A stretch of 46,274 nucleotides of DNA from a virus: IMG/VR virus record IMGVR_UViG_3300010430_000093, positions 1 through 46,274 of that record. One strand, written 5' to 3'. A model generated the notes under the pieces. That model had not been told where the DNA came from. It was given only the letters and a program-made list of their open reading frames with translations, and made no database searches. Below are positions 1 through 46,274 of the stretch, one piece after another; within the stretch, counting starts at the first letter, position 1, and every line of letters begins with the position of its first letter. The translations under genes were made by a program, and so were the position numbers.

Positions 1-51
1 CCCCTTTAGCGCTAAGTATACTACTATACCTAATAACATATATCCTAACAT
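1..51 (-). CDS. Partial small membrane protein (5' end only)
   Basis: ATG at 51 preceded by AAGGATGTGTTAAA. The 17 visible codons read MLGYMLLGIVVYLALKG, a hydrophobic stretch typical of a single-span membrane peptide. The gene runs off the left edge, so its length and function are unknown. It continues the leftward cluster of small genes. Confidence 0.45.
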   Translation of the reverse strand, partial: MLGYMLLGIVVYLALKG

Positions 52-119
52 TTTAACACATCCTTTAACCACTCATTGGTTTCTACAGTTAGTTTCTGAT
101 AGAGAGTTTAGCAAATAAT

Positions 120-434
120 TTAAACATCTCTTAATGCCTCCAGGGCTACTTTTTTCTTTTCTTCTTCAGATAATTCCTCTTTTAAATCATCAAATATTTG
201 TTGAGGAATATACCCACTCACACACTCATAAGCCCTGGCTAAATTACCATCAGACTTTTTAGGGTGTTGTAATTCTGAATAGGCTACTTTTTGAATTTTT
301 TTCCATTCACCTACACCTAAGACTTGATCTACATTTGTTTCTACCCACTTAATACCAGATTTATTGTTTACAGTAATCTTTTCACCATCTGACCAAATCT
401 CAGTCATGCCTTGTTTATATGTTACTTCTTTCAT
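120..434 (-). CDS. Hypothetical protein, 104 aa
   Basis: A soluble, charged protein with an acidic/basic C-terminal helix (ELSEEEKKKVALEALRDV). The frame can be extended to a TTG at 449, but the ribosome site GGAGAG lies inside that extension and sits 7 nt before the ATG at 434, so 434 is chosen. It lies 15 nt after the two-span membrane protein gene at 450-854 and is probably in the same transcript. I do not recognise the family. Confidence 0.7.
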   Translation of the reverse strand: MKEVTYKQGMTEIWSDGEKITVNNKSGIKWVETNVDQVLGVGEWKKIQKVAYSELQHPKKSDGNLARAYECVSGYIPQQIFDDLKEELSEEEKKKVALEALRDV

Positions 435-449
435 TATAATGCTCTCCAA

Positions 450-854
450 TTAGTCAAACTCAATTATTGGACAAATTTTTTGTTTCTTTGCTTTTAACCA
501 CTGTACAAACAAGGAAGGTTCTTTAGGTACATAAGGTTTAGACTTTTTAGGGGCTAGTTTACCCACTTTACGAAGATAATCTCTATATTGTTGCCATAGA
601 AATCCTAAAACTATTATATCTGCTATTCCTGCAAGTGCAGATAGAACCCACCAATCTGCATCTAAAAGTACAAGATATATCCAAAAAGGTATACTAGCAA
701 ATATTGCTAATAGTACTGCTATTGTTGGTATAACAGTGCAAAAAAATACTGTTTTCCAAAAGTATTTGCATAAATTTTCTGCTTGCCAACTATTTTCAAC
801 GACACCAAAGTTACTTAAGTATCTATAGTGCCAACTACTTCTTTTAATTTTCAT
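450..854 (-). CDS. Membrane protein with two predicted spans, 134 aa
   Basis: Residues about 34-60 (FFCTVIPTIAVLLAIFASIP onward) and 68-86 (WWVLSALAGIADIIVLGFLW) are hydrophobic and separated by a short polar turn; the C-terminal ~45 residues are Lys/Pro-rich and probably cytoplasmic. The start overlaps the stop of the upstream zinc-ribbon gene (ATGA). A hairpin-topology membrane protein of unknown role; holin is possible on topology alone but no endolysin is nearby. Confidence 0.7.
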   Translation of the reverse strand: MKIKRSSWHYRYLSNFGVVENSWQAENLCKYFWKTVFFCTVIPTIAVLLAIFASIPFWIYLVLLDADWWVLSALAGIADIIVLGFLWQQYRDYLRKVGKLAPKKSKPYVPKEPSLFVQWLKAKKQKICPIIEFD

Positions 855-1018
855 TCGTTCTCCAACTTATGATGTTGCCAAGTTTCTTGACACTCCTCAC
901 ATTCATGGTAATGATCTGTAGTGTAATATATTCCTATATTAATATCAAAGTGTTGAACTAATTCTTCAACTCTATGTATATTCTGTGATCCACAATAGGG
1001 ACAATATCTTGTGTGCAT
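851..1018 (-). CDS. Small double CxxC zinc-ribbon protein, 55 aa
   Basis: Begins MHTRYCPYCGSQNIHR and has a second knuckle HECEECQETW, giving Cx2C-N~31-Cx2C, the pattern of a zinc ribbon. It overlaps both neighbours (start shares bases with the upstream TAA; stop overlaps the downstream ATG), which supports it although it is very short. Family unknown; at least five more one- or two-knuckle small proteins occur in the same cluster. Confidence 0.65.
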   Translation of the reverse strand: MHTRYCPYCGSQNIHRVEELVQHFDINIGIYYTTDHYHECEECQETWQHHKLENE

Positions 1019-1182
1019 TACTCTTTCTTTTTACGTTTAGTTTCAAGAATAGCTCTTCTTAGTCTCTCTGCTACTTCAGGGGAATCATCAAACTCTTTAC
1101 ACATTTCAATAAGATGATGCTTTACCCTCCAATATTCATCGAATGCTTTATCTAGCATATCCCTACTATATACGTCCTTCAT
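1018..1182 (-). CDS. Hypothetical helical protein, 54 aa
   Basis: A charged helical protein ending in a basic tail (RRAILETKRKKKE). Its ATG at 1182 lies 17 nt inside the 3' end of the PurA/PurZ-like gene, and its stop overlaps the zinc-ribbon gene downstream, so it is probably translationally coupled. No family recognised. Confidence 0.6.
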   Translation of the reverse strand: MKDVYSRDMLDKAFDEYWRVKHHLIEMCKEFDDSPEVAERLRRAILETKRKKKE

Positions 1183-2311
1183 CTATTTCTCCTATTTTAC
1201 TATAATACCTGGTTTGTGACATACTAGGTAAGTTATCAAATAAAGTTTTTGTTAACTTATTTCCATACTCATAATTGTTTTTATTAATGAAATCATCTTG
1301 ATATTGACTCCAAGTAATATGAAGTTCAGGATCAAGTATTAAACTATTATTATCCCACAAATCTTTCGTAATAGATTCACTTAATAAATCTAAATTAAGA
1401 GGTGCAAATCTTAATGTGCCTTGATTTTTATTCGGTCTATTTGTTATATCTTCTCTTGTAACTATTGCACCTTCATAAGGCAAAGGCCCATCTCCATGAC
1501 GAGTAAGATATGTTCTAGTTACATAATGTACATCAGCTTGCTTATATCCTAAATCAGACAGTATACCTGTAGCATTAACAATACCAGTTCTAGAACGTGT
1601 TACATGTGGAAATGAATAATGGTATTCATCTAACATTAAGCCTTGTGCACCTTCAAATATTCTATGTTTAAAAAACTTAAGAATATTATAATTACTTACC
1701 GGTATAATTAACCTAGACATTAGATCGCAGTCTTCTAGATAATCACTAACATCATAATTAGCAATATAATCTGGATTGATACCTAATTCTTTGGCTCTCT
1801 TAGGTACATATGTATCTCGAATAATTTCTAGTTGCCATTTTAAATTATTAATATTATAAATATCATCTAATGTAGTTTTAGTAACTGGATTATTTAAACA
1901 TCGAGTAACAGTCTCATTGATACCCATGCCAGTAGTACCATGTTGACCTTCACCACGTTTAGATTCTACCCTTTGATTAAGTAACCAATCATAGGGCGTA
2001 GTAAGCATTGCATCTCGATGTGCAAATATTTTAACATGATCCTCTGGTACAGTGAGATATTCTTGATTAAATACTTTGGGGTTAACTATAAAATGCTGCG
2101 ATAGCATACTAGGTCTACCCCTTAATGTACCACTACCTATATGATGAAATTCATGGCGGCGGCCATCCGACAATTCAACGGTGTGGCCTGCTTGGGCCCC
2201 ACCGTTGAAACGTATTACTATACTGTCAGATAAACCTTTAGCTAATTGATCTGTAACTAAGCCTTTACCTTCATCACCTAAGTTTGCGCCAATTACTATA
2301 TGATTACTCAT
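1166..2311 (-). CDS. purZ-like: Viral adenylosuccinate synthetase-like protein (PurA/PurZ family)
   Basis: 381 aa, close to but shorter than bacterial PurA (~430). PurA joins aspartate to IMP using GTP; phage PurZ does the same to dGMP, the first step to 2-aminoadenine (Z) DNA. The P-loop GANLGDEGKG is at residues 8-17, with Asp at 13 where PurA has its catalytic base, and GGAQAGHT at 37-44 carries the catalytic His43. Bacterial PurA reads GGHNAGHT there; GAQAGHT followed by HEFHHIGSGTLRG fits, from memory, the viral branch. PurZ enzymes of Z-genome phages typically replace Asp13, so retaining it leaves the substrate open (IMP, dGMP or other). ATG 2311 is preferred over 2317 because it overlaps the upstream TGA as ATGA. 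Confidence 0.85.
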   Translation of the reverse strand: MSNHIVIGANLGDEGKGLVTDQLAKGLSDSIVIRFNGGAQAGHTVELSDGRRHEFHHIGSGTLRGRPSMLSQHFIVNPKVFNQEYLTVPEDHVKIFAHRDAMLTTPYDWLLNQRVESKRGEGQHGTTGMGINETVTRCLNNPVTKTTLDDIYNINNLKWQLEIIRDTYVPKRAKELGINPDYIANYDVSDYLEDCDLMSRLIIPVSNYNILKFFKHRIFEGAQGLMLDEYHYSFPHVTRSRTGIVNATGILSDLGYKQADVHYVTRTYLTRHGDGPLPYEGAIVTREDITNRPNKNQGTLRFAPLNLDLLSESITKDLWDNNSLILDPELHITWSQYQDDFINKNNYEYGNKLTKTLFDNLPSMSQTRYYSKIGEIDEGRI

Positions 2312-2520
2312 TTCCATCTCACAAATTCTGCATCAACAAGATAAGTATAAAAATTATAGCCACTATCATGTACTTCAATTCTACCGAGGGCAACACACTC
2401 CTTAACTTCTTCTCCACATTCAGTACATATACCACTTTTAAATTTTGTAATGTGATGATTATGACAAGAATATGCCTCATAATACTTTTTAGGCTCAGGT
2501 TTTTTACTAAATAATGACAC
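2308..2520 (-). CDS. Small zinc-ribbon protein, 70 aa
   Basis: A CxxC knuckle (GICTECGEEVKEC) preceded by CHNHHITK; one or two metal sites are possible. It ends in an ATGA overlap with the synthetase gene and starts 2 nt after the VWA gene stop, so it sits between two conserved-looking genes in one transcript. Function unknown. Confidence 0.65.
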   Translation of the reverse strand: MSLFSKKPEPKKYYEAYSCHNHHITKFKSGICTECGEEVKECVALGRIEVHDSGYNFYTYLVDAEFVRWK

Positions 2521-2522
2521 TA

Positions 2523-3413
2523 TTATGCTCCAAATGCGTGCCTTACAGTTTCTTTAACTTCTTTATCTTGATAACTACTAACAACTTCCTCAACATCAGT
2601 ACCTTCAGAAATATGCATAGCTGCAAGTACTACTTCAGCCAGGTGTTTGTAATTACGGAGAGGAATTGCACGATTACCCATAAGCTTCTTCCAAGCACTA
2701 AGTACTCTATCTTTGCCATAATGACGAGTGTAATAGCCTTCCTCCACAACTAAGTGGAATACATGCCATTGTTCTTCTGCCAACTTAAGTAAGTCTTTCG
2801 GGGTATAATCTTGCTGTCCACCATCACCAAAGACGTCCTTTAGATCACGCACAGATAAACCGTCCGGTGGCATTTCGTCACCGAAAGTAAATAGATAGCC
2901 CTTCTTTTGACGCTTCTCATAACTATCAATAGAAGTCTTCATTGCAGCAAAGTACCAAGGTAGATCGTAACTTTCAGTATTATTACCCCCACCACCACCT
3001 TCAATATAAAGGTCTTGCAATTGTTGCACAATCCTAATATCAGGCTCAAACTGTGAAGCCTGTAAAGGGGCACTATCGCAATAAACATCACCAATTGCTG
3101 AAAACAAAATATGTGGATCTGTTACTGGCTTACGATCAAGAATACCCTCGATTAGCTTACCAAGTCCATCTTTTGCAATCTGATGAGCAATATCACCCAT
3201 TGAACCAGTTACATCTAATGCTAAAATGATAGGTGTAGAGTTGGGGTTTTCTTCACTATCCCTGCTTTCCCTAACTACTATATTCTTCGGATCTAAAGCT
3301 TTATTGATTTCTGAACTCTTAAACACTTCTGTATAATGTGTAGCTGCTTTAGCACGATCAGAAGTTACTGTATAAGCGGCTCTAGATTTATTATCCCATC
3401 TTCCATATCCCAT
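2523..3413 (-). CDS. Von Willebrand factor A domain protein, 296 aa
   Basis: The VWA fold begins with the strand PIILALDVTGSMGD (residues 61-74), whose D-x-T/S-x-S metal-ion site is D67-V-T-G-S71. Other elements are a Gly-rich loop near residue 138 and a strand plus TFGDEMPP near 195. There is no signal peptide or membrane span, so it acts in the cytoplasm. The start has a clear AGGAG; that site overlaps the end of the Met-rich gene upstream (stop 3416), implying coupled synthesis. VWA proteins usually bind a partner through the metal site, often alongside AAA+ ATPases; none is present here. The Met-rich protein is the obvious candidate partner, by position only. Confidence 0.85.
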   Translation of the reverse strand: MGYGRWDNKSRAAYTVTSDRAKAATHYTEVFKSSEINKALDPKNIVVRESRDSEENPNSTPIILALDVTGSMGDIAHQIAKDGLGKLIEGILDRKPVTDPHILFSAIGDVYCDSAPLQASQFEPDIRIVQQLQDLYIEGGGGGNNTESYDLPWYFAAMKTSIDSYEKRQKKGYLFTFGDEMPPDGLSVRDLKDVFGDGGQQDYTPKDLLKLAEEQWHVFHLVVEEGYYTRHYGKDRVLSAWKKLMGNRAIPLRNYKHLAEVVLAAMHISEGTDVEEVVSSYQDKEVKETVRHAFGA

Positions 3414-3415
3414 GA

Positions 3416-4078
3416 TTAACTCCTATCAAAGTAATTGCCACCACCACGATTGCCTTTGAACATATTCATCATAAGCATCATAGGTAACATTTGTGTCATA
3501 CCGGCCATTGGATTAGAAGCTTCCGATCCATCGCCAGTGGTAGCTGTGCTACCGAGTTGCGTCATAAGCATCAATGGCATAACTTCCTGCATATCTACAT
3601 TGTCTCCGCCCATCATCATCATAGGTAGAAGCATATTCTGGAAATTGTTAAGTCCACCTTCTCCACCTGGCAAAATGTTAACCAGGCTACGTAGAACCAT
3701 TACATCTCCACCAAAGCCAATCATAACTGTCTTAGGGGGTGTCCAGTTACTACGTGTGCCATCAGGCTTCAGGATAGTGAAAGACTTTTCAGTACGATCA
3801 ACAACCCAGCCAAGTGCTCCACTAGCACCATAAATAAGATCACTTACCTTTACATCAGCTGTGGCGGTGCCTTGCGCGAACGCGGGCACAGTCATGCCAA
3901 ACTGATCAAAGAGATTGATACTTACTTGTGCATCTTCACCTTCACCATCAATAGTAGTGATACCATCTTCACCAACGATACCAATACGTCCTGTCATAAG
4001 ATCCCATACCACGTTATTAACGGGTCTGAAGAACCTCGACATCAATTTCTTACCATCAAACATTTTATTCACATTCAT
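3416..4078 (-). CDS. Met-rich protein paired with VWA gene, 220 aa
   Basis: The N-terminal ~125 residues look like a beta-rich globular domain (strands such as RIGIVGEDGITTI, TVMIGFGGDVMVL). The C-terminal third is extremely Met-rich (LLPMMMMGGDN, MPLMLMTQ, MLPMMLMMNMFKG) and ends in Gly/Arg-rich GNRGGGNYFDRS. Met clusters could bind soft metals such as Cu(I), or be an amphipathic assembly tail. AGGAG precedes the ATG. I recall similar Met-rich proteins in other phages but no assigned function. Confidence 0.7.
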   Translation of the reverse strand: MNVNKMFDGKKLMSRFFRPVNNVVWDLMTGRIGIVGEDGITTIDGEGEDAQVSINLFDQFGMTVPAFAQGTATADVKVSDLIYGASGALGWVVDRTEKSFTILKPDGTRSNWTPPKTVMIGFGGDVMVLRSLVNILPGGEGGLNNFQNMLLPMMMMGGDNVDMQEVMPLMLMTQLGSTATTGDGSEASNPMAGMTQMLPMMLMMNMFKGNRGGGNYFDRS

Positions 4079-4087
4079 TTACTTCTC

Positions 4088-4321
4088 CTATATTGTATAC
4101 CCTTCGATCTTGATGTGTTCACTAACAGGACTAAAATACTTATAAGCACCTTTTAATACTTCTAAATCTTTTAAACCCTGTGCTAAATCTTGCATTTGAT
4201 AAGATTCTAATTCATCTTCATCAAGCAATTCAATACACATTGTGTATGTACCTTGAATTGCTTCTAGAATTGTTTTTGCAACTATTTCATCAATACATTC
4301 ATCTGATACTTCAACTTTCAT
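4088..4321 (-). CDS. Hypothetical acidic protein, 77 aa
   Basis: Two predicted helices with an acidic middle (ELLDEDELESYQMQDLAQGLKDL), resembling small helical phage proteins. Its ATG overlaps the stop of the upstream gene (4318) by 4 nt. Function unknown. Confidence 0.6.
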   Translation of the reverse strand: MKVEVSDECIDEIVAKTILEAIQGTYTMCIELLDEDELESYQMQDLAQGLKDLEVLKGAYKYFSPVSEHIKIEGYTI

Positions 4322-4572
4322 TTATTAAATCCTCTTAAAATCATACCATTATCACGAATCTTTACTACTCGATGCTGCGCATGACAACTATTACAAGTTA
4401 CATATCCTGCATCATGAGCAATACCACGATTCCATTTAACATCCTGTGCTACAGGCACCCCTGGATACTTAAAATGAAACGTGATAAAAAATTTAATACA
4501 GCACAATGGTATACCACTATGTATACCATTGAACAAATCAAATATTGCTTGTCTAATCTTTACATGCTTCAT
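4318..4572 (-). CDS. Hypothetical Cys-containing protein, 84 aa
   Basis: Contains SGIPLCCIKFF (residues 19-29) and a later CNSCHAQH (about 60-67); together four Cys and a His could hold one zinc. The N-terminus MKHVKIRQAIFDLFNG is amphipathic. The gene overlaps 20 nt of the upstream gene. Family not recognised. Confidence 0.6.
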   Translation of the reverse strand: MKHVKIRQAIFDLFNGIHSGIPLCCIKFFITFHFKYPGVPVAQDVKWNRGIAHDAGYVTCNSCHAQHRVVKIRDNGMILRGFNK

Positions 4573-4762
4573 TTGCTACCTCAGTAAAGTATAACGTATT
4601 ATAAATATCTTTTTTAGTAAGCTCACACTTAAGATTTTCTTCACAAATACTAAAAGCTACTACTTGTCTAGTAGCATAAGTGCATCTGAACTCAGCATCA
4701 TATCCCCAAACAAGTGCAAATAATACAATTACTATAGCTATTAGTGTACCTAATATATTCAT
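4553..4762 (-). CDS. Single-span membrane protein, 69 aa
   Basis: N-terminal hydrophobic segment at residues 3-20 (ILGTLIAIVIVLFALVWG), then a 48-residue tail with four Cys (RCTYA, SICEEN, KCELT, EACKD) that would lie in the periplasm if the segment is a signal anchor; the Cys could form two disulfides. Its ATG overlaps the upstream stop. Unknown function. Confidence 0.6.
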   Translation of the reverse strand: MNILGTLIAIVIVLFALVWGYDAEFRCTYATRQVVAFSICEENLKCELTKKDIYNTLYFTEVANEACKD

Positions 4763-4905
4763 CTAATATCCCTTACAATCCAATCTCTTACTTTCTTCCA
4801 TAATTCTGCTCGTACAGGTTGACCTTTATATAATTCATTAATTTTGGCAGTATGCCAACGTAAAAATTCTGCGTGCCAGGGATAATTCTTCTCTAAATCA
4901 GACAT
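4759..4905 (-). CDS. Hypothetical protein, 48 aa
   Basis: MSDLEKNYPWHAEFLRWHTAK start, Trp-rich (four Trp in 48 residues) and basic. It overlaps both neighbours by 4-8 nt, the usual spacing in this cluster. Too short for family assignment. Confidence 0.55.
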   Translation of the reverse strand: MSDLEKNYPWHAEFLRWHTAKINELYKGQPVRAELWKKVRDWIVRDIR

Positions 4906-5170
4906 TATCTGGCAGAACTACCGGATAACCATCAGGTTGAATAGGATTAAAGGCATTTTCGATATCTTTAATAAACTCTTTAGCTAATTTAATTCCTAAG
5001 ATACCTTGAATACCCTCTAATTGTTCTTGATAATACTCAATATTGTGTTTGAGAGCTTTAATTTCTTGTGTTAAATCCTCGATTTCATCTTGTTGCATAG
5101 ACAATGCTTCAATTAATTGAAGCACATAAGGATCACTCAAATGTTCATATGTAGGACTTAATTCACTCAC
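4898..5170 (-). CDS. Coiled-coil protein, 90 aa
   Basis: Residues about 17-57 form a heptad-rich helix (LIEALSMQQDEIEDL, KALKHNIEYYQEQL), so a dimer or trimer is likely. The C-terminus (NPIQPDGYPVVLPDNV) is extended. Start overlaps the stop of the gene upstream (5167). Unknown function. Confidence 0.6.
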   Translation of the reverse strand: MSELSPTYEHLSDPYVLQLIEALSMQQDEIEDLTQEIKALKHNIEYYQEQLEGIQGILGIKLAKEFIKDIENAFNPIQPDGYPVVLPDNV

Positions 5171-5379
5171 TTAACTACTCTCCACTCTACTTCACCACAT
5201 TTTACACATACCCTAGATTCTACACTAGGTGAATGATCTTTACCATGAAAACCGAAAGCCCATTGATTACCTGTAATCTCTTCCCACTTAGTCCAGCGAT
5301 GCCAGCATGAATCTAATATTGCGCCAAGTACTATAAGTACTAGCAAGAATAATACACCAGTTATAGCGAAGCCCCACAT
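5167..5379 (-). CDS. Membrane-anchored zinc-knuckle protein, 70 aa
   Basis: A single N-terminal span (residues 4-22, FAITGVLFLLVLIVLGAIL), then HRWTKWEE and a C-terminal CVKCGEVEWR. The pattern HRW-S/TxW ... RxCxxCGxxxW is shared with its upstream neighbour (5379-5558), suggesting two relatives of one small phage family, one with and one without a membrane anchor. Confidence 0.65.
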   Translation of the reverse strand: MWGFAITGVLFLLVLIVLGAILDSCWHRWTKWEEITGNQWAFGFHGKDHSPSVESRVCVKCGEVEWRVVK

Positions 5380-5558
5380 TACTTACACTCTACTAATTGC
5401 CATTGATATTTACCACAATTTTTACATGTGCGCTCTTGTATAAGTTGCTTTCTAGAGCTAACCTTTTCCTCAAAATGATAAATAGAACTAATAGTGGTAC
5501 GTACAGACTTAAACTCTGGTTTTGACCAAACACTCCATCTATGAAATATACAAGCCAT
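5379..5558 (-). CDS. Zinc-knuckle protein, 59 aa
   Basis: Starts MACIFHRWSVWSKPEFK and ends RTCKNCGKYQWQLVECK. It matches the HRW...CxxCG...W layout of the next gene but lacks a membrane span, so it is probably a soluble relative. Both ends overlap neighbours by one base (TAATG type). Confidence 0.6.
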   Translation of the reverse strand: MACIFHRWSVWSKPEFKSVRTTISSIYHFEEKVSSRKQLIQERTCKNCGKYQWQLVECK

Positions 5559-5767
5559 TATCTACACACTCGACCCGATTCGTCATTACTATTCAGATAA
5601 ATGTAACAATCTGATCCATTAGAATTACCACTATCAGCATTATGGGCAGCAATTGCACCAACAACTACTACACCACCTACTGTTAGCCAGGTTTTCTTAG
5701 CGTCATATACACCATTAGTAGTACATGCACTAAGCCCTAGAACTAATAGTAACCATAAATTTTTCAT
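5558..5767 (-). CDS. Small lipoprotein, 69 aa
   Basis: MKNLWLLLVLGLSAC is a clean type II signal peptide with lipobox LSAC; Cys15 would be lipidated. After a short linker there is a second hydrophobic stretch (LTVGGVVVVGAIAAH, residues 28-42) and a Cys-containing tail (SDCYIYLNSN, RVCR) that may hold one disulfide. A phage-encoded lipoprotein could be an outer spanin, a superinfection-exclusion factor or an envelope modifier; no inner-spanin partner is visible nearby, so exclusion or envelope change seems more likely. Confidence 0.65.
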   Translation of the reverse strand: MKNLWLLLVLGLSACTTNGVYDAKKTWLTVGGVVVVGAIAAHNADSGNSNGSDCYIYLNSNDESGRVCR

Positions 5768-5892
5768 TATTCATCTTTATACATAATAACAAGAGCAATA
5801 GCAATAATACCAAAAACTAAATTTGCCAAATCAGGTGCTGCTTGAGAGAAAAAGATAAAACCTGCTAAACTCCAAAATTGGTAAGATTTCAT
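5767..5892 (-). CDS. Small membrane protein, 41 aa
   Basis: MKSYQFWSLAGFIFFSQAAP then DLANLVFGIIAIALVIMYKDE: one or two short spans separated by Pro-Asp. It is held by TAATG overlap with the lipoprotein gene downstream and 4-nt overlap with the gene upstream. Could be a partner of the lipoprotein; unknown. Confidence 0.5.
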   Translation of the reverse strand: MKSYQFWSLAGFIFFSQAAPDLANLVFGIIAIALVIMYKDE

Positions 5893-6143
5893 AATACACC
5901 CGTACCAAATCTTTTACCTAGAATTTCTTCAATGCTTTTAGCAAATTCATCATCTATAAGAAAGATCTTGAAATCACTTCTATCCAAATCTACAAACTCT
6001 TGATTAGTACCAAATCCAGTCATACCTTGTTCTAAAATTTCTTCTATATAAAGGTCAGCTGTTTTTAGAGTGTCAACAATTTCAAACTGCTGACAATCAA
6101 ATTCATCACACCAGTTTGCATCAAATTTAATTAGTGCTTTCAT
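5889..6143 (-). CDS. Hypothetical acidic protein, 84 aa
   Basis: Acidic soluble protein (FDANWCDEFDCQQFEIVDT near the start, IFLIDDEFAKSIEEILGKRFG near the end), probably an alpha/beta fold. Start overlaps the upstream stop as ATGA. No family recognised. Confidence 0.6.
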   Translation of the reverse strand: MKALIKFDANWCDEFDCQQFEIVDTLKTADLYIEEILEQGMTGFGTNQEFVDLDRSDFKIFLIDDEFAKSIEEILGKRFGTGVL

Positions 6144-6319
6144 TCAAATACTACCTTAATCTTAGCGGGCGGAAGTGCACCTTCAAAAGTTGCTTTCTTA
6201 ATGTAAAGCGAGGGAATACGAGAGTATTCCTTTGGCAGTACATCACCAGCAGATGAGATTTCACCATATACTACTGTACCTGGTGTCGTTTTAATACGTT
6301 TCAAAGTAATTTCAGTCAT
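6140..6319 (-). CDS. Hypothetical protein, 59 aa, beta-rich
   Basis: MTEITLKRIKTTPGTVVYGE followed by YSRIPSLYIKKATF and KIKVVFE: alternating strands, similar in style to small phage proteins with a single-stranded-DNA-binding-like or SH3-like barrel, though this is only an impression. Overlaps both neighbours (8 nt and ATGA). Confidence 0.6.
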   Translation of the reverse strand: MTEITLKRIKTTPGTVVYGEISSAGDVLPKEYSRIPSLYIKKATFEGALPPAKIKVVFE

Positions 6320-6479
6320 TTTCTTCCTTATTACAGATTATAACTGTAGTGTTAGGTTTTGCCATGAGATACAGTATGTGCTTGATATCTTCAACAGTAG
6401 TTACTTCTTGCCAATCAACTCTTACATATTCAATCTTAGCAAAGATACTTTGTTGTCGAAAGTTTTTCAACCACTTCAT
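6312..6479 (-). CDS. Hypothetical protein, 55 aa
   Basis: MKWLKNFRQQSIFAKIEYVR, then VDWQEVTTVEDIKHILYLMA and a final strand TTVIIC. Start overlaps the stop of the upstream gene as ATGA (6476-6479). Function unknown. Confidence 0.6.
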   Translation of the reverse strand: MKWLKNFRQQSIFAKIEYVRVDWQEVTTVEDIKHILYLMAKPNTTVIICNKEEND

Positions 6480-6667
6480 GCTAACTCTTTCCAGAGTTTG
6501 ATATTCTTGCGCAGATCAACAGCATCCATAGTAGAGATGTCTTTTCTCAAATCAGCGTAATATGCAGCTAATTTTTCGGGTGAGTCCATAATTTCTGTGA
6601 CTAAGCCGTCTTCTTGAACACCAGCAACTACCAGGGCATAAAATTCTTGTTGCAGTTTACTTAACAT
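6476..6667 (-). CDS. Hypothetical helical protein, 63 aa
   Basis: Starts MLSKLQQEFYALVVAGVQ. An in-frame extension to 6718 exists but would cover the -10 region of the promoter at 6690-6718; the ATG at 6667 has GGAGAATAGT before it and is taken as the true start. First gene of a leftward transcript. Probably three helices; no family. Confidence 0.65.
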   Translation of the reverse strand: MLSKLQQEFYALVVAGVQEDGLVTEIMDSPEKLAAYYADLRKDISTMDAVDLRKNIKLWKELA

Positions 6668-6689
6668 ACTATTCTCCAAGTTATAATAT

Positions 6690-6718
6690 ATTATATCAAA
6701 CTTAAGCGAATAAATCAA
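6690..6718 (-). promoter_or_regulatory. Leftward sigma70-type promoter
   Basis: TTGATT, 17-nt spacer, TATAAT (reading the minus strand), about 15 nt before the ribosome site of the gene starting at 6667. Confidence 0.7.
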
Positions 6719-6741
6719 GCTTAAATTATTTTATCACCTCT

Positions 6742-6939
6742 TTATTTCTTCACCCACTCTCGGCTAAGCCAAAATCGACCCATAGGTCTCCAATACCCTA
6801 CTTCTATTGTTGAATGACTAATACTTCTACCTGAAACCATACCACAATGAACACATACTCCTTTACTATGAAGTATATCCCATTCTGATAGATATTTCCC
6901 AGTTGAAGGACAAATTGTTCTACCTTCATACCTTGGCAT
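6742..6939 (-). CDS. Zinc-knuckle protein, 65 aa
   Basis: Contains GVCVHCGMVSGRS and a Trp-rich C-terminus (YWRPMGRFWLSREWVKK). The frame opens at 6984, but AAGGAG sits 6 nt before the second of two ATGs (6939), giving MPRYEGRTICPS as the start and a 14-nt overlap with the upstream gene. Similar in layout to the other HRW/CxxCG small proteins here. Confidence 0.6.
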   Translation of the reverse strand: MPRYEGRTICPSTGKYLSEWDILHSKGVCVHCGMVSGRSISHSTIEVGYWRPMGRFWLSREWVKK

Positions 6940-7219
6940 CATCTTCTCCTTTGAGTGCTGCTGTTGCCTTTTCTCTAGCAACATCGCACTGAGACATTAC
7001 TGCGATTTCCCCTAGCGCCTCTTTGTAGCGCGAGTTCTCAGCAGACAAAATCGCATACCGACCGCAAACAGGGCGACAATCCTGCTTTAAGGTTTCGAGT
7101 TCAGCCTTCAACCGCTCGATTTCCCCATTCTTAATTTCAACGTACTTCTGCGGGCATAAGGAGCACGGCTTCATCTTCGACCAGTCCTCCTCGTATCCTT
7201 GTCTGTGCTTGCAGTTCAT
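6926..7219 (-). CDS. Coiled-coil protein with Cys motif, 97 aa
   Basis: N-terminal MNCKHRQGYEEDWSKMKPCSLC is Cys/His-rich (C3, H5, C19, C22 could form one zinc site), followed by a heptad helix (EIKNGEIERLKAELETLKQD). It is first in its transcript, with GGAGAAATAGT before the ATG and the promoter at 7243-7271. Its base composition is more GC-rich than its neighbours, hinting at a different origin. Confidence 0.6.
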   Translation of the reverse strand: MNCKHRQGYEEDWSKMKPCSLCPQKYVEIKNGEIERLKAELETLKQDCRPVCGRYAILSAENSRYKEALGEIAVMSQCDVAREKATAALKGEDDAKV

Positions 7220-7242
7220 ACTATTTCTCCAAATTATAATAT

Positions 7243-7271
7243 ATTATATCAAATTTAGCAACACTTTTCAA
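7243..7271 (-). promoter_or_regulatory. Leftward sigma70-type promoter
   Basis: TTGAAA, 17-nt spacer, TATAAT on the minus strand, followed by a TATTATAATTTGGAG leader shared in style with the promoter at 6690-6718. Drives 6926-7219 and possibly much of the left cluster; back-to-back with the rightward promoter at 7326-7354. Confidence 0.7.
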
Positions 7272-7305
7272 GCTTATTTTTAACTCTAACAATATTTTCC
7301 AATAG

Positions 7306-7354
7306 ACCTAAACTAAAAATAGTACTTGACAACTACTATAAAGTATGTTATAAT
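7306..7354 (+). promoter_or_regulatory. Rightward perfect consensus promoter with upstream box
   Basis: TTGACA at 7326, 17-nt spacer, TATAAT at 7349: a perfect sigma70 consensus. The 16-mer ACCTAAACTAAAAATA at 7306-7321 begins exactly 20 nt before the -35, as it also does at the promoters at 17137 and 20737. It may be an UP element or a binding site for a phage regulator. Confidence 0.8.
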
Positions 7355-7637
7355 ATTAGTATAATTTAGGAAGATCTTGTCTTTATAATTTAAACTAGAA
7401 AAATTTATTCGCTTAGCGACTGTATTAAATAAATTTTGGAGGGGCCCCTCGGGAGGATCTGAAATTTCTTTATATGCATCAAGCTAAGCAGATTATAAAA
7501 TTTAATAATAAAGAAGAAAAATTTTTTTAATTTATAGTACTGAAAAACTTCACAGTGTATTCTCACACGTGTTATAATAAACATTTGCCCGCTTGCCGCC
7601 GAAGGCGGCTATTTGGGCAAACAACTAGAGGAGACTT
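7355..7637 (+). promoter_or_regulatory. Gene-free leader with palindromes and a second promoter
   Basis: About 280 nt between the promoter and the first rightward gene. It holds the palindrome GAGGGGCCCCTC (7439-7450), a possible second promoter (TTCACA at 7549, 18-nt spacer, TATAAT at 7573) and a two-tier hairpin at 7584-7621 just before the ribosome site AGGAGA. No ORF with a good start is visible. Confidence 0.5.
7584..7621 (+). repeat. Two-tier hairpin, GCCGCC-GAA-GGCGGC type, copy 1
   Basis: Outer stem TTTGCCC/GGGCAAA, inner stem GCCGCC/GGCGGC with a GAA loop. The same inner hairpin recurs at 8624-8638 (inside a gene) and 9545-9559. Here it ends a few nt before the ribosome site of the gene at 7638, so it could control translation. 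Confidence 0.65.
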
Positions 7638-8531
7638 ATGAAAATGAATCCATCAAAAATTAGTGCTGATGGCTTTTTAACTTCATTAGCAGAAAAAGTA
7701 ATGTCGGGAGACATGGAAAGAGGTAATAAATTATCTACCTCTCAATTAGAACGTATTGCAACCTTACTGGGACATCTTTCTAAGCAAGGCAACTTATACG
7801 ATATATTATTTAACGAATCTAACCAACGGGTTACACTAGATAATACTACAATTAATACAAAGGATTTAATGTGGTTTGTGTTGATGGATCATTCATATGC
7901 TAGAGGGTGGTATTGGCAACCTACAGGTAAGATGACTGCGGATACTTCAGTATGTGCGGGTGTACCATTAGCTTTTCTAGGGGCTAGACGTTTATATAAT
8001 AAGCCGTATATGTCCTGGCTTACTGATTTAGGTGAATTACATTGTGATATGTTTTTACCCCAAGGACTTAATAGTTGGAAAATTGATGATGAGGGTCAAG
8101 TAGTACATGAAGAATCTAATAGTTCCAGGGGCGGAGCTGCAGGACTTATTAGAGTATTTAATCAAGAAGATATGCACATTGATCTAGCCCATATCCATAG
8201 ATTAAGAGAAGAAGTACCCAGGTATACTAGTACATCTAAACCTAAAAAGGTGATACCTAGTAATATATCTGAAGATGAACGAGTTGGTAATTTATATAAT
8301 AATTGTTCTTATTTAATGCGTTGTATGATATTACAGGGATGGTGTTGGTATAATTTAAGCAGAAATGAGGATATGATTTTAGATTTTACTAGTTGGGACA
8401 ATAATTTACCTTCAATAGATAGTATGAGTCATGCTATGCAAGGATTAGCGCCCAAAGATACTAGAATTGCAAAAGGCTTTTTAGCTTTTACTAAAACTAA
8501 AGAGGAAGACTTACTTAACCTGAGTATGTAG
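7638..8531 (+). CDS. Unknown 297-aa protein, first rightward gene
   Basis: Good ribosome site (AGGAGACTTATG). Soluble, Trp-rich in two parts (ARGWYWQPTGKM near 90, MILQGWCWYNL near 232), with a Gly-rich SSRGGAAGLIRVF and an HIDLAHIHRLREE helix near 180. No signal peptide, no membrane span and no motif I can name. It is first downstream of a perfect consensus promoter, the position typical of early host-takeover or regulatory genes, but that is inference. Confidence 0.7.
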   Translation: MKMNPSKISADGFLTSLAEKVMSGDMERGNKLSTSQLERIATLLGHLSKQGNLYDILFNESNQRVTLDNTTINTKDLMWFVLMDHSYARGWYWQPTGKMTADTSVCAGVPLAFLGARRLYNKPYMSWLTDLGELHCDMFLPQGLNSWKIDDEGQVVHEESNSSRGGAAGLIRVFNQEDMHIDLAHIHRLREEVPRYTSTSKPKKVIPSNISEDERVGNLYNNCSYLMRCMILQGWCWYNLSRNEDMILDFTSWDNNLPSIDSMSHAMQGLAPKDTRIAKGFLAFTKTKEEDLLNLSM

Positions 8532-8563
8532 AAATCAAAAATAGATAAGGATGATTTATCATT

Positions 8564-8863
8564 ATGAATAATACAGTAGATAGTGGTGGCGGACCAGTTA
8601 CGTCCGTTAAAAATGGCCCAGTTGCCGCCGAAGGCGGCGAGTTGGGGCAAGAGTTGGGTAATACTTTAGAAGAGGGTAATTGGAACTGGGAATTACCGGG
8701 TGGTAAGATGAGTATGAGTATTAATTATAAACAAGGTCTTGTTACTAAAGTAGAGTATGATACTTTTTGTGATGAAGCGAGGGAAGCCTACGACGAATCA
8801 TTACAAGTAATAGTGGATGCATTAGAAGAAATAAAACAAAGGATAATAGAGTATGGTAAGTAG
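8564..8863 (+). CDS. Hypothetical protein, 99 aa, containing the hairpin repeat
   Basis: AAGGATGATTTATCATT precedes the ATG. The N-terminal 45 residues are Gly-rich and low complexity; residues 20-27 (VAAEGGEL) are encoded by the GCCGCC-GAA-GGCGGC hairpin found twice in non-coding DNA. The C-terminal half (EYDTFCDEAREAYDESLQVI onward) is a clean helix. The stop overlaps the next gene by 11 nt. Function unknown. Confidence 0.65.
   Translation: MNNTVDSGGGPVTSVKNGPVAAEGGELGQELGNTLEEGNWNWELPGGKMSMSINYKQGLVTKVEYDTFCDEAREAYDESLQVIVDALEEIKQRIIEYGK
8624..8638 (+). repeat. GCCGCC-GAA-GGCGGC hairpin, copy 2 (in-gene)
   Basis: Same 15-nt hairpin as 7594-7608 and 9545-9559, in frame inside the 99-aa gene. 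Flanks CCCAGTT/GAGTTGGGGC partly extend the stem as in copy 1. Confidence 0.6.
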
Positions 8864-9254
8864 TTATACAAAGAAAGAAGTAGATAAAATGGTGGACATG
8901 TATACTAGTGATCCTTGCCTCCAGGTTGTAAGTAAGTTGTCTGTCATGCTTAACAGACCTAGAAAATCCATTATCAGCAAACTTGTACGCGAAGGCGTGT
9001 ATGTGCGCAAGGGTTACACTACTAAGACAGGTGAGACACCAATTACTAAGCTTCAGCTAGTACGAGCTATAGAGGATGCTATAGATACTAAATTACCTGA
9101 TTTAGAAAAGGCTCCAAAGAGTACTTTAAAGATGCTATCAGACACTATAGTAGAACAGTCACAACTATTAGAAGATACGCTAGAAGAATTAAAGAATACA
9201 GCTAAACCAGACAGAGTAAGGCGTGATATACTAGAAATATTAGAAAGTAAGTAA
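8853..9254 (+). CDS. Probable DNA-binding protein, RAKLxREGxY family, 133 aa
   Basis: Layout: YTKKEVDKMVDMYTSD ... LSVMLNRPRKSIISKLVREGVYV (residues about 28-51), which reads like a helix-turn-helix, then a linker and a helical C-terminus (LVRAIEDAIDTKLPDLEKAPKSTLKML). The same sequence plan occurs in the leftward genes at 9721 and 10734 (LGKxxxSxRAKLxREGxYV; SLEKATK). Similar small proteins are common in marine phages without assigned function. This copy has an extra coiled-coil tail (VEQSQLLEDTLEELKN). A terminator follows, then tandem palindromic operators it could bind. Confidence 0.7.
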   Translation: MVSSYTKKEVDKMVDMYTSDPCLQVVSKLSVMLNRPRKSIISKLVREGVYVRKGYTTKTGETPITKLQLVRAIEDAIDTKLPDLEKAPKSTLKMLSDTIVEQSQLLEDTLEELKNTAKPDRVRRDILEILESK

Positions 9255-9260
9255 TACATG

Positions 9261-9284
9261 AAGCCCCTTAACTGGGGCTTTTTT
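9261..9284 (+). terminator. Rho-independent terminator of the 7638-9254 operon
   Basis: AAGCCCC/GGGGCTT stem, 6-nt loop and six T, 6 nt after the stop at 9254. Confidence 0.85.
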
Positions 9285-9296
9285 GTGTCTGCAATA

Positions 9297-9363
9297 TACC
9301 TAAATTTTAGGTACTTCCACCTAAAATTTAGGTGGATAAAATTAACCTATTTTTTATATAGGT
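9297..9363. promoter_or_regulatory. Three operator-like ACCTAAA palindromes
   Basis: TACCTAAA-T-TTTAGGTA at 9297-9313 and CCACCTAAA-A-TTTAGGTGG at 9317-9335 are perfect palindromes whose centres are 21 bp apart (two helical turns). A weaker ACCTAT...ATAGGT follows at 9345-9363. The half-site ACCTAAA is also the start of the 16-mer promoter box at 7306, 17117 and 20717. Confidence 0.6.
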
Positions 9364-9582
9364 CGAGGGGCACCAAGAAAATTGTCAAGTAAGAATTTTT
9401 CCAGGCCCCACTACGCCGCTACGCGGCACTGGGGGGTATAAAGAGACCCAAAGTAGGGTATAGGGGTCCTCTACAGGGGCAAAAGTCGGGAAAAGTGCTA
9501 AAATCTTCGTAAATGTACTAAAATGTCTATATTTCCACGCATTTGCCGCCGAAGGCGGCTATTGTGGCGGGAAAAGATTAAC
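9364..9582. other. Gene-free stretch with hairpins
   Basis: Holds a hairpin at 9406-9434 (CCCCA/TGGGG outside, GCCGC-TAC-GCGGC inside), an imperfect direct repeat around GTGCTAAAAT/GTACTAAAAT (9497-9525) and copy 3 of the GCCGCC-GAA-GGCGGC hairpin at 9545-9559. No gene seen. Confidence 0.5.
9545..9559 (+). repeat. GCCGCC-GAA-GGCGGC hairpin, copy 3
   Basis: Identical 15 nt to copies at 7594 and 8624, with TTT before and TATT after as in copy 1. Located 24 nt upstream of the promoter at 9583. Confidence 0.6.
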
Positions 9583-9611
9583 TTGACTTGTTTATGCCAA
9601 TATGGTATAAT
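9583..9611 (+). promoter_or_regulatory. Rightward promoter facing a leftward gene
   Basis: TTGACT, 17-nt spacer, TATAAT. No rightward ORF follows; the transcript would run through hairpins at 9659-9682 and then antisense into the gene at 9721-10047, so an antisense or short non-coding RNA is likely. Confidence 0.65.
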
Positions 9612-9650
9612 ATAATGGGGAAGGCTGTGCCGAACTGGCGCTAACGCGCA

Positions 9651-9682
9651 TAAAAAAGGCTGCAGGCATTTCTGCCCGCAGT
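9651..9682 (-). terminator. Leftward terminator after gene 9721-10047
   Basis: On the minus strand ACTGCGGGCA-GAAA-TGCCTGCAG followed by CC and six T. Confidence 0.75.
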
Positions 9683-9720
9683 CTCCACCAGTACTCGGAG
9701 TGGATTTTCCCGAGTGATTA

Positions 9721-10047
9721 CTATAGCGCTGCCAGTACCTTGCTCAGCGCTACCTTAGTAGCCTTCTCTAGAGAACCAATTACGTCCTCATCAACGTCGA
9801 GCTTCAGCGCTATCGCGGTTACTAACTCGGCCTTGAGTGGTCCAGCCTTGCCCTTCTCTACCTTAGTCAGGGGTACGTAGATGCCCTCACGGGTCAACTT
9901 AGCACGTACAGAGGCCTCGTTCTTGCCCAGCTCGTCAGCGAGCTGACGTACTTGGGCCTTGCGCACCTCGTCGGTAGCTTCGCCATCATATACTGCGTGC
10001 AGGCGAGCAACAGCCTCATCGGTGTAGTTTACAACTTTTTCCGTCAT
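9721..10047 (-). CDS. Probable DNA-binding protein, RAKLxREGxY family, 108 aa
   Basis: Starts MTEKVVNYTDEAVARLHAVY with AAGGACAAGACC before the ATG; a longer frame to 10107 exists but lacks a ribosome site. The core ADELGKNEASVRAKLTREGIYVP (about 38-60) is a probable helix-turn-helix shared with 8853-9254 and 10734-11141, and a C-terminal EDVIGSLEKATKVALSKVL follows. It has its own consensus promoter (10160-10188) and terminator, so it is a single-gene unit. Codons are more GC-rich than in the structural genes. Likely a regulator or nucleoid-like protein; unproven. Confidence 0.75.
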   Translation of the reverse strand: MTEKVVNYTDEAVARLHAVYDGEATDEVRKAQVRQLADELGKNEASVRAKLTREGIYVPLTKVEKGKAGPLKAELVTAIALKLDVDEDVIGSLEKATKVALSKVLAAL

Positions 10048-10159
10048 GGTCTTGTCCTTATCTGTGAATTGAATATATATTGTACCTGAAGTACTCGTAG
10101 AAATCAAGCCTAAATTTTTTGCCCTTATCTACTAGGGGCTTCCCCCGATTTCTAAAATA

Positions 10160-10188
10160 ATTATATCACCCCAGGACACAAATGTCAA
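10160..10188 (-). promoter_or_regulatory. Leftward perfect consensus promoter for 9721-10047
   Basis: Minus strand TTGACA, 17-nt spacer, TATAAT, about 110 nt before the start codon. Confidence 0.8.
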
Positions 10189-10204
10189 TATCAAAATTTT
10201 TTTC

Positions 10205-10233
10205 TTGATTTTATTTAGCCGCTGTGGTATACT
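10205..10233 (+). promoter_or_regulatory. Rightward promoter of a short non-coding unit
   Basis: TTGATT, 17-nt spacer, TATACT, with a GTGGTATACTGGCGCG core that closely resembles GTGGTAAAATTGGCGCG at 12721-12737. It lies back-to-back with the leftward promoter at 10160-10188. Confidence 0.65.
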
Positions 10234-10239
10234 GGCGCG

Positions 10240-10308
10240 CCCGCGCGTAATACTAAAAAGGCTCCAGGGTCTACTAGGTACTGGCGCATACGCGTATGCG
10301 CCATTTTT
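10240..10308 (+). ncRNA. Putative ~70-nt small RNA
   Basis: Bounded by the promoter at 10205-10233 and by the 22-bp perfect palindrome at 10282-10303 (half-arm TGGCGCATACG) followed by five T, a strong terminator. No start codon with ribosome site is inside. The 5' part is GC-rich (GCGCGCCCGCGCG). Inferred from promoter and terminator only. Confidence 0.45.
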
Positions 10309-10337
10309 ACGTCTACACGTTGAACGGGCATATTAGC

Positions 10338-10357
10338 ATATGCGCAATTGCGCATAT
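10338..10357. repeat. 20-bp perfect palindrome
   Basis: Half-arm ATATGCGCAA, flanked on both sides by GCATATTAGCAT-type direct repeats (10328-10375). Operator- or cruciform-like. Confidence 0.55.
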
Positions 10358-10390
10358 TAGCATATTCTAATATACGAAGGCGTTACTTTC

Positions 10391-10419
10391 ATTATAACAC
10401 ATCGCTCCGGTTTTGTCAA
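10391..10419 (-). promoter_or_regulatory. Leftward perfect consensus promoter inside repeat DNA
   Basis: Minus strand TTGACA, 17-nt spacer, TATAAT. No leftward gene follows before 10047; the transcript would be ~130 nt of palindromes. Its -35 is half of the 26-bp operator-like palindrome at 10415-10440. Confidence 0.65.
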
Positions 10420-10440
10420 TAGTGGAATATACGTATTGAC
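10415..10440. repeat. GTCAATA...TATTGAC palindrome, copy 1
   Basis: 26 bp with arms GTCAATA and TATTGAC; the same total length as copies at 12588-12613 and 14592-14617. Overlaps a -35 box, as a repressor operator would. Confidence 0.6.
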
Positions 10441-10454
10441 ACGCGGGGCGGGAT

Positions 10455-10560
10455 CGGACACCCTCGGGGTGGGTGGGTGGGCCGGATACCCTCGTTAGAA
10501 TGAGTCTAAAGGTATTATGTTAAGTCGGACACCCTCGCGGTGCGAGGGTGTCCGGCTCCG
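10455..10560. repeat. GGACACCCTCG repeat cluster 1
   Basis: Direct copies CGGACACCCTCG (10455) and CCGGATACCCTCG (10482), then a 12-bp hairpin at 10526-10554 (CGGACACCCTCG, loop CGGTG, CGAGGGTGTCCG) and CCGGCTCCGCCGG. A hairpin CAAGC...GCTTG around a TTTTT/AAAAA stem follows (10569-10597), close in design to one at 13365-13398. Confidence 0.7.
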
Positions 10561-10651
10561 CCGGGCTTGTCAAGCGTTTTTTGCAAATAAAAAGCTTGCA
10601 ATCGGCCTGGAGCTGTGCTAGGACTCCGAGCCTAAATCGCAAGCACAGAAA

Positions 10652-10679
10652 AGCCCCGATTGCAAGGGCAATCGGGGCT
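10652..10679 (-). terminator. Leftward terminator of 10734-12453 cluster
   Basis: 12-bp perfect stem AGCCCCGATTGC, 4-nt loop, then TTTT on the minus strand. Confidence 0.8.
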
Positions 10680-10733
10680 AGTGTTAGACGTTTTTTAATT
10701 GGGGCTAACTAGCCAATTTTTTCGAGCCGAAGT

Positions 10734-11141
10734 TTATTCGGCTTGTGTTTCCTCGACTTCCGTTTCCTCAACGCTGTCGGCAAGTTTCGCCGCAGCCTGA
10801 ACTGTCGTGCGCAGAAACAGCAGGCAATTCTTTGTTGCCTTCTCAAGACCAGACAAGGACGTATCCGCATCCACGCTTAACGCATCGGCAATTTGTCCGA
10901 CAATCGTTTCCTTCGTTTCTGCCTTCTTGTTGTCTTTGGTCTTGTATTCCTTTTTCACATACAGACCCTCGCGAACCAATTTCGCACGTATGCTCTTAAC
11001 ACCTTTTCCGAGTTCATCCGACAACGCTTGCAATTGTTCCTCGCGATGTTCCTCGGAATCTTCCGGCTTGTAAACTTCGTGCAACCGAGAAACCATTTCC
11101 TCGGAATAGTTCGCCTGTGTTACCTTTTTCGTTTCTGTCAT
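10734..11141 (-). CDS. Probable DNA-binding protein, RAKLxREGxY family, 135 aa
   Basis: Third member of the family: NYSEEMVSRLHEVYKPEDSE, then LSDELGKGVKSIRAKLVREGLYVKK (about 42-66) and SGLEKATKNCLLFL. It has a longer acidic tail (SVEETEVEETQAE). AGAGGGTAAGAAAATG is its start context. Last gene of a leftward cluster with the exonuclease and HAD genes; the base composition is clearly richer in GC than the virion genes. Function unproven; DNA binding inferred from the probable helix-turn-helix. Confidence 0.75.
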   Translation of the reverse strand: MTETKKVTQANYSEEMVSRLHEVYKPEDSEEHREEQLQALSDELGKGVKSIRAKLVREGLYVKKEYKTKDNKKAETKETIVGQIADALSVDADTSLSGLEKATKNCLLFLRTTVQAAAKLADSVEETEVEETQAE

Positions 11142-11181
11142 TTTCTTACCCTCTAGAGTTTCGCGGAACCCGCCGCGCCGG

Positions 11182-11910
11182 TCAATCTAAAAGTGTGCCC
11201 CGGATTTTTTGCGCGTGTCGCCACGGCATGTGTTGAACGTCGTTATACGGAATAGGCTTGCGCCGCGCTAACAGTCGCAGCAAAATTTCTACTTCGATTT
11301 GTGCGTCTGCTAGTGCCGTGTGGCTTTCAACAAAATCGGGATTGCCAGTAAGGAACGCATAAGTTTTTTCAGCAGTTGTACGCACGTTATTCGCATCTGT
11401 GATAAACCCTTTTTCGCTTCCGTGCTTGTACGCGAAATCGTGGTATAGCTGCGAATTCAAAAGCGTTGAAGTTGAAAAGAGATACAAGTCCAGCAGCGTT
11501 AAGCGTGAAAGATTTATATTTTTCTCGGTAAGCATACGATGAGTTTTATTTAATGCGCCTAAGTCAAAACTGATGTTATACGCGCAAAAAACGTCAACGT
11601 CATACGTCAGTATATCCTCGCGCATCTGTTGAAGTATGTCGCGCCATTTGACCAGTCGAAAAGTGTGGTCTGCGATATTCGGAATATACAAGCTAAAAAT
11701 CTTTCCGCCAAACATCGCGCGCCAATCTTTATTAAATAACGCGCCTAGCATCAAACGAGGATTGGTTAGTATTTCGCTAACCAAAAAAGTACGTTCGCAA
11801 AAAATCTTACCTTTGCGATTTGTTATAACGTACGCAAAATCGAAAACGATTGCCTTTGATCCTAAGCCGGTCGTTTCCGTGTCGCAAACAAAAAACCTTT
11901 TTTCTTTCAT
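11182..11910 (-). CDS. DnaQ-like 3'-5' exonuclease (DEDDh)
   Basis: 242 aa. Exo I is VCDTETTGLG with D10 and E12; Exo II is AYNISFDLGAL with D116; Exo III is HTALADAQIE with H197 and D202, so the full DEDDh set is present. Family members remove nucleotides from 3' ends of DNA or RNA with two metal ions. A longer frame begins at a TTG (11958), but the ATG at 11910 overlaps the stop of a 26-aa gene as ATGA and is chosen. It may proofread for a separate polymerase or degrade host nucleic acid; no polymerase is in the window. Confidence 0.88.
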   Translation of the reverse strand: MKEKRFFVCDTETTGLGSKAIVFDFAYVITNRKGKIFCERTFLVSEILTNPRLMLGALFNKDWRAMFGGKIFSLYIPNIADHTFRLVKWRDILQQMREDILTYDVDVFCAYNISFDLGALNKTHRMLTEKNINLSRLTLLDLYLFSTSTLLNSQLYHDFAYKHGSEKGFITDANNVRTTAEKTYAFLTGNPDFVESHTALADAQIEVEILLRLLARRKPIPYNDVQHMPWRHAQKIRGTLLD

Positions 11911-11987
11911 GCTGTCAACGCTCCCAAAATGATACAAAGAATAATCAAGAATAAACAAAAGATTTTTTCTGTCGTGTCGTGTCTCAT
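11907..11987 (-). CDS. Tiny membrane peptide, 26 aa
   Basis: MRHDTTEKIF then CLFLIILCIILGALTA: a charged head and one membrane span. It links the HAD gene (stop 11989) and the exonuclease (ATGA overlap), which supports translation. The same plan (charged head, single span ending in xTA*) is seen in the 28-aa peptide at 13942-14028. Confidence 0.5.
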   Translation of the reverse strand: MRHDTTEKIFCLFLIILCIILGALTA

Positions 11988-11988
11988 A

Positions 11989-12453
11989 TCAAGCACCCTG
12001 TTGCGATGGAATATAGAAACATTTTGTAAACATGCTGCGCAATGCGTCGATGTTTTTCGGATTGTCTTCCCACAAGTAACGCGGCAAATTTTGAAACTGT
12101 CGCAGATTAAAAAATCTTTGCAATTGGCGACGTTTTAATACTGCGTCGTTTTGCATATTGCCAACAGGTCGCATTAGCAAAACATTAGGCTCGCCAAGCC
12201 TATCGTAAATAAATCTTTGGTCGTGCGCAGTCCATTGTCGCGCGGTGCAAACGATAACAAACGTGTAAGGGTCGATACATGCGAATTGATAATGCGAGGA
12301 ATGCGGTAGGATTTTGTCGAGTGCGATTTTATCCGGTGTGCGGTTTTTTATCCAGTAGTCTAAATCGATGGATCCGTCTGACAAATTGCGGTAGCGATGC
12401 GAGCTATCTACAAGCACCCCGTCTAAATCGTAAATGTTCATCTGTTTAAACAA
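11989..12453 (-). CDS. HAD-superfamily phosphatase-like protein, 154 aa
   Basis: Motif I YDLDGVLVDSS (D9, D11), motif II VIVCTAR (T70), motif III Lys near 107 and motif IV LWEDNPKN (E129, D130) give a complete HAD set. The small cap-less size and CTAR sequence resemble the 3'-phosphatase domain of phage polynucleotide kinase and related nucleotide phosphatases. The first codon is probably TTG at 12453 (AGAGGA 8 nt before it); ATG at 12441 is the alternative. It leads a cluster with an exonuclease, so a nucleic-acid end-processing role is a reasonable guess. Confidence 0.8.
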   Translation of the reverse strand: MFKQMNIYDLDGVLVDSSHRYRNLSDGSIDLDYWIKNRTPDKIALDKILPHSSHYQFACIDPYTFVIVCTARQWTAHDQRFIYDRLGEPNVLLMRPVGNMQNDAVLKRRQLQRFFNLRQFQNLPRYLWEDNPKNIDALRSMFTKCFYIPSQQGA

Positions 12454-12511
12454 TCGGTAAATCCTCTAAAAATTCGGCGTAAATAAAAAAAGAGTACAGG
12501 AAATTTAGACC

Positions 12512-12529
12512 CTTGTCTAGCTAGACAAG
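12512..12529. repeat. 18-bp perfect palindrome in HAD leader
   Basis: Half-arm CTTGTCTAG; lies about 60 nt upstream of the HAD start codon, so it is either an operator or a leader hairpin. Confidence 0.5.
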
Positions 12530-12587
12530 AGCGAAAAACTGTGCTAGGCAATTTCGCCGATTTGACTAGCACGTGGGCCAGGGTTTT

Positions 12588-12613
12588 GTCAATAGGTAGT
12601 TATACCTATTGAC
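12588..12613. repeat. GTCAATAGGTA palindrome, copy 2
   Basis: Perfect 11-bp arms GTCAATAGGTA/TACCTATTGAC with a 4-nt centre. Each arm contains a TTGAC, that is, a -35-like element on both strands. Confidence 0.65.
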
Positions 12614-12628
12614 GCGCCCGGCTGCGCC

Positions 12629-12655
12629 GGGCACCCTCGCACCGCGAGGGTGTCC
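12629..12655. repeat. GGACACCCTCG hairpin of leftward cassette
   Basis: GGGCACCCTCGC, 3-nt loop, GCGAGGGTGTCC; near-perfect 12-bp stem overlapping a CCCGGC/GCCGGG stem at 12617-12631. Confidence 0.65.
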
Positions 12656-12656
12656 G

Positions 12657-12681
12657 AATGCGAATGATAATCATTCGCATT
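12657..12681. promoter_or_regulatory. Fur-box-like palindrome A
   Basis: 25-bp perfect palindrome, half-arm AATGCGAATGAT around one base. Its centre AATGATAATCATT equals the middle 13 bases of the classical 19-bp Fur box; 15 of 19 positions match overall. It overlaps the -10 of the leftward promoter at 12679-12707, a normal repressor position. Confidence 0.6.
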
Positions 12682-12707
12682 AAAGAATCCGGATAATCTC
12701 TTGACAA
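12679..12707 (-). promoter_or_regulatory. Leftward promoter, shares -35 with a rightward promoter
   Basis: Minus strand TTGTCA, 17-nt spacer, TTTAAT. Its -35 (12702-12707) overlaps the rightward -35 (12701-12706) by five bases within CTTGACAA. Confidence 0.6.
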
Positions 12708-12729
12708 TGCTTGCGCGTTGTGGTAAAAT
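12701..12729 (+). promoter_or_regulatory. Rightward promoter of hairpin cassette
   Basis: TTGACA, 17-nt spacer, TAAAAT, followed by TGGCGCGGCC. Start expected near 12736. Confidence 0.75.
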
Positions 12730-12737
12730 TGGCGCGG

Positions 12738-12762
12738 CCAAATGAGAACGATTCTCATTTGG
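12738..12762. promoter_or_regulatory. Fur-box-like palindrome B
   Basis: Perfect 11-bp arms (CCAAATGAGAA) with a 3-nt centre. AATGAGAA..ATTCTCATT differs at one defined position from the Fur consensus AATGANAATNATTNTCATT. It covers about +2 to +27 of the rightward promoter. Confidence 0.6.
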
Positions 12763-12788
12763 ACACCCTCGCAGGTGCGAGGGTGTCC
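12761..12788. repeat. GGACACCCTCG hairpin of rightward cassette
   Basis: Perfect 12-bp stem GGACACCCTCGC with AGGT loop; shares two bases with the Fur-like palindrome. Confidence 0.7.
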
Positions 12789-12795
12789 GGTTTGC

Positions 12796-12818
12796 AAGTG
12801 CTTGTCAAGCACTTTTTT
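12796..12818 (+). terminator. Terminator of rightward cassette
   Basis: AAGTGCTT-GTC-AAGCACTT followed by T to 12818. Confidence 0.75.
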
Positions 12819-12823
12819 CACAC

Positions 12824-12852
12824 AAAAAAATCCCGCCTATTGGCGGGATTTT
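12824..12852 (-). terminator. Leftward terminator after structured RNA region
   Basis: AAAATCCCGCC/GGCGGGATTTT stem with a 4-nt loop; seven T on the minus strand, only four on the plus, so mainly leftward. Confidence 0.8.
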
Positions 12853-13205
12853 AATCTCCTTTTACACGTTAGAGTCGCGAGACCTCAGTTTTTCGACAGG
12901 TGGCCTATTGTCGTTGCCGTGCTTGCCCGGCAATCGCTCCGAGTCCGAAGACCGTCGCTTTATTCGGTTTTCCTGACCGACGGAAACCGCCCCGCATCAA
13001 GAACCCCTAATAGGGTGAGTGTCCAGTCTTATCGGATGGGCTTAGCATTTTCACCATCTTACAAACCTTTCACTCGCTATACCGTAGCAGTCATCCCCTA
13101 AGCGGGCCTTACTTTTGGTCAGCAGGCTAGAGCATTCTTCCAACGGTGCTTTTCCGCGTGTTACGGGGCTTTTAGCTAGGCCCCATGCTCTAATCCATGT
13201 AACGT
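12853..13205 (-). ncRNA. Possible structured RNA, ~350 nt, family not recognised
   Basis: A gene-free stretch of higher GC ending at a strong leftward terminator. Leftward reading shows nested stems: TAGAGCAT/ATGCTCTA enclosing GGGGC/GCCCC; GCTA/TAGC; CCCTA-TT-AGGG; CGGTTT/AAACCG overlapped by CCGTCG/CGACGG (a pseudoknot geometry); TTGCCG/CGGCAA. Frames crossing it (12742-13101 plus, 13051-13371 minus) lack ribosome sites and cover repeats, so I reject them as genes. It has none of the signatures I know for tRNA, tmRNA, RNase P or group I/II introns. A weak TACTAT -10 lies at 13206-13211. GOLLD/ROOL-like phage RNAs are a comparison to try. Confidence 0.45.
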
Positions 13206-13247
13206 ATAGTACGCTCTTGAGAAAAATACACCATAAGGGGAAATACG

Positions 13248-13352
13248 TATTGACACCAGGTTCTAAGCCGGGCACCCTCGCACCTGCGAGGGTCTCCAAA
13301 TGCGAATGAGACGTATTCTCATTCGGACACCCTCGCGGGGCGAGGGTGTCCG
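13248..13352. repeat. GGACACCCTCG / Fur-like repeat cluster 3
   Basis: In order: half-site TATTGAC (13248); hairpin GGGCACCCTCGC-ACCT-GCGAGGGTCTCC (13269-13296); Fur-like palindrome CGAATGAGA...TCTCATTCG (13303-13325); perfect hairpin CGGACACCCTCG-CGGGG-CGAGGGTGTCCG (13324-13352). The leftward reading repeats the cassette order seen at 14592-14731, but no TATAAT-type promoter is seen. Confidence 0.65.
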
Positions 13353-13405
13353 GTCCGGAGGCCCGTGTCAAGTCTTTTTTGCAAATAAAAAACTTGACAA
13401 ATGAA

Positions 13406-13431
13406 AAGGCCCGTGGTATACCACGGGCCTT
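13406..13431 (-). terminator. Leftward terminator of 13465-14513 cluster
   Basis: 26-bp perfect palindrome, half-arm AAGGCCCGTGGTA, followed by TTTT on the minus strand. Confidence 0.75.
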
Positions 13432-13464
13432 CCCTTCTCCCTGCCGACTATTCCCTCCTAGTGG

Positions 13465-13700
13465 CTAAGAATTAGATTGTACTGATCGAAACGCAGAACC
13501 AAAAAATCCGAGTGTTGCACCTAACTGAAAATCAGTTAAGTTTACTCCGGCTAATTCTCGAAGTGTATCAGTGACGTAGGGAAACCATGCACCAACAATC
13601 CAACCAGAAACGCCACCTAAAACGCGCTAACTATCATCGCAAGAAATACAAAAATTAATCCAACGATAGCAACACCACAACCTGCTGCCAATTTATCCAT
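13465..13700 (-). pseudogene. Small membrane protein gene split by a -1 frameshift
   Basis: Frame 1 (13617-13700) encodes MDKLAAGCGVAIVGLIFVFL plus AMIVSAF and stops at TAG. One base back at GCGTTTTAG, the next frame runs on to 13465 with LGGVSGWIVGAWFPYVTD ... FQLGATLGFFGSAFRS, which has no start codon of its own but looks like a real two-span phage membrane family. Either ribosomes slip -1 on the T4 run, or a T has been lost by mutation or sequencing. The ATG overlaps the stop of the upstream gene as TAATG. Confidence 0.5.
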
Positions 13701-13945
13701 TACCTTTTCCTTTTAATTTTTGAAACTTTGTTACCACACACAGGACACTTTTTCCAAGTCAAATCCTTTTCCAGTCCCTCCCAATTACAGAGATAAACTT
13801 TGCAGCGGTATTGTTGCTGATTAGCGTAATCCGCAAAATCTTCTTTTGCCTTACGTGCCCAGTTATCCCAGTCGATTGATTTAGGCTTAAGCCAACGTGT
13901 ATCGGTTTCCAATAACCCGATATTTAAACCCATGTTTTTAATCAT
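13700..13945 (-). CDS. Hypothetical zinc-knuckle protein, 81 aa
   Basis: MIKNMGLNIGLLETDTRW start; the C-terminal part has CKVYLCNW and CPVCGNKVSKIKRKR, a possible four-Cys zinc site with a basic tail. The frame is open to 13984, but the ATG at 13945 overlaps the stop of the 28-aa peptide gene (ATGA), so it is chosen. Function unknown. Confidence 0.6.
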   Translation of the reverse strand: MIKNMGLNIGLLETDTRWLKPKSIDWDNWARKAKEDFADYANQQQYRCKVYLCNWEGLEKDLTWKKCPVCGNKVSKIKRKR

Positions 13946-14028
13946 GCTGTAAACACCGCAAGGGCAATCAATAAAAATAAACAAATGATTGCAAGCGCAT
14001 CTAAAAAATCTCTGCTTCTAGTCCTCAT
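13942..14028 (-). CDS. Tiny membrane peptide, 28 aa
   Basis: MRTRSRDFLDALA followed by IICLFLLIALAVFTA: a basic head and one span, much like the 26-aa peptide at 11907-11987. It is coupled at both ends (11-nt overlap upstream, ATGA downstream). Confidence 0.5.
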   Translation of the reverse strand: MRTRSRDFLDALAIICLFLLIALAVFTA

Positions 14029-14206
14029 CTGGAAACACCTCCAAAATATCAAGAACCCTAATCCATGAACCCCAACCAACTCGGCCTTTCTTTATACCAA
14101 CTCTTAAAAATTTTTCAGAGGGAGACAATTCAAAAATTTGACATTTTTCAATTGTGCCGTCTATATTAGCAAGAATTTTTGAACCTATTTCAATTTCACA
14201 AGACAT
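14018..14206 (-). CDS. Hypothetical beta-rich protein, 62 aa
   Basis: Strand-rich small protein (IEIGSKILANIDGTIEKC, KFLRVGIKKGRVGWGSWIRV), probably an SH3-like or KOW-like barrel by appearance. Start lies inside the 3' end of the SprT-like gene (11-nt overlap). Unknown function. Confidence 0.6.
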   Translation of the reverse strand: MSCEIEIGSKILANIDGTIEKCQIFELSPSEKFLRVGIKKGRVGWGSWIRVLDILEVFPDED

Positions 14207-14513
14207 AAGTTTTATCCATGGTTACACCGAAAGAAAATTTGTTATATTGTTTTTTAAACTCTTTACCGTGATCGTCGTAATTAGTAAAGCCTAAAAATTC
14301 GTCGATATATTGATGTATTATTTCATGATAAATCAATTCAGTTACAGCAATATACCCTTTTGTATCTGCTAGATTAAAATGCATTGCAATACCATCATAT
14401 TTTGCATGATCGTCTCGCATACGGGAAAAGAAGAATTTAGGTTCAGTTAGTACGCCTCCAAAATTACGGGTGTTTAACTTCTTATAAATTCTTTTTACCG
14501 TTTCTAGTTTCAA
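14196..14513 (-). CDS. SprT-like zinc metalloprotease, minimal, 105 aa
   Basis: The zinc site HEIIH is at residues 63-67 (H63, E64, H67) and a probable third ligand H82 is in DDHGKEF, giving HExxH-N14-H as in SprT/Spartan-type proteases. The N-terminus VKRIYKKLNTRNFGGVL is typical of the short SprT core; the C-terminal zinc ribbon of longer family members is missing. It is cytoplasmic. SprT relatives cut DNA-bound or crosslinked proteins; in a phage it might clear host proteins from DNA, which is inference. Own promoter at 14538-14566. Confidence 0.75.
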   Translation of the reverse strand: MKLETVKRIYKKLNTRNFGGVLTEPKFFFSRMRDDHAKYDGIAMHFNLADTKGYIAVTELIYHEIIHQYIDEFLGFTNYDDHGKEFKKQYNKFSFGVTMDKTYVL

Positions 14514-14537
14514 TCTATTTCTCCAAAGTGATAACGA

Positions 14538-14566
14538 AATATATCATAAATTTACATGTGTGTCTA
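14538..14566 (-). promoter_or_regulatory. Leftward promoter for SprT-like gene
   Basis: Minus strand TAGACA, 17-nt spacer, TATATT; the ribosome site TTGGAGAAATAG lies about 15 nt further. Confidence 0.55.
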
Positions 14567-14591
14567 GCCCCTTACATAGAACCAGGGGTAT

Positions 14592-14617
14592 GTCAATAGG
14601 TAGATATACCTATTGAC
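14592..14617. repeat. GTCAATAGGTA palindrome, copy 3
   Basis: Same 11-bp arms and 26-bp length as copy 2 (12588-12613), with a GATA centre instead of GTTA. Confidence 0.65.
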
Positions 14618-14631
14618 TGGTCCGGCTACGC

Positions 14632-14661
14632 CGGACACCCTCGCACCTGCGAGGGTGTCCG
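14632..14661. repeat. GGACACCCTCG hairpin, leftward cassette at 14.7 kb
   Basis: Perfect stem CGGACACCCTCGC/GCGAGGGTGTCCG, loop ACCT on the plus strand (AGGT on the transcribed minus strand, identical to the 12761-12788 hairpin). Confidence 0.7.
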
Positions 14662-14688
14662 AATGAGAATGAGACGCATTCGCATTCG
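14660..14688. promoter_or_regulatory. Fur-box-like palindrome D
   Basis: Arms CGAATGAGAATG and CATTCGCATTCG pair at 11 of 12 positions around 5 nt. Lies about +8 to +37 of the leftward promoter at 14703-14731. A looser Fur match than palindromes A, B and E. Confidence 0.5.
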
Positions 14689-14702
14689 GGGGTCCGGAGA
14701 GG

Positions 14703-14731
14703 CTTATAACATACCTCTACGCTAATGTCAA
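14703..14731 (-). promoter_or_regulatory. Leftward promoter of hairpin cassette
   Basis: Minus strand TTGACA, 17-nt spacer, TATAAG. Overlaps the last codons of the gene at 14728-14937. Directs transcription into the Fur-like palindrome and the AGGT-loop hairpin, and might extend to the SprT-like gene. Confidence 0.65.
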
Positions 14732-14937
14732 GCAGTAGTTATACCTACCCTTTCAGCATAGGCACGACGTAGCTTGTTGCGATCACGCTTGCGACACTTC
14801 ACAAGCTTATCCTCAAGCTCCAGGTTTGACATTGTGCCAGTTCCCTGGCCCGATTTTCTACCGCCGATTTTATTCTTAATTCTAACGGCGATTGATTTTG
14901 CGCCTGATTGTATAACTCTCTTTCCGAATTTAGGCAT
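14728..14937 (-). CDS. Basic hypothetical protein, 69 aa
   Basis: Very basic (GKRVIQSGAKSIAVRIKNKI, KCRKRDRNKLRRAYAERVG), no membrane span; nucleic-acid binding is plausible. Its start overlaps the upstream stop by 8 nt. Unknown family. Confidence 0.6.
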   Translation of the reverse strand: MPKFGKRVIQSGAKSIAVRIKNKIGGRKSGQGTGTMSNLELEDKLVKCRKRDRNKLRRAYAERVGITTA

Positions 14938-15196
14938 TGTGTAACATCCTCAGGTTGTCTTCGCTAGGATTGCGAAGGTAATTACGGAAGGCCTCATAAG
15001 TGCTTGTCTTATAGAGCCAGATATCATCCCAGAGTCGATAGATGCTATGCCAAGAAACTCCGCAAGACATACCAATGCTATTTCGAGGATCGTGTCCGTG
15101 TTGTGTTCCTCTTTCCATAGCATCGGCCATAAACTCAGGGGAATAATCTTTGCGGTATTCTTCACGTTCGCTTACGCTGCACTGGTAGTTGTTCAT
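14930..15196 (-). CDS. Hypothetical protein, 88 aa
   Basis: MNNYQCSVSEREEYRKDYSP, then GMSCGVSWHSIYRLWDDIWL and a C-terminal helix. TTTGGGAGAAGTCG precedes the ATG and a consensus promoter lies at 15221-15249. No recognisable domain. Confidence 0.65.
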   Translation of the reverse strand: MNNYQCSVSEREEYRKDYSPEFMADAMERGTQHGHDPRNSIGMSCGVSWHSIYRLWDDIWLYKTSTYEAFRNYLRNPSEDNLRMLHNA

Positions 15197-15220
15197 TCGA
15201 CTTCTCCCAAATAATAATTA

Positions 15221-15249
15221 ATTATATCATATTAACCTAACTGTGTCAA
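15221..15249 (-). promoter_or_regulatory. Leftward perfect consensus promoter
   Basis: Minus strand TTGACA, 17-nt spacer, TATAAT; drives 14930-15196 and 14728-14937. Confidence 0.8.
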
Positions 15250-15327
15250 GTCGATAATTACGCATGTAACATATTTACAAAATGCTGCGTAGGGGTACTG
15301 GCGCAAAAATATGTTCCACATGAGGGA

Positions 15328-15387
15328 ATGCGAATATTCGCATATGCGAATATTAGTATATTCGTATATTCGTATATTCGTATATTC
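15328..15387. repeat. AT-rich palindrome and 8-bp tandem repeats
   Basis: Perfect 16-bp palindrome at 15328-15343 (half-arm ATGCGAAT, as in Fur-like palindrome A), then ATATGCGAATATT, then four perfect tandem copies of GTATATTC (15356-15387). Rest of 15250-15580 shows no gene. Confidence 0.6.
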
Positions 15388-15584
15388 ATATATGCTAATC
15401 TCCGACTGAACCCCTAATAGTATCACATGAAACCATTTTATGGCATAAGGGAAAGTACCTATATTCAGAACGCTCATTCTGTGCTAGTGATCAGTTCTTA
15501 CAGTCATTTCTGTATGGACAGAAATGACGGCCAGAAGTTGTGCAGTGCACCATGAGAATCGTAATACGAATGATTCGCATTCCG

Positions 15585-15620
15585 CCGAGGGTATCCGAGG
15601 GTGTCCGACATATGTCGGAC
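15585..15620. repeat. GGACACCCTCG repeats, cluster 5
   Basis: CGAGGGTATCC (15586) and CGAGGGTGTCC (15597), inverse copies of the repeat word, then the 18-bp perfect palindrome GTCCGACAT/ATGTCGGAC (15603-15620). Confidence 0.6.
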
Positions 15621-15626
15621 GGGCGC

Positions 15627-15653
15627 GGATGAGAATGATTATCATTCGCATCC
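15627..15653. promoter_or_regulatory. Fur-box-like palindrome E
   Basis: Arms GGATGAGAATGAT and ATCATTCGCATCC around one base, one mismatch. The core GAGAATGATTATCATT is a strong Fur-box match (15 of 19 to the classical box). Confidence 0.6.
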
Positions 15654-15687
15654 CTGGCTCCCAGGGCCGCCAGGCCTAAGCACAAAA

Positions 15688-15710
15688 AAGCCCCGCACAT
15701 GGCGGGGCTT
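15688..15710 (-). terminator. Leftward terminator of 15728-16654 operon
   Basis: AAGCCCCGC/GCGGGGCTT stem with six T on the minus strand, 18 nt after the last gene. Confidence 0.85.
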
Positions 15711-15727
15711 AGGATCGCGCCAGAATT

Positions 15728-15916
15728 TCAATCGGCGTAAGGATAAAACTGATCGATGATAATCAGGACAGACACAAACACGGTTACGGCCAATGCGGTC
15801 CAGAGTTTTTCAGCGATCAGGATATACAACATCAGTACCATGCCTCCGATTGCCGCCAGTCCGAAAGTTAAAAGGATGATCCAAGTCGCGAGTCGTTCGA
15901 GTCGTTCGAGTTCCAT
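15728..15916 (-). CDS. Two-span membrane protein, 62 aa
   Basis: MELERLERLATWI, then two spans (LLTFGLAAIGGMVLMLYILI and ALAVTVFVSVLIII). A GTG at 15925 is possible, but ATG 15916 overlaps the upstream TAA (TAATG) with AAGG 8 nt before. Holin-sized, though there is no lysis gene nearby; unknown. Confidence 0.6.
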   Translation of the reverse strand: MELERLERLATWIILLTFGLAAIGGMVLMLYILIAEKLWTALAVTVFVSVLIIIDQFYPYAD

Positions 15917-16143
15917 TATGCCCACCTTCTCAAATCTTCAATTTCGGCCTGAAGTTCGATTGCCTCAAGTTCCTGCTGTTCGAGTTCTGCGTCCTGCTGA
16001 CGCCACCAATCGCGGTCGTCAGTGTGATTTTGTGTATCGAAGTGCAGCGTCTGGAGTTCCTCGGTCGTATTCTCTAGTCGCATCAATTCGATTCCCTGCT
16101 CGAGTTCCTGAATCTCGATATCGATTTGTTTGAAGTATCCCAT
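15916..16143 (-). CDS. Coiled-coil protein, 75 aa
   Basis: Almost wholly helical and acidic (IDIEIQELEQGIELMRLEN; AELEQQELEAIELQAEIEDL), predicted coiled coil. GGGGGATGAC before ATG. Codons are GC-rich relative to virion genes. Possibly a partner of the downstream membrane protein; unknown. Confidence 0.6.
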   Translation of the reverse strand: MGYFKQIDIEIQELEQGIELMRLENTTEELQTLHFDTQNHTDDRDWWRQQDAELEQQELEAIELQAEIEDLRRWA

Positions 16144-16152
16144 GTCATCCCC

Positions 16153-16398
16153 CTATACGTAAGCATTTTCTCGTATTTCAGGGTCTTCCGAACGCGCCAA
16201 TGCTTGTGGAACATCGTGCCAGTTCGGCCAAACCTTTTCGAGAGTATCGACCAAAGATTGAATATCTTTGTCGCAAAGTCTAATGGTTATCTGCTCTCTT
16301 GTTTCTTGGTTGAAAAATCCAACCATGCAAAAAACAAATCGCGGTGAGGAAGGTAGCAGGTAAAAAATAGCTGAAACACAGTTTAAGTAATCAAACAT
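16153..16398 (-). CDS. Hypothetical protein, 81 aa
   Basis: Start at ATG 16398 (MFDYLNCVSAIFYLL) because GGAG, overlapping the end of the upstream gene, lies 6 nt before it; a much longer frame to 16695 covers the upstream gene in another frame and is spurious. The core TREQITIRLCDKDIQSLVDTL looks like a small alpha/beta fold, with an Arg/Glu-rich end. Confidence 0.6.
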   Translation of the reverse strand: MFDYLNCVSAIFYLLPSSPRFVFCMVGFFNQETREQITIRLCDKDIQSLVDTLEKVWPNWHDVPQALARSEDPEIRENAYV

Positions 16399-16399
16399 T

Positions 16400-16654
16400 T
16401 TATTCTCCATCGTTACAGTAGATGATATTAACCATGTCGCTAACGGCATGGTTGAGCGACATGATGTGGTAGTCGCGCTCGTATTGGTTTTCGATTTCCT
16501 GTTCCTCCGTGTAAACGGTTGCGACCACGCGGAAATAGTACCCGCCGGTCTTGTCGTAATTCGATTGATAGCAATCGAGTTTGCAGAGTCGCTCAAGTTT
16601 AGAAGTCTCAATGCGATCAGTAGGCTGAGCAAAATTCGGTAAATCAGTAGGCAT
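16400..16654 (-). CDS. Hypothetical protein, 84 aa
   Basis: MPTDLPNFAQPTDRIETS, then GGYYFRVVATVYTEEQEIEN and NHAVSDMVNIIYCN. AAGGGGATTACT before the ATG. First gene of the leftward 15728-16654 operon. Function unknown. Confidence 0.65.
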   Translation of the reverse strand: MPTDLPNFAQPTDRIETSKLERLCKLDCYQSNYDKTGGYYFRVVATVYTEEQEIENQYERDYHIMSLNHAVSDMVNIIYCNDGE

Positions 16655-16701
16655 AGTAATCCCCTTGCTTTGGCTAGTTGAAATAAAGTTTCCATACAGA
16701 A

Positions 16702-16729
16702 ATTATACAGTGAGTCAACAGAATAACAA
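16702..16729 (-). promoter_or_regulatory. Leftward promoter of 15728-16654 operon
   Basis: Minus strand TTGTTA, 16-nt spacer, TATAAT. Confidence 0.55.
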
Positions 16730-16789
16730 TACCTTTATAAGTCATTGAAAAACCAGGGATTCCTGGCCTTAGTTGCAGATGAAACAATG

Positions 16790-17009
16790 TTGGCATGACC
16801 GTTGCGTGTGCCAACGCAAGAATCATGCCAACCGGGCCTCGCGCGGACACCCTCGTTAGACCGATTGGCTATATGCAATCACCCCATATTGGCACGCTTA
16901 TTGCTATGCAAGAATCGTGCCAAGAAAATAGTTGGCACGCTTATTGCTATGCAAGAATCGTGCCAAGAAAAAAGTTGGCACGCTAATTGCTATGCAAGAA
17001 TCGTGCCAA
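16790..17009. repeat. Array of inverted sigma54-type (-24/-12) motifs
   Basis: Three near-identical 35-bp units at 16889-16923, 16932-16966 and 16975-17009, with a 43-bp period. Each reads TTGGCACG-N4-TTGC from both strands, the two TTGC boxes facing each other across TAT. A divergent fourth unit (16790-16832) has TTGGCATG-N4-TTGC in both directions around a longer centre. All eight motifs keep the GG-N10-GC spacing of sigma54 promoters, and the six in the three units fit TGGCACG-N4-TTGCW. No gene lies inside. A GGACACCCTCG copy is at 16844. Confidence 0.8.
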
Positions 17010-17023
17010 GGGGAGGGCGGTTA

Positions 17024-17038
17024 TTAGACTAAGTCTAA
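17024..17038. repeat. 15-bp perfect palindrome
   Basis: TTAGACT-A-AGTCTAA, just after the sigma54-type array; operator-like. Between it and 17117 I see nothing further. Confidence 0.45.
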
Positions 17039-17116
17039 GCCCCTATATTCTGACTATCCCACACGTAAACCATCACATAAAATCAGAATTTGCAATTAGG
17101 TGCTAAAATATAATAT

Positions 17117-17165
17117 ACCTAAACTAAAAATACTTCTTGACACGCTGCTAACACTATGTTATACT
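17117..17165 (+). promoter_or_regulatory. Rightward promoter of packaging/virion genes, with box
   Basis: Box ACCTAAACTAAAAATA at 17117-17132, TTGACA at 17137, 17-nt spacer, TATACT at 17160. The same box, spacing and CTTCTTGACACG context occurs at 20717. First promoter for the structural block. Confidence 0.8.
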
Positions 17166-17188
17166 ACTCTTATAATTAGGAGAAGTAA

Positions 17189-17398
17189 ATGAAATTTACA
17201 GTACAAGATAAAAATAACCAGATTCTCTATACGGGAACAAAGCAAGATTGTATGCATTTTATAAAGCGCAAAAAAATTAATAGGCAGGAGATTACTATCC
17301 AAAAATTTGATGATACTCCTACCCCACACGTTACTATTCCTGTTACTTCCGACACTCCGCCCCCTACTCCCGGATTCTTTAAAAGGTTCTTCAACTAA
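17189..17398 (+). CDS. Hypothetical protein, 69 aa
   Basis: AGGAGAAGTAAATG start. MKFTVQDKNNQILYTGTKQD followed by CMHFIKRKKINRQEITI: a small beta-rich domain that recalls short phage proteins with a translated-repeat fold; the C-terminus (PTPHVTIPVTSDTPPPTPG) is Pro-rich. First gene of the virion transcript, overlapping the next by one base. Unknown. Confidence 0.65.
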   Translation: MKFTVQDKNNQILYTGTKQDCMHFIKRKKINRQEITIQKFDDTPTPHVTIPVTSDTPPPTPGFFKRFFN

Positions 17399-17871
17399 TG
17401 TCAGATTACAATTTGCAACCCTACTCAGAGGATGCAATGCCTGAATCTATCAGCCCTGAAGGAGCAAGTATCGCAAATACATATTTGGCCAATGCTTGTT
17501 CTTTAAATGAAACCTCACGTAGTCTAGACTTACCCACGCATGAAATCGCTGCGACCCTCCAACAACCACTAGTAAAAACTTATGTTAACTCTATTCTTCG
17601 AGAGAATGGTTATCGACATATGGTAAAAATAGCTGAAAAACTGGACGAGTTAGTTGAATTAAAATGGGCTGAATTAGAAGAAGCAGAAATTGGTTCTAAT
17701 AAAGACATCGCTGATTTACTAGCGTTACACCATAAAATGCGTATGGATATGTCTAAATTATTACAAGCTGATGTTGAAAAACCTGGTCCCGGACGTGTGG
17801 CAAATACACAAGTTAATGTATATGGTGAAGGTAATTACGGAAAACTTATGGAGAAGTTAGTTAATGGCTGA
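17398..17871 (+). CDS. terS: Terminase small subunit (probable)
   Basis: 157 aa. The N-terminal part (EGASIANTYLANACSLNETSR through QQPLVKTYVNSIL) is a helix-turn-helix of the kind that recognises packaging DNA, followed by a helical oligomerisation region (IAEKLDELVELKWAELEEAE) and a tail that would touch the large subunit. Size and place, three genes before the large subunit, fit the family. Call rests on layout and fold impression, not on a unique motif. Confidence 0.7.
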   Translation: MSDYNLQPYSEDAMPESISPEGASIANTYLANACSLNETSRSLDLPTHEIAATLQQPLVKTYVNSILRENGYRHMVKIAEKLDELVELKWAELEEAEIGSNKDIADLLALHHKMRMDMSKLLQADVEKPGPGRVANTQVNVYGEGNYGKLMEKLVNG

Positions 17872-17959
17872 TTTTTTTATAGGTTTTTTTCTTGGAATAA
17901 TTTTTTGCTATATAATACTTAAATTAGCCGTATGGTATAGTATAAGGAGCGTATTTTAG
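17864..17959 (+). CDS. Tiny membrane peptide, 31 aa
   Basis: MADFFIGFFLGIIFCYIILK then LAVWYSIRSVF: one span with a short basic end. Its ATG overlaps the terS stop and the ribosome site of the next gene (AAGGAG) is inside it, so translation is coupled. One of several such peptides in this genome. Confidence 0.5.
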   Translation: MADFFIGFFLGIIFCYIILKLAVWYSIRSVF

Positions 17960-17960
17960 T

Positions 17961-18476
17961 ATGGTTAAAAGGCCACAAGATTTAGTATTTAGATATTTAA
18001 GTAATGATGCAGGGGTAAAAAATGCAGTAGGTAACTACTCAATATCTCCCGAAGAATTTTATTGTCAAGCTACTCATTATACAAATATTGAAAGATTGAT
18101 AATTCATATAGAAGATACTTTTGGTATGGTTGCTGATGAATATGGAAACATAGGTAATGCACTTACCAATGGTTATAGTGTAAAAATTCTAAAGGATAAT
18201 GATAAACAAATAATAGATTTATGTGATAATGTTCTAATTAAAACAAATGCAGGAATAGGACGTTATTGTTATGATGTTGATATTAAATCATGGGGGTTAA
18301 CACCCACTAATGAATTTTTAAATGCACGATGGACTTTTTCAAAGTCAGGAAGTCCAATTATATTAGCACCAGGTCAAAAACTTAGTATTACTTTAAATGA
18401 TGATTTTAGCGATTTAATTTCACATTATTTTATGATACAAGGTTTTAAAGAACAAGGACAATTTAAATATGTATAA
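17961..18476 (+). CDS. Unknown beta-rich protein, 171 aa
   Basis: AAGGAG 8 nt before ATG. Strands and turns dominate (ERLIIHIEDTFGMVADEYGN; NGYSVKILKDNDKQIIDL; WTFSKSGSPIILAPGQKLS), and the end SHYFMIQGFKEQ resembles virion beta-sandwich proteins that present a small surface domain. Its position between the terminase genes is odd for a structural protein. Family not named. Confidence 0.65.
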   Translation: MVKRPQDLVFRYLSNDAGVKNAVGNYSISPEEFYCQATHYTNIERLIIHIEDTFGMVADEYGNIGNALTNGYSVKILKDNDKQIIDLCDNVLIKTNAGIGRYCYDVDIKSWGLTPTNEFLNARWTFSKSGSPIILAPGQKLSITLNDDFSDLISHYFMIQGFKEQGQFKYV

Positions 18477-18759
18477 TGCATACGTAAGAGCAAACAAAAG
18501 AAAATTAATTTGCGAACAAGAAATTCCACTAGAACGAGCAATTGATTTTTTAAAAGAGACACCTCATGGTTTGATAATTAAAGGTGAAAAAGAATACACA
18601 CTAGAAGAATTAAAAGATGTTAAGAATATCAGATCCCTCCCTGGAATTAGAGAAAGTGACCTTGTTACCAGTGGAACAGAGGTTCATGAAGATCCCTATA
18701 GAGAACTATTTGAATCTGTTGGGAGTGACACCGAACCGAGTTCAGAATGCGATAATTAA
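18469..18759 (+). CDS. Hypothetical protein, 96 aa, overlapping terL
   Basis: Starts inside the end of the previous gene. ERAIDFLKETPHGLIIKGEK and YTLEELKDVKNIRSLPG suggest a small winged or helical fold; the tail is acidic (GSDTEPSSECDN). Its last 143 nt also encode the start of the terminase large subunit in another frame if that gene begins at 18617. If terL instead begins at 18686, the overlap is 74 nt. Confidence 0.6.
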   Translation: MYNAYVRANKRKLICEQEIPLERAIDFLKETPHGLIIKGEKEYTLEELKDVKNIRSLPGIRESDLVTSGTEVHEDPYRELFESVGSDTEPSSECDN

Positions 18760-19966
18760 TGGCATAAATTCGCCTAATTATCGCTTCATTACTACTTGTG
18801 TTTCTCGACGAGTTGGTAAAACTTTTATAGCAAATATCATTTTACAAGTCGTAGCTCTTATGCCAGGCTCTACCGTTTTAATTATTGCGCCTGACTACTC
18901 GTTAGCATCGATTTCGTGGGATTTGCAACACGAATTATTAAAAAAATTCGATATTGAAACCGTACGAGATAATGCTAAAGATCGTATCTTAGAGCTGTCT
19001 AACGGTTCTATGATTCGTGTTGCTTCTATATCGCGCGTCGACTCGGCCGTTGGTCGTTCTTATGATCTTATCATCTTTGACGAAGCGGCCCTAAACGACG
19101 GTGGAGGTACTGCTTTCAATATAGCGCTGTTACCTACTCTAGATAAATTACAATCAAAATGTTTATTTATTTCAACACCACGTGGTGATAACTGGTTCAG
19201 AGAATTCTTTGAACGCGGATTCAGTACAGATGTTGAATTAAATGAATGGTTATCCATACACGCTGATTACCATGAAAATCCTAGAGCTGATGCTAAGACT
19301 GTAGCGCAAGCTAAAAAGACCATGTCTCACGCTGAATTTGAACAGGAATTCATGGCTAACTTTGTTACCTTTGAAGGTCAAGTCTGGGCATTGGATCAAG
19401 ATTGTATTCGCGATCTTACTCCATTAATAGTTGAATTTGAAGGTTCATTACATCGTCTAGAAATCATCAGTGGACTTGATCTAGGATTCCGAGATCAAAC
19501 TGCTATGGTAGTACTAGTTGTACATACCGATTCAGATGGTAATAACATATACTACTTAATAGATGAATATGTAGCGACTGTGCGCACTACTGCTCGACAT
19601 GCTGAAGAGATTCAATCACGCGTTTTGCGTTGGGATCTTGACTATATATTCTGCGATTCTGCTGCAGCTCAGACTCGATATGATCTAGCGTCTACTTATG
19701 ATATTTCAACTGTAGCTGCAATCAAGAGTTTACAAGACGGAATCGGCGCCGTTGGTGCCGTAGTGGATAATAATAGACTGATTGTACATGATGAATGTGT
19801 GGAATCAATTTATGCTTTGCGCAACTATAAATGGAAGGGTAAAGTTGAAGAGGGAGTTTGGAACATAGAAACTCAAAAACCTGAACACAACAGAGCATCG
19901 CACTGTGCAGATGCTATTAGATATGCGATTTATACTTATGAACGCTCGATGGGAGGAATTACATGA
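18617..19966 (+). CDS. terL: Terminase large subunit
   Basis: 449 aa. The ATPase has Walker A CVSRRVGKTFIAN (residues about 57-69), Walker B LIIFDEAAL near 150 and a coupling TPRGDNWF near 190; the nuclease half has the acidic residues in EIISGLDLGFRDQTA near 285, YIFCDSAAA near 347 and HCADAIRYAIY near the end. It pumps DNA into proheads and cuts it. The start at 18617 lacks a clear ribosome site; ATG 18686 (MKIPIENY) has CAGAGG 4-5 nt before it, so the true start may be there. Confidence 0.93.
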   Translation: MLRISDPSLELEKVTLLPVEQRFMKIPIENYLNLLGVTPNRVQNAIINGINSPNYRFITTCVSRRVGKTFIANIILQVVALMPGSTVLIIAPDYSLASISWDLQHELLKKFDIETVRDNAKDRILELSNGSMIRVASISRVDSAVGRSYDLIIFDEAALNDGGGTAFNIALLPTLDKLQSKCLFISTPRGDNWFREFFERGFSTDVELNEWLSIHADYHENPRADAKTVAQAKKTMSHAEFEQEFMANFVTFEGQVWALDQDCIRDLTPLIVEFEGSLHRLEIISGLDLGFRDQTAMVVLVVHTDSDGNNIYYLIDEYVATVRTTARHAEEIQSRVLRWDLDYIFCDSAAAQTRYDLASTYDISTVAAIKSLQDGIGAVGAVVDNNRLIVHDECVESIYALRNYKWKGKVEEGVWNIETQKPEHNRASHCADAIRYAIYTYERSMGGIT

Positions 19967-20568
19967 AACTACTATATTTATTATTGTTATTGCCAGGCTT
20001 AGCTTTTGCTACCGGTGGTAGTAAAGATTGCGATCATCCTCGCTTTGTAGAAATTGGTTGTGGTGAAGTTGGACCACAAGGTGAACAGGGAGAACAGGGA
20101 GATCGTGGACCTCGTGGTGAGCAAGGTGAAACTGGACCTATGGGACCACAGGGTCCTCAAGGGGAACAAGGACCACCGGGTGAACGTGGGTTAGCTGGAC
20201 TTAATGGTATAGATGGTAAAGTTCCTACTGAATGGATTAAAGAATTTCATTACTTTGAAGAAAGATATAGTAAATATATTGCTGCAACTGAAGCACTACA
20301 AATTCACCTACCACAAGATCAACCTTCACGAATTACCTTTGGTATTAGTAGTGTATCTGGTATGACTGGAATAGGTATAGGTTATGCTTTCAAAAATGAA
20401 GATGGACAAGCTTTCACTTTCGGATTAGGAACTGCTAATGGTGAAAATGTTGGCAAGGCTAGTTTTGGATTTGAATTCGGTGGTAAATCTTCAAATTACG
20501 TACCATTTAATGAATGTACTTATGTCGGAGGAGAATTAGTCCTTTCTAGTAGATGTGTTAAAGAATGA
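19963..20568 (+). CDS. Secreted collagen-like protein with beta-barrel-like end
   Basis: 201 aa. [19 protein letters not shown] is a signal peptide. Residues about 37-80 are Gly-x-y collagen repeats ([32 protein letters not shown]). The C-terminal part shows short alternating strands ([44 protein letters not shown]), the look of a YadA-like trimeric outer-membrane anchor. It should be exported rather than packaged, and could decorate the infected cell or exclude other phages. ATGA overlap with terL stop. The anchor call is from appearance. Confidence 0.7.
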
Positions 20569-20702
20569 ATGGATGCCTACTAGCCATAGGTGCAGTTGTA
20601 GTTATGTGGTTAATAATTACAAGTGTGTATACCTGGGTAGGGGGTTGGGGACTATTCGCTTTCTTATTACTATGGCTTTTACTAGCTTCACTTGAAGATT
20701 AG
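20565..20702 (+). CDS. Two-span small membrane protein, 45 aa
   Basis: [27 protein letters not shown], then LFAFLLLWLLLASLED: two spans with a short loop. Its ATG overlaps the collagen-like gene stop (ATGA). Possible export helper for its neighbour or a holin-like peptide; unknown. Confidence 0.5.
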   Translation: MNGCLLAIGAVVVMWLIITSVYTWVGGWGLFAFLLLWLLLASLED

Positions 20703-20716
20703 TAAAATTTCTGTAG

Positions 20717-20765
20717 ACCTAAACTAAAAATACTTCTTGACACGATGCCTAAAATATGTCAGAAT
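20717..20765 (+). promoter_or_regulatory. Rightward promoter with conserved upstream box
   Basis: Box ACCTAAACTAAAAATA at 20717-20732, TTGACA at 20737, 17-nt spacer, CAGAAT at 20760. The -10 is weak compared with the two sister promoters. Confidence 0.65.
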
Positions 20766-20811
20766 GATTATAATATAAAGAAAAAATCAAAATACAACAT
20801 TTATAACTGTT

Positions 20812-21201
20812 ATGTCAACACTTAAAAGAATTCCAATAAAGTATGTGCGCGACAGAGCTAAGAGCCGCTACGATAAGGCGGCTCTGTGTTACGTTTGTGG
20901 AGTTGGTGGGTCATTAGATTTTCACCATCTATATACTGTGGATATTTTATTTGATGATTGGTTAAAAACCAACAAGATAGCTATTGATACTGTAGAGGAT
21001 ATTATTGCAGTACGCGATGACTTTATAGAGAGTCATTTGTATGAAATGTATGAATACGCAAGAACTCTATGTAAAAAATGCCACCAGCGCCTGCACACTG
21101 TCTACGGTCAACGCCCTGCGTTGTCGACAGCCCCTAAACAAGAACGCTGGCTCGACAAACAAAGGGAGAAACAATGTCAGAAGGATTCTGGGGCGGGATA
21201 A
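20812..21201 (+). CDS. HNH endonuclease, packaging-type
   Basis: 129 aa. Zinc pairs C26xxC29 and C87xxC90, with LDFHHLY (H38, H39) and CHQRLH (H91, H95) forming a beta-beta-alpha-metal nuclease. Such free-standing HNH proteins sit beside terminase and portal in many HK97-like phages and are needed for DNA cutting during packaging. No good ribosome site is seen before the ATG, which follows the promoter by about 45 nt. It overlaps the PAS gene by 28 nt. Confidence 0.82.
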   Translation: MSTLKRIPIKYVRDRAKSRYDKAALCYVCGVGGSLDFHHLYTVDILFDDWLKTNKIAIDTVEDIIAVRDDFIESHLYEMYEYARTLCKKCHQRLHTVYGQRPALSTAPKQERWLDKQREKQCQKDSGAG

Positions 21202-21782
21202 TACAAGATTACGCTATTTATCTTGCTGCTGTAAGTGCAATAATTAGTTCCCTGATAGTGGTATACAGGAAGGCGATTAAACCCATGTTAAAAGCAGTAA
21301 CTCACTACTATGCAGCAATAGAAAAAATTGATAAAATCTTTGAGGAAATGAGACCAAACGGTGGAACATCCATTAAAGATAAGATCGATAGAATAGATCA
21401 CGGCCTTACATTCGTAGGAGAAAGGTTAAGAGCTTACCTAGCCGACGCAGACGAAGCTCACTTCGAAACCGATGCAGACGGAAACTGTACTCGCGTAAAC
21501 CGTACATATACTAGACTAGTAGAACGTGAAACCTCTGAAATTCTTGGACACGGTTGGCACAACTGTGTATACCAAAAAGACAGAGAACACGTTACTTCAG
21601 CCTGGTACGATGCGGTAGACGATGACAGAGAACTCAGCCTTAATTTTAGATTTGAAACACCCTCTGGCAAAATAATACCTGTCAAGGGGGTAAGTTATAA
21701 AATGACTAACGACGAAGGAGTAGTAATAGGTTATCTAGGAAAAATAAGAATTTTGAAAGATAACACTATACATAATATATGA
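21174..21782 (+). CDS. Membrane-anchored PAS-domain protein
   Basis: 202 aa. One span at residues about 12-32 (AIYLAAVSAIISSLIVVY), a charged helical linker to about 90, and a PAS fold from HFETDADGNCTRVNRTYTRL through SEILGHGWHNCVYQKDREHV to a closing strand VIGYLGKIRIL. PAS domains bind small ligands or sense redox state; no kinase or output domain follows. AGGGAGAAACAATG start. Placed between HNH and portal, so it may be made late. Function unknown; a membrane sensor for lysis timing is one idea. Confidence 0.8.
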   Translation: MSEGFWGGIIQDYAIYLAAVSAIISSLIVVYRKAIKPMLKAVTHYYAAIEKIDKIFEEMRPNGGTSIKDKIDRIDHGLTFVGERLRAYLADADEAHFETDADGNCTRVNRTYTRLVERETSEILGHGWHNCVYQKDREHVTSAWYDAVDDDRELSLNFRFETPSGKIIPVKGVSYKMTNDEGVVIGYLGKIRILKDNTIHNI

Positions 21783-22993
21783 ATTATTTAAGAAGATTGC
21801 AATACGCGTGGAAACACCGTGGGCAACCCGCAATTCAAAGAGTAGAGGGTAATTCTCGCTCTAGTGAAAGAAGTAGATTCTTTTTTGAACGAAGTTACGA
21901 CCATATAGAAGTAGTACGTCGTGGTGTAGATATGATCGTTGATTCAGCTATTGAAGTTGATGTAAACATCACTGAAAGTTTACCCACTAAACCTGTACAT
22001 GAAGGGGGTAGACAAAGAAGAAAAACTTTGTCTACTATATTAAATTTTCGTCCTAATAATAATGAAGATGTAAGTTCATTTAGACGTGAATTAGTAATGG
22101 ATTTTATTTTAACAGGTAATTGTTATCAATATTGGGATGGTATTAATTTATATTATTTACCTGCTAGATTAATGACAATTGTTACACATAGTAAAAATAA
22201 GGTAAGTCATTACGAGTTCGAAAAGGACATTAAGTTTTATCCACATGAGATTATCCATACTAAGGATAACAACGCTGATTCTGAGTATGAAGGTAGATCC
22301 AGATTATTCTGTACTAAGGGTACTATACTTATATTAAGAAGTATGTTAGATTTTCAAGAGAACTTTTTTGATAATGGAGCCATTCCAGGTTTGATTATTC
22401 AAACACCTAATATTCTTAGTGCAAAGATTAAAGATAAAATGCTACAAGTATGGCGTCAAAGATATAATCCTAGAGATGGTGGGCGTAGTCCTATGATCCT
22501 AGATGGAGATTTAAAAGTTAATCCACTTAGTACTACTAAGATTAATGAATTAGATTTTGAAGCCTCTGTAGAATCACACGAAACAAAGATTTTAAAAGCT
22601 TTGGGTGTACCCCCAGTACTTTTAAATTCTGGCAATAATGCAAATTTAAGACCAAATATACAGCTATTTTACGAAATGACAGTTCTACCGCTTGTTTCTA
22701 AACTTATTAGTTCCTATGAGCGATTTTTTGCTTATGATATGGAACCAGAGGTTGCTAAAGTGAGAGCTTTAAGACCTGAGTTAAGAGATGCGGCACAGTA
22801 TTTTACAGGATTAGTTAACGCGGGGATTATGACCGCGGATGAAGCGCGTATCGAGTTAAGACTCGAACCTATGAAAGATGGAGAATCTGATAAACTCAGA
22901 ATTCCAGCTAACGTTGCAGGTAGCGCGACAGACCCATCTCAAGGGGGAGCACCTGAAAAAGAGGATGATGACCCCGCGAATGAAGACGATTAA
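21779..22993 (+). CDS. Portal protein, HK97 type
   Basis: 404 aa, usual for the HK97-like portal family. Recognisable pieces: VVRRGVDMIVDSAIEVDV, LVMDFILTGNCYQYWDG, YPHEIIHTKDNN, FDNGAIPGLIIQTP, ETKILKALGVPPVLL and LRPELRDAAQYFTGLVNAGI-type C-terminal helix with TADEARIELRLEP. It forms the dodecameric ring for DNA entry. The acidic tail (EKEDDDPANEDD) is typical. ATGA overlap with PAS gene. Confidence 0.9.
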   Translation: MNYLRRLQYAWKHRGQPAIQRVEGNSRSSERSRFFFERSYDHIEVVRRGVDMIVDSAIEVDVNITESLPTKPVHEGGRQRRKTLSTILNFRPNNNEDVSSFRRELVMDFILTGNCYQYWDGINLYYLPARLMTIVTHSKNKVSHYEFEKDIKFYPHEIIHTKDNNADSEYEGRSRLFCTKGTILILRSMLDFQENFFDNGAIPGLIIQTPNILSAKIKDKMLQVWRQRYNPRDGGRSPMILDGDLKVNPLSTTKINELDFEASVESHETKILKALGVPPVLLNSGNNANLRPNIQLFYEMTVLPLVSKLISSYERFFAYDMEPEVAKVRALRPELRDAAQYFTGLVNAGIMTADEARIELRLEPMKDGESDKLRIPANVAGSATDPSQGGAPEKEDDDPANEDD

Positions 22994-23013
22994 TTTAATC
23001 GAGGAAAAAATAT

Positions 23014-24978
23014 ATGCTAACTAAAGACAAAGTTCTGAAACTCTGCGTGCCTTTCACTACTAAAAGTGATGAAGGGGATGAAGAAGAGCTTACCATCTCA
23101 GGTTTAGCCAGTACTAATGATGAAGATCGCTCCGGTGATATTATAGCATCAGATGCCTGGACTAAAAGAGATGCTTTGGCTAACTACTTGAAGAATCCTA
23201 TTGTTTTAGCATTTCATGATCCGGCCCAGCCAATTGGTAAAACCATAGCTCATGAAGTGGTTGATAATGGACTATCAATAACAGCTAAAATTAGCAAATC
23301 AGCAGGTAAAATTATAGAATTAATTAAAGAGGAAATTCTTTCCGCTTTTAGTGTTGGTTTTATGATTAAAGACGCCGACTTCGATCCTAAGTCTGGGATT
23401 TTTATGATTAAGGAGTTAGAGCTTTATGAGGTTAGCGTAGTTTCTATACCTGCTAATCAAAACGCACTTTTCAGTATAGAGAAAAACTTTTCTAATCCTG
23501 AAGATTACAAAGAGTTTAGAAATCAATTTATCAAGTCAGAAAGTGAGGAGACTTTAATGGTAGATGAAAGAAAGAAAGAGGTAGCACAGCCTGTCGATAT
23601 TGCTGCTCTAGCGGATCAAATTACTTCAAAAATTAAGGGTGACCTAAAAGCCGAAGAATTAGAACGCGAAGAAGCAGAAAAAGCAGCTAAAGATGAAGCT
23701 GAAAGAATCGAAGCTACTGCCAAAACAGCCGCTGATCGTTTAATTAAAGATTTACGTGAAGAACTAGCTGAAAAGGACAAACTTACGTCCGAAGCACTAG
23801 TCGGCATTAAAGATGCTCTTAAGGAGCAACATGAAAGTGGTGAACTTGAAAAAGCATTTGCTGCTGAAAAAGACAATAAGATGAAATACACTGAAGGGGC
23901 AAAGAGTCCTTTTGATGCTATTCCTGATTATGTTAAAGATGGTATGATGTATGCATCTAAAGTTTTCGGTTGCAAGATCGAAGAAACTAAAACATTCAAA
24001 GACTATGTTAAGAAATCTAACATGGAACACTGGGATTCAGGTGTAACAGGTGAATGGGAAGATGAGTATAGTACTCGCGTACAAAATGCTATGAGAGAAC
24101 AGTTAGTTGTAGAGCCCCTATTCTCAAGTATTCCAATGAATACGCCTACCCTTAACATGCCAATCAATCCAGAAGCTGGTGATGCTACTTGGGTACATAG
24201 TAGTGCCTACCGTTCAGATACAGCTCCATGGGCTGAAACTGGTGATGGTAGTGATACCTCAACTGGTACAGCTCAAAACCATCAAATCGATGAACAAGTG
24301 TTAATTGCCCACAAGCTTGCAACACGTGAATACATCGGTTATGAAGAAGAAGAAGATAGTATTGTAGCTCTTGCTCCAATTATTAATGATGCTGTAGCTC
24401 GTAGAATGGCTCGCGCATCTGATCTAGCCTTCTTACGTGGTGGTGGTGTCCTAACAACTGCTTCTTTTGATCCTGTTTTAGGATTAGAAGGACGTGGTGC
24501 GTCAACTACTGATGTAACAATCGCTGGTGGCATAGGTTGGGAAGCTAACTTAACTGAAGACGTAGTAGCAACATTACGTAGAAATCTAGTTCTTTACGGT
24601 CTAGATTCTAGTCAATTAACATTCTTAGTATCACACGACCTTTACTATGGCCTAATGACTCTAGATAACTTTAAGACAGTTAATACATACGGTCCTAAAG
24701 CTACTGTTCATACAGGTGAAGTTGGTAGTATCTTTGGTGTTAAAGTACTTGTTTCTCAAATGTTTGATAATACAGCTATAACAGCTGGTACAGTTGGAAC
24801 AACTTTAGGTATCATGGTACGTACAAGTAACTTCTTAAAGGGTGAACTACGCGGAATCATGACTGAAGCTGATCGTGACATCATCAACCAGAAACGTGTA
24901 ATCGTTTCTAGTCGTAGATTTGCGTTCAACGACATTATTACTGGTGAAGCTACAGTTAATCTACAAATCGCATCATAA
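23014..24978 (+). CDS. Prohead protease-scaffold-major capsid fusion
   Basis: 654 aa in three parts. Residues ~20-160: S78-type prohead protease, with H68 in VLAFHDP and S113 in SAFSVGF as catalytic pair, and ELYEVSVVSIPANQNA closing the fold. Residues ~180-300: Glu/Lys/Ala-rich coiled coil (EREEAEKAAKDEAE), a scaffold/delta domain. Residues ~305-654: HK97-fold capsid (SPFDAIPDYVKDGM; EDVVATLRRNLVLYGLDSSQ; FLKGELRGIMTEADRD). One ORF covers what are usually two or three genes. An internal start at 23557 could make a protease-free form. Confidence 0.9.
   Translation: MLTKDKVLKLCVPFTTKSDEGDEEELTISGLASTNDEDRSGDIIASDAWTKRDALANYLKNPIVLAFHDPAQPIGKTIAHEVVDNGLSITAKISKSAGKIIELIKEEILSAFSVGFMIKDADFDPKSGIFMIKELELYEVSVVSIPANQNALFSIEKNFSNPEDYKEFRNQFIKSESEETLMVDERKKEVAQPVDIAALADQITSKIKGDLKAEELEREEAEKAAKDEAERIEATAKTAADRLIKDLREELAEKDKLTSEALVGIKDALKEQHESGELEKAFAAEKDNKMKYTEGAKSPFDAIPDYVKDGMMYASKVFGCKIEETKTFKDYVKKSNMEHWDSGVTGEWEDEYSTRVQNAMREQLVVEPLFSSIPMNTPTLNMPINPEAGDATWVHSSAYRSDTAPWAETGDGSDTSTGTAQNHQIDEQVLIAHKLATREYIGYEEEEDSIVALAPIINDAVARRMARASDLAFLRGGGVLTTASFDPVLGLEGRGASTTDVTIAGGIGWEANLTEDVVATLRRNLVLYGLDSSQLTFLVSHDLYYGLMTLDNFKTVNTYGPKATVHTGEVGSIFGVKVLVSQMFDNTAITAGTVGTTLGIMVRTSNFLKGELRGIMTEADRDIINQKRVIVSSRRFAFNDIITGEATVNLQIAS
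23542..23559 (+). promoter_or_regulatory. Strong internal ribosome site and in-frame ATG in capsid fusion
   Basis: GTGAGGAG then 6 nt and ATG at 23557, exactly in frame (codon 182). It would produce a 473-aa scaffold-capsid protein without the protease. Confidence 0.65.
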
Positions 24979-24999
24979 TTGATACGGTTTATATTGTTG

Positions 25000-25030
25000 A
25001 AAGAGTGGGGGAATCCTCCCCCACTCTTTA
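25000..25030 (+). terminator. Terminator after capsid gene
   Basis: Perfect 12-bp stem AAAGAGTGGGGG/CCCCCACTCTTT around a 7-nt AATCCTC loop, ending in only a short T run; partial termination would set capsid above neck proteins. Confidence 0.6.
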
Positions 25031-25045
25031 CTGTGTAGGAATATT

Positions 25046-25648
25046 ATGGTAGATTTAATAGATTTAGATTGTTATAAAGAAGCAAAAACTATCCAAAGTA
25101 CTGATAGAGATGGAAAAATCCAAACTCTCATTACTCAGGTTAGTGCGCTTATAGAAAAGTATTGTAATAGACAATTTACAACTTATTCAACAGTACAAAA
25201 TGCTAAAGTAGAGTGGCACGATGGTCAAACTCATAAAGTTTATTTAAAAGAATTTCCAGTTATTTCTGTAGAACTTGTACAAATTTCTCCGGATGGAGGA
25301 GTTACACAATCTAATGTAGTAGAGGGTGATTCAGCTACAGCGGGATACTTTGTAGATTTAGAAGAGGGTTCAGTATTTACTACACAAGTTATTAATAATT
25401 TTATTGATTCTTATAATGTACCGTATAGAAGTTTAGAAATAACATATACTGCCGGTTATACAGAAGATAATATACCAGAAGATTTAAAATTATGTGTTAT
25501 TGATTTAGTACATTATTATGAATCTGGAGAGAATAAACCTACACAAAGTATGCTGGGGGCTACTATAGATAATCCGCTACCATATACTGCGAATAGTTTT
25601 CCTCCACACATTAGAAGAATATTAGATTTATACAGGTATAGTCCATAA
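25046..25648 (+). CDS. Head-tail connector (adaptor)
   Basis: 200 aa. Helical start with DRDGKIQTLITQVSALIEKYCNRQF, a beta middle, and a C-terminal helix pair (NIPEDLKLCVIDLVHYYESG), the layout of gp6/Ad1-type adaptors that dock on the portal. Position directly after capsid fits. TAGGAATATT before ATG. Confidence 0.8.
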   Translation: MVDLIDLDCYKEAKTIQSTDRDGKIQTLITQVSALIEKYCNRQFTTYSTVQNAKVEWHDGQTHKVYLKEFPVISVELVQISPDGGVTQSNVVEGDSATAGYFVDLEEGSVFTTQVINNFIDSYNVPYRSLEITYTAGYTEDNIPEDLKLCVIDLVHYYESGENKPTQSMLGATIDNPLPYTANSFPPHIRRILDLYRYSP

Positions 25649-27195
25649 TGGCTACAAGTGAATTAAAAAATGCTTTAAGAACTTTTATTAAACAAGTAGA
25701 GGCTAAAGGTTCTAAAAAAGATCCTGTACGTAATGCATTAAATCAACGAACACAAGGTTATATAGTAAACTCACGAGTAATATTAAAGGAAATATTACGT
25801 CCTGAATCACCTTTTAAAGTACAATTAGATAGAGGGCATATTACTTCCTCAGAAATAAGAGGTATTGCTAGAGAAATATCTACAGATTATTGGAGAGAAT
25901 TAAAGACTACTGCTTCTAAACATAAAACATACAAGGTAAATGGTACTAAATTACCCCCAGAATTTTTATATAGTGAAGAAATTGCTGTTGGTTTTGATGA
26001 TAAAAAGCGTATTTTATATTATAGGGGCAAAAAGGGGGATTTTTACACTTCTTTTAGTGATGGAATAGTAAAACCAACAATTAGAAGAATACAAGGTAGA
26101 ACTGATTTTAGTGATGTTACTAGAATATATGTTTCTCCAGATCAAAAATTTATAGATGAATTAAATAAAATAGAAAATGAAGTGAATGCAGCTTATACTG
26201 CTGAAACTGGAGAGCCTGCAAAAGGTACTATAGTACAACAAAGACGTCGTAGAGCCAGAGATAAGTTTTATAAAGGAATTGAGGGATTAGATACTAAACC
26301 TTGGCAGGGAATAGATATAGGACATGTATTTGGGGCTAAGGCTACGGGTGCAGCAGGTTTATTATCGGATCCCCACGATGTAGTTCATCATTTAAATAAT
26401 TTAACTTTAGGTGCTAATTTAGCAGATCTAGAACCAGAATTACAAGAACTTGTCACAGCTACTATTAAAGCAGATATTGAAGCTGTTTGGGAAAGGGTGT
26501 ATAGACAGGATAATGTAGCGGGAAAGTTAACCCTTTTAATTCCAGAATCTTTTGTAAATAATAGATTTACCGGGGGTATTACTGGATCAGAAGCACAGAA
26601 GAAATTAAATATAGTAGTAAGAGATTTAGCAGAGAATATATATAAACTAGAAGGTAGTCCTAGTCCGGAAGATTTGTTAATAGATTTAATAGAATCTCAT
26701 TTTTTAGATAAGAGAAAGAATAATAAAAGGTATAAAACTAAAGCTAAAGTTTCTCAAAAAATAACTGAAAATATAGCTATTAGTAATATTCCATCTAAAA
26801 GAGTAAAAATTAATGTAAAAGAACAACAACGTGCAGGTAGTACAAAATCAGAAACTGATTACAGAACTGTTATAGATCTTATAAATAATCTTTTACATGA
26901 TCAAATTAAAGAAAATATGGGGAAAGGCAGATCTAAGAAAATACTTAATTATAGAACTGGTAGATTCGCAAGGTCAGCAAAAGTAAAAAATCTATTACCT
27001 TCTAGTGAAAAAGGTGCAATAAATGCTGCAGTTAAGTATATGAGAAAGCCTTATGGAGTATTTGAACCTGGAAATACTGCAATGGCTACACCAGGTAGAA
27101 ATCCTGCAAGAATTTTTGGGAGAAGTATTAGACAAATTTTGCAGGAACAGAAAATAGCTAAATTAAGACGAGTTAAGGTAACATTAAGTGGCTAA
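25648..27195 (+). CDS. Large neck protein with gp10-like C-terminus
   Basis: 515 aa, much longer than usual neck proteins. The C-terminal ~100 residues (NYRTGRFARSAKVKNLLPSS; YMRKPYGVFEPGN; NPARIFGRSIRQIL) match my recollection of the Ne1/HK97-gp10-like neck fold of marine phages. The N-terminal ~380 residues are Lys/Arg-rich, mixed alpha/beta (GYIVNSRVILKEIL; WQGIDIGHVFGAKATGAAGL; DVVHHLNNLTLGANLADLEPEL) and unfamiliar. It has TAATG coupling with the connector and is probably a virion protein at the head-tail joint. Confidence 0.65.
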   Translation: MATSELKNALRTFIKQVEAKGSKKDPVRNALNQRTQGYIVNSRVILKEILRPESPFKVQLDRGHITSSEIRGIAREISTDYWRELKTTASKHKTYKVNGTKLPPEFLYSEEIAVGFDDKKRILYYRGKKGDFYTSFSDGIVKPTIRRIQGRTDFSDVTRIYVSPDQKFIDELNKIENEVNAAYTAETGEPAKGTIVQQRRRRARDKFYKGIEGLDTKPWQGIDIGHVFGAKATGAAGLLSDPHDVVHHLNNLTLGANLADLEPELQELVTATIKADIEAVWERVYRQDNVAGKLTLLIPESFVNNRFTGGITGSEAQKKLNIVVRDLAENIYKLEGSPSPEDLLIDLIESHFLDKRKNNKRYKTKAKVSQKITENIAISNIPSKRVKINVKEQQRAGSTKSETDYRTVIDLINNLLHDQIKENMGKGRSKKILNYRTGRFARSAKVKNLLPSSEKGAINAAVKYMRKPYGVFEPGNTAMATPGRNPARIFGRSIRQILQEQKIAKLRRVKVTLSG

Positions 27196-27622
27196 TAAAA
27201 GACAACAAATAGTAACAGCAATAGCCGAATTATTTAGATTAAACTTAACAGGGGAAAGTCCCTATGTTACTAATATATTTGAAAATGTAAAAGCTAAACA
27301 GGTGTTCTGGGATGAAGTTACTGATTATCCAACTATATGCGTATATACAGGTGGAGAAACTAGAGAATATTTACCTGGAGATTTTAAATGGGCGTTTCTT
27401 ACTGTAAATATAAGAATTTATGTAGAAGACGAAAATGCTCATGACAGATTAGAAGAAGTTTTTGAAGACATCGAAGCGATACTAGATGGTAATAATGATC
27501 TTATAGTAGATGGTAATGACCTTAGTACTGACGTTAGAATATTATCTATATCGGACGATGAAGGTTTATTAAATCCTCTAGGGGTAGGAGAAATTACTCT
27601 AGAGGTAAGATATGAAGTATAA
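27188..27622 (+). CDS. Tail terminator / tail completion protein
   Basis: 144 aa, GTG start inside the neck gene end. RQQIVTAIAELFRLNLTGES, FWDEVTDYPTICVYTGGETREY, LTVNIRIYVEDENAHDRLEE and a last strand EITLEVRYEV fit the gpU/Tc1 family that caps the tail tube. It lies directly before the tube gene, as usual. Confidence 0.8.
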   Translation: MANKRQQIVTAIAELFRLNLTGESPYVTNIFENVKAKQVFWDEVTDYPTICVYTGGETREYLPGDFKWAFLTVNIRIYVEDENAHDRLEEVFEDIEAILDGNNDLIVDGNDLSTDVRILSISDDEGLLNPLGVGEITLEVRYEV

Positions 27623-27639
27623 CACGAGGAGATATATAA

Positions 27640-28866
27640 ATGGCATTTAGTTTAAGTAGAAACGCCAAGCTATACGTTACAACTAGCCAAACAATTGCAG
27701 CTATGACTAACGCTAATACTTGGGAAGTGCCTGTTCTTGATGGGTTTTCATTTACAGCTAATACTGCTACAACAGAGATTGAGATCAGTGAGGCTGGCGA
27801 AACACCTGTTAGAGGACAACAAGTTTTCACTACTGCTATCGAGCCAGTAGATTGGAGCTTACAAGCATACATACGCCCACGCTTTAACACGTTGAATACA
27901 GAAGTAGACGCTGTAGAAAGAATTTTGTGGGAGGCACTCGCAGCTTCACCCGATAGTACTATTACAACAAATGCAGACGGTACTGCAACTACTAGGGGTG
28001 AAGGAACTGCTGGAGGTTTAGCGATTGATTTTGATGATTCTAACACTAACGAATTGTTACAACTATCATTAGTATTCAATCTAGGTACTAGTACTGATCC
28101 AGTATGGTATCATATTGTAGGAGCAGTAGTAGATACTGCTGAAGTTGATTTTGCTATCGATGCTATCGCTTCTATTACTTGGACTGGTTTTGGTACAAAT
28201 GTAACAGAAGTAACTAGTAGTACAGATCAAATTGTATTAACTAATATGCTTACTGATGGCGCAACTGATGATTGGTTAGATTCAGCTTTTCCAGACGGTA
28301 CAGAAGGGTATTTAGCAGCACCTACAGGTGTACAAGCTTGTATTAGAAATAAATTATCAACAGTTACATTAGTAGGTAAATCCGGAACAGATTATGGACA
28401 AACTTATACTCTAGCCTTAACGGGTGGTAGTTTAACGGTTGCTAATAATATTACGTTCTTAACACCTGAAGCTTTAGGTGTTGTAAATAGCCCTTGTGGT
28501 CATTTTACAGGACAAAGAGTAATTAGTGGTAATATGACTGCTTACCTTAAAACTGGGGTAGGTGTAACAGATACAGGTGCTTTAATGAATGATATTATTA
28601 CTCATTCTAATTCAGCATCTGGTGCAGATCCAACAGATTTTGAACTTACAATTAATGTAGGTGGTGTAGCCCCAGCTTCACCATACGATACACCAGTTGT
28701 ACAATTATTGATGTCTGGTGCGCATTTAGTTATTCCAGTAATTAATATTGAAGATGTGGTATCTGTAGACATTGCGTTTAATGCTCTACCATATACTGGT
28801 ACAGCACCAGATCCTGCAGCAACTAATGAATTAACTGTAGCTTATTACGCTGACGAATCACCATAA
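27640..28866 (+). CDS. Major tail tube protein
   Basis: 408 aa. N-terminal LSRNAKLYVTT then DGFSFTANTATTEIEISEAG is the tube beta-sandwich; WSLQAYIRPRF and a C-terminal domain with YTLALTGGSLTVANNITFL, CGHFTGQRVISGNMTAYL and ISDPT-type loops. Strong ribosome site (CGAGGAGATATATAAATG). The C-terminal half matches the protein at 35382-36962, so the window has two tube-like proteins. A terminator-like hairpin follows. Confidence 0.85.
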   Translation: MAFSLSRNAKLYVTTSQTIAAMTNANTWEVPVLDGFSFTANTATTEIEISEAGETPVRGQQVFTTAIEPVDWSLQAYIRPRFNTLNTEVDAVERILWEALAASPDSTITTNADGTATTRGEGTAGGLAIDFDDSNTNELLQLSLVFNLGTSTDPVWYHIVGAVVDTAEVDFAIDAIASITWTGFGTNVTEVTSSTDQIVLTNMLTDGATDDWLDSAFPDGTEGYLAAPTGVQACIRNKLSTVTLVGKSGTDYGQTYTLALTGGSLTVANNITFLTPEALGVVNSPCGHFTGQRVISGNMTAYLKTGVGVTDTGALMNDIITHSNSASGADPTDFELTINVGGVAPASPYDTPVVQLLMSGAHLVIPVINIEDVVSVDIAFNALPYTGTAPDPAATNELTVAYYADESP

Positions 28867-28876
28867 GAATAAAGAA

Positions 28877-28906
28877 GCGCGGGGGAATTTTTCTTCGCGC
28901 CTTTTT
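28877..28906 (+). terminator. Imperfect terminator after tail tube gene
   Basis: Stem GCGCG/CGCGC with a 14-nt loop followed by CTTTTT; weak but well placed. Confidence 0.5.
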
Positions 28907-28925
28907 CTCTTGAAGAAGGATAATA

Positions 28926-30857
28926 GTGAGAATTATACCTCGTTCTGCAACTAGTACAGTTTTACTTAAAGGTGGTGAGCCACCTACTAATAATCCTCCA
29001 GTTTGGGACTCTCAACCTTTAATTTATTTTTCAGAGGGTATATCATCAGATTATAATATGAATGATATCACTAGTGATCCTGATTCTGACCCAATTACTT
29101 TTTCAATGAATACAGGAACAGTAGCTTTACCTACAGGTGTAACTTGGACTGCATTTACGGGTATATTAGCATATAATGGAATAGCCGGACCAGATGTTAC
29201 TTCTGGACATATTATAACTTTAGACGATGGAGAAGATACTACGGATAGCAACGCTTTTAATATAACTATCGCACCAGAAGGATCAGCATTCCCTAGGGTA
29301 GGTTCTTTACGCCATAATAGTCGTGTATATGGGGAAGATAACTCAGATGGGGAATATGATCGTGAACATATAGCAGCACACGATGGAGTTATGCTTGGAA
29401 TGTTTTATAATGGACCTTGGGATAGTAGTAGTGCAGCTGACTATCCGGGAGATCCAGGGGGTACTAATGGTTGGTTATCAAGAGATGCAATCGTTGATGA
29501 CTTATTAACTAGAAATCCTAATCTTATTATTTATGATTATGTTAATGTTATGGAATCGGGTCTCACAGGTGCTAGTCAAATTAAGGCAGATTTTTTAGAT
29601 TCTATGACTGGACCTAATGGATCTGATGGTTGGGTTTATAAACCTATAGCTTTTACTACTCAAACTTTTACAGATGCTAATAAATATTCTACGTGGCCAA
29701 ATACTTATAATACAAATATAACAGAATATGCTGTAGGCCCTGCACCAGACTATTTTTCTTATCCTGAATGGTTTGCAACATTTGTTAAAGAAAAACATAT
29801 GGATCCAATTATTTCTAACCCAGGTAAAGTACATATTTATTTTGATGTAGTTTTAAATCGTCCGAAAAAAGCAGGTACAGATATGGATGGCAATGAGGAT
29901 GAAGATGATTGTAATAATCACTGGGATCCTTTAGATTCAGAACATGTTGCACATAATGGTGGACAATCTGTTGAATTATCAAGACAGTGGCGTCAAGGTC
30001 AGGCAGATTGTATAAATAAAGTAAAATCATACCAATCTGATTTACTAATAACAGTTGAAACACCCGGTAATAATTTCGGGGGTTGGCCTAGAGGTTATAA
30101 TAGTGTTGATCCTGAGGATGCTCCAGCAATGATGACAGAATATGTTGATCTTGTACATGGTGGATTCATGACAGGTCAAACTGGCGATCAAGGTCTTTGG
30201 CCAGAAGGAAGTTGGCCAATATCAGGTATTGCTAATAATGGTGAAAAAGCACTTAATCAAGATGCTACCGCTGGTTTTAGAGCAGCATTAAATGCTTACA
30301 CATATATTATGGATAATACAATGGACCCTAAACATGTATTTAATGATTGGGGATGTGTATTAACCCCATATTTAGATCCAAGGCACCCTAGTCCAGAGGG
30401 TAATACTATAGAAACTAGTGAACCTACTGGGGCAGGTACTGCTTGGAATTGTTTTCGTGTTGGTTCGTGTATGACATTATTAGATAATGGTCTTATTAGT
30501 ATTGTTGGAAAACCTGGAGGAAATGGTAATAGTAGTCCATGGTTTGATGAATTTGGTTTTCATAATACTGGTACAACGGGTTTATCACCTAAATGGTTAG
30601 GTCAAGCAGTCGATGGTGTACAACGTACAGCGAGACAAGGTTCTAATATTTTTATTAGAGAATTTGATAACGGTTGGGTAGTTGTAAATTCAGATTTAGA
30701 TGGATCAGCAACTTCTATAGATATATCTGTATTTGGTTCTCCGGGTTCAGTAAAGCGTATTAATGGAGTTCAAGATCCTTCCCACAATGATGGTAGTACT
30801 GTAACAGAAGATTTTGATTTAGACCCTATTGATGGAATTTGGTTGGAGAAAGTTTAA
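28926..30857 (+). CDS. Ig-like plus glycoside-hydrolase-like virion protein 1
   Basis: 643 aa, GTG start with GAAGGA. Residues ~20-117 are a cadherin/Ig-like domain (NPPVWDSQPLIYFSEG; DPDSDPITFSMNTG; LPTGVTWTAFTGILAYNG). The rest looks like a TIM-barrel: DDLLTRNPNLIIYDYVNV, WRQGQADCINKVKS, LITVETPGNNFGGW, and an end with FIREFDNGWVVVNSD, which recalls hypothetical glycoside hydrolase family 15 (GHL15). Probably a surface or tail protein acting on host glycans; activity unproven. Tandem with a paralogue. Confidence 0.65.
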   Translation: MRIIPRSATSTVLLKGGEPPTNNPPVWDSQPLIYFSEGISSDYNMNDITSDPDSDPITFSMNTGTVALPTGVTWTAFTGILAYNGIAGPDVTSGHIITLDDGEDTTDSNAFNITIAPEGSAFPRVGSLRHNSRVYGEDNSDGEYDREHIAAHDGVMLGMFYNGPWDSSSAADYPGDPGGTNGWLSRDAIVDDLLTRNPNLIIYDYVNVMESGLTGASQIKADFLDSMTGPNGSDGWVYKPIAFTTQTFTDANKYSTWPNTYNTNITEYAVGPAPDYFSYPEWFATFVKEKHMDPIISNPGKVHIYFDVVLNRPKKAGTDMDGNEDEDDCNNHWDPLDSEHVAHNGGQSVELSRQWRQGQADCINKVKSYQSDLLITVETPGNNFGGWPRGYNSVDPEDAPAMMTEYVDLVHGGFMTGQTGDQGLWPEGSWPISGIANNGEKALNQDATAGFRAALNAYTYIMDNTMDPKHVFNDWGCVLTPYLDPRHPSPEGNTIETSEPTGAGTAWNCFRVGSCMTLLDNGLISIVGKPGGNGNSSPWFDEFGFHNTGTTGLSPKWLGQAVDGVQRTARQGSNIFIREFDNGWVVVNSDLDGSATSIDISVFGSPGSVKRINGVQDPSHNDGSTVTEDFDLDPIDGIWLEKV

Positions 30858-32732
30858 ATGGTAGGTATAAATTATTCTCCTGTAGGGGGTATGAGTTTAG
30901 CTAAAGCCAGTGATTCAGCCAATAATCCTCCAGTTTGGGACTCTCAACCTTTAATTGATTTTAATGTTGGTACATCTAAAAGTTACGATATGGATGACAT
31001 TACTAGTGATCCTGATTCTGATCCAATTACTTTTTCAATGAATACGGGAACAGTATCCTTACCTACAGGTGTAACTTGGACCCCAAGCACGGGTATATTA
31101 GCATATAACGGTGTAGCTGCGGCTGACCTTACTACAGGACATATTATAACTTTGGATGACGGAACAGATACAACGGATAGCAATGCTTTTAATATAACTA
31201 TTTCAGAGGGTTTAGATTATCCCAGATTTGGTTCAGTACGAATAGGTGAACGGGTATATGCAGAAGACAATACTGAAGGTGAAACTGAAAGAGCAGCAAT
31301 AGCTTTAGGTGATGTTGTCTGGTTGGGTTTATTTAGTGATGGACCTTGGGATAATTCACCCAATGCTGCACATCTTTCTCGTTCAGATATTATTGATGAT
31401 TTAAAAACTAGAAATCCTGATTTAATTATTTTCGATTACACTGATGTTGGAGAAACCAGTCTTACTAGTGATACAGGTGCTTATGCTCTAACTCAGACTG
31501 GGCCTGGAGGTACTGATTGGTTTACTTATGCAGATGCCGATAATTATCCTGAGGGACGTGTTTCTACATATCCCAATAGTTACAACGTTAATATAACTAC
31601 CTACGTTACACCTGATGGTAGTGGAAAAAGATACCCAGAAGTATACGGGGATTATAAACAAGGTTTTCATATTGATCCGGTAGCTGCAGGAGTAGGTGTT
31701 AATGGTGTAAATATTTATAATGATGTTATGGATATTCGTCCAAGAACTAATAGTACAGATATTAATGGTGATGGTACAAAAGATAATGCTAGGAGTTATT
31801 ATGATCCTGAAAATGAAGATCATGTAGCACAACAAGGTGGTTTATCTGTAACTATCTCTCAAGCTTGGAGACAAGGTCAAGCTAATTTTGTACAACAATT
31901 AATAGACGATAATAGTGGTATTTTAATAGCAGCTAATTTAACTACTTGGAGTCGTGAATATGTTTCTACAAATGAAGCTGATGCCCCTGCTATGCTTAGT
32001 GAATATGTTAATTTAGTACACGGGGGACATTGTGAGGGGCAATCATTACCTGAAACTGGATATCCGTTTAGTGGAGTATATGCAGATGGTAACTCAAAAC
32101 CCGGGGATCAATTTGGTAAGTGGCAAAGAGCACATAATTCATATACTTATTGTTTAGATAATTGTATTACATTAGAAGGTAATGATGCACCATTTGTTTT
32201 AAATGAGTGGCATGTTGAATTATCTCCATCTTCTGGTTCTTTACCTGATTCACCTGAAGGTAGACAAATATATACAACTTATCCTACAGGAGGAGCATTT
32301 AATCTAGTACGTTGGGGATTATGTTCAACATTAATGGAAAATGGTTATCATGCAGTAGCTACTGTTAATCCAGGATCTTCTAGCGGTAATTATTCTAGTA
32401 CTCCGCAATTTGATGAATATGGAACAGCTAATACTGGCACTACAGGATTAAGTAAGGGTTGGCTAGGTCAACCTATTGATCCACCGCAACGTTCACCGTG
32501 GTATGGAGATATTTATAAAAGAGAATTTGATAATGGTTTAGTATTATTACATATTGAACATGATGATTCTACTTCCGATCATAATATAAATGTAACCGGG
32601 GAAGGGGGAATAGGAGCAGGAGTTTGGAAACGTATAGATGGTGTACAAGATGATACTTGGAATGATGGTAGTACTATAAATGCTGATTTTACAATTCCAC
32701 CAATTGACGGAATTATTTTGGAACGTATATAA
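30858..32732 (+). CDS. Ig-like plus glycoside-hydrolase-like virion protein 2
   Basis: 624 aa, ATG directly after the stop of its paralogue. Same Ig-like start (NPPVWDSQPLIDFNVG; DPDSDPITFSMNTG) and barrel (DDLKTRNPDLIIFDYTDV; WRQGQANFVQQLID; YKREFDNGLVLLHIE). The Ig part is nearly the same in DNA as in protein 1, whereas the barrel parts have diverged. It could have another sugar specificity. Confidence 0.65.
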   Translation: MVGINYSPVGGMSLAKASDSANNPPVWDSQPLIDFNVGTSKSYDMDDITSDPDSDPITFSMNTGTVSLPTGVTWTPSTGILAYNGVAAADLTTGHIITLDDGTDTTDSNAFNITISEGLDYPRFGSVRIGERVYAEDNTEGETERAAIALGDVVWLGLFSDGPWDNSPNAAHLSRSDIIDDLKTRNPDLIIFDYTDVGETSLTSDTGAYALTQTGPGGTDWFTYADADNYPEGRVSTYPNSYNVNITTYVTPDGSGKRYPEVYGDYKQGFHIDPVAAGVGVNGVNIYNDVMDIRPRTNSTDINGDGTKDNARSYYDPENEDHVAQQGGLSVTISQAWRQGQANFVQQLIDDNSGILIAANLTTWSREYVSTNEADAPAMLSEYVNLVHGGHCEGQSLPETGYPFSGVYADGNSKPGDQFGKWQRAHNSYTYCLDNCITLEGNDAPFVLNEWHVELSPSSGSLPDSPEGRQIYTTYPTGGAFNLVRWGLCSTLMENGYHAVATVNPGSSSGNYSSTPQFDEYGTANTGTTGLSKGWLGQPIDPPQRSPWYGDIYKREFDNGLVLLHIEHDDSTSDHNINVTGEGGIGAGVWKRIDGVQDDTWNDGSTINADFTIPPIDGIILERI

Positions 32733-34015
32733 TGGCAATTGAAATTTTTGTTGGTCAAAATGCACTAGGTACGGATGGTACAGGTACTAATGATTTAACT
32801 TCAGCAGATTCATCTACTATACCTGTAGGTGTTTTACATATTCCTACACGTGGTACTGTTAATGGTACATCACGTAATGATTGTATGTTATCAGTAGGTA
32901 TGGGAGATGGTACTAATGAGTATTCGGCTTCTATGGGAGCAAATGATTTTGTAGCAACTTCAGATTGTAATAGAGGTGTTTACGATAAGGTAATTGCTTA
33001 TAATACAGCAGGTACTAATACTGAAGCAGGTGGTGATACTCATAATTCATTTATAGCTGGAGGCGAAAGAGTAAATGAAGTTAATGCTCATGGATTTGCA
33101 CATTTATGTAACTCGATGTTTTTTGCTGGATGTAATGTTGCTGTTGAACAAGTAGTAATAGATGATGTTGAAGATACAGCAGTTAATGTAGATCCCGGTT
33201 TTGCTTGGGATGTAGTAATTGTAGCTAACAGTGATTGTCTTGCAATTGATGCTGAAGCTAGTGATACAAATATGAGTTTTGGTTTTTATGTGAAAGATAC
33301 TGATAGTCAGGGTTGTATTATTATTGCTGAAAATAATACTAATGCTGCTCCAGGTAATCAACATATAATTATAAGTAATACATATGCCGGAGGTAAAGGT
33401 GACGAAATATCCGGGGGAGACTTAGATGGTACTAATAGTTGGGGTATTGATGTAGCTCAAGGTTCGGGTACTAGTTGTGATTTATACCCAAGATTAGATG
33501 GCGGAGAATTAGAATTAGTTAATTTACTATTCCTAGGTTTTACAGATAATACTATTGCTAGACTTGTTGAATGGGATTCACCTACTTCAGTAGATTCACC
33601 AGGAGATAATTCAATTACAGGTATAGGTTTACAACCTATAGCTTTAATTCATATATTATCTTATTGCGAAGCTTACGGTACTGTTAAATCTGATTTTGAT
33701 GGGGGAGTTTTTGGAATCAGTTTAATTACGGATGATAGTCAATACTGTTTCTCTAGTACAAATGAAGAAAATACGGGGGGTAATACTAATTGTAAAAGTT
33801 TAGCTAATAATCAGTCAATTCATCTACGTAGGGATAATAATGGTGAATCAGCAACAACCGCACTTAAAGCTTCACATGTATCAATGGATTCAGATGGTTG
33901 GACTGAGAATTGGGAAAATATGAAAACTTCCGGTGCAAGAAAACAACTTACTTTAGCGATAGGGACTCCACCAGGGGGTTCCGGAGCACATTTTAGACAA
34001 GGATTATTTTTATAA
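32732..34015 (+). CDS. Unknown virion-like protein, 427 aa
   Basis: Strand-rich, Gly/Asn/Asp-rich, no signal peptide (GQNALGTDGTGTNDLTSADS; FGFYVKDTDSQGCIIIAEN; LRRDNNGESATTALKASHVS). The style is that of exposed tail or fibre proteins, perhaps a beta-solenoid. TAATG with both neighbours. No family named. Confidence 0.6.
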   Translation: MAIEIFVGQNALGTDGTGTNDLTSADSSTIPVGVLHIPTRGTVNGTSRNDCMLSVGMGDGTNEYSASMGANDFVATSDCNRGVYDKVIAYNTAGTNTEAGGDTHNSFIAGGERVNEVNAHGFAHLCNSMFFAGCNVAVEQVVIDDVEDTAVNVDPGFAWDVVIVANSDCLAIDAEASDTNMSFGFYVKDTDSQGCIIIAENNTNAAPGNQHIIISNTYAGGKGDEISGGDLDGTNSWGIDVAQGSGTSCDLYPRLDGGELELVNLLFLGFTDNTIARLVEWDSPTSVDSPGDNSITGIGLQPIALIHILSYCEAYGTVKSDFDGGVFGISLITDDSQYCFSSTNEENTGGNTNCKSLANNQSIHLRRDNNGESATTALKASHVSMDSDGWTENWENMKTSGARKQLTLAIGTPPGGSGAHFRQGLFL

Positions 34016-35382
34016 TGACTAGATCAGTAGCAGTAGGGCAAGACAATGTATCTCTAGTAATAAGGTTGATAACAGATTCAGATGGTACTCCCGCAGAAAC
34101 TGTTGATGCAGGTTCACCTTATAATACTACAATTTGGTATAGACGAGAAGGAGAGGTAGTAGTTACTGACAGTGGTAGTGCTGCTGACTTAGCGGCCTTA
34201 ACAACTGCACATACAGATTGGAATTTTTTGCATATTCGTGATGGTTATTATAGAGTAGATTATCCTGATGCTACTTTTTCTTCTGGAGTTGGAGGAGTTC
34301 TTTGTGGGGTAGATGCAGTTGGGGTCAGCTGTGTAGCTGAATATATAGATATTGATGGATCAGTTAAATTCCAAGGTTTAGCAGAAGCTGCAACATCAAC
34401 TACAACTACATTTGGAGTAGGAATAAATCCATATAAAGGTGACTTAATATATGTAATTGATGGTACAGGAGCAGGACAAACTAGATTAATCGAAACTGTA
34501 GCTCCGGAAGACTCTCCAGGAACAGGAACAGTAGCTACACACGGTGCTTGGGATATTAATATTTCTACATCAGCAAGCACTCTAATATTGGTTCCGGGAG
34601 ATTCAACTTTAGCAAATGGTGGAATTAATGTAGATGCAACAGTATCTTCACGAAGTACAGTGACTACTGGCCAAGTAAATGCTGAAGTTGATACAGCATT
34701 ATCTGAAATACATTTAGATCATTTAATGGCAATAGCAGGAAGTGGAGCTAATGTAGTTGATGATTCAATTATAGCTCAAATGGTAGCAAGTGGTACTGTA
34801 GCTGATTGGGATGATTATAATAGTCTTACTGATTCACTTCAAGGTATTAGCGAAAGTGGAGGAGCTATAGAAAGGGGTACCGCTGAATCTGGTAGTACAA
34901 CTACTACGGTAGTAGATAGTGCCAGAACTGAATCTGATACAGATTATTGGAAGGGTTGCTGGATCCGTTTTACTAGTGGAAATATTACTAATCAGGTGCG
35001 TTTAATTACTGGGTTTACTCCAGCTTCCGATACAATAACATTTACTCCTGCAGTAACTCAAACAGTAAGTCTTAATACTTATGAAATTTTACCTGCTGGC
35101 GCAGTAGATGTTAATAGTTTATATACAGATGTAGTAAGTGCAGACAGTCTTTCTGATGGTGCAGTAGATCAAATATGGCAGACTGTATTAACTCAAAGTT
35201 ATGCTGCACAAGGGGCGGAGGGAACAGCAAGTCAAATTTTATACACTATTCAACAATTTTTAACAGATGCAGATATATCTGGTACTACTATGACCATTAG
35301 ACAATTAAATGGTTCTTCTTCTGCTTATGTAATAACCTTGGATAGTTCAACTACACCTACGGACAAGAATAGGACTGCATAA
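34015..35382 (+). CDS. Tail-surface protein, 455 aa (BppU-like impression)
   Basis: N-terminal DNVSLVIRLITDSDGTPAET ... TIWYRREGE, DGYYRVDYPDATF resembles the baseplate upper-protein fold that carries fibres in other phages. It then has two similar strand modules (GVGINPYKGDLIYVIDGTGAGQ and DYWKGCWIRFTSGNITNQ) of the type 'region from-to with reset', separated by a helix (EVDTALSEIHLDHLMAIAGS), and ends in a strand. Probable structural role; function inferred. Confidence 0.6.
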   Translation: MTRSVAVGQDNVSLVIRLITDSDGTPAETVDAGSPYNTTIWYRREGEVVVTDSGSAADLAALTTAHTDWNFLHIRDGYYRVDYPDATFSSGVGGVLCGVDAVGVSCVAEYIDIDGSVKFQGLAEAATSTTTTFGVGINPYKGDLIYVIDGTGAGQTRLIETVAPEDSPGTGTVATHGAWDINISTSASTLILVPGDSTLANGGINVDATVSSRSTVTTGQVNAEVDTALSEIHLDHLMAIAGSGANVVDDSIIAQMVASGTVADWDDYNSLTDSLQGISESGGAIERGTAESGSTTTTVVDSARTESDTDYWKGCWIRFTSGNITNQVRLITGFTPASDTITFTPAVTQTVSLNTYEILPAGAVDVNSLYTDVVSADSLSDGAVDQIWQTVLTQSYAAQGAEGTASQILYTIQQFLTDADISGTTMTIRQLNGSSSAYVITLDSSTTPTDKNRTA

Positions 35383-36962
35383 TGGCAGTCAAAGACCTAA
35401 TATCTCTCGGTTTAACTAATACTGCAGATGGAACAGAACAGCTAATAACTCTTGGTTTAGAGGCTGCATCTAATGTTACTTTAGAATTAACCGGGGTAGC
35501 ATCTACTAGTGGTATAGGGAGTGTAGACTATATTCGTAATATAGCTATTACGGGCGTAGTAAATACTAGTGATATAAGTAGTGTAGGTGCTTTTGCAGAG
35601 GGTGCAGCTAGTATATCCGGTGTAGAGAATACTAGTGCTGTAGGTACTGTAGGTTTCACTAAAGCCGGTTCTGTAGCACTTACAGGTGTATTAGCTACAA
35701 GTGCCGTTGAAACACCAGGAAATTCAGCTAGTATAGGGGTTACTGGTGAAGAAGCTACAACAGGTGTTGGAACTGTAACTTTTACATTATCTAGTAATGT
35801 AGATCTTGTAGGTGTTGAAGGTACAAGTGCTGTAGGTACTATATTATCTGTTGGGGGTGACTTTACAGCACCTGAACTTTATCTAAAACGTGATACAGGT
35901 ATTTATATCTCTAAAGGTGGAGATACAGTAAGATTAAACGTAAAAGATTTTTCATTCAACACATCTAGCAGAATAGAGAATGTATCTAGAAATATATTAG
36001 ATCCTACACAGGCTAGAGGTATAGCGCCCCATATTGCTGCTATAGCTCCAGTTAGCTTTTCATTTACAACTTATATACTCCCAGAGATAGATACTAATGT
36101 AACAAGTCCAGAAGAGTATTTATGGGTTAGTTTAATGGGAAGCGATTCCGTAACTAGTAATTCTACTAGTTCAACAATAGATTTTGCAGATGGTAATGTA
36201 GGTTCTCTGCAAGAACTAACCATATGGTTTGACCAACCAAATAAATCCCGTGGAAGTTATAGATTAGATAATGCTGTTGTAGATGAAGCAACTATTAATT
36301 TTGATATTAATGGTATTGCAGAAATACAGTGGACAGGCAGAGCATTAAGTATTAATATAGATGATGCTCCTTCTGGTACGGTAGATAGAACTACGGCAAA
36401 TAATTATTTAAAGAATAAGTTTTCTATTATGACTTTAGTTGCTAATTCTAACGCTTATAATTTAGCCTTAACAGGTGGAAGTATAAGTTTTAAAAATAAT
36501 AATATATTTTATGGTAGAAATCAAATAGGAGTAACAACTACTCCAGTAGGCCATTATACAGGTAATAGATTAGTAACAGGTAATTTAAACGTTTACTTAA
36601 AACATAGTCCTAGTGCTAGCACTAATTTTAGTATTGATTTACATGATGATATAGAACAAAATGCTGCCAATGTTAACTATGAAAGTACTTGGTTAGCAAA
36701 TATAGTTATAAATATAGCTGGAACTAGTGGGCCAAATGTACAGTTAAATATACCACAAGCAGTAATGGAATTACCTCAATTTGGTTTCTCTGATTTAATA
36801 ACATTAAATATACCCTTTATTGCAAAAGAAGAGACTGGAAATTATAATTCAGTAGTTTACAATATACCAGCTGCTGGACAAGATGCGGATAACTATCTAT
36901 TAGAAAATGGTGATAATTTAAGAATGGAAGGAGCTGGTGGTTTTGTTTATTTATTGGAATGA
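35382..36962 (+). CDS. Tail-tube paralogue with N-terminal Ig-like repeats
   Basis: 526 aa. Residues ~30-155 hold about five copies of a short repeat, V-x-L-T-G-V-x-x-T-S-A-V-G-T-V (for example LTGVASTSGIGSV, ISGVENTSAVGTV, LVGVEGTSAVGTI). From ~160 the protein follows the tail tube protein: FSFTTYILPEI vs WSLQAYIRPRF, YNLALTGGSISFKNNNIFY vs YTLALTGGSLTVANNITFL, GHYTGNRLVTGNLNVYLK vs GHFTGQRVISGNMTAYLK. It may be a second, minor or decorated tube protein or a tail-tip ring. Confidence 0.7.
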   Translation: MAVKDLISLGLTNTADGTEQLITLGLEAASNVTLELTGVASTSGIGSVDYIRNIAITGVVNTSDISSVGAFAEGAASISGVENTSAVGTVGFTKAGSVALTGVLATSAVETPGNSASIGVTGEEATTGVGTVTFTLSSNVDLVGVEGTSAVGTILSVGGDFTAPELYLKRDTGIYISKGGDTVRLNVKDFSFNTSSRIENVSRNILDPTQARGIAPHIAAIAPVSFSFTTYILPEIDTNVTSPEEYLWVSLMGSDSVTSNSTSSTIDFADGNVGSLQELTIWFDQPNKSRGSYRLDNAVVDEATINFDINGIAEIQWTGRALSINIDDAPSGTVDRTTANNYLKNKFSIMTLVANSNAYNLALTGGSISFKNNNIFYGRNQIGVTTTPVGHYTGNRLVTGNLNVYLKHSPSASTNFSIDLHDDIEQNAANVNYESTWLANIVINIAGTSGPNVQLNIPQAVMELPQFGFSDLITLNIPFIAKEETGNYNSVVYNIPAAGQDADNYLLENGDNLRMEGAGGFVYLLE

Positions 36963-36979
36963 TATAAGGAATTAAATGA

Positions 36980-38329
36980 ATGGCTGACACAAAAATATCT
37001 GATTTACCTGCGGTAACTTCTCCTACTAATACTATGGGAGTAGCGGTAAATAATGCTGGTAATAGTGAACGACATAGTTTTCAAGCTAACCCCATTACTG
37101 CTGCTGAAACTAGTTCAGGTTTAGTAGCGGCCGATTTAGACTTTCTTTATCCGGTAGGTAATGTTTTAAGATATGGGGCAGATCCCACAGGATTATCAGA
37201 TAGTACTAGTGCTATTCAAGATGCAATTGATGCGGTTGCAGAGGCAACGGCTTTAAATTCTGGAGTACCTGCATATACTTGGATTACAGAAATAGAGGGA
37301 GGTATAGTATATTTTCCTCGCGGTTGGTATAGAATTGATAGTAGTCTTACACTTGGAAATAGAGTAAGTTTAGTAGGAGAAAATTTTACATCTGCAGGAA
37401 TTGTTGCTGGATCGGGATATACTGATTCTACTATGATTAGTGGTGTAGATGGTAGTTTACCAATTTTTGATTCGCGAATTCAAGATTTACGTATACATGC
37501 TAATAATGATGCTAGTATTACGTCAGTAATTAGTACTCAAGCATGGCAAGAGGGATGTGGGTTATATAGGGTTGCTGTAGCTGGTTACCAAGGTGAAGGT
37601 ATTTTAATTGAAGATGTATCTGGTGGTGCAGCACGAATAGTTATTGATGATTGCTGGTTTACTGGATTTTCGGGTAATAATGCTGCTATTCATGTTGAGT
37701 CAACTGTTCAGAATGCAATGCAAATAGTTGTAACAAATACAACTATTGATTCATCTGGTTTGGCAACGAATGGTATTCATCAAGAAAATGGTAGGGGATA
37801 TTATGAGAATGTACATGTAGAGAATGCTACTAATGGTATTCATTTTGAGGGGGGCAATGGTACTGTTAAAAACTTTACAGGAAATGCTGATACAGTCAAC
37901 TGTATAACAATAAATGCATCGTTTAATGGCAATGTTGATATGTATAACATTGAACCGAATGGTGCTACTTTAACTATTGATGATAATGCTACATCTCAAA
38001 ATATGACAGTAGGCTTTCGTCATGCTCATTGGCCATTTCGTCGTCAATTTACTAATGCCGATGATACGCCTTCTGTTACACAACAAGGGGCGGTTTATAG
38101 AACTAATAACTCTGGTGCGACAACTATAACTGATTTTGATAATGGTACACCAGGACAAAGATTTATGCTTAGATTTCAAGATGCTAATACTACAATTGAT
38201 TGTAGTTCTAATGCAAATATAACGAGAGTAGATAGCCCTGAATCTGATATTACAGGTGCAAGTGGTGATTGGTGTGATATATGGGATGATGGTGGAGTTT
38301 GGTTCATTATATTCCATGATATAGCATAA
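36980..38329 (+). CDS. Tailspike-like pectate-lyase-fold protein
   Basis: 449 aa. A short virion-binding N-terminus (MADTKISDLPAVTSPT) leads into the pectate-lyase-3 signature VLRYGADPTGLSDSTSAIQD ... GGIVYFPRGWYRI, then right-handed beta-helix turns (IVIDDCWFTGFSG; GIHFEGGNGTVKNFTG) and a final receptor or trimer domain. These proteins are usually trimeric spikes that bind or cut surface polysaccharide. An earlier ATG at 36976 stops at once, so 36980 is the start. Confidence 0.8.
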   Translation: MADTKISDLPAVTSPTNTMGVAVNNAGNSERHSFQANPITAAETSSGLVAADLDFLYPVGNVLRYGADPTGLSDSTSAIQDAIDAVAEATALNSGVPAYTWITEIEGGIVYFPRGWYRIDSSLTLGNRVSLVGENFTSAGIVAGSGYTDSTMISGVDGSLPIFDSRIQDLRIHANNDASITSVISTQAWQEGCGLYRVAVAGYQGEGILIEDVSGGAARIVIDDCWFTGFSGNNAAIHVESTVQNAMQIVVTNTTIDSSGLATNGIHQENGRGYYENVHVENATNGIHFEGGNGTVKNFTGNADTVNCITINASFNGNVDMYNIEPNGATLTIDDNATSQNMTVGFRHAHWPFRRQFTNADDTPSVTQQGAVYRTNNSGATTITDFDNGTPGQRFMLRFQDANTTIDCSSNANITRVDSPESDITGASGDWCDIWDDGGVWFIIFHDIA

Positions 38330-38371
38330 AATAAAAATATAAATTAATTAATTAGAAAGAGGTATTTTACC

Positions 38372-38830
38372 ATGGATTTAAAAAACATGCTACTATCAGA
38401 AAGGGTAGTAACTTTTGATTTCCCCGGTTGCGATGGATTAACATTTGACTTAGCATTTTTGTCAAAAGAAAGCAATCAAGCACTATATAAGAAGTGCCAA
38501 AGAACAAAGTTCGATTCTAGAACTAGACAACCTATTGAAGAATTTGATGACGATTTATTTTTACAATTATATGTAAAATCAATTATTAAAGGTTGGAAAG
38601 GTTTTAAATTAAAATATATAAGTGAATTAGTACTAGCTGATATAGGGGATGATCCAGAAAAAGAGTTAGATTTTTCTGATGAGAATGCTTTAGATTTAAT
38701 GCGTTCAAGTACTATATTTGACGCTTGGATAAGTGAGGTTATCTCAGACCTGGGAAACTTTATGCCGAAAGATTCAACCAAGAAGTCGAACGAATCGAAA
38801 CCTATATTAAGGAAAGTGGAAGCGGAGTAA
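38372..38830 (+). CDS. Tail assembly chaperone (G-type)
   Basis: 152 aa, acidic, helical (LTFDLAFLSKESNQALYKKC; DDLFLQLYVKSIIKGWKGF). Lies just before the tape measure, where lambda-like phages place G and GT. A slippery heptamer at codon 128-129 allows a longer fusion product. ATG after GAAAGAGGTATTTTACC. Confidence 0.85.
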   Translation: MDLKNMLLSERVVTFDFPGCDGLTFDLAFLSKESNQALYKKCQRTKFDSRTRQPIEEFDDDLFLQLYVKSIIKGWKGFKLKYISELVLADIGDDPEKELDFSDENALDLMRSSTIFDAWISEVISDLGNFMPKDSTKKSNESKPILRKVEAE

Positions 38831-39153
38831 GTAAAGCTGACTACCTTGAAATGTGTAGGATGTTAAATTCTGAACCGGTAGAAGAAGAAATTCCTATCGA
38901 TAGAGATGATTTAGCATTAGAAACTCAGATGGTTTTTGATTTATATGATAAACTGCCCGATAAGTGGGAAGGCTTTTCAGGGCAGTATTTAGGAAAAGAT
39001 TTAATGCTATTACCTACTCTATTTAGTGAGTATGGAATAGATAATTCAATTAAGAAATATGCTTGGAGTATTATACCCTTAATCGATAGTTTCGTAGCTC
39101 AGGATGTGGCTGAGAAGATTAAGAGAAAAACCAAGACTGCAGGAGTCCCTTAG
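38372..39153 (+). CDS. Tail assembly chaperone fusion (GT-type), by -1 frameshift
   Basis: Reads the G frame to AAC (38756-38758), slips -1 at GGGAAAC and goes on with LYAERFNQEVERIETYIKES ... SKADYLEMCRMLNSEPVEEE to TAG at 39153, giving about 260 aa. The second frame is open from 38737 and has no ribosome site at its internal ATG (38851), so it is most likely made only as a fusion. GT bridges the chaperone to the tape measure in lambda. Confidence 0.85.
38752..38758 (+). promoter_or_regulatory. Programmed -1 frameshift site GGGAAAC
   Basis: Classic X-XXY-YYZ heptamer in the right phase (zero frame GGA AAC). The downstream -1 frame is open for 131 codons. Confidence 0.85.
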
Positions 39154-42100
39154 TGGCGGAAAAAACAGTTAAGTTAAAAGTTATGTTAGAAGCAGCAGGT
39201 ATTAAACCTACTACTAAACAACTTAAAGAGTTGAATAAACAATTAACTAAAACTAAAGCAGAAGTAAAAGGAGTAGGTACAGGTAGTAATAAACTTAAGA
39301 GAAATCTTGAGGGAGTTTCACAGCGTGCTGGTTCTACAGGGAAAGATTTCTCTCGTATGCAACAAGGTATGGGTGGGCTTGTACAAATTTACGCTACTGT
39401 GGCTGCTAACGTATTCGCTTTAAGTTCCGCTTTTCTAGTTTTACGTCGTGCAGCTGATTTAAGCAGTATGACTAAATCTGCTGAAGATTTTAGTAATAGA
39501 TTTGGTGTAAGTGTTACACGTATTACTAAACAGATGCAAGAAGCTTCTGGTGGCGCATTAAGTTTTGCAGAAGCACTTCCTACCATTAATAAAGCTATAT
39601 CTGCTGGTATAGGTGTAGAACAAATGGAGCAATTAACAATTGCTGCTACTAAAGCTTCTCAAACTTTTGGGGGTTCAGCTACTGAAGCTTTAAATAGATT
39701 TATTAGTGCTGCTCAACGTGGTCGTGTAGAAATTATTCAAACACTTGGTATTGTTATTAAAACAGAACAAGCTTATAAAGATTACGCCGCTAGTATAGGT
39801 AAAACTGCCTTAGAGTTAACAGCTTTAGATAGACAACAAGCTATTCTTAATGCTACTATTAAAGAAAGTCAAAGTATATTTGATCAAGTAAATATTGATC
39901 CAAATCCTTTTCAACAATTTTTAACTACTATAATTGATTTAAAAGATGTAGGATTAACACTTATAACGGATTTTTTAACTCCTTTTATTAATACTATTAA
40001 TAAATCAAAAGCAGCGGCAGCGGCATTAATAGCCTTACTTATTAGTATTGTAGGAAAAAGAATTTTTCCAGCTTTAGGTGATCAACTTGTACAGTTGCAA
40101 AAAAAGAGTTTTGAATCTACAAGAAATGCAGCGGTAGAGCTAAGAAAGGTTCAAAATCAACAATCAAGTTCCATTCTTCAAAATGGAATAAAACAAAATA
40201 AACTCACTAAAACTCAATTATTACAAAGAGATAAGTTATTTAAAACTCATTTTAATGCGGTTCTTAGTCAACATAAAAGTTTCGGTAAATCACTACTAGA
40301 TGAAAGAAAAAGAATAAATGCAGCAGTATTAAATGAACAAAGATCTGCCATTACTAGAGAATTAAATATTCGTCAAGGAACGACAACAGGTACTCGTTCA
40401 GTTGCTTTTAAGGGAATTTCAGATCAAGCATTAGAAAATCAAAGAAATCGTTTAATTCTTTTAACAAAAGAAACAGAAAATGCTCGTGCTGCTGCAATTA
40501 AACTTTCTATAGCTGAAAAAGCTAAAGCAAGAGCATTTAGAGAAAGTGCAGCAGCAATTAAAATTGCTACTGCTAAAATGCGTGCAGATATAATTGCTTT
40601 TAGAGCACAAATAACTACAGGTTTTCAAAGATCTTTTACTTTAACTCAAACTAATTTTATTACTTCAGTAAGATTAATGGGTAGAAGTTGGAAGAATTTT
40701 ATTAAATTTGCTATTATTAGTAGTAAAGGTGCTGAATTTGCTTTTGCAGCTTTTGGAAGAGCTGTAGGTAGAACAGCGGGTCTTATTGCCGGTGGTTTTA
40801 TTAAAGCTATTTCAATAATCAGTAGTTTAACTTTAGTAGTAAGTTTAGGCGCTCTTGCTTGGGAAAAATTTGGAGATAAAATACGTGGTATTACACCAGA
40901 AATGCGCGCTGTTATTGAGGCAGGCAAAGAACTTAATGATGCTTTAGAAGAAGTTAATAAAAGAGCAGCAGAAGGTATTGCTAGATTGGGTTCAGAATTT
41001 CCTAATTCTTTAAAGAAATTACAAGATGCTTTGAAATTTACTGCAGGTACTTTTGCTTCTATTAATACTGCTATTATTAATTTTAGAAGAGATGTAATAG
41101 AACAATTAGGGGGGAAAACAGTAGAAGAAGCCGCAAAGAGAATTAAGGAATTAGAGGAAAATACTAGAGAATTTTATAATGTTACTGCAGATTCTCAAGC
41201 AGCATTAGATGGTTTAAACTCTATAGATATTGGTTATGGAAAAATAGATTTAGCTATAGCTAGAAATGTTAGTCATACAAAAGAACAAATTAGGGTGCAG
41301 AAAGAACAAGAGGAAGAATTGAAGAATTTAAAGAAGGTTATGAGTAGTTTATCTGATGTAATAAATACTGAACTATTAAGATCTTTAACATTAGCTGTAA
41401 CTACCGCTAAAGCAGGCGGATTCAAACAATTTGGTACGCTTCTTGTACAAGAATTAAATAAAGGTATAGAAGAAAGTGGGATTGAAATTAATTTTGGAGA
41501 AAAAATAACTTTAATAACTTCTGCACTTATGCAAGATGTAAGAACTTTTAATAGTGTTATGGATAGTATTAAAAATAGGATAGATGATGATGCTGCATTT
41601 AGTAGATTTTCTGAAAATATAACTAAAGCCATTCAAGGTTTCATCTCAGTTGCAGAAGAATCCACTAGAACTATTGATGCTGCTTTATCCTCTTTAAGTG
41701 ATGTTGATAATAGAATTAGTAATTTTATAGGTGGATTGGATAAAGCTAGAGCAGCAACTGGGGCAAATAAAGAAATAGTAGGCTTTGTTTTAGATATTAA
41801 TAGAGAATTACAAGCTTTATTAAAAAATCAAAAAGGTTTAACTAAAAATGATACTTTAGCTAAATTATTTCCAGACCCTGAAGAATTGCAAAAAGTTAAA
41901 ACTTTATTAGGTTTTGCAGTTGGTCAAGTAGTAACTATTGGTCAGGTACAAACTCGTGCAGCAGAACTACAAAAAACTTTTGTTGAACAAGCACAAAGTA
42001 GACTTCTTAGTTCACAAAAATTAAAAATATTAGCACTTGAGTTAAACAGTATAAATTCTAGAGAATTAAAAACTGATTCAGACAGGATTAAACAACTGCA

Positions 42101-43775
42101 AGATAGATTAAATACACAAATAGAAATTACTAAGCAAGCAATATTAGCTGGAGAAGCAAATGCCGCAGCTCAAGCAGAAGTATTAAGGGGTATCGCTAGA
42201 TCTGGAGGTAGTGCTCAGGAAGTTGCTGTACAACAAGCAATATTAGATGTTCTTATAAAACAAAATAATGTTTTAAGAGAGAAACAAAGAGTACAAGAAT
42301 CTAGTACTAAAGATGCTCAAGAGGTTTTAAAAATAGCTAAAGAAGCTTTAACTCTTGAAAAGAAAAGATTAGGTTCATTACAAAAAATTCAAGCTATAGA
42401 TAAAAAATTAGCTAAAACTGCACTAGAAGGGGTTAATGCAGAGCTCAAAATATTTGATTTAAAAGCTAAAACTTTAAAAGTAGACAGAAGTTTATTACTA
42501 GTTGAAAAAGCTAGAATAAATGCATTAGGTTTAGAAGAAGATGCAAGAGATAGAAAAGTAGCAGCATTAAATACTGAATTAATATTAAATGAAAGATTAA
42601 CGGCAGAATTAGAACATCAACTTTTAAGTAGTAAAGCACGTAAAGCAGAATTAACTGGAACTAGCATATTCTCAAAAGAAGGTTTATCTTTAGCGGCTGA
42701 ATTTTTTATTAGGGAAGTTCAAGCTAATGCTAAAAAAGTAGCATCTACTTTCGAAACTATCGGTAGGGGTTTTTCCAGTGTTATTCAAGAAACTTTTGAT
42801 ACTGCCATCGATAATTTATTAGAAGGTGGAAAGGATTTTGCTCATACAGTTCGAGAAGCTTTTAAATCGGGATTAAGAGAAATTATTGGCAAAGCATTAA
42901 AAAATGATATAACAAGATTATTAGGAGATGCTGGAAATATATTTGATAGATTTCTTAAAAGAAATAAACCATCTTTTACTCCTAAAGATCAAAGTGCAGT
43001 AGTTTCCTTCCCTAAAGAAATGGGTCCTCCCGCTCCTCCAAAAACAGAAACTGCTGCTGTTAAAACAGAAATATTTCAATCTAAGATGGTAGAGCAAGCA
43101 TTAAAGCAAACTGATACACAACAAAAGAGTGAAGCTTATTTAGAAGCTATTAGTTCAAAAATAGGTGAATGTAATGCTAGTGAATCAGTAGATTCTATAT
43201 CAGAAATAGAAGTAAAAGATTTAGAACGCACACCCTTAACTATTGGTAGTTCTCCTTCTTTAGAGGGGGTTATAACGACAGTTGGTAAGTTAGGGGAATT
43301 AGCTTCTAAGGATAGCGGTACACTTATATCCCAAGGTTTAATAACTTTAGGTACTACTCTTATTAGTGCTATACTTAGTCAACAAGCTGCGGATGCCACT
43401 AAAGGTGTAGTAAGTACAATAGGTTCTATTTTTCCATTTAGTACAGGAGGTATGGTACCTGGTGGAATTAAATCTATTGTACCATTAGCTACTGGCGCAG
43501 TAACTAAAGGACCTAATTTAGCTTTAATTGGTGAAGGTAAACATGAAGAAGCAGTTGTACCACTTCCAAATAATAGAGAAATTCCTGTAGATTTAAAACA
43601 AGAGGCGGGAGATACTATTAAAATTGAGCAAAATTTTGATTTTACTAATGCTAATACTGATACCGTAAGTGCATTAAGATTAGAAGCACGCGCAATAGAA
43701 GATAGAACTTTTAACCGAGTATTTTCCGAAATAGATAGAGGTGGTAAATACGCAAGAATAGTGGGACGTAGATAA
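39153..43775 (+). CDS. Tape measure protein
   Basis: 1540 aa, GTG start with AGGAG. N-terminal helix-rich region (LKELNKQLTKTKAEVKGVG), hydrophobic segments near 290 (AAAAALIALLISIVGKRIF) and 560 (ISIISSLTLVVSLGALAWEK), long coiled coils, and the common C-terminal pattern FSTGGMVPGG ... GPNLALIGEGKHEEAVVPLP. Length sets the tail at very roughly 230 nm by the usual 1.5 A per residue. It acts in the tail lumen and in DNA entry. Confidence 0.93.
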   Translation: MAEKTVKLKVMLEAAGIKPTTKQLKELNKQLTKTKAEVKGVGTGSNKLKRNLEGVSQRAGSTGKDFSRMQQGMGGLVQIYATVAANVFALSSAFLVLRRAADLSSMTKSAEDFSNRFGVSVTRITKQMQEASGGALSFAEALPTINKAISAGIGVEQMEQLTIAATKASQTFGGSATEALNRFISAAQRGRVEIIQTLGIVIKTEQAYKDYAASIGKTALELTALDRQQAILNATIKESQSIFDQVNIDPNPFQQFLTTIIDLKDVGLTLITDFLTPFINTINKSKAAAAALIALLISIVGKRIFPALGDQLVQLQKKSFESTRNAAVELRKVQNQQSSSILQNGIKQNKLTKTQLLQRDKLFKTHFNAVLSQHKSFGKSLLDERKRINAAVLNEQRSAITRELNIRQGTTTGTRSVAFKGISDQALENQRNRLILLTKETENARAAAIKLSIAEKAKARAFRESAAAIKIATAKMRADIIAFRAQITTGFQRSFTLTQTNFITSVRLMGRSWKNFIKFAIISSKGAEFAFAAFGRAVGRTAGLIAGGFIKAISIISSLTLVVSLGALAWEKFGDKIRGITPEMRAVIEAGKELNDALEEVNKRAAEGIARLGSEFPNSLKKLQDALKFTAGTFASINTAIINFRRDVIEQLGGKTVEEAAKRIKELEENTREFYNVTADSQAALDGLNSIDIGYGKIDLAIARNVSHTKEQIRVQKEQEEELKNLKKVMSSLSDVINTELLRSLTLAVTTAKAGGFKQFGTLLVQELNKGIEESGIEINFGEKITLITSALMQDVRTFNSVMDSIKNRIDDDAAFSRFSENITKAIQGFISVAEESTRTIDAALSSLSDVDNRISNFIGGLDKARAATGANKEIVGFVLDINRELQALLKNQKGLTKNDTLAKLFPDPEELQKVKTLLGFAVGQVVTIGQVQTRAAELQKTFVEQAQSRLLSSQKLKILALELNSINSRELKTDSDRIKQLQDRLNTQIEITKQAILAGEANAAAQAEVLRGIARSGGSAQEVAVQQAILDVLIKQNNVLREKQRVQESSTKDAQEVLKIAKEALTLEKKRLGSLQKIQAIDKKLAKTALEGVNAELKIFDLKAKTLKVDRSLLLVEKARINALGLEEDARDRKVAALNTELILNERLTAELEHQLLSSKARKAELTGTSIFSKEGLSLAAEFFIREVQANAKKVASTFETIGRGFSSVIQETFDTAIDNLLEGGKDFAHTVREAFKSGLREIIGKALKNDITRLLGDAGNIFDRFLKRNKPSFTPKDQSAVVSFPKEMGPPAPPKTETAAVKTEIFQSKMVEQALKQTDTQQKSEAYLEAISSKIGECNASESVDSISEIEVKDLERTPLTIGSSPSLEGVITTVGKLGELASKDSGTLISQGLITLGTTLISAILSQQAADATKGVVSTIGSIFPFSTGGMVPGGIKSIVPLATGAVTKGPNLALIGEGKHEEAVVPLPNNREIPVDLKQEAGDTIKIEQNFDFTNANTDTVSALRLEARAIEDRTFNRVFSEIDRGGKYARIVGRR

Positions 43776-44377
43776 TGGCTATCTTAACTTTTCCTAGTAT
43801 AATTCCAGAAACACAAGAGTTTGGTATTAATTATAATACTCAGATATCTACCACAGCTTTAAGTGGTATTATGCAAACAGTAGAATTACCTGGAGCGAGA
43901 TGGGGAGGGAATTTATCGTTTAGGGATATGACCTTAGAAGAATCCGCAGAATTAAAAGCTTTTTTATTGGAATTACGAGGATCTTCTGGAAGATTCTTTT
44001 ATGGGGATATTTCTCATCCTAGTCCTTTCGCTGCAGTTACTGGTACGTTACAAATAGAAAATGGTAGTACTGCTAGATTAATGAGAGTTACATATGATGC
44101 TCCAGGTACTATTCGTTTACAGGAAGGGGACTATGTTCAGGTTGGTAATGATGATGATAGAGAATTAAAAATGGTAATAGGTGAAGTAGCTGCGGGCGGT
44201 AATACTTATGATGTAGTAGTAGAACCTATGGTACGTAGAACTGATTATGTGTCATTAAATTTAATTTATACTAATCCTAAAGGAGTATTTTTATTAAATT
44301 CAGATGAACAAGGAAAGTGGGCTACTAGAAGTAAGGCATTTTTGTCTGATATTAATATAAGTTTTGTAGAGGAATAA
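43775..44377 (+). CDS. Distal tail protein
   Basis: 200 aa. LTFPSIIPETQEFGINYNTQ and ELPGARWGGNLSFRDMTLEE ... AFLLELRGSSGRFFYGD are a typical beginning of the distal tail/gpM-like group in marine siphophages; the final strands SDINISFVEE close the sandwich. TAATG with the tape measure. Confidence 0.75.
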   Translation: MAILTFPSIIPETQEFGINYNTQISTTALSGIMQTVELPGARWGGNLSFRDMTLEESAELKAFLLELRGSSGRFFYGDISHPSPFAAVTGTLQIENGSTARLMRVTYDAPGTIRLQEGDYVQVGNDDDRELKMVIGEVAAGGNTYDVVVEPMVRRTDYVSLNLIYTNPKGVFLLNSDEQGKWATRSKAFLSDINISFVEE

Positions 44378-44378
44378 A

Positions 44379-45011
44379 ATGACAAAAATTATTGATTCTT
44401 TAGTACAAGCCTCAATAGATAGTAAAAATTATGCTGGTATTATTTTATGTAGGGCGCATTATGATGATGTACTTAGAATAGCGAATACTTATCAAAGTAT
44501 TTATTGGGATGAAGGTTCCGGAGAAGTTGAATATTTAGGTGCAGGTGATTTAGCAAGTATAGCTGCAGTACCAGAAACTAATGAATTAGCTGCTCAAAAT
44601 ATTCAATTAACACTTAGTGGAATTCCTAATCAGTATATTACTGATGCTTTCAGTGATGATTATAGCGGTAAACCAGTTTATTTATGGTATGCAACTTTAA
44701 ATAAAGAAACGTATGCTATAGAAGGGGGTTCAAGCGGACCAGTTTTATTTTTTGCAGGTAGAATGGATAATTCTACAATAGAATTTGGAAAAACTGCCAC
44801 AATAACTTTAAATGCAACTTCTCGTTTAGCAGATTGGGAAAGACCACATGGGGGTAGATATAATCATGCATATCAAACTATGTATGTAGATCCCACAGAT
44901 GATGCTTTTAAATACATGTTAGGTTTACAAAATAAAGCTATTACTTGGGGAGCAAATACTATTGTAGATCCTGAAGGTACAGATACTCCTAATTATAGAA
45001 ATCGTCACTAA
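44379..45011 (+). CDS. Tail tip / baseplate hub protein
   Basis: 210 aa. NYAGIILCRAHYDDVLRIAN, LASIAAVPETNELAAQNIQLTL, FFAGRMDNSTIEFGKTATIT and a C-terminal EDPTD-type loop with DAFKYMLGLQNKAITWG follow the DUF2163-like hub group. GAGGAATAAA before ATG. Works with the next two genes at the tail tip. Confidence 0.7.
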   Translation: MTKIIDSLVQASIDSKNYAGIILCRAHYDDVLRIANTYQSIYWDEGSGEVEYLGAGDLASIAAVPETNELAAQNIQLTLSGIPNQYITDAFSDDYSGKPVYLWYATLNKETYAIEGGSSGPVLFFAGRMDNSTIEFGKTATITLNATSRLADWERPHGGRYNHAYQTMYVDPTDDAFKYMLGLQNKAITWGANTIVDPEGTDTPNYRNRH

Positions 45012-45018
45012 AAATATT

Positions 45019-45420
45019 ATGAATAATTTAACTGATATAATTTATAAATATAAAGATTCAAAATTTAGTTGGAAAAATTTTGATTGTTGTATTTTTACCG
45101 TTAATGTAATACAAGAATATACTAATCGTAATCTTCCATATTGGGAAGATGCAATAGGTTATACTACATATAGTGGTGCAATGAAAGCTTTAAAAAATTT
45201 AGGTTGCAAAACTTTAGTAGAATTACCTGAAATTATATTGGGTACGCCTAAAAAACCTATATCTGAAGTAAAATTAGGGGAGCCTGTTTATTATATTAAT
45301 GAAGAAGGAGAAGGGATTTTAGGTATATGTAACGGTGCACAAGCATACTTTATAGCAAAAGGTGATGGATTGGTTACTAGAAAAATAGAAGATTGTTTAT
45401 ATTGTTGGAGTATTGACTAA
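45019..45420 (+). CDS. NlpC/P60-like tail protein (DUF6950-like)
   Basis: 133 aa. FSWKNFDCCIFTVNVIQEYT has the Cys position of NlpC/P60-type peptidases, and the middle GAMKALKNLGCKTLVELPEI and KLGEPVYYINEEGEGILGIC fit the DUF6950-like group in tail-tip operons. No clear catalytic His follows in the usual G-H/D-V context, so hydrolase activity is doubtful; it may be structural. Confidence 0.65.
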   Translation: MNNLTDIIYKYKDSKFSWKNFDCCIFTVNVIQEYTNRNLPYWEDAIGYTTYSGAMKALKNLGCKTLVELPEIILGTPKKPISEVKLGEPVYYINEEGEGILGICNGAQAYFIAKGDGLVTRKIEDCLYCWSID

Positions 45421-46274
45421 TGGGTCAAGCAATTGTAGCTGCCATAATAACTCCAGCATTTGCTGCTACAACAACTGGAATTGTTGTAGCAGCGGCTATT
45501 AATATAGTCATTGCCGCTATACTGGGAAAAATATTAGCCCCTTCATTTAGTGATAGTAGAGATACTAGATCTCTTCAAGAAAATGTACGAAATAATATAT
45601 TACCTAGACGAATAATTTATGGCGAAGCTGTTGTAGGAGGTCCCTACGCCGCTATAGAAACTGTCGGAGAGGATAACGAGCAATTAACTTTTATTATCGT
45701 TTTAGCTGGACACCCTATAGAAGATGTATTAGGGATGATTCTTACAGATGATTATGTAGAAATTCAGGGTACTTATCCGATTACTGGTACTGTTAACGAT
45801 TTAACAAGTGATTGGTATGTGAGAGTAGAACCTTTTGGTACTTCAACTACTTCCAATAAAAATTACAAAATGCTTAAAGTTGTAAAGAATTTAGGTTGGG
45901 GATATGCTGATTATAGTTATGTAATTGATGGTAATTCAACTGATCCAACTAATGATAGAACTAGAGCAGCAGAACAAGCAAGCACTTTTTTAAATACTGA
46001 TTGGTTACTTCCAGATAATATTACTAGAGATGGTACAACAGGTTTATATGATAATTCTACGGGTCCTATAGAAAGAGCTAAATTAACTAATCTTCCAAGT
46101 GTATTATGTAGTTTTAGGTATGAACCAGATGTATTTAGTGGCTGGCCAGCACCTAGATTTCATGTACACGGTAAAAGATTATATAATCCATATTTAGATC
46201 CTGAATTAGTAGATTTAGGGGCGGATAGTGCAGGTACTCATGATATAGATGATCCAGATACCTGGGAATGGTCA
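45420..46274 (+). CDS. Central tail tip protein (J-like), 5' part
   Basis: Partial, 285 codons, open at the right edge. TAATG overlap with the previous gene. An N-terminal hydrophobic stretch (IVAAAINIVIAAILGKILAP) is followed by NILPRRIIYGEAVVGGPYAA and LTFIIVLAGHPIEDVLGMIL, typical for the start of host-specificity/central tail proteins that bind the receptor. Confidence 0.85.
   Translation, partial: MGQAIVAAIITPAFAATTTGIVVAAAINIVIAAILGKILAPSFSDSRDTRSLQENVRNNILPRRIIYGEAVVGGPYAAIETVGEDNEQLTFIIVLAGHPIEDVLGMILTDDYVEIQGTYPITGTVNDLTSDWYVRVEPFGTSTTSNKNYKMLKVVKNLGWGYADYSYVIDGNSTDPTNDRTRAAEQASTFLNTDWLLPDNITRDGTTGLYDNSTGPIERAKLTNLPSVLCSFRYEPDVFSGWPAPRFHVHGKRLYNPYLDPELVDLGADSAGTHDIDDPDTWEWS

Follow-up and report, generated by a model that had tools for sequence, protein, structure and literature searches.

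The DNA stretch analysed here, called the window (46,274 bases, a single IMG/VR virus record), contains a cluster of eight consensus-strength sigma54 sites, which separates a set of leftward genes from the terS/terL operon that runs rightward. This array may be a trap that holds the host sigma54-RNA polymerase in closed complexes, and titration would then be its use; we put the probability of this reading at roughly 0.4. The reading builds on observed properties, namely the identity, strength, clustering and recurrence of the motif, its place in the genome, and the absence of a phage sigma54 or activator.

The eight TGGCAYG-N4-TTGC sites form three 35-bp palindromic units and one outlying unit, each with sites on both strands. 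Unit 1 (16889..16923) carries TTGGCACGCTTATTGC on the plus strand facing TTGGCACGATTCTTGC on the minus strand across a gap of 3 bp (matrix scores, see below, of 20.95 and 22.51 bits), unit 2 (16932..16966) is identical in sequence to unit 1, and unit 3 (16975..17009) has TTGGCACGCTAATTGC (+) facing TTGGCACGATTCTTGC (-) with scores of 20.15 and 22.51. In the outlying unit (16790..16831) TTGGCATGACCGTTGC (+) faces TTGGCATGATTCTTGC (-), both sites are of the TTGGCATG form, and the scores are 15.6 and 18.8. A first-pass annotation had described three 35-bp units repeating every 43 bp plus one further unit, and it was verified that the start-to-start distance is indeed 43 bp and that GG-N10-GC is kept in all eight sites. 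The annotation had also stated that every unit has TTGGCACG-N4-TTGC on both strands and -12 boxes that are 3 bp apart. This holds for the three main units, to which the statement has to be limited, because the outlying unit has the TTGGCATG form and a distance of 10 bp. The N4 bases of the arms neither pair nor covary, which shows that the motif is bound as DNA and does not form a hairpin in RNA. A hairpin or terminator was thus rejected, as N4 differs freely between the arms and no Rfam match was obtained. A fixed-geometry dimer palindrome was also rejected, because the arm gap ranges from 3 to 16 bp and varies even inside one array.

As had been suggested in the first-pass annotation, the window and shuffled versions of it were scanned with a sigma54 matrix, which was derived from sigma54 ChIP-seq sites of E. 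coli (42 sites; Table 1 of PMC4591121). Among all window positions, the first eight ranks were taken by exactly the eight array sites, with 15.6–22.5 bits. On the same matrix the E. coli sites have a median of 16.4 and a maximum of 21.7 bits, and three array sites outscore every E. coli site. In the shuffled windows the score of the weakest array site (15.64) was reached 0.55 times on average, and the best score was 17.75, compared to 18.8–22.5 for the other seven array sites. A pattern search for TGGCANG-N4-TTGC with at most one mismatch yielded nine matches in the window, eight of them perfect and all of these in the array, while 100 shuffles gave a mean of 1.78 and a maximum of 5. The window array thus has the -24 GG and -12 GC boxes of a sigma54 promoter in the form TGGCAYG-N4-TTGCW and, as would be typical for a decoy, multiple high-affinity sites, i.e., eight that score at least as high as most E. 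coli sites. Among the 545 distinct viral 17-mers of all collected arrays, 72% reached or exceeded the E. coli median, and in 763 half-sites of virus arrays Y precedes TGG and W follows TTGC, which is the sigma54 consensus at positions that were not part of the search. Relatives that keep the 43-bp repeat and lose GG/GC had been named as evidence against sigma54, but the opposite was found: the half-site and N4 are kept, and period, orientation and gaps vary. Judged from the motif, host sigma54-RNA polymerase would very probably bind the array sites.

Arrays of sigma54 sites are not peculiar to this phage and occur in dozens of other uncultured lineages. Exact units with the 3-bp gap were present in six other virus contig stretches, several of which are terminase relatives, and relaxed pairs were found in at least 119 (face-to-face), at least 119 (back-to-back), and at least 120 (tandem) IMG/VR stretches. 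The face-to-face pattern with a box spacing of N5 had no match in IMG/VR, compared to at least 119 for N4; the N4 box spacing is required. About 660 bacterial genomes contained no relaxed face-to-face pair, two seed genomes aside, and a stricter face-to-face pair occurred three times in 257 Gb of bacterial genomes, on contigs that encode ordinary cellular genes (L025-L027). A nucleotide search of the array region against phage records gave no matches, and when a consensus unit or either of two other arrays served as the query, the matches were short and chance-like or there were none. Isolates that share phrog_1392 or TerL had no array and a single site at most; they comprised Acinetobacter phage AM24 (first half), the T5-like phage PSTCR5 (middle 50 kb), and Manatee Spring phages.

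The fetched loci comprise 157 arrays with 4–12 sites each, which belong to 85 DNA-similarity lineages and span at least three terL families (phrog_2, phrog_15, phrog_38). The distances between neighbouring sites peak at 18–22 bp (face-to-face), 20–25 bp (back-to-back), and 25–29 bp (tandem), and the alternating units are mostly 40–47 bp long. Face-to-face packing is thus only one of three arrangements, and the earlier suggestion that facing complexes block each other cannot be a general principle. An iteron that happens to look like sigma54 sites had also been proposed. This is unlikely, because as many as 85 DNA lineages have the same 11-base motif, while an iteron or operator array would be expected to have a motif private to its lineage, and because perfect NtrC enhancers lie alongside in some of them. 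Of seven long records, five have their perfect sites in one cluster, in one case with an extra site about 330 bp off, and in the other two, the genomes L020 and L153, they are scattered over 1–2 kb. As side observations, six separate sigma54-like clusters are distributed over 5.5 kb in L117 (179-5714), unlike the single cluster elsewhere, and four back-to-back sigma54-like pairs are found 1.3–2 kb apart on one contig in L186 (368-5378).

The first-pass annotation had proposed to look for the array at the same place in related phages, and the related contigs differed in their number of sites. Within the window's own family, L013 has one pair, L020 and L022 have three pairs that stand apart, each upstream of a different leftward gene, L014, L018, and L019 have unpaired sites that are mostly leftward, L010 has only one site, and L011 has none. 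This range from none to several sites indicates that the element turns over quickly, and it is apparently gained and lost in the manner of an accessory device. A conserved stretch directly 3′ of the array (GGGCGGTTATTAGAC..CTAAGCCCC..CCCACACGT, 17014..17072) is present at the same place in L013, L018, L019, L010, and L011. In 15 marine relatives the site cores and the outward rightward promoter are kept while the spacers drift.

In the window, the rightward operon starts with an ORF of 69 aa without family match (17189..17398, +), followed by the genes for the terminase small subunit (17398..17871, +; phrog_3802, E=3e-30) and large subunit (18617..19966, +; phrog_2, 48% identity to Demerecviridae Providencia phage PSTCR5). 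The first ORF of the leftward operon (16400..16654, -) is likewise without family match. The ATG at 17189 is preceded by an outward sigma70-type promoter with an extended TG, TTGACA-17-TATACT (17137..17165, +; 11/12 matches). A weaker outward promoter for the leftward genes, TTGTTA-16-TATAAT (16702..16729, -), has 10/12 matches and is uncertain, as shuffles yielded 2.0 such sites. A sigma70 promoter cassette with the conserved upstream sequence TAKACCTAAACTAAAAATA is present in three copies in the window (7303-7373, 17114-17184, 20714-20784), and in L010 and L011 cassettes of this kind are located in front of the rightward operon.

The same organization was found around the collected arrays. 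Where terL was present on the contig it pointed away from the array (79/79 and 81/81), usually at a distance of 0.4–2 kb, and other conserved neighbours are likewise directed away. A GP88/phrog_1392 gene was observed near arrays in 14 loci (e.g., L242 2703-3416) and pointed away in all of them. Outward sigma70 promoters beside the arrays numbered 67 versus 4.0 expected, typically 110–260 bp from the array edge, compared to 6 inward promoters versus 4.8 expected; these flank statistics are based on loci that had been selected for the motif, with genes called simply as the longest ORFs. The sites themselves showed no preferred direction relative to terL: when one array per lineage was counted, 81 pointed toward it and 102 away (10 versus 14 lineages, p=0.54). 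All-tandem arrays point toward or away from terL alike, and the window units hold sites in both orientations. A late promoter for terS/terL was therefore rejected, as the orientation of the sites is uncoupled from the genes. In 50 array-bearing records, many of which are fragments, neither Sigma54_activat nor Sigma54_DBD was found above the cut-off, and a phage-encoded sigma54 or activator was accordingly dismissed for these records.

In the proposed mechanism, the array would be a cluster of consensus-strength sites for the host sigma54 (RpoN)-RNA polymerase between the outward sigma70 promoters of two divergent operons. RpoN would bind in vivo, and the holoenzyme would stay in a closed complex as long as no activated enhancer-binding ATPase is available. 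Each face-to-face unit of 43–47 bp would act as a palindromic trap for one holoenzyme in either orientation, and at a spot upstream of both outward promoters the complexes would not be swept off by phage transcription. The copy number of the sites during infection would be high, so that on replicating phage genomes they would outnumber host sigma54 and the sigma54 regulon, with its nitrogen, envelope-stress, and motility genes, would be shut down. The number of sigma54 molecules in E. coli is of the order of one hundred, and thus all of them could be bound by a few dozen phage genomes, given eight sites on each.

Titration is favoured by the number of sites, their strength above that of host promoters, their free orientation and their single clustering, as well as by the missing activators and the location behind both outward promoters. 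It is preferred over promoter use because the flanking genes already have outward sigma70 promoters and because bacterial genomes contain hardly any such pairs. Several observations speak against titration. With a spacing of 18–28 bp neighbouring sites exclude each other, so that a holoenzyme trap would waste many of them; the NtrC- and IHF-like sites that accompany some arrays suggest promoters that fire; and the single pairs before separate leftward genes in L020 and L022 resemble local control. Furthermore, the single site of L010 and the lack of sites in L011 indicate that the trap would be dispensable. The wider view, that widespread phage DNA sponges of optimal sigma54 sites sequester host sigma54-RNA polymerase and in some lineages also NtrC, is tentative and stays below even odds; replicating phage DNA would then switch off a host regulon without any viral protein.

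A close rival of titration is a sigma54-dependent bidirectional promoter hub that is fired by host ATPases, namely NtrC under nitrogen limitation and perhaps PspF on membrane stress. The phage would thereby sense the physiological state of its host and add sigma54 transcription to one or both divergent operons. This is possible, if on the doubtful side. It agrees with the location of the arrays at the divergence point, with conserved flanking genes directed away, with face-to-face pairs that would serve both directions, and with the unpaired sites of the window's family, which mostly point into the leftward genes. It agrees also with the host-side partner sites. Using the NtrC consensus (PMC8743547, PMC4987338), perfect sites (TGCACCA-N3-TGGTGCA) were found next to the arrays of two lineages (L191; L092/L119/L141), sites with at most one mismatch numbered 10 versus about 1–1.7 expected, and the core motif was present in four lineages compared to 0 for spacing controls. 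IHF-type sites were enriched near arrays (23 versus 3.0 in shuffled flanks and 4–5 for scrambled controls) and are concentrated within 300 bp of the array. However, no NtrC-type site was found near the window's own array, and such sites are absent from the great majority of lineages. An upstream-side bias of the IHF sites was looked for as a mark of promoters, but they showed no preference for the upstream side of edge sites, and neither the NtrC nor the IHF sites had the polarity expected of a promoter. Moreover, site orientation per lineage is uncoupled from the genes, the sites are far more numerous than a promoter requires, other operons lack sites in most long records, and sigma70 promoters are present in the flanks.

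It is improbable that the array is an operator for a phage-encoded protein, such as a repressor, the terminase small subunit or a replication initiator, with a half-site that coincides with the sigma54 consensus by accident. Palindromic units in arrays, their orientation-free arrangement, and the vicinity of terS, a likely location for sites of packaging or control, would suit such an operator, but the motif is identical, including its degeneracy, in the 85 DNA lineages with their three or more terL families, the flanking base preferences are those of sigma54, NtrC and IHF sites co-occur, and an arm gap that differs inside one array is unlike a rigid dimer. Still less probable is a part of a replication origin, where host DnaA, IHF, and sigma54-RNA polymerase would mark or open the start site. 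In L010 (1168-1224) and L011 (1106-1165), tandem DnaA-box-like CTGTGGATAAC repeats with a period of 11–12 bp, five of them intact in L010 and partly decayed in L011, stand where the window has its array, and the IHF enrichment, a skew change at the divergence point and the occurrence of TTATCCACA near arrays (5 versus 0.5 in shuffles) also fit an origin. However, TTATCCACA was found near arrays in only 3/85 lineages, the skew tracks gene direction, and the single DnaA box of the window, at 22237, lies away from the array; we know of no role of sigma54 closed complexes in replication initiation. Chance or an ordinary repeat without function is practically negligible, because, short as the motif is and though unit duplication can enlarge arrays, it is contradicted by the N5, bacterial-genome and marine-relative controls.

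Sigma54 sites, decoys, and operator arrays are known as parts, and their combination is apparently new; in agreement with the first-pass annotation, the literature searched, in which subscription journals are thinly covered, contained no description of a phage array of sigma54 sites. The arrays resemble bacterial sigma54 (-24/-12) promoters in the TGGCAYG-N4-TTGCW motif, its strength and spacing, and in a few phage lineages also in NtrC enhancers. They differ from them by having 4–12 sites in mixed orientation, in most lineages without a recognised enhancer, and by site pairs, which are nearly never found in bacterial genomes. Phage operator arrays are known from the stoperators of mycobacteriophage L5 and from multiple CI operators, and these also have many copies of one binding site per phage genome, but they bind a phage repressor, whereas the motif described here belongs to a host sigma factor and occurs in many lineages. 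The datA locus is a host-factor titration site for DnaA. Synthetic decoy sites are a further precedent for titration (PMC7826281). The array shares with both the clustering of strong sites that could lower the level of a free host regulator; in contrast to them, its target would be sigma54-RNA polymerase and its carrier is a virus, and titration is proposed from the sequence. Other phages deal with the sigma54 system by proteins, i.e., a putative sigma54 factor in Pectobacterium phage Q19 (PMC7693777) and a sigma54-type regulator in phage phi1422 (PMC3391216), whereas the array is a DNA element without such a phage protein. The polymerase on which the nitrogen and stress genes of the host depend may be trapped or exploited by it, and a recurring phage DNA element aimed at sigma54 would tie infection to the control of nitrogen and envelope stress. 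The known cases in which phages take over host transcription mainly concern sigma70 and are brought about by proteins. To our knowledge, no regulon-level decoy consisting of viral DNA has been described before, so that titration would be the first case, and a promoter hub would represent the first phage family with sigma54-gated transcription.

Several further features of the window were observed. A PurZ-like adenylosuccinate synthetase is encoded at 1166-2317 (-; phrog_1211, E=7e-55). This enzyme family is that of phages that replace adenine by 2-aminoadenine, and if the window genome carries this base, the -24/-12 boxes encountered by sigma54 would be modified. Several families of GC-rich palindromes (GGACACCCTCG..., AATGCGAATGATAATCATTCGCATT, GTCAATAGGTANNTATACCTATTGAC), some of which are common to relatives, are located among the leftward genes (10405-14689 and 15626-15651). 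Two adjacent large ORFs (28926-32732) share an 84% identical stretch of 281 nt near their 5′-ends and apparently represent a duplicated structural gene. Lastly, a small ORF contains 4.5 copies of the tandem repeat ATGCGAATATTCGTAT (15328-15399).
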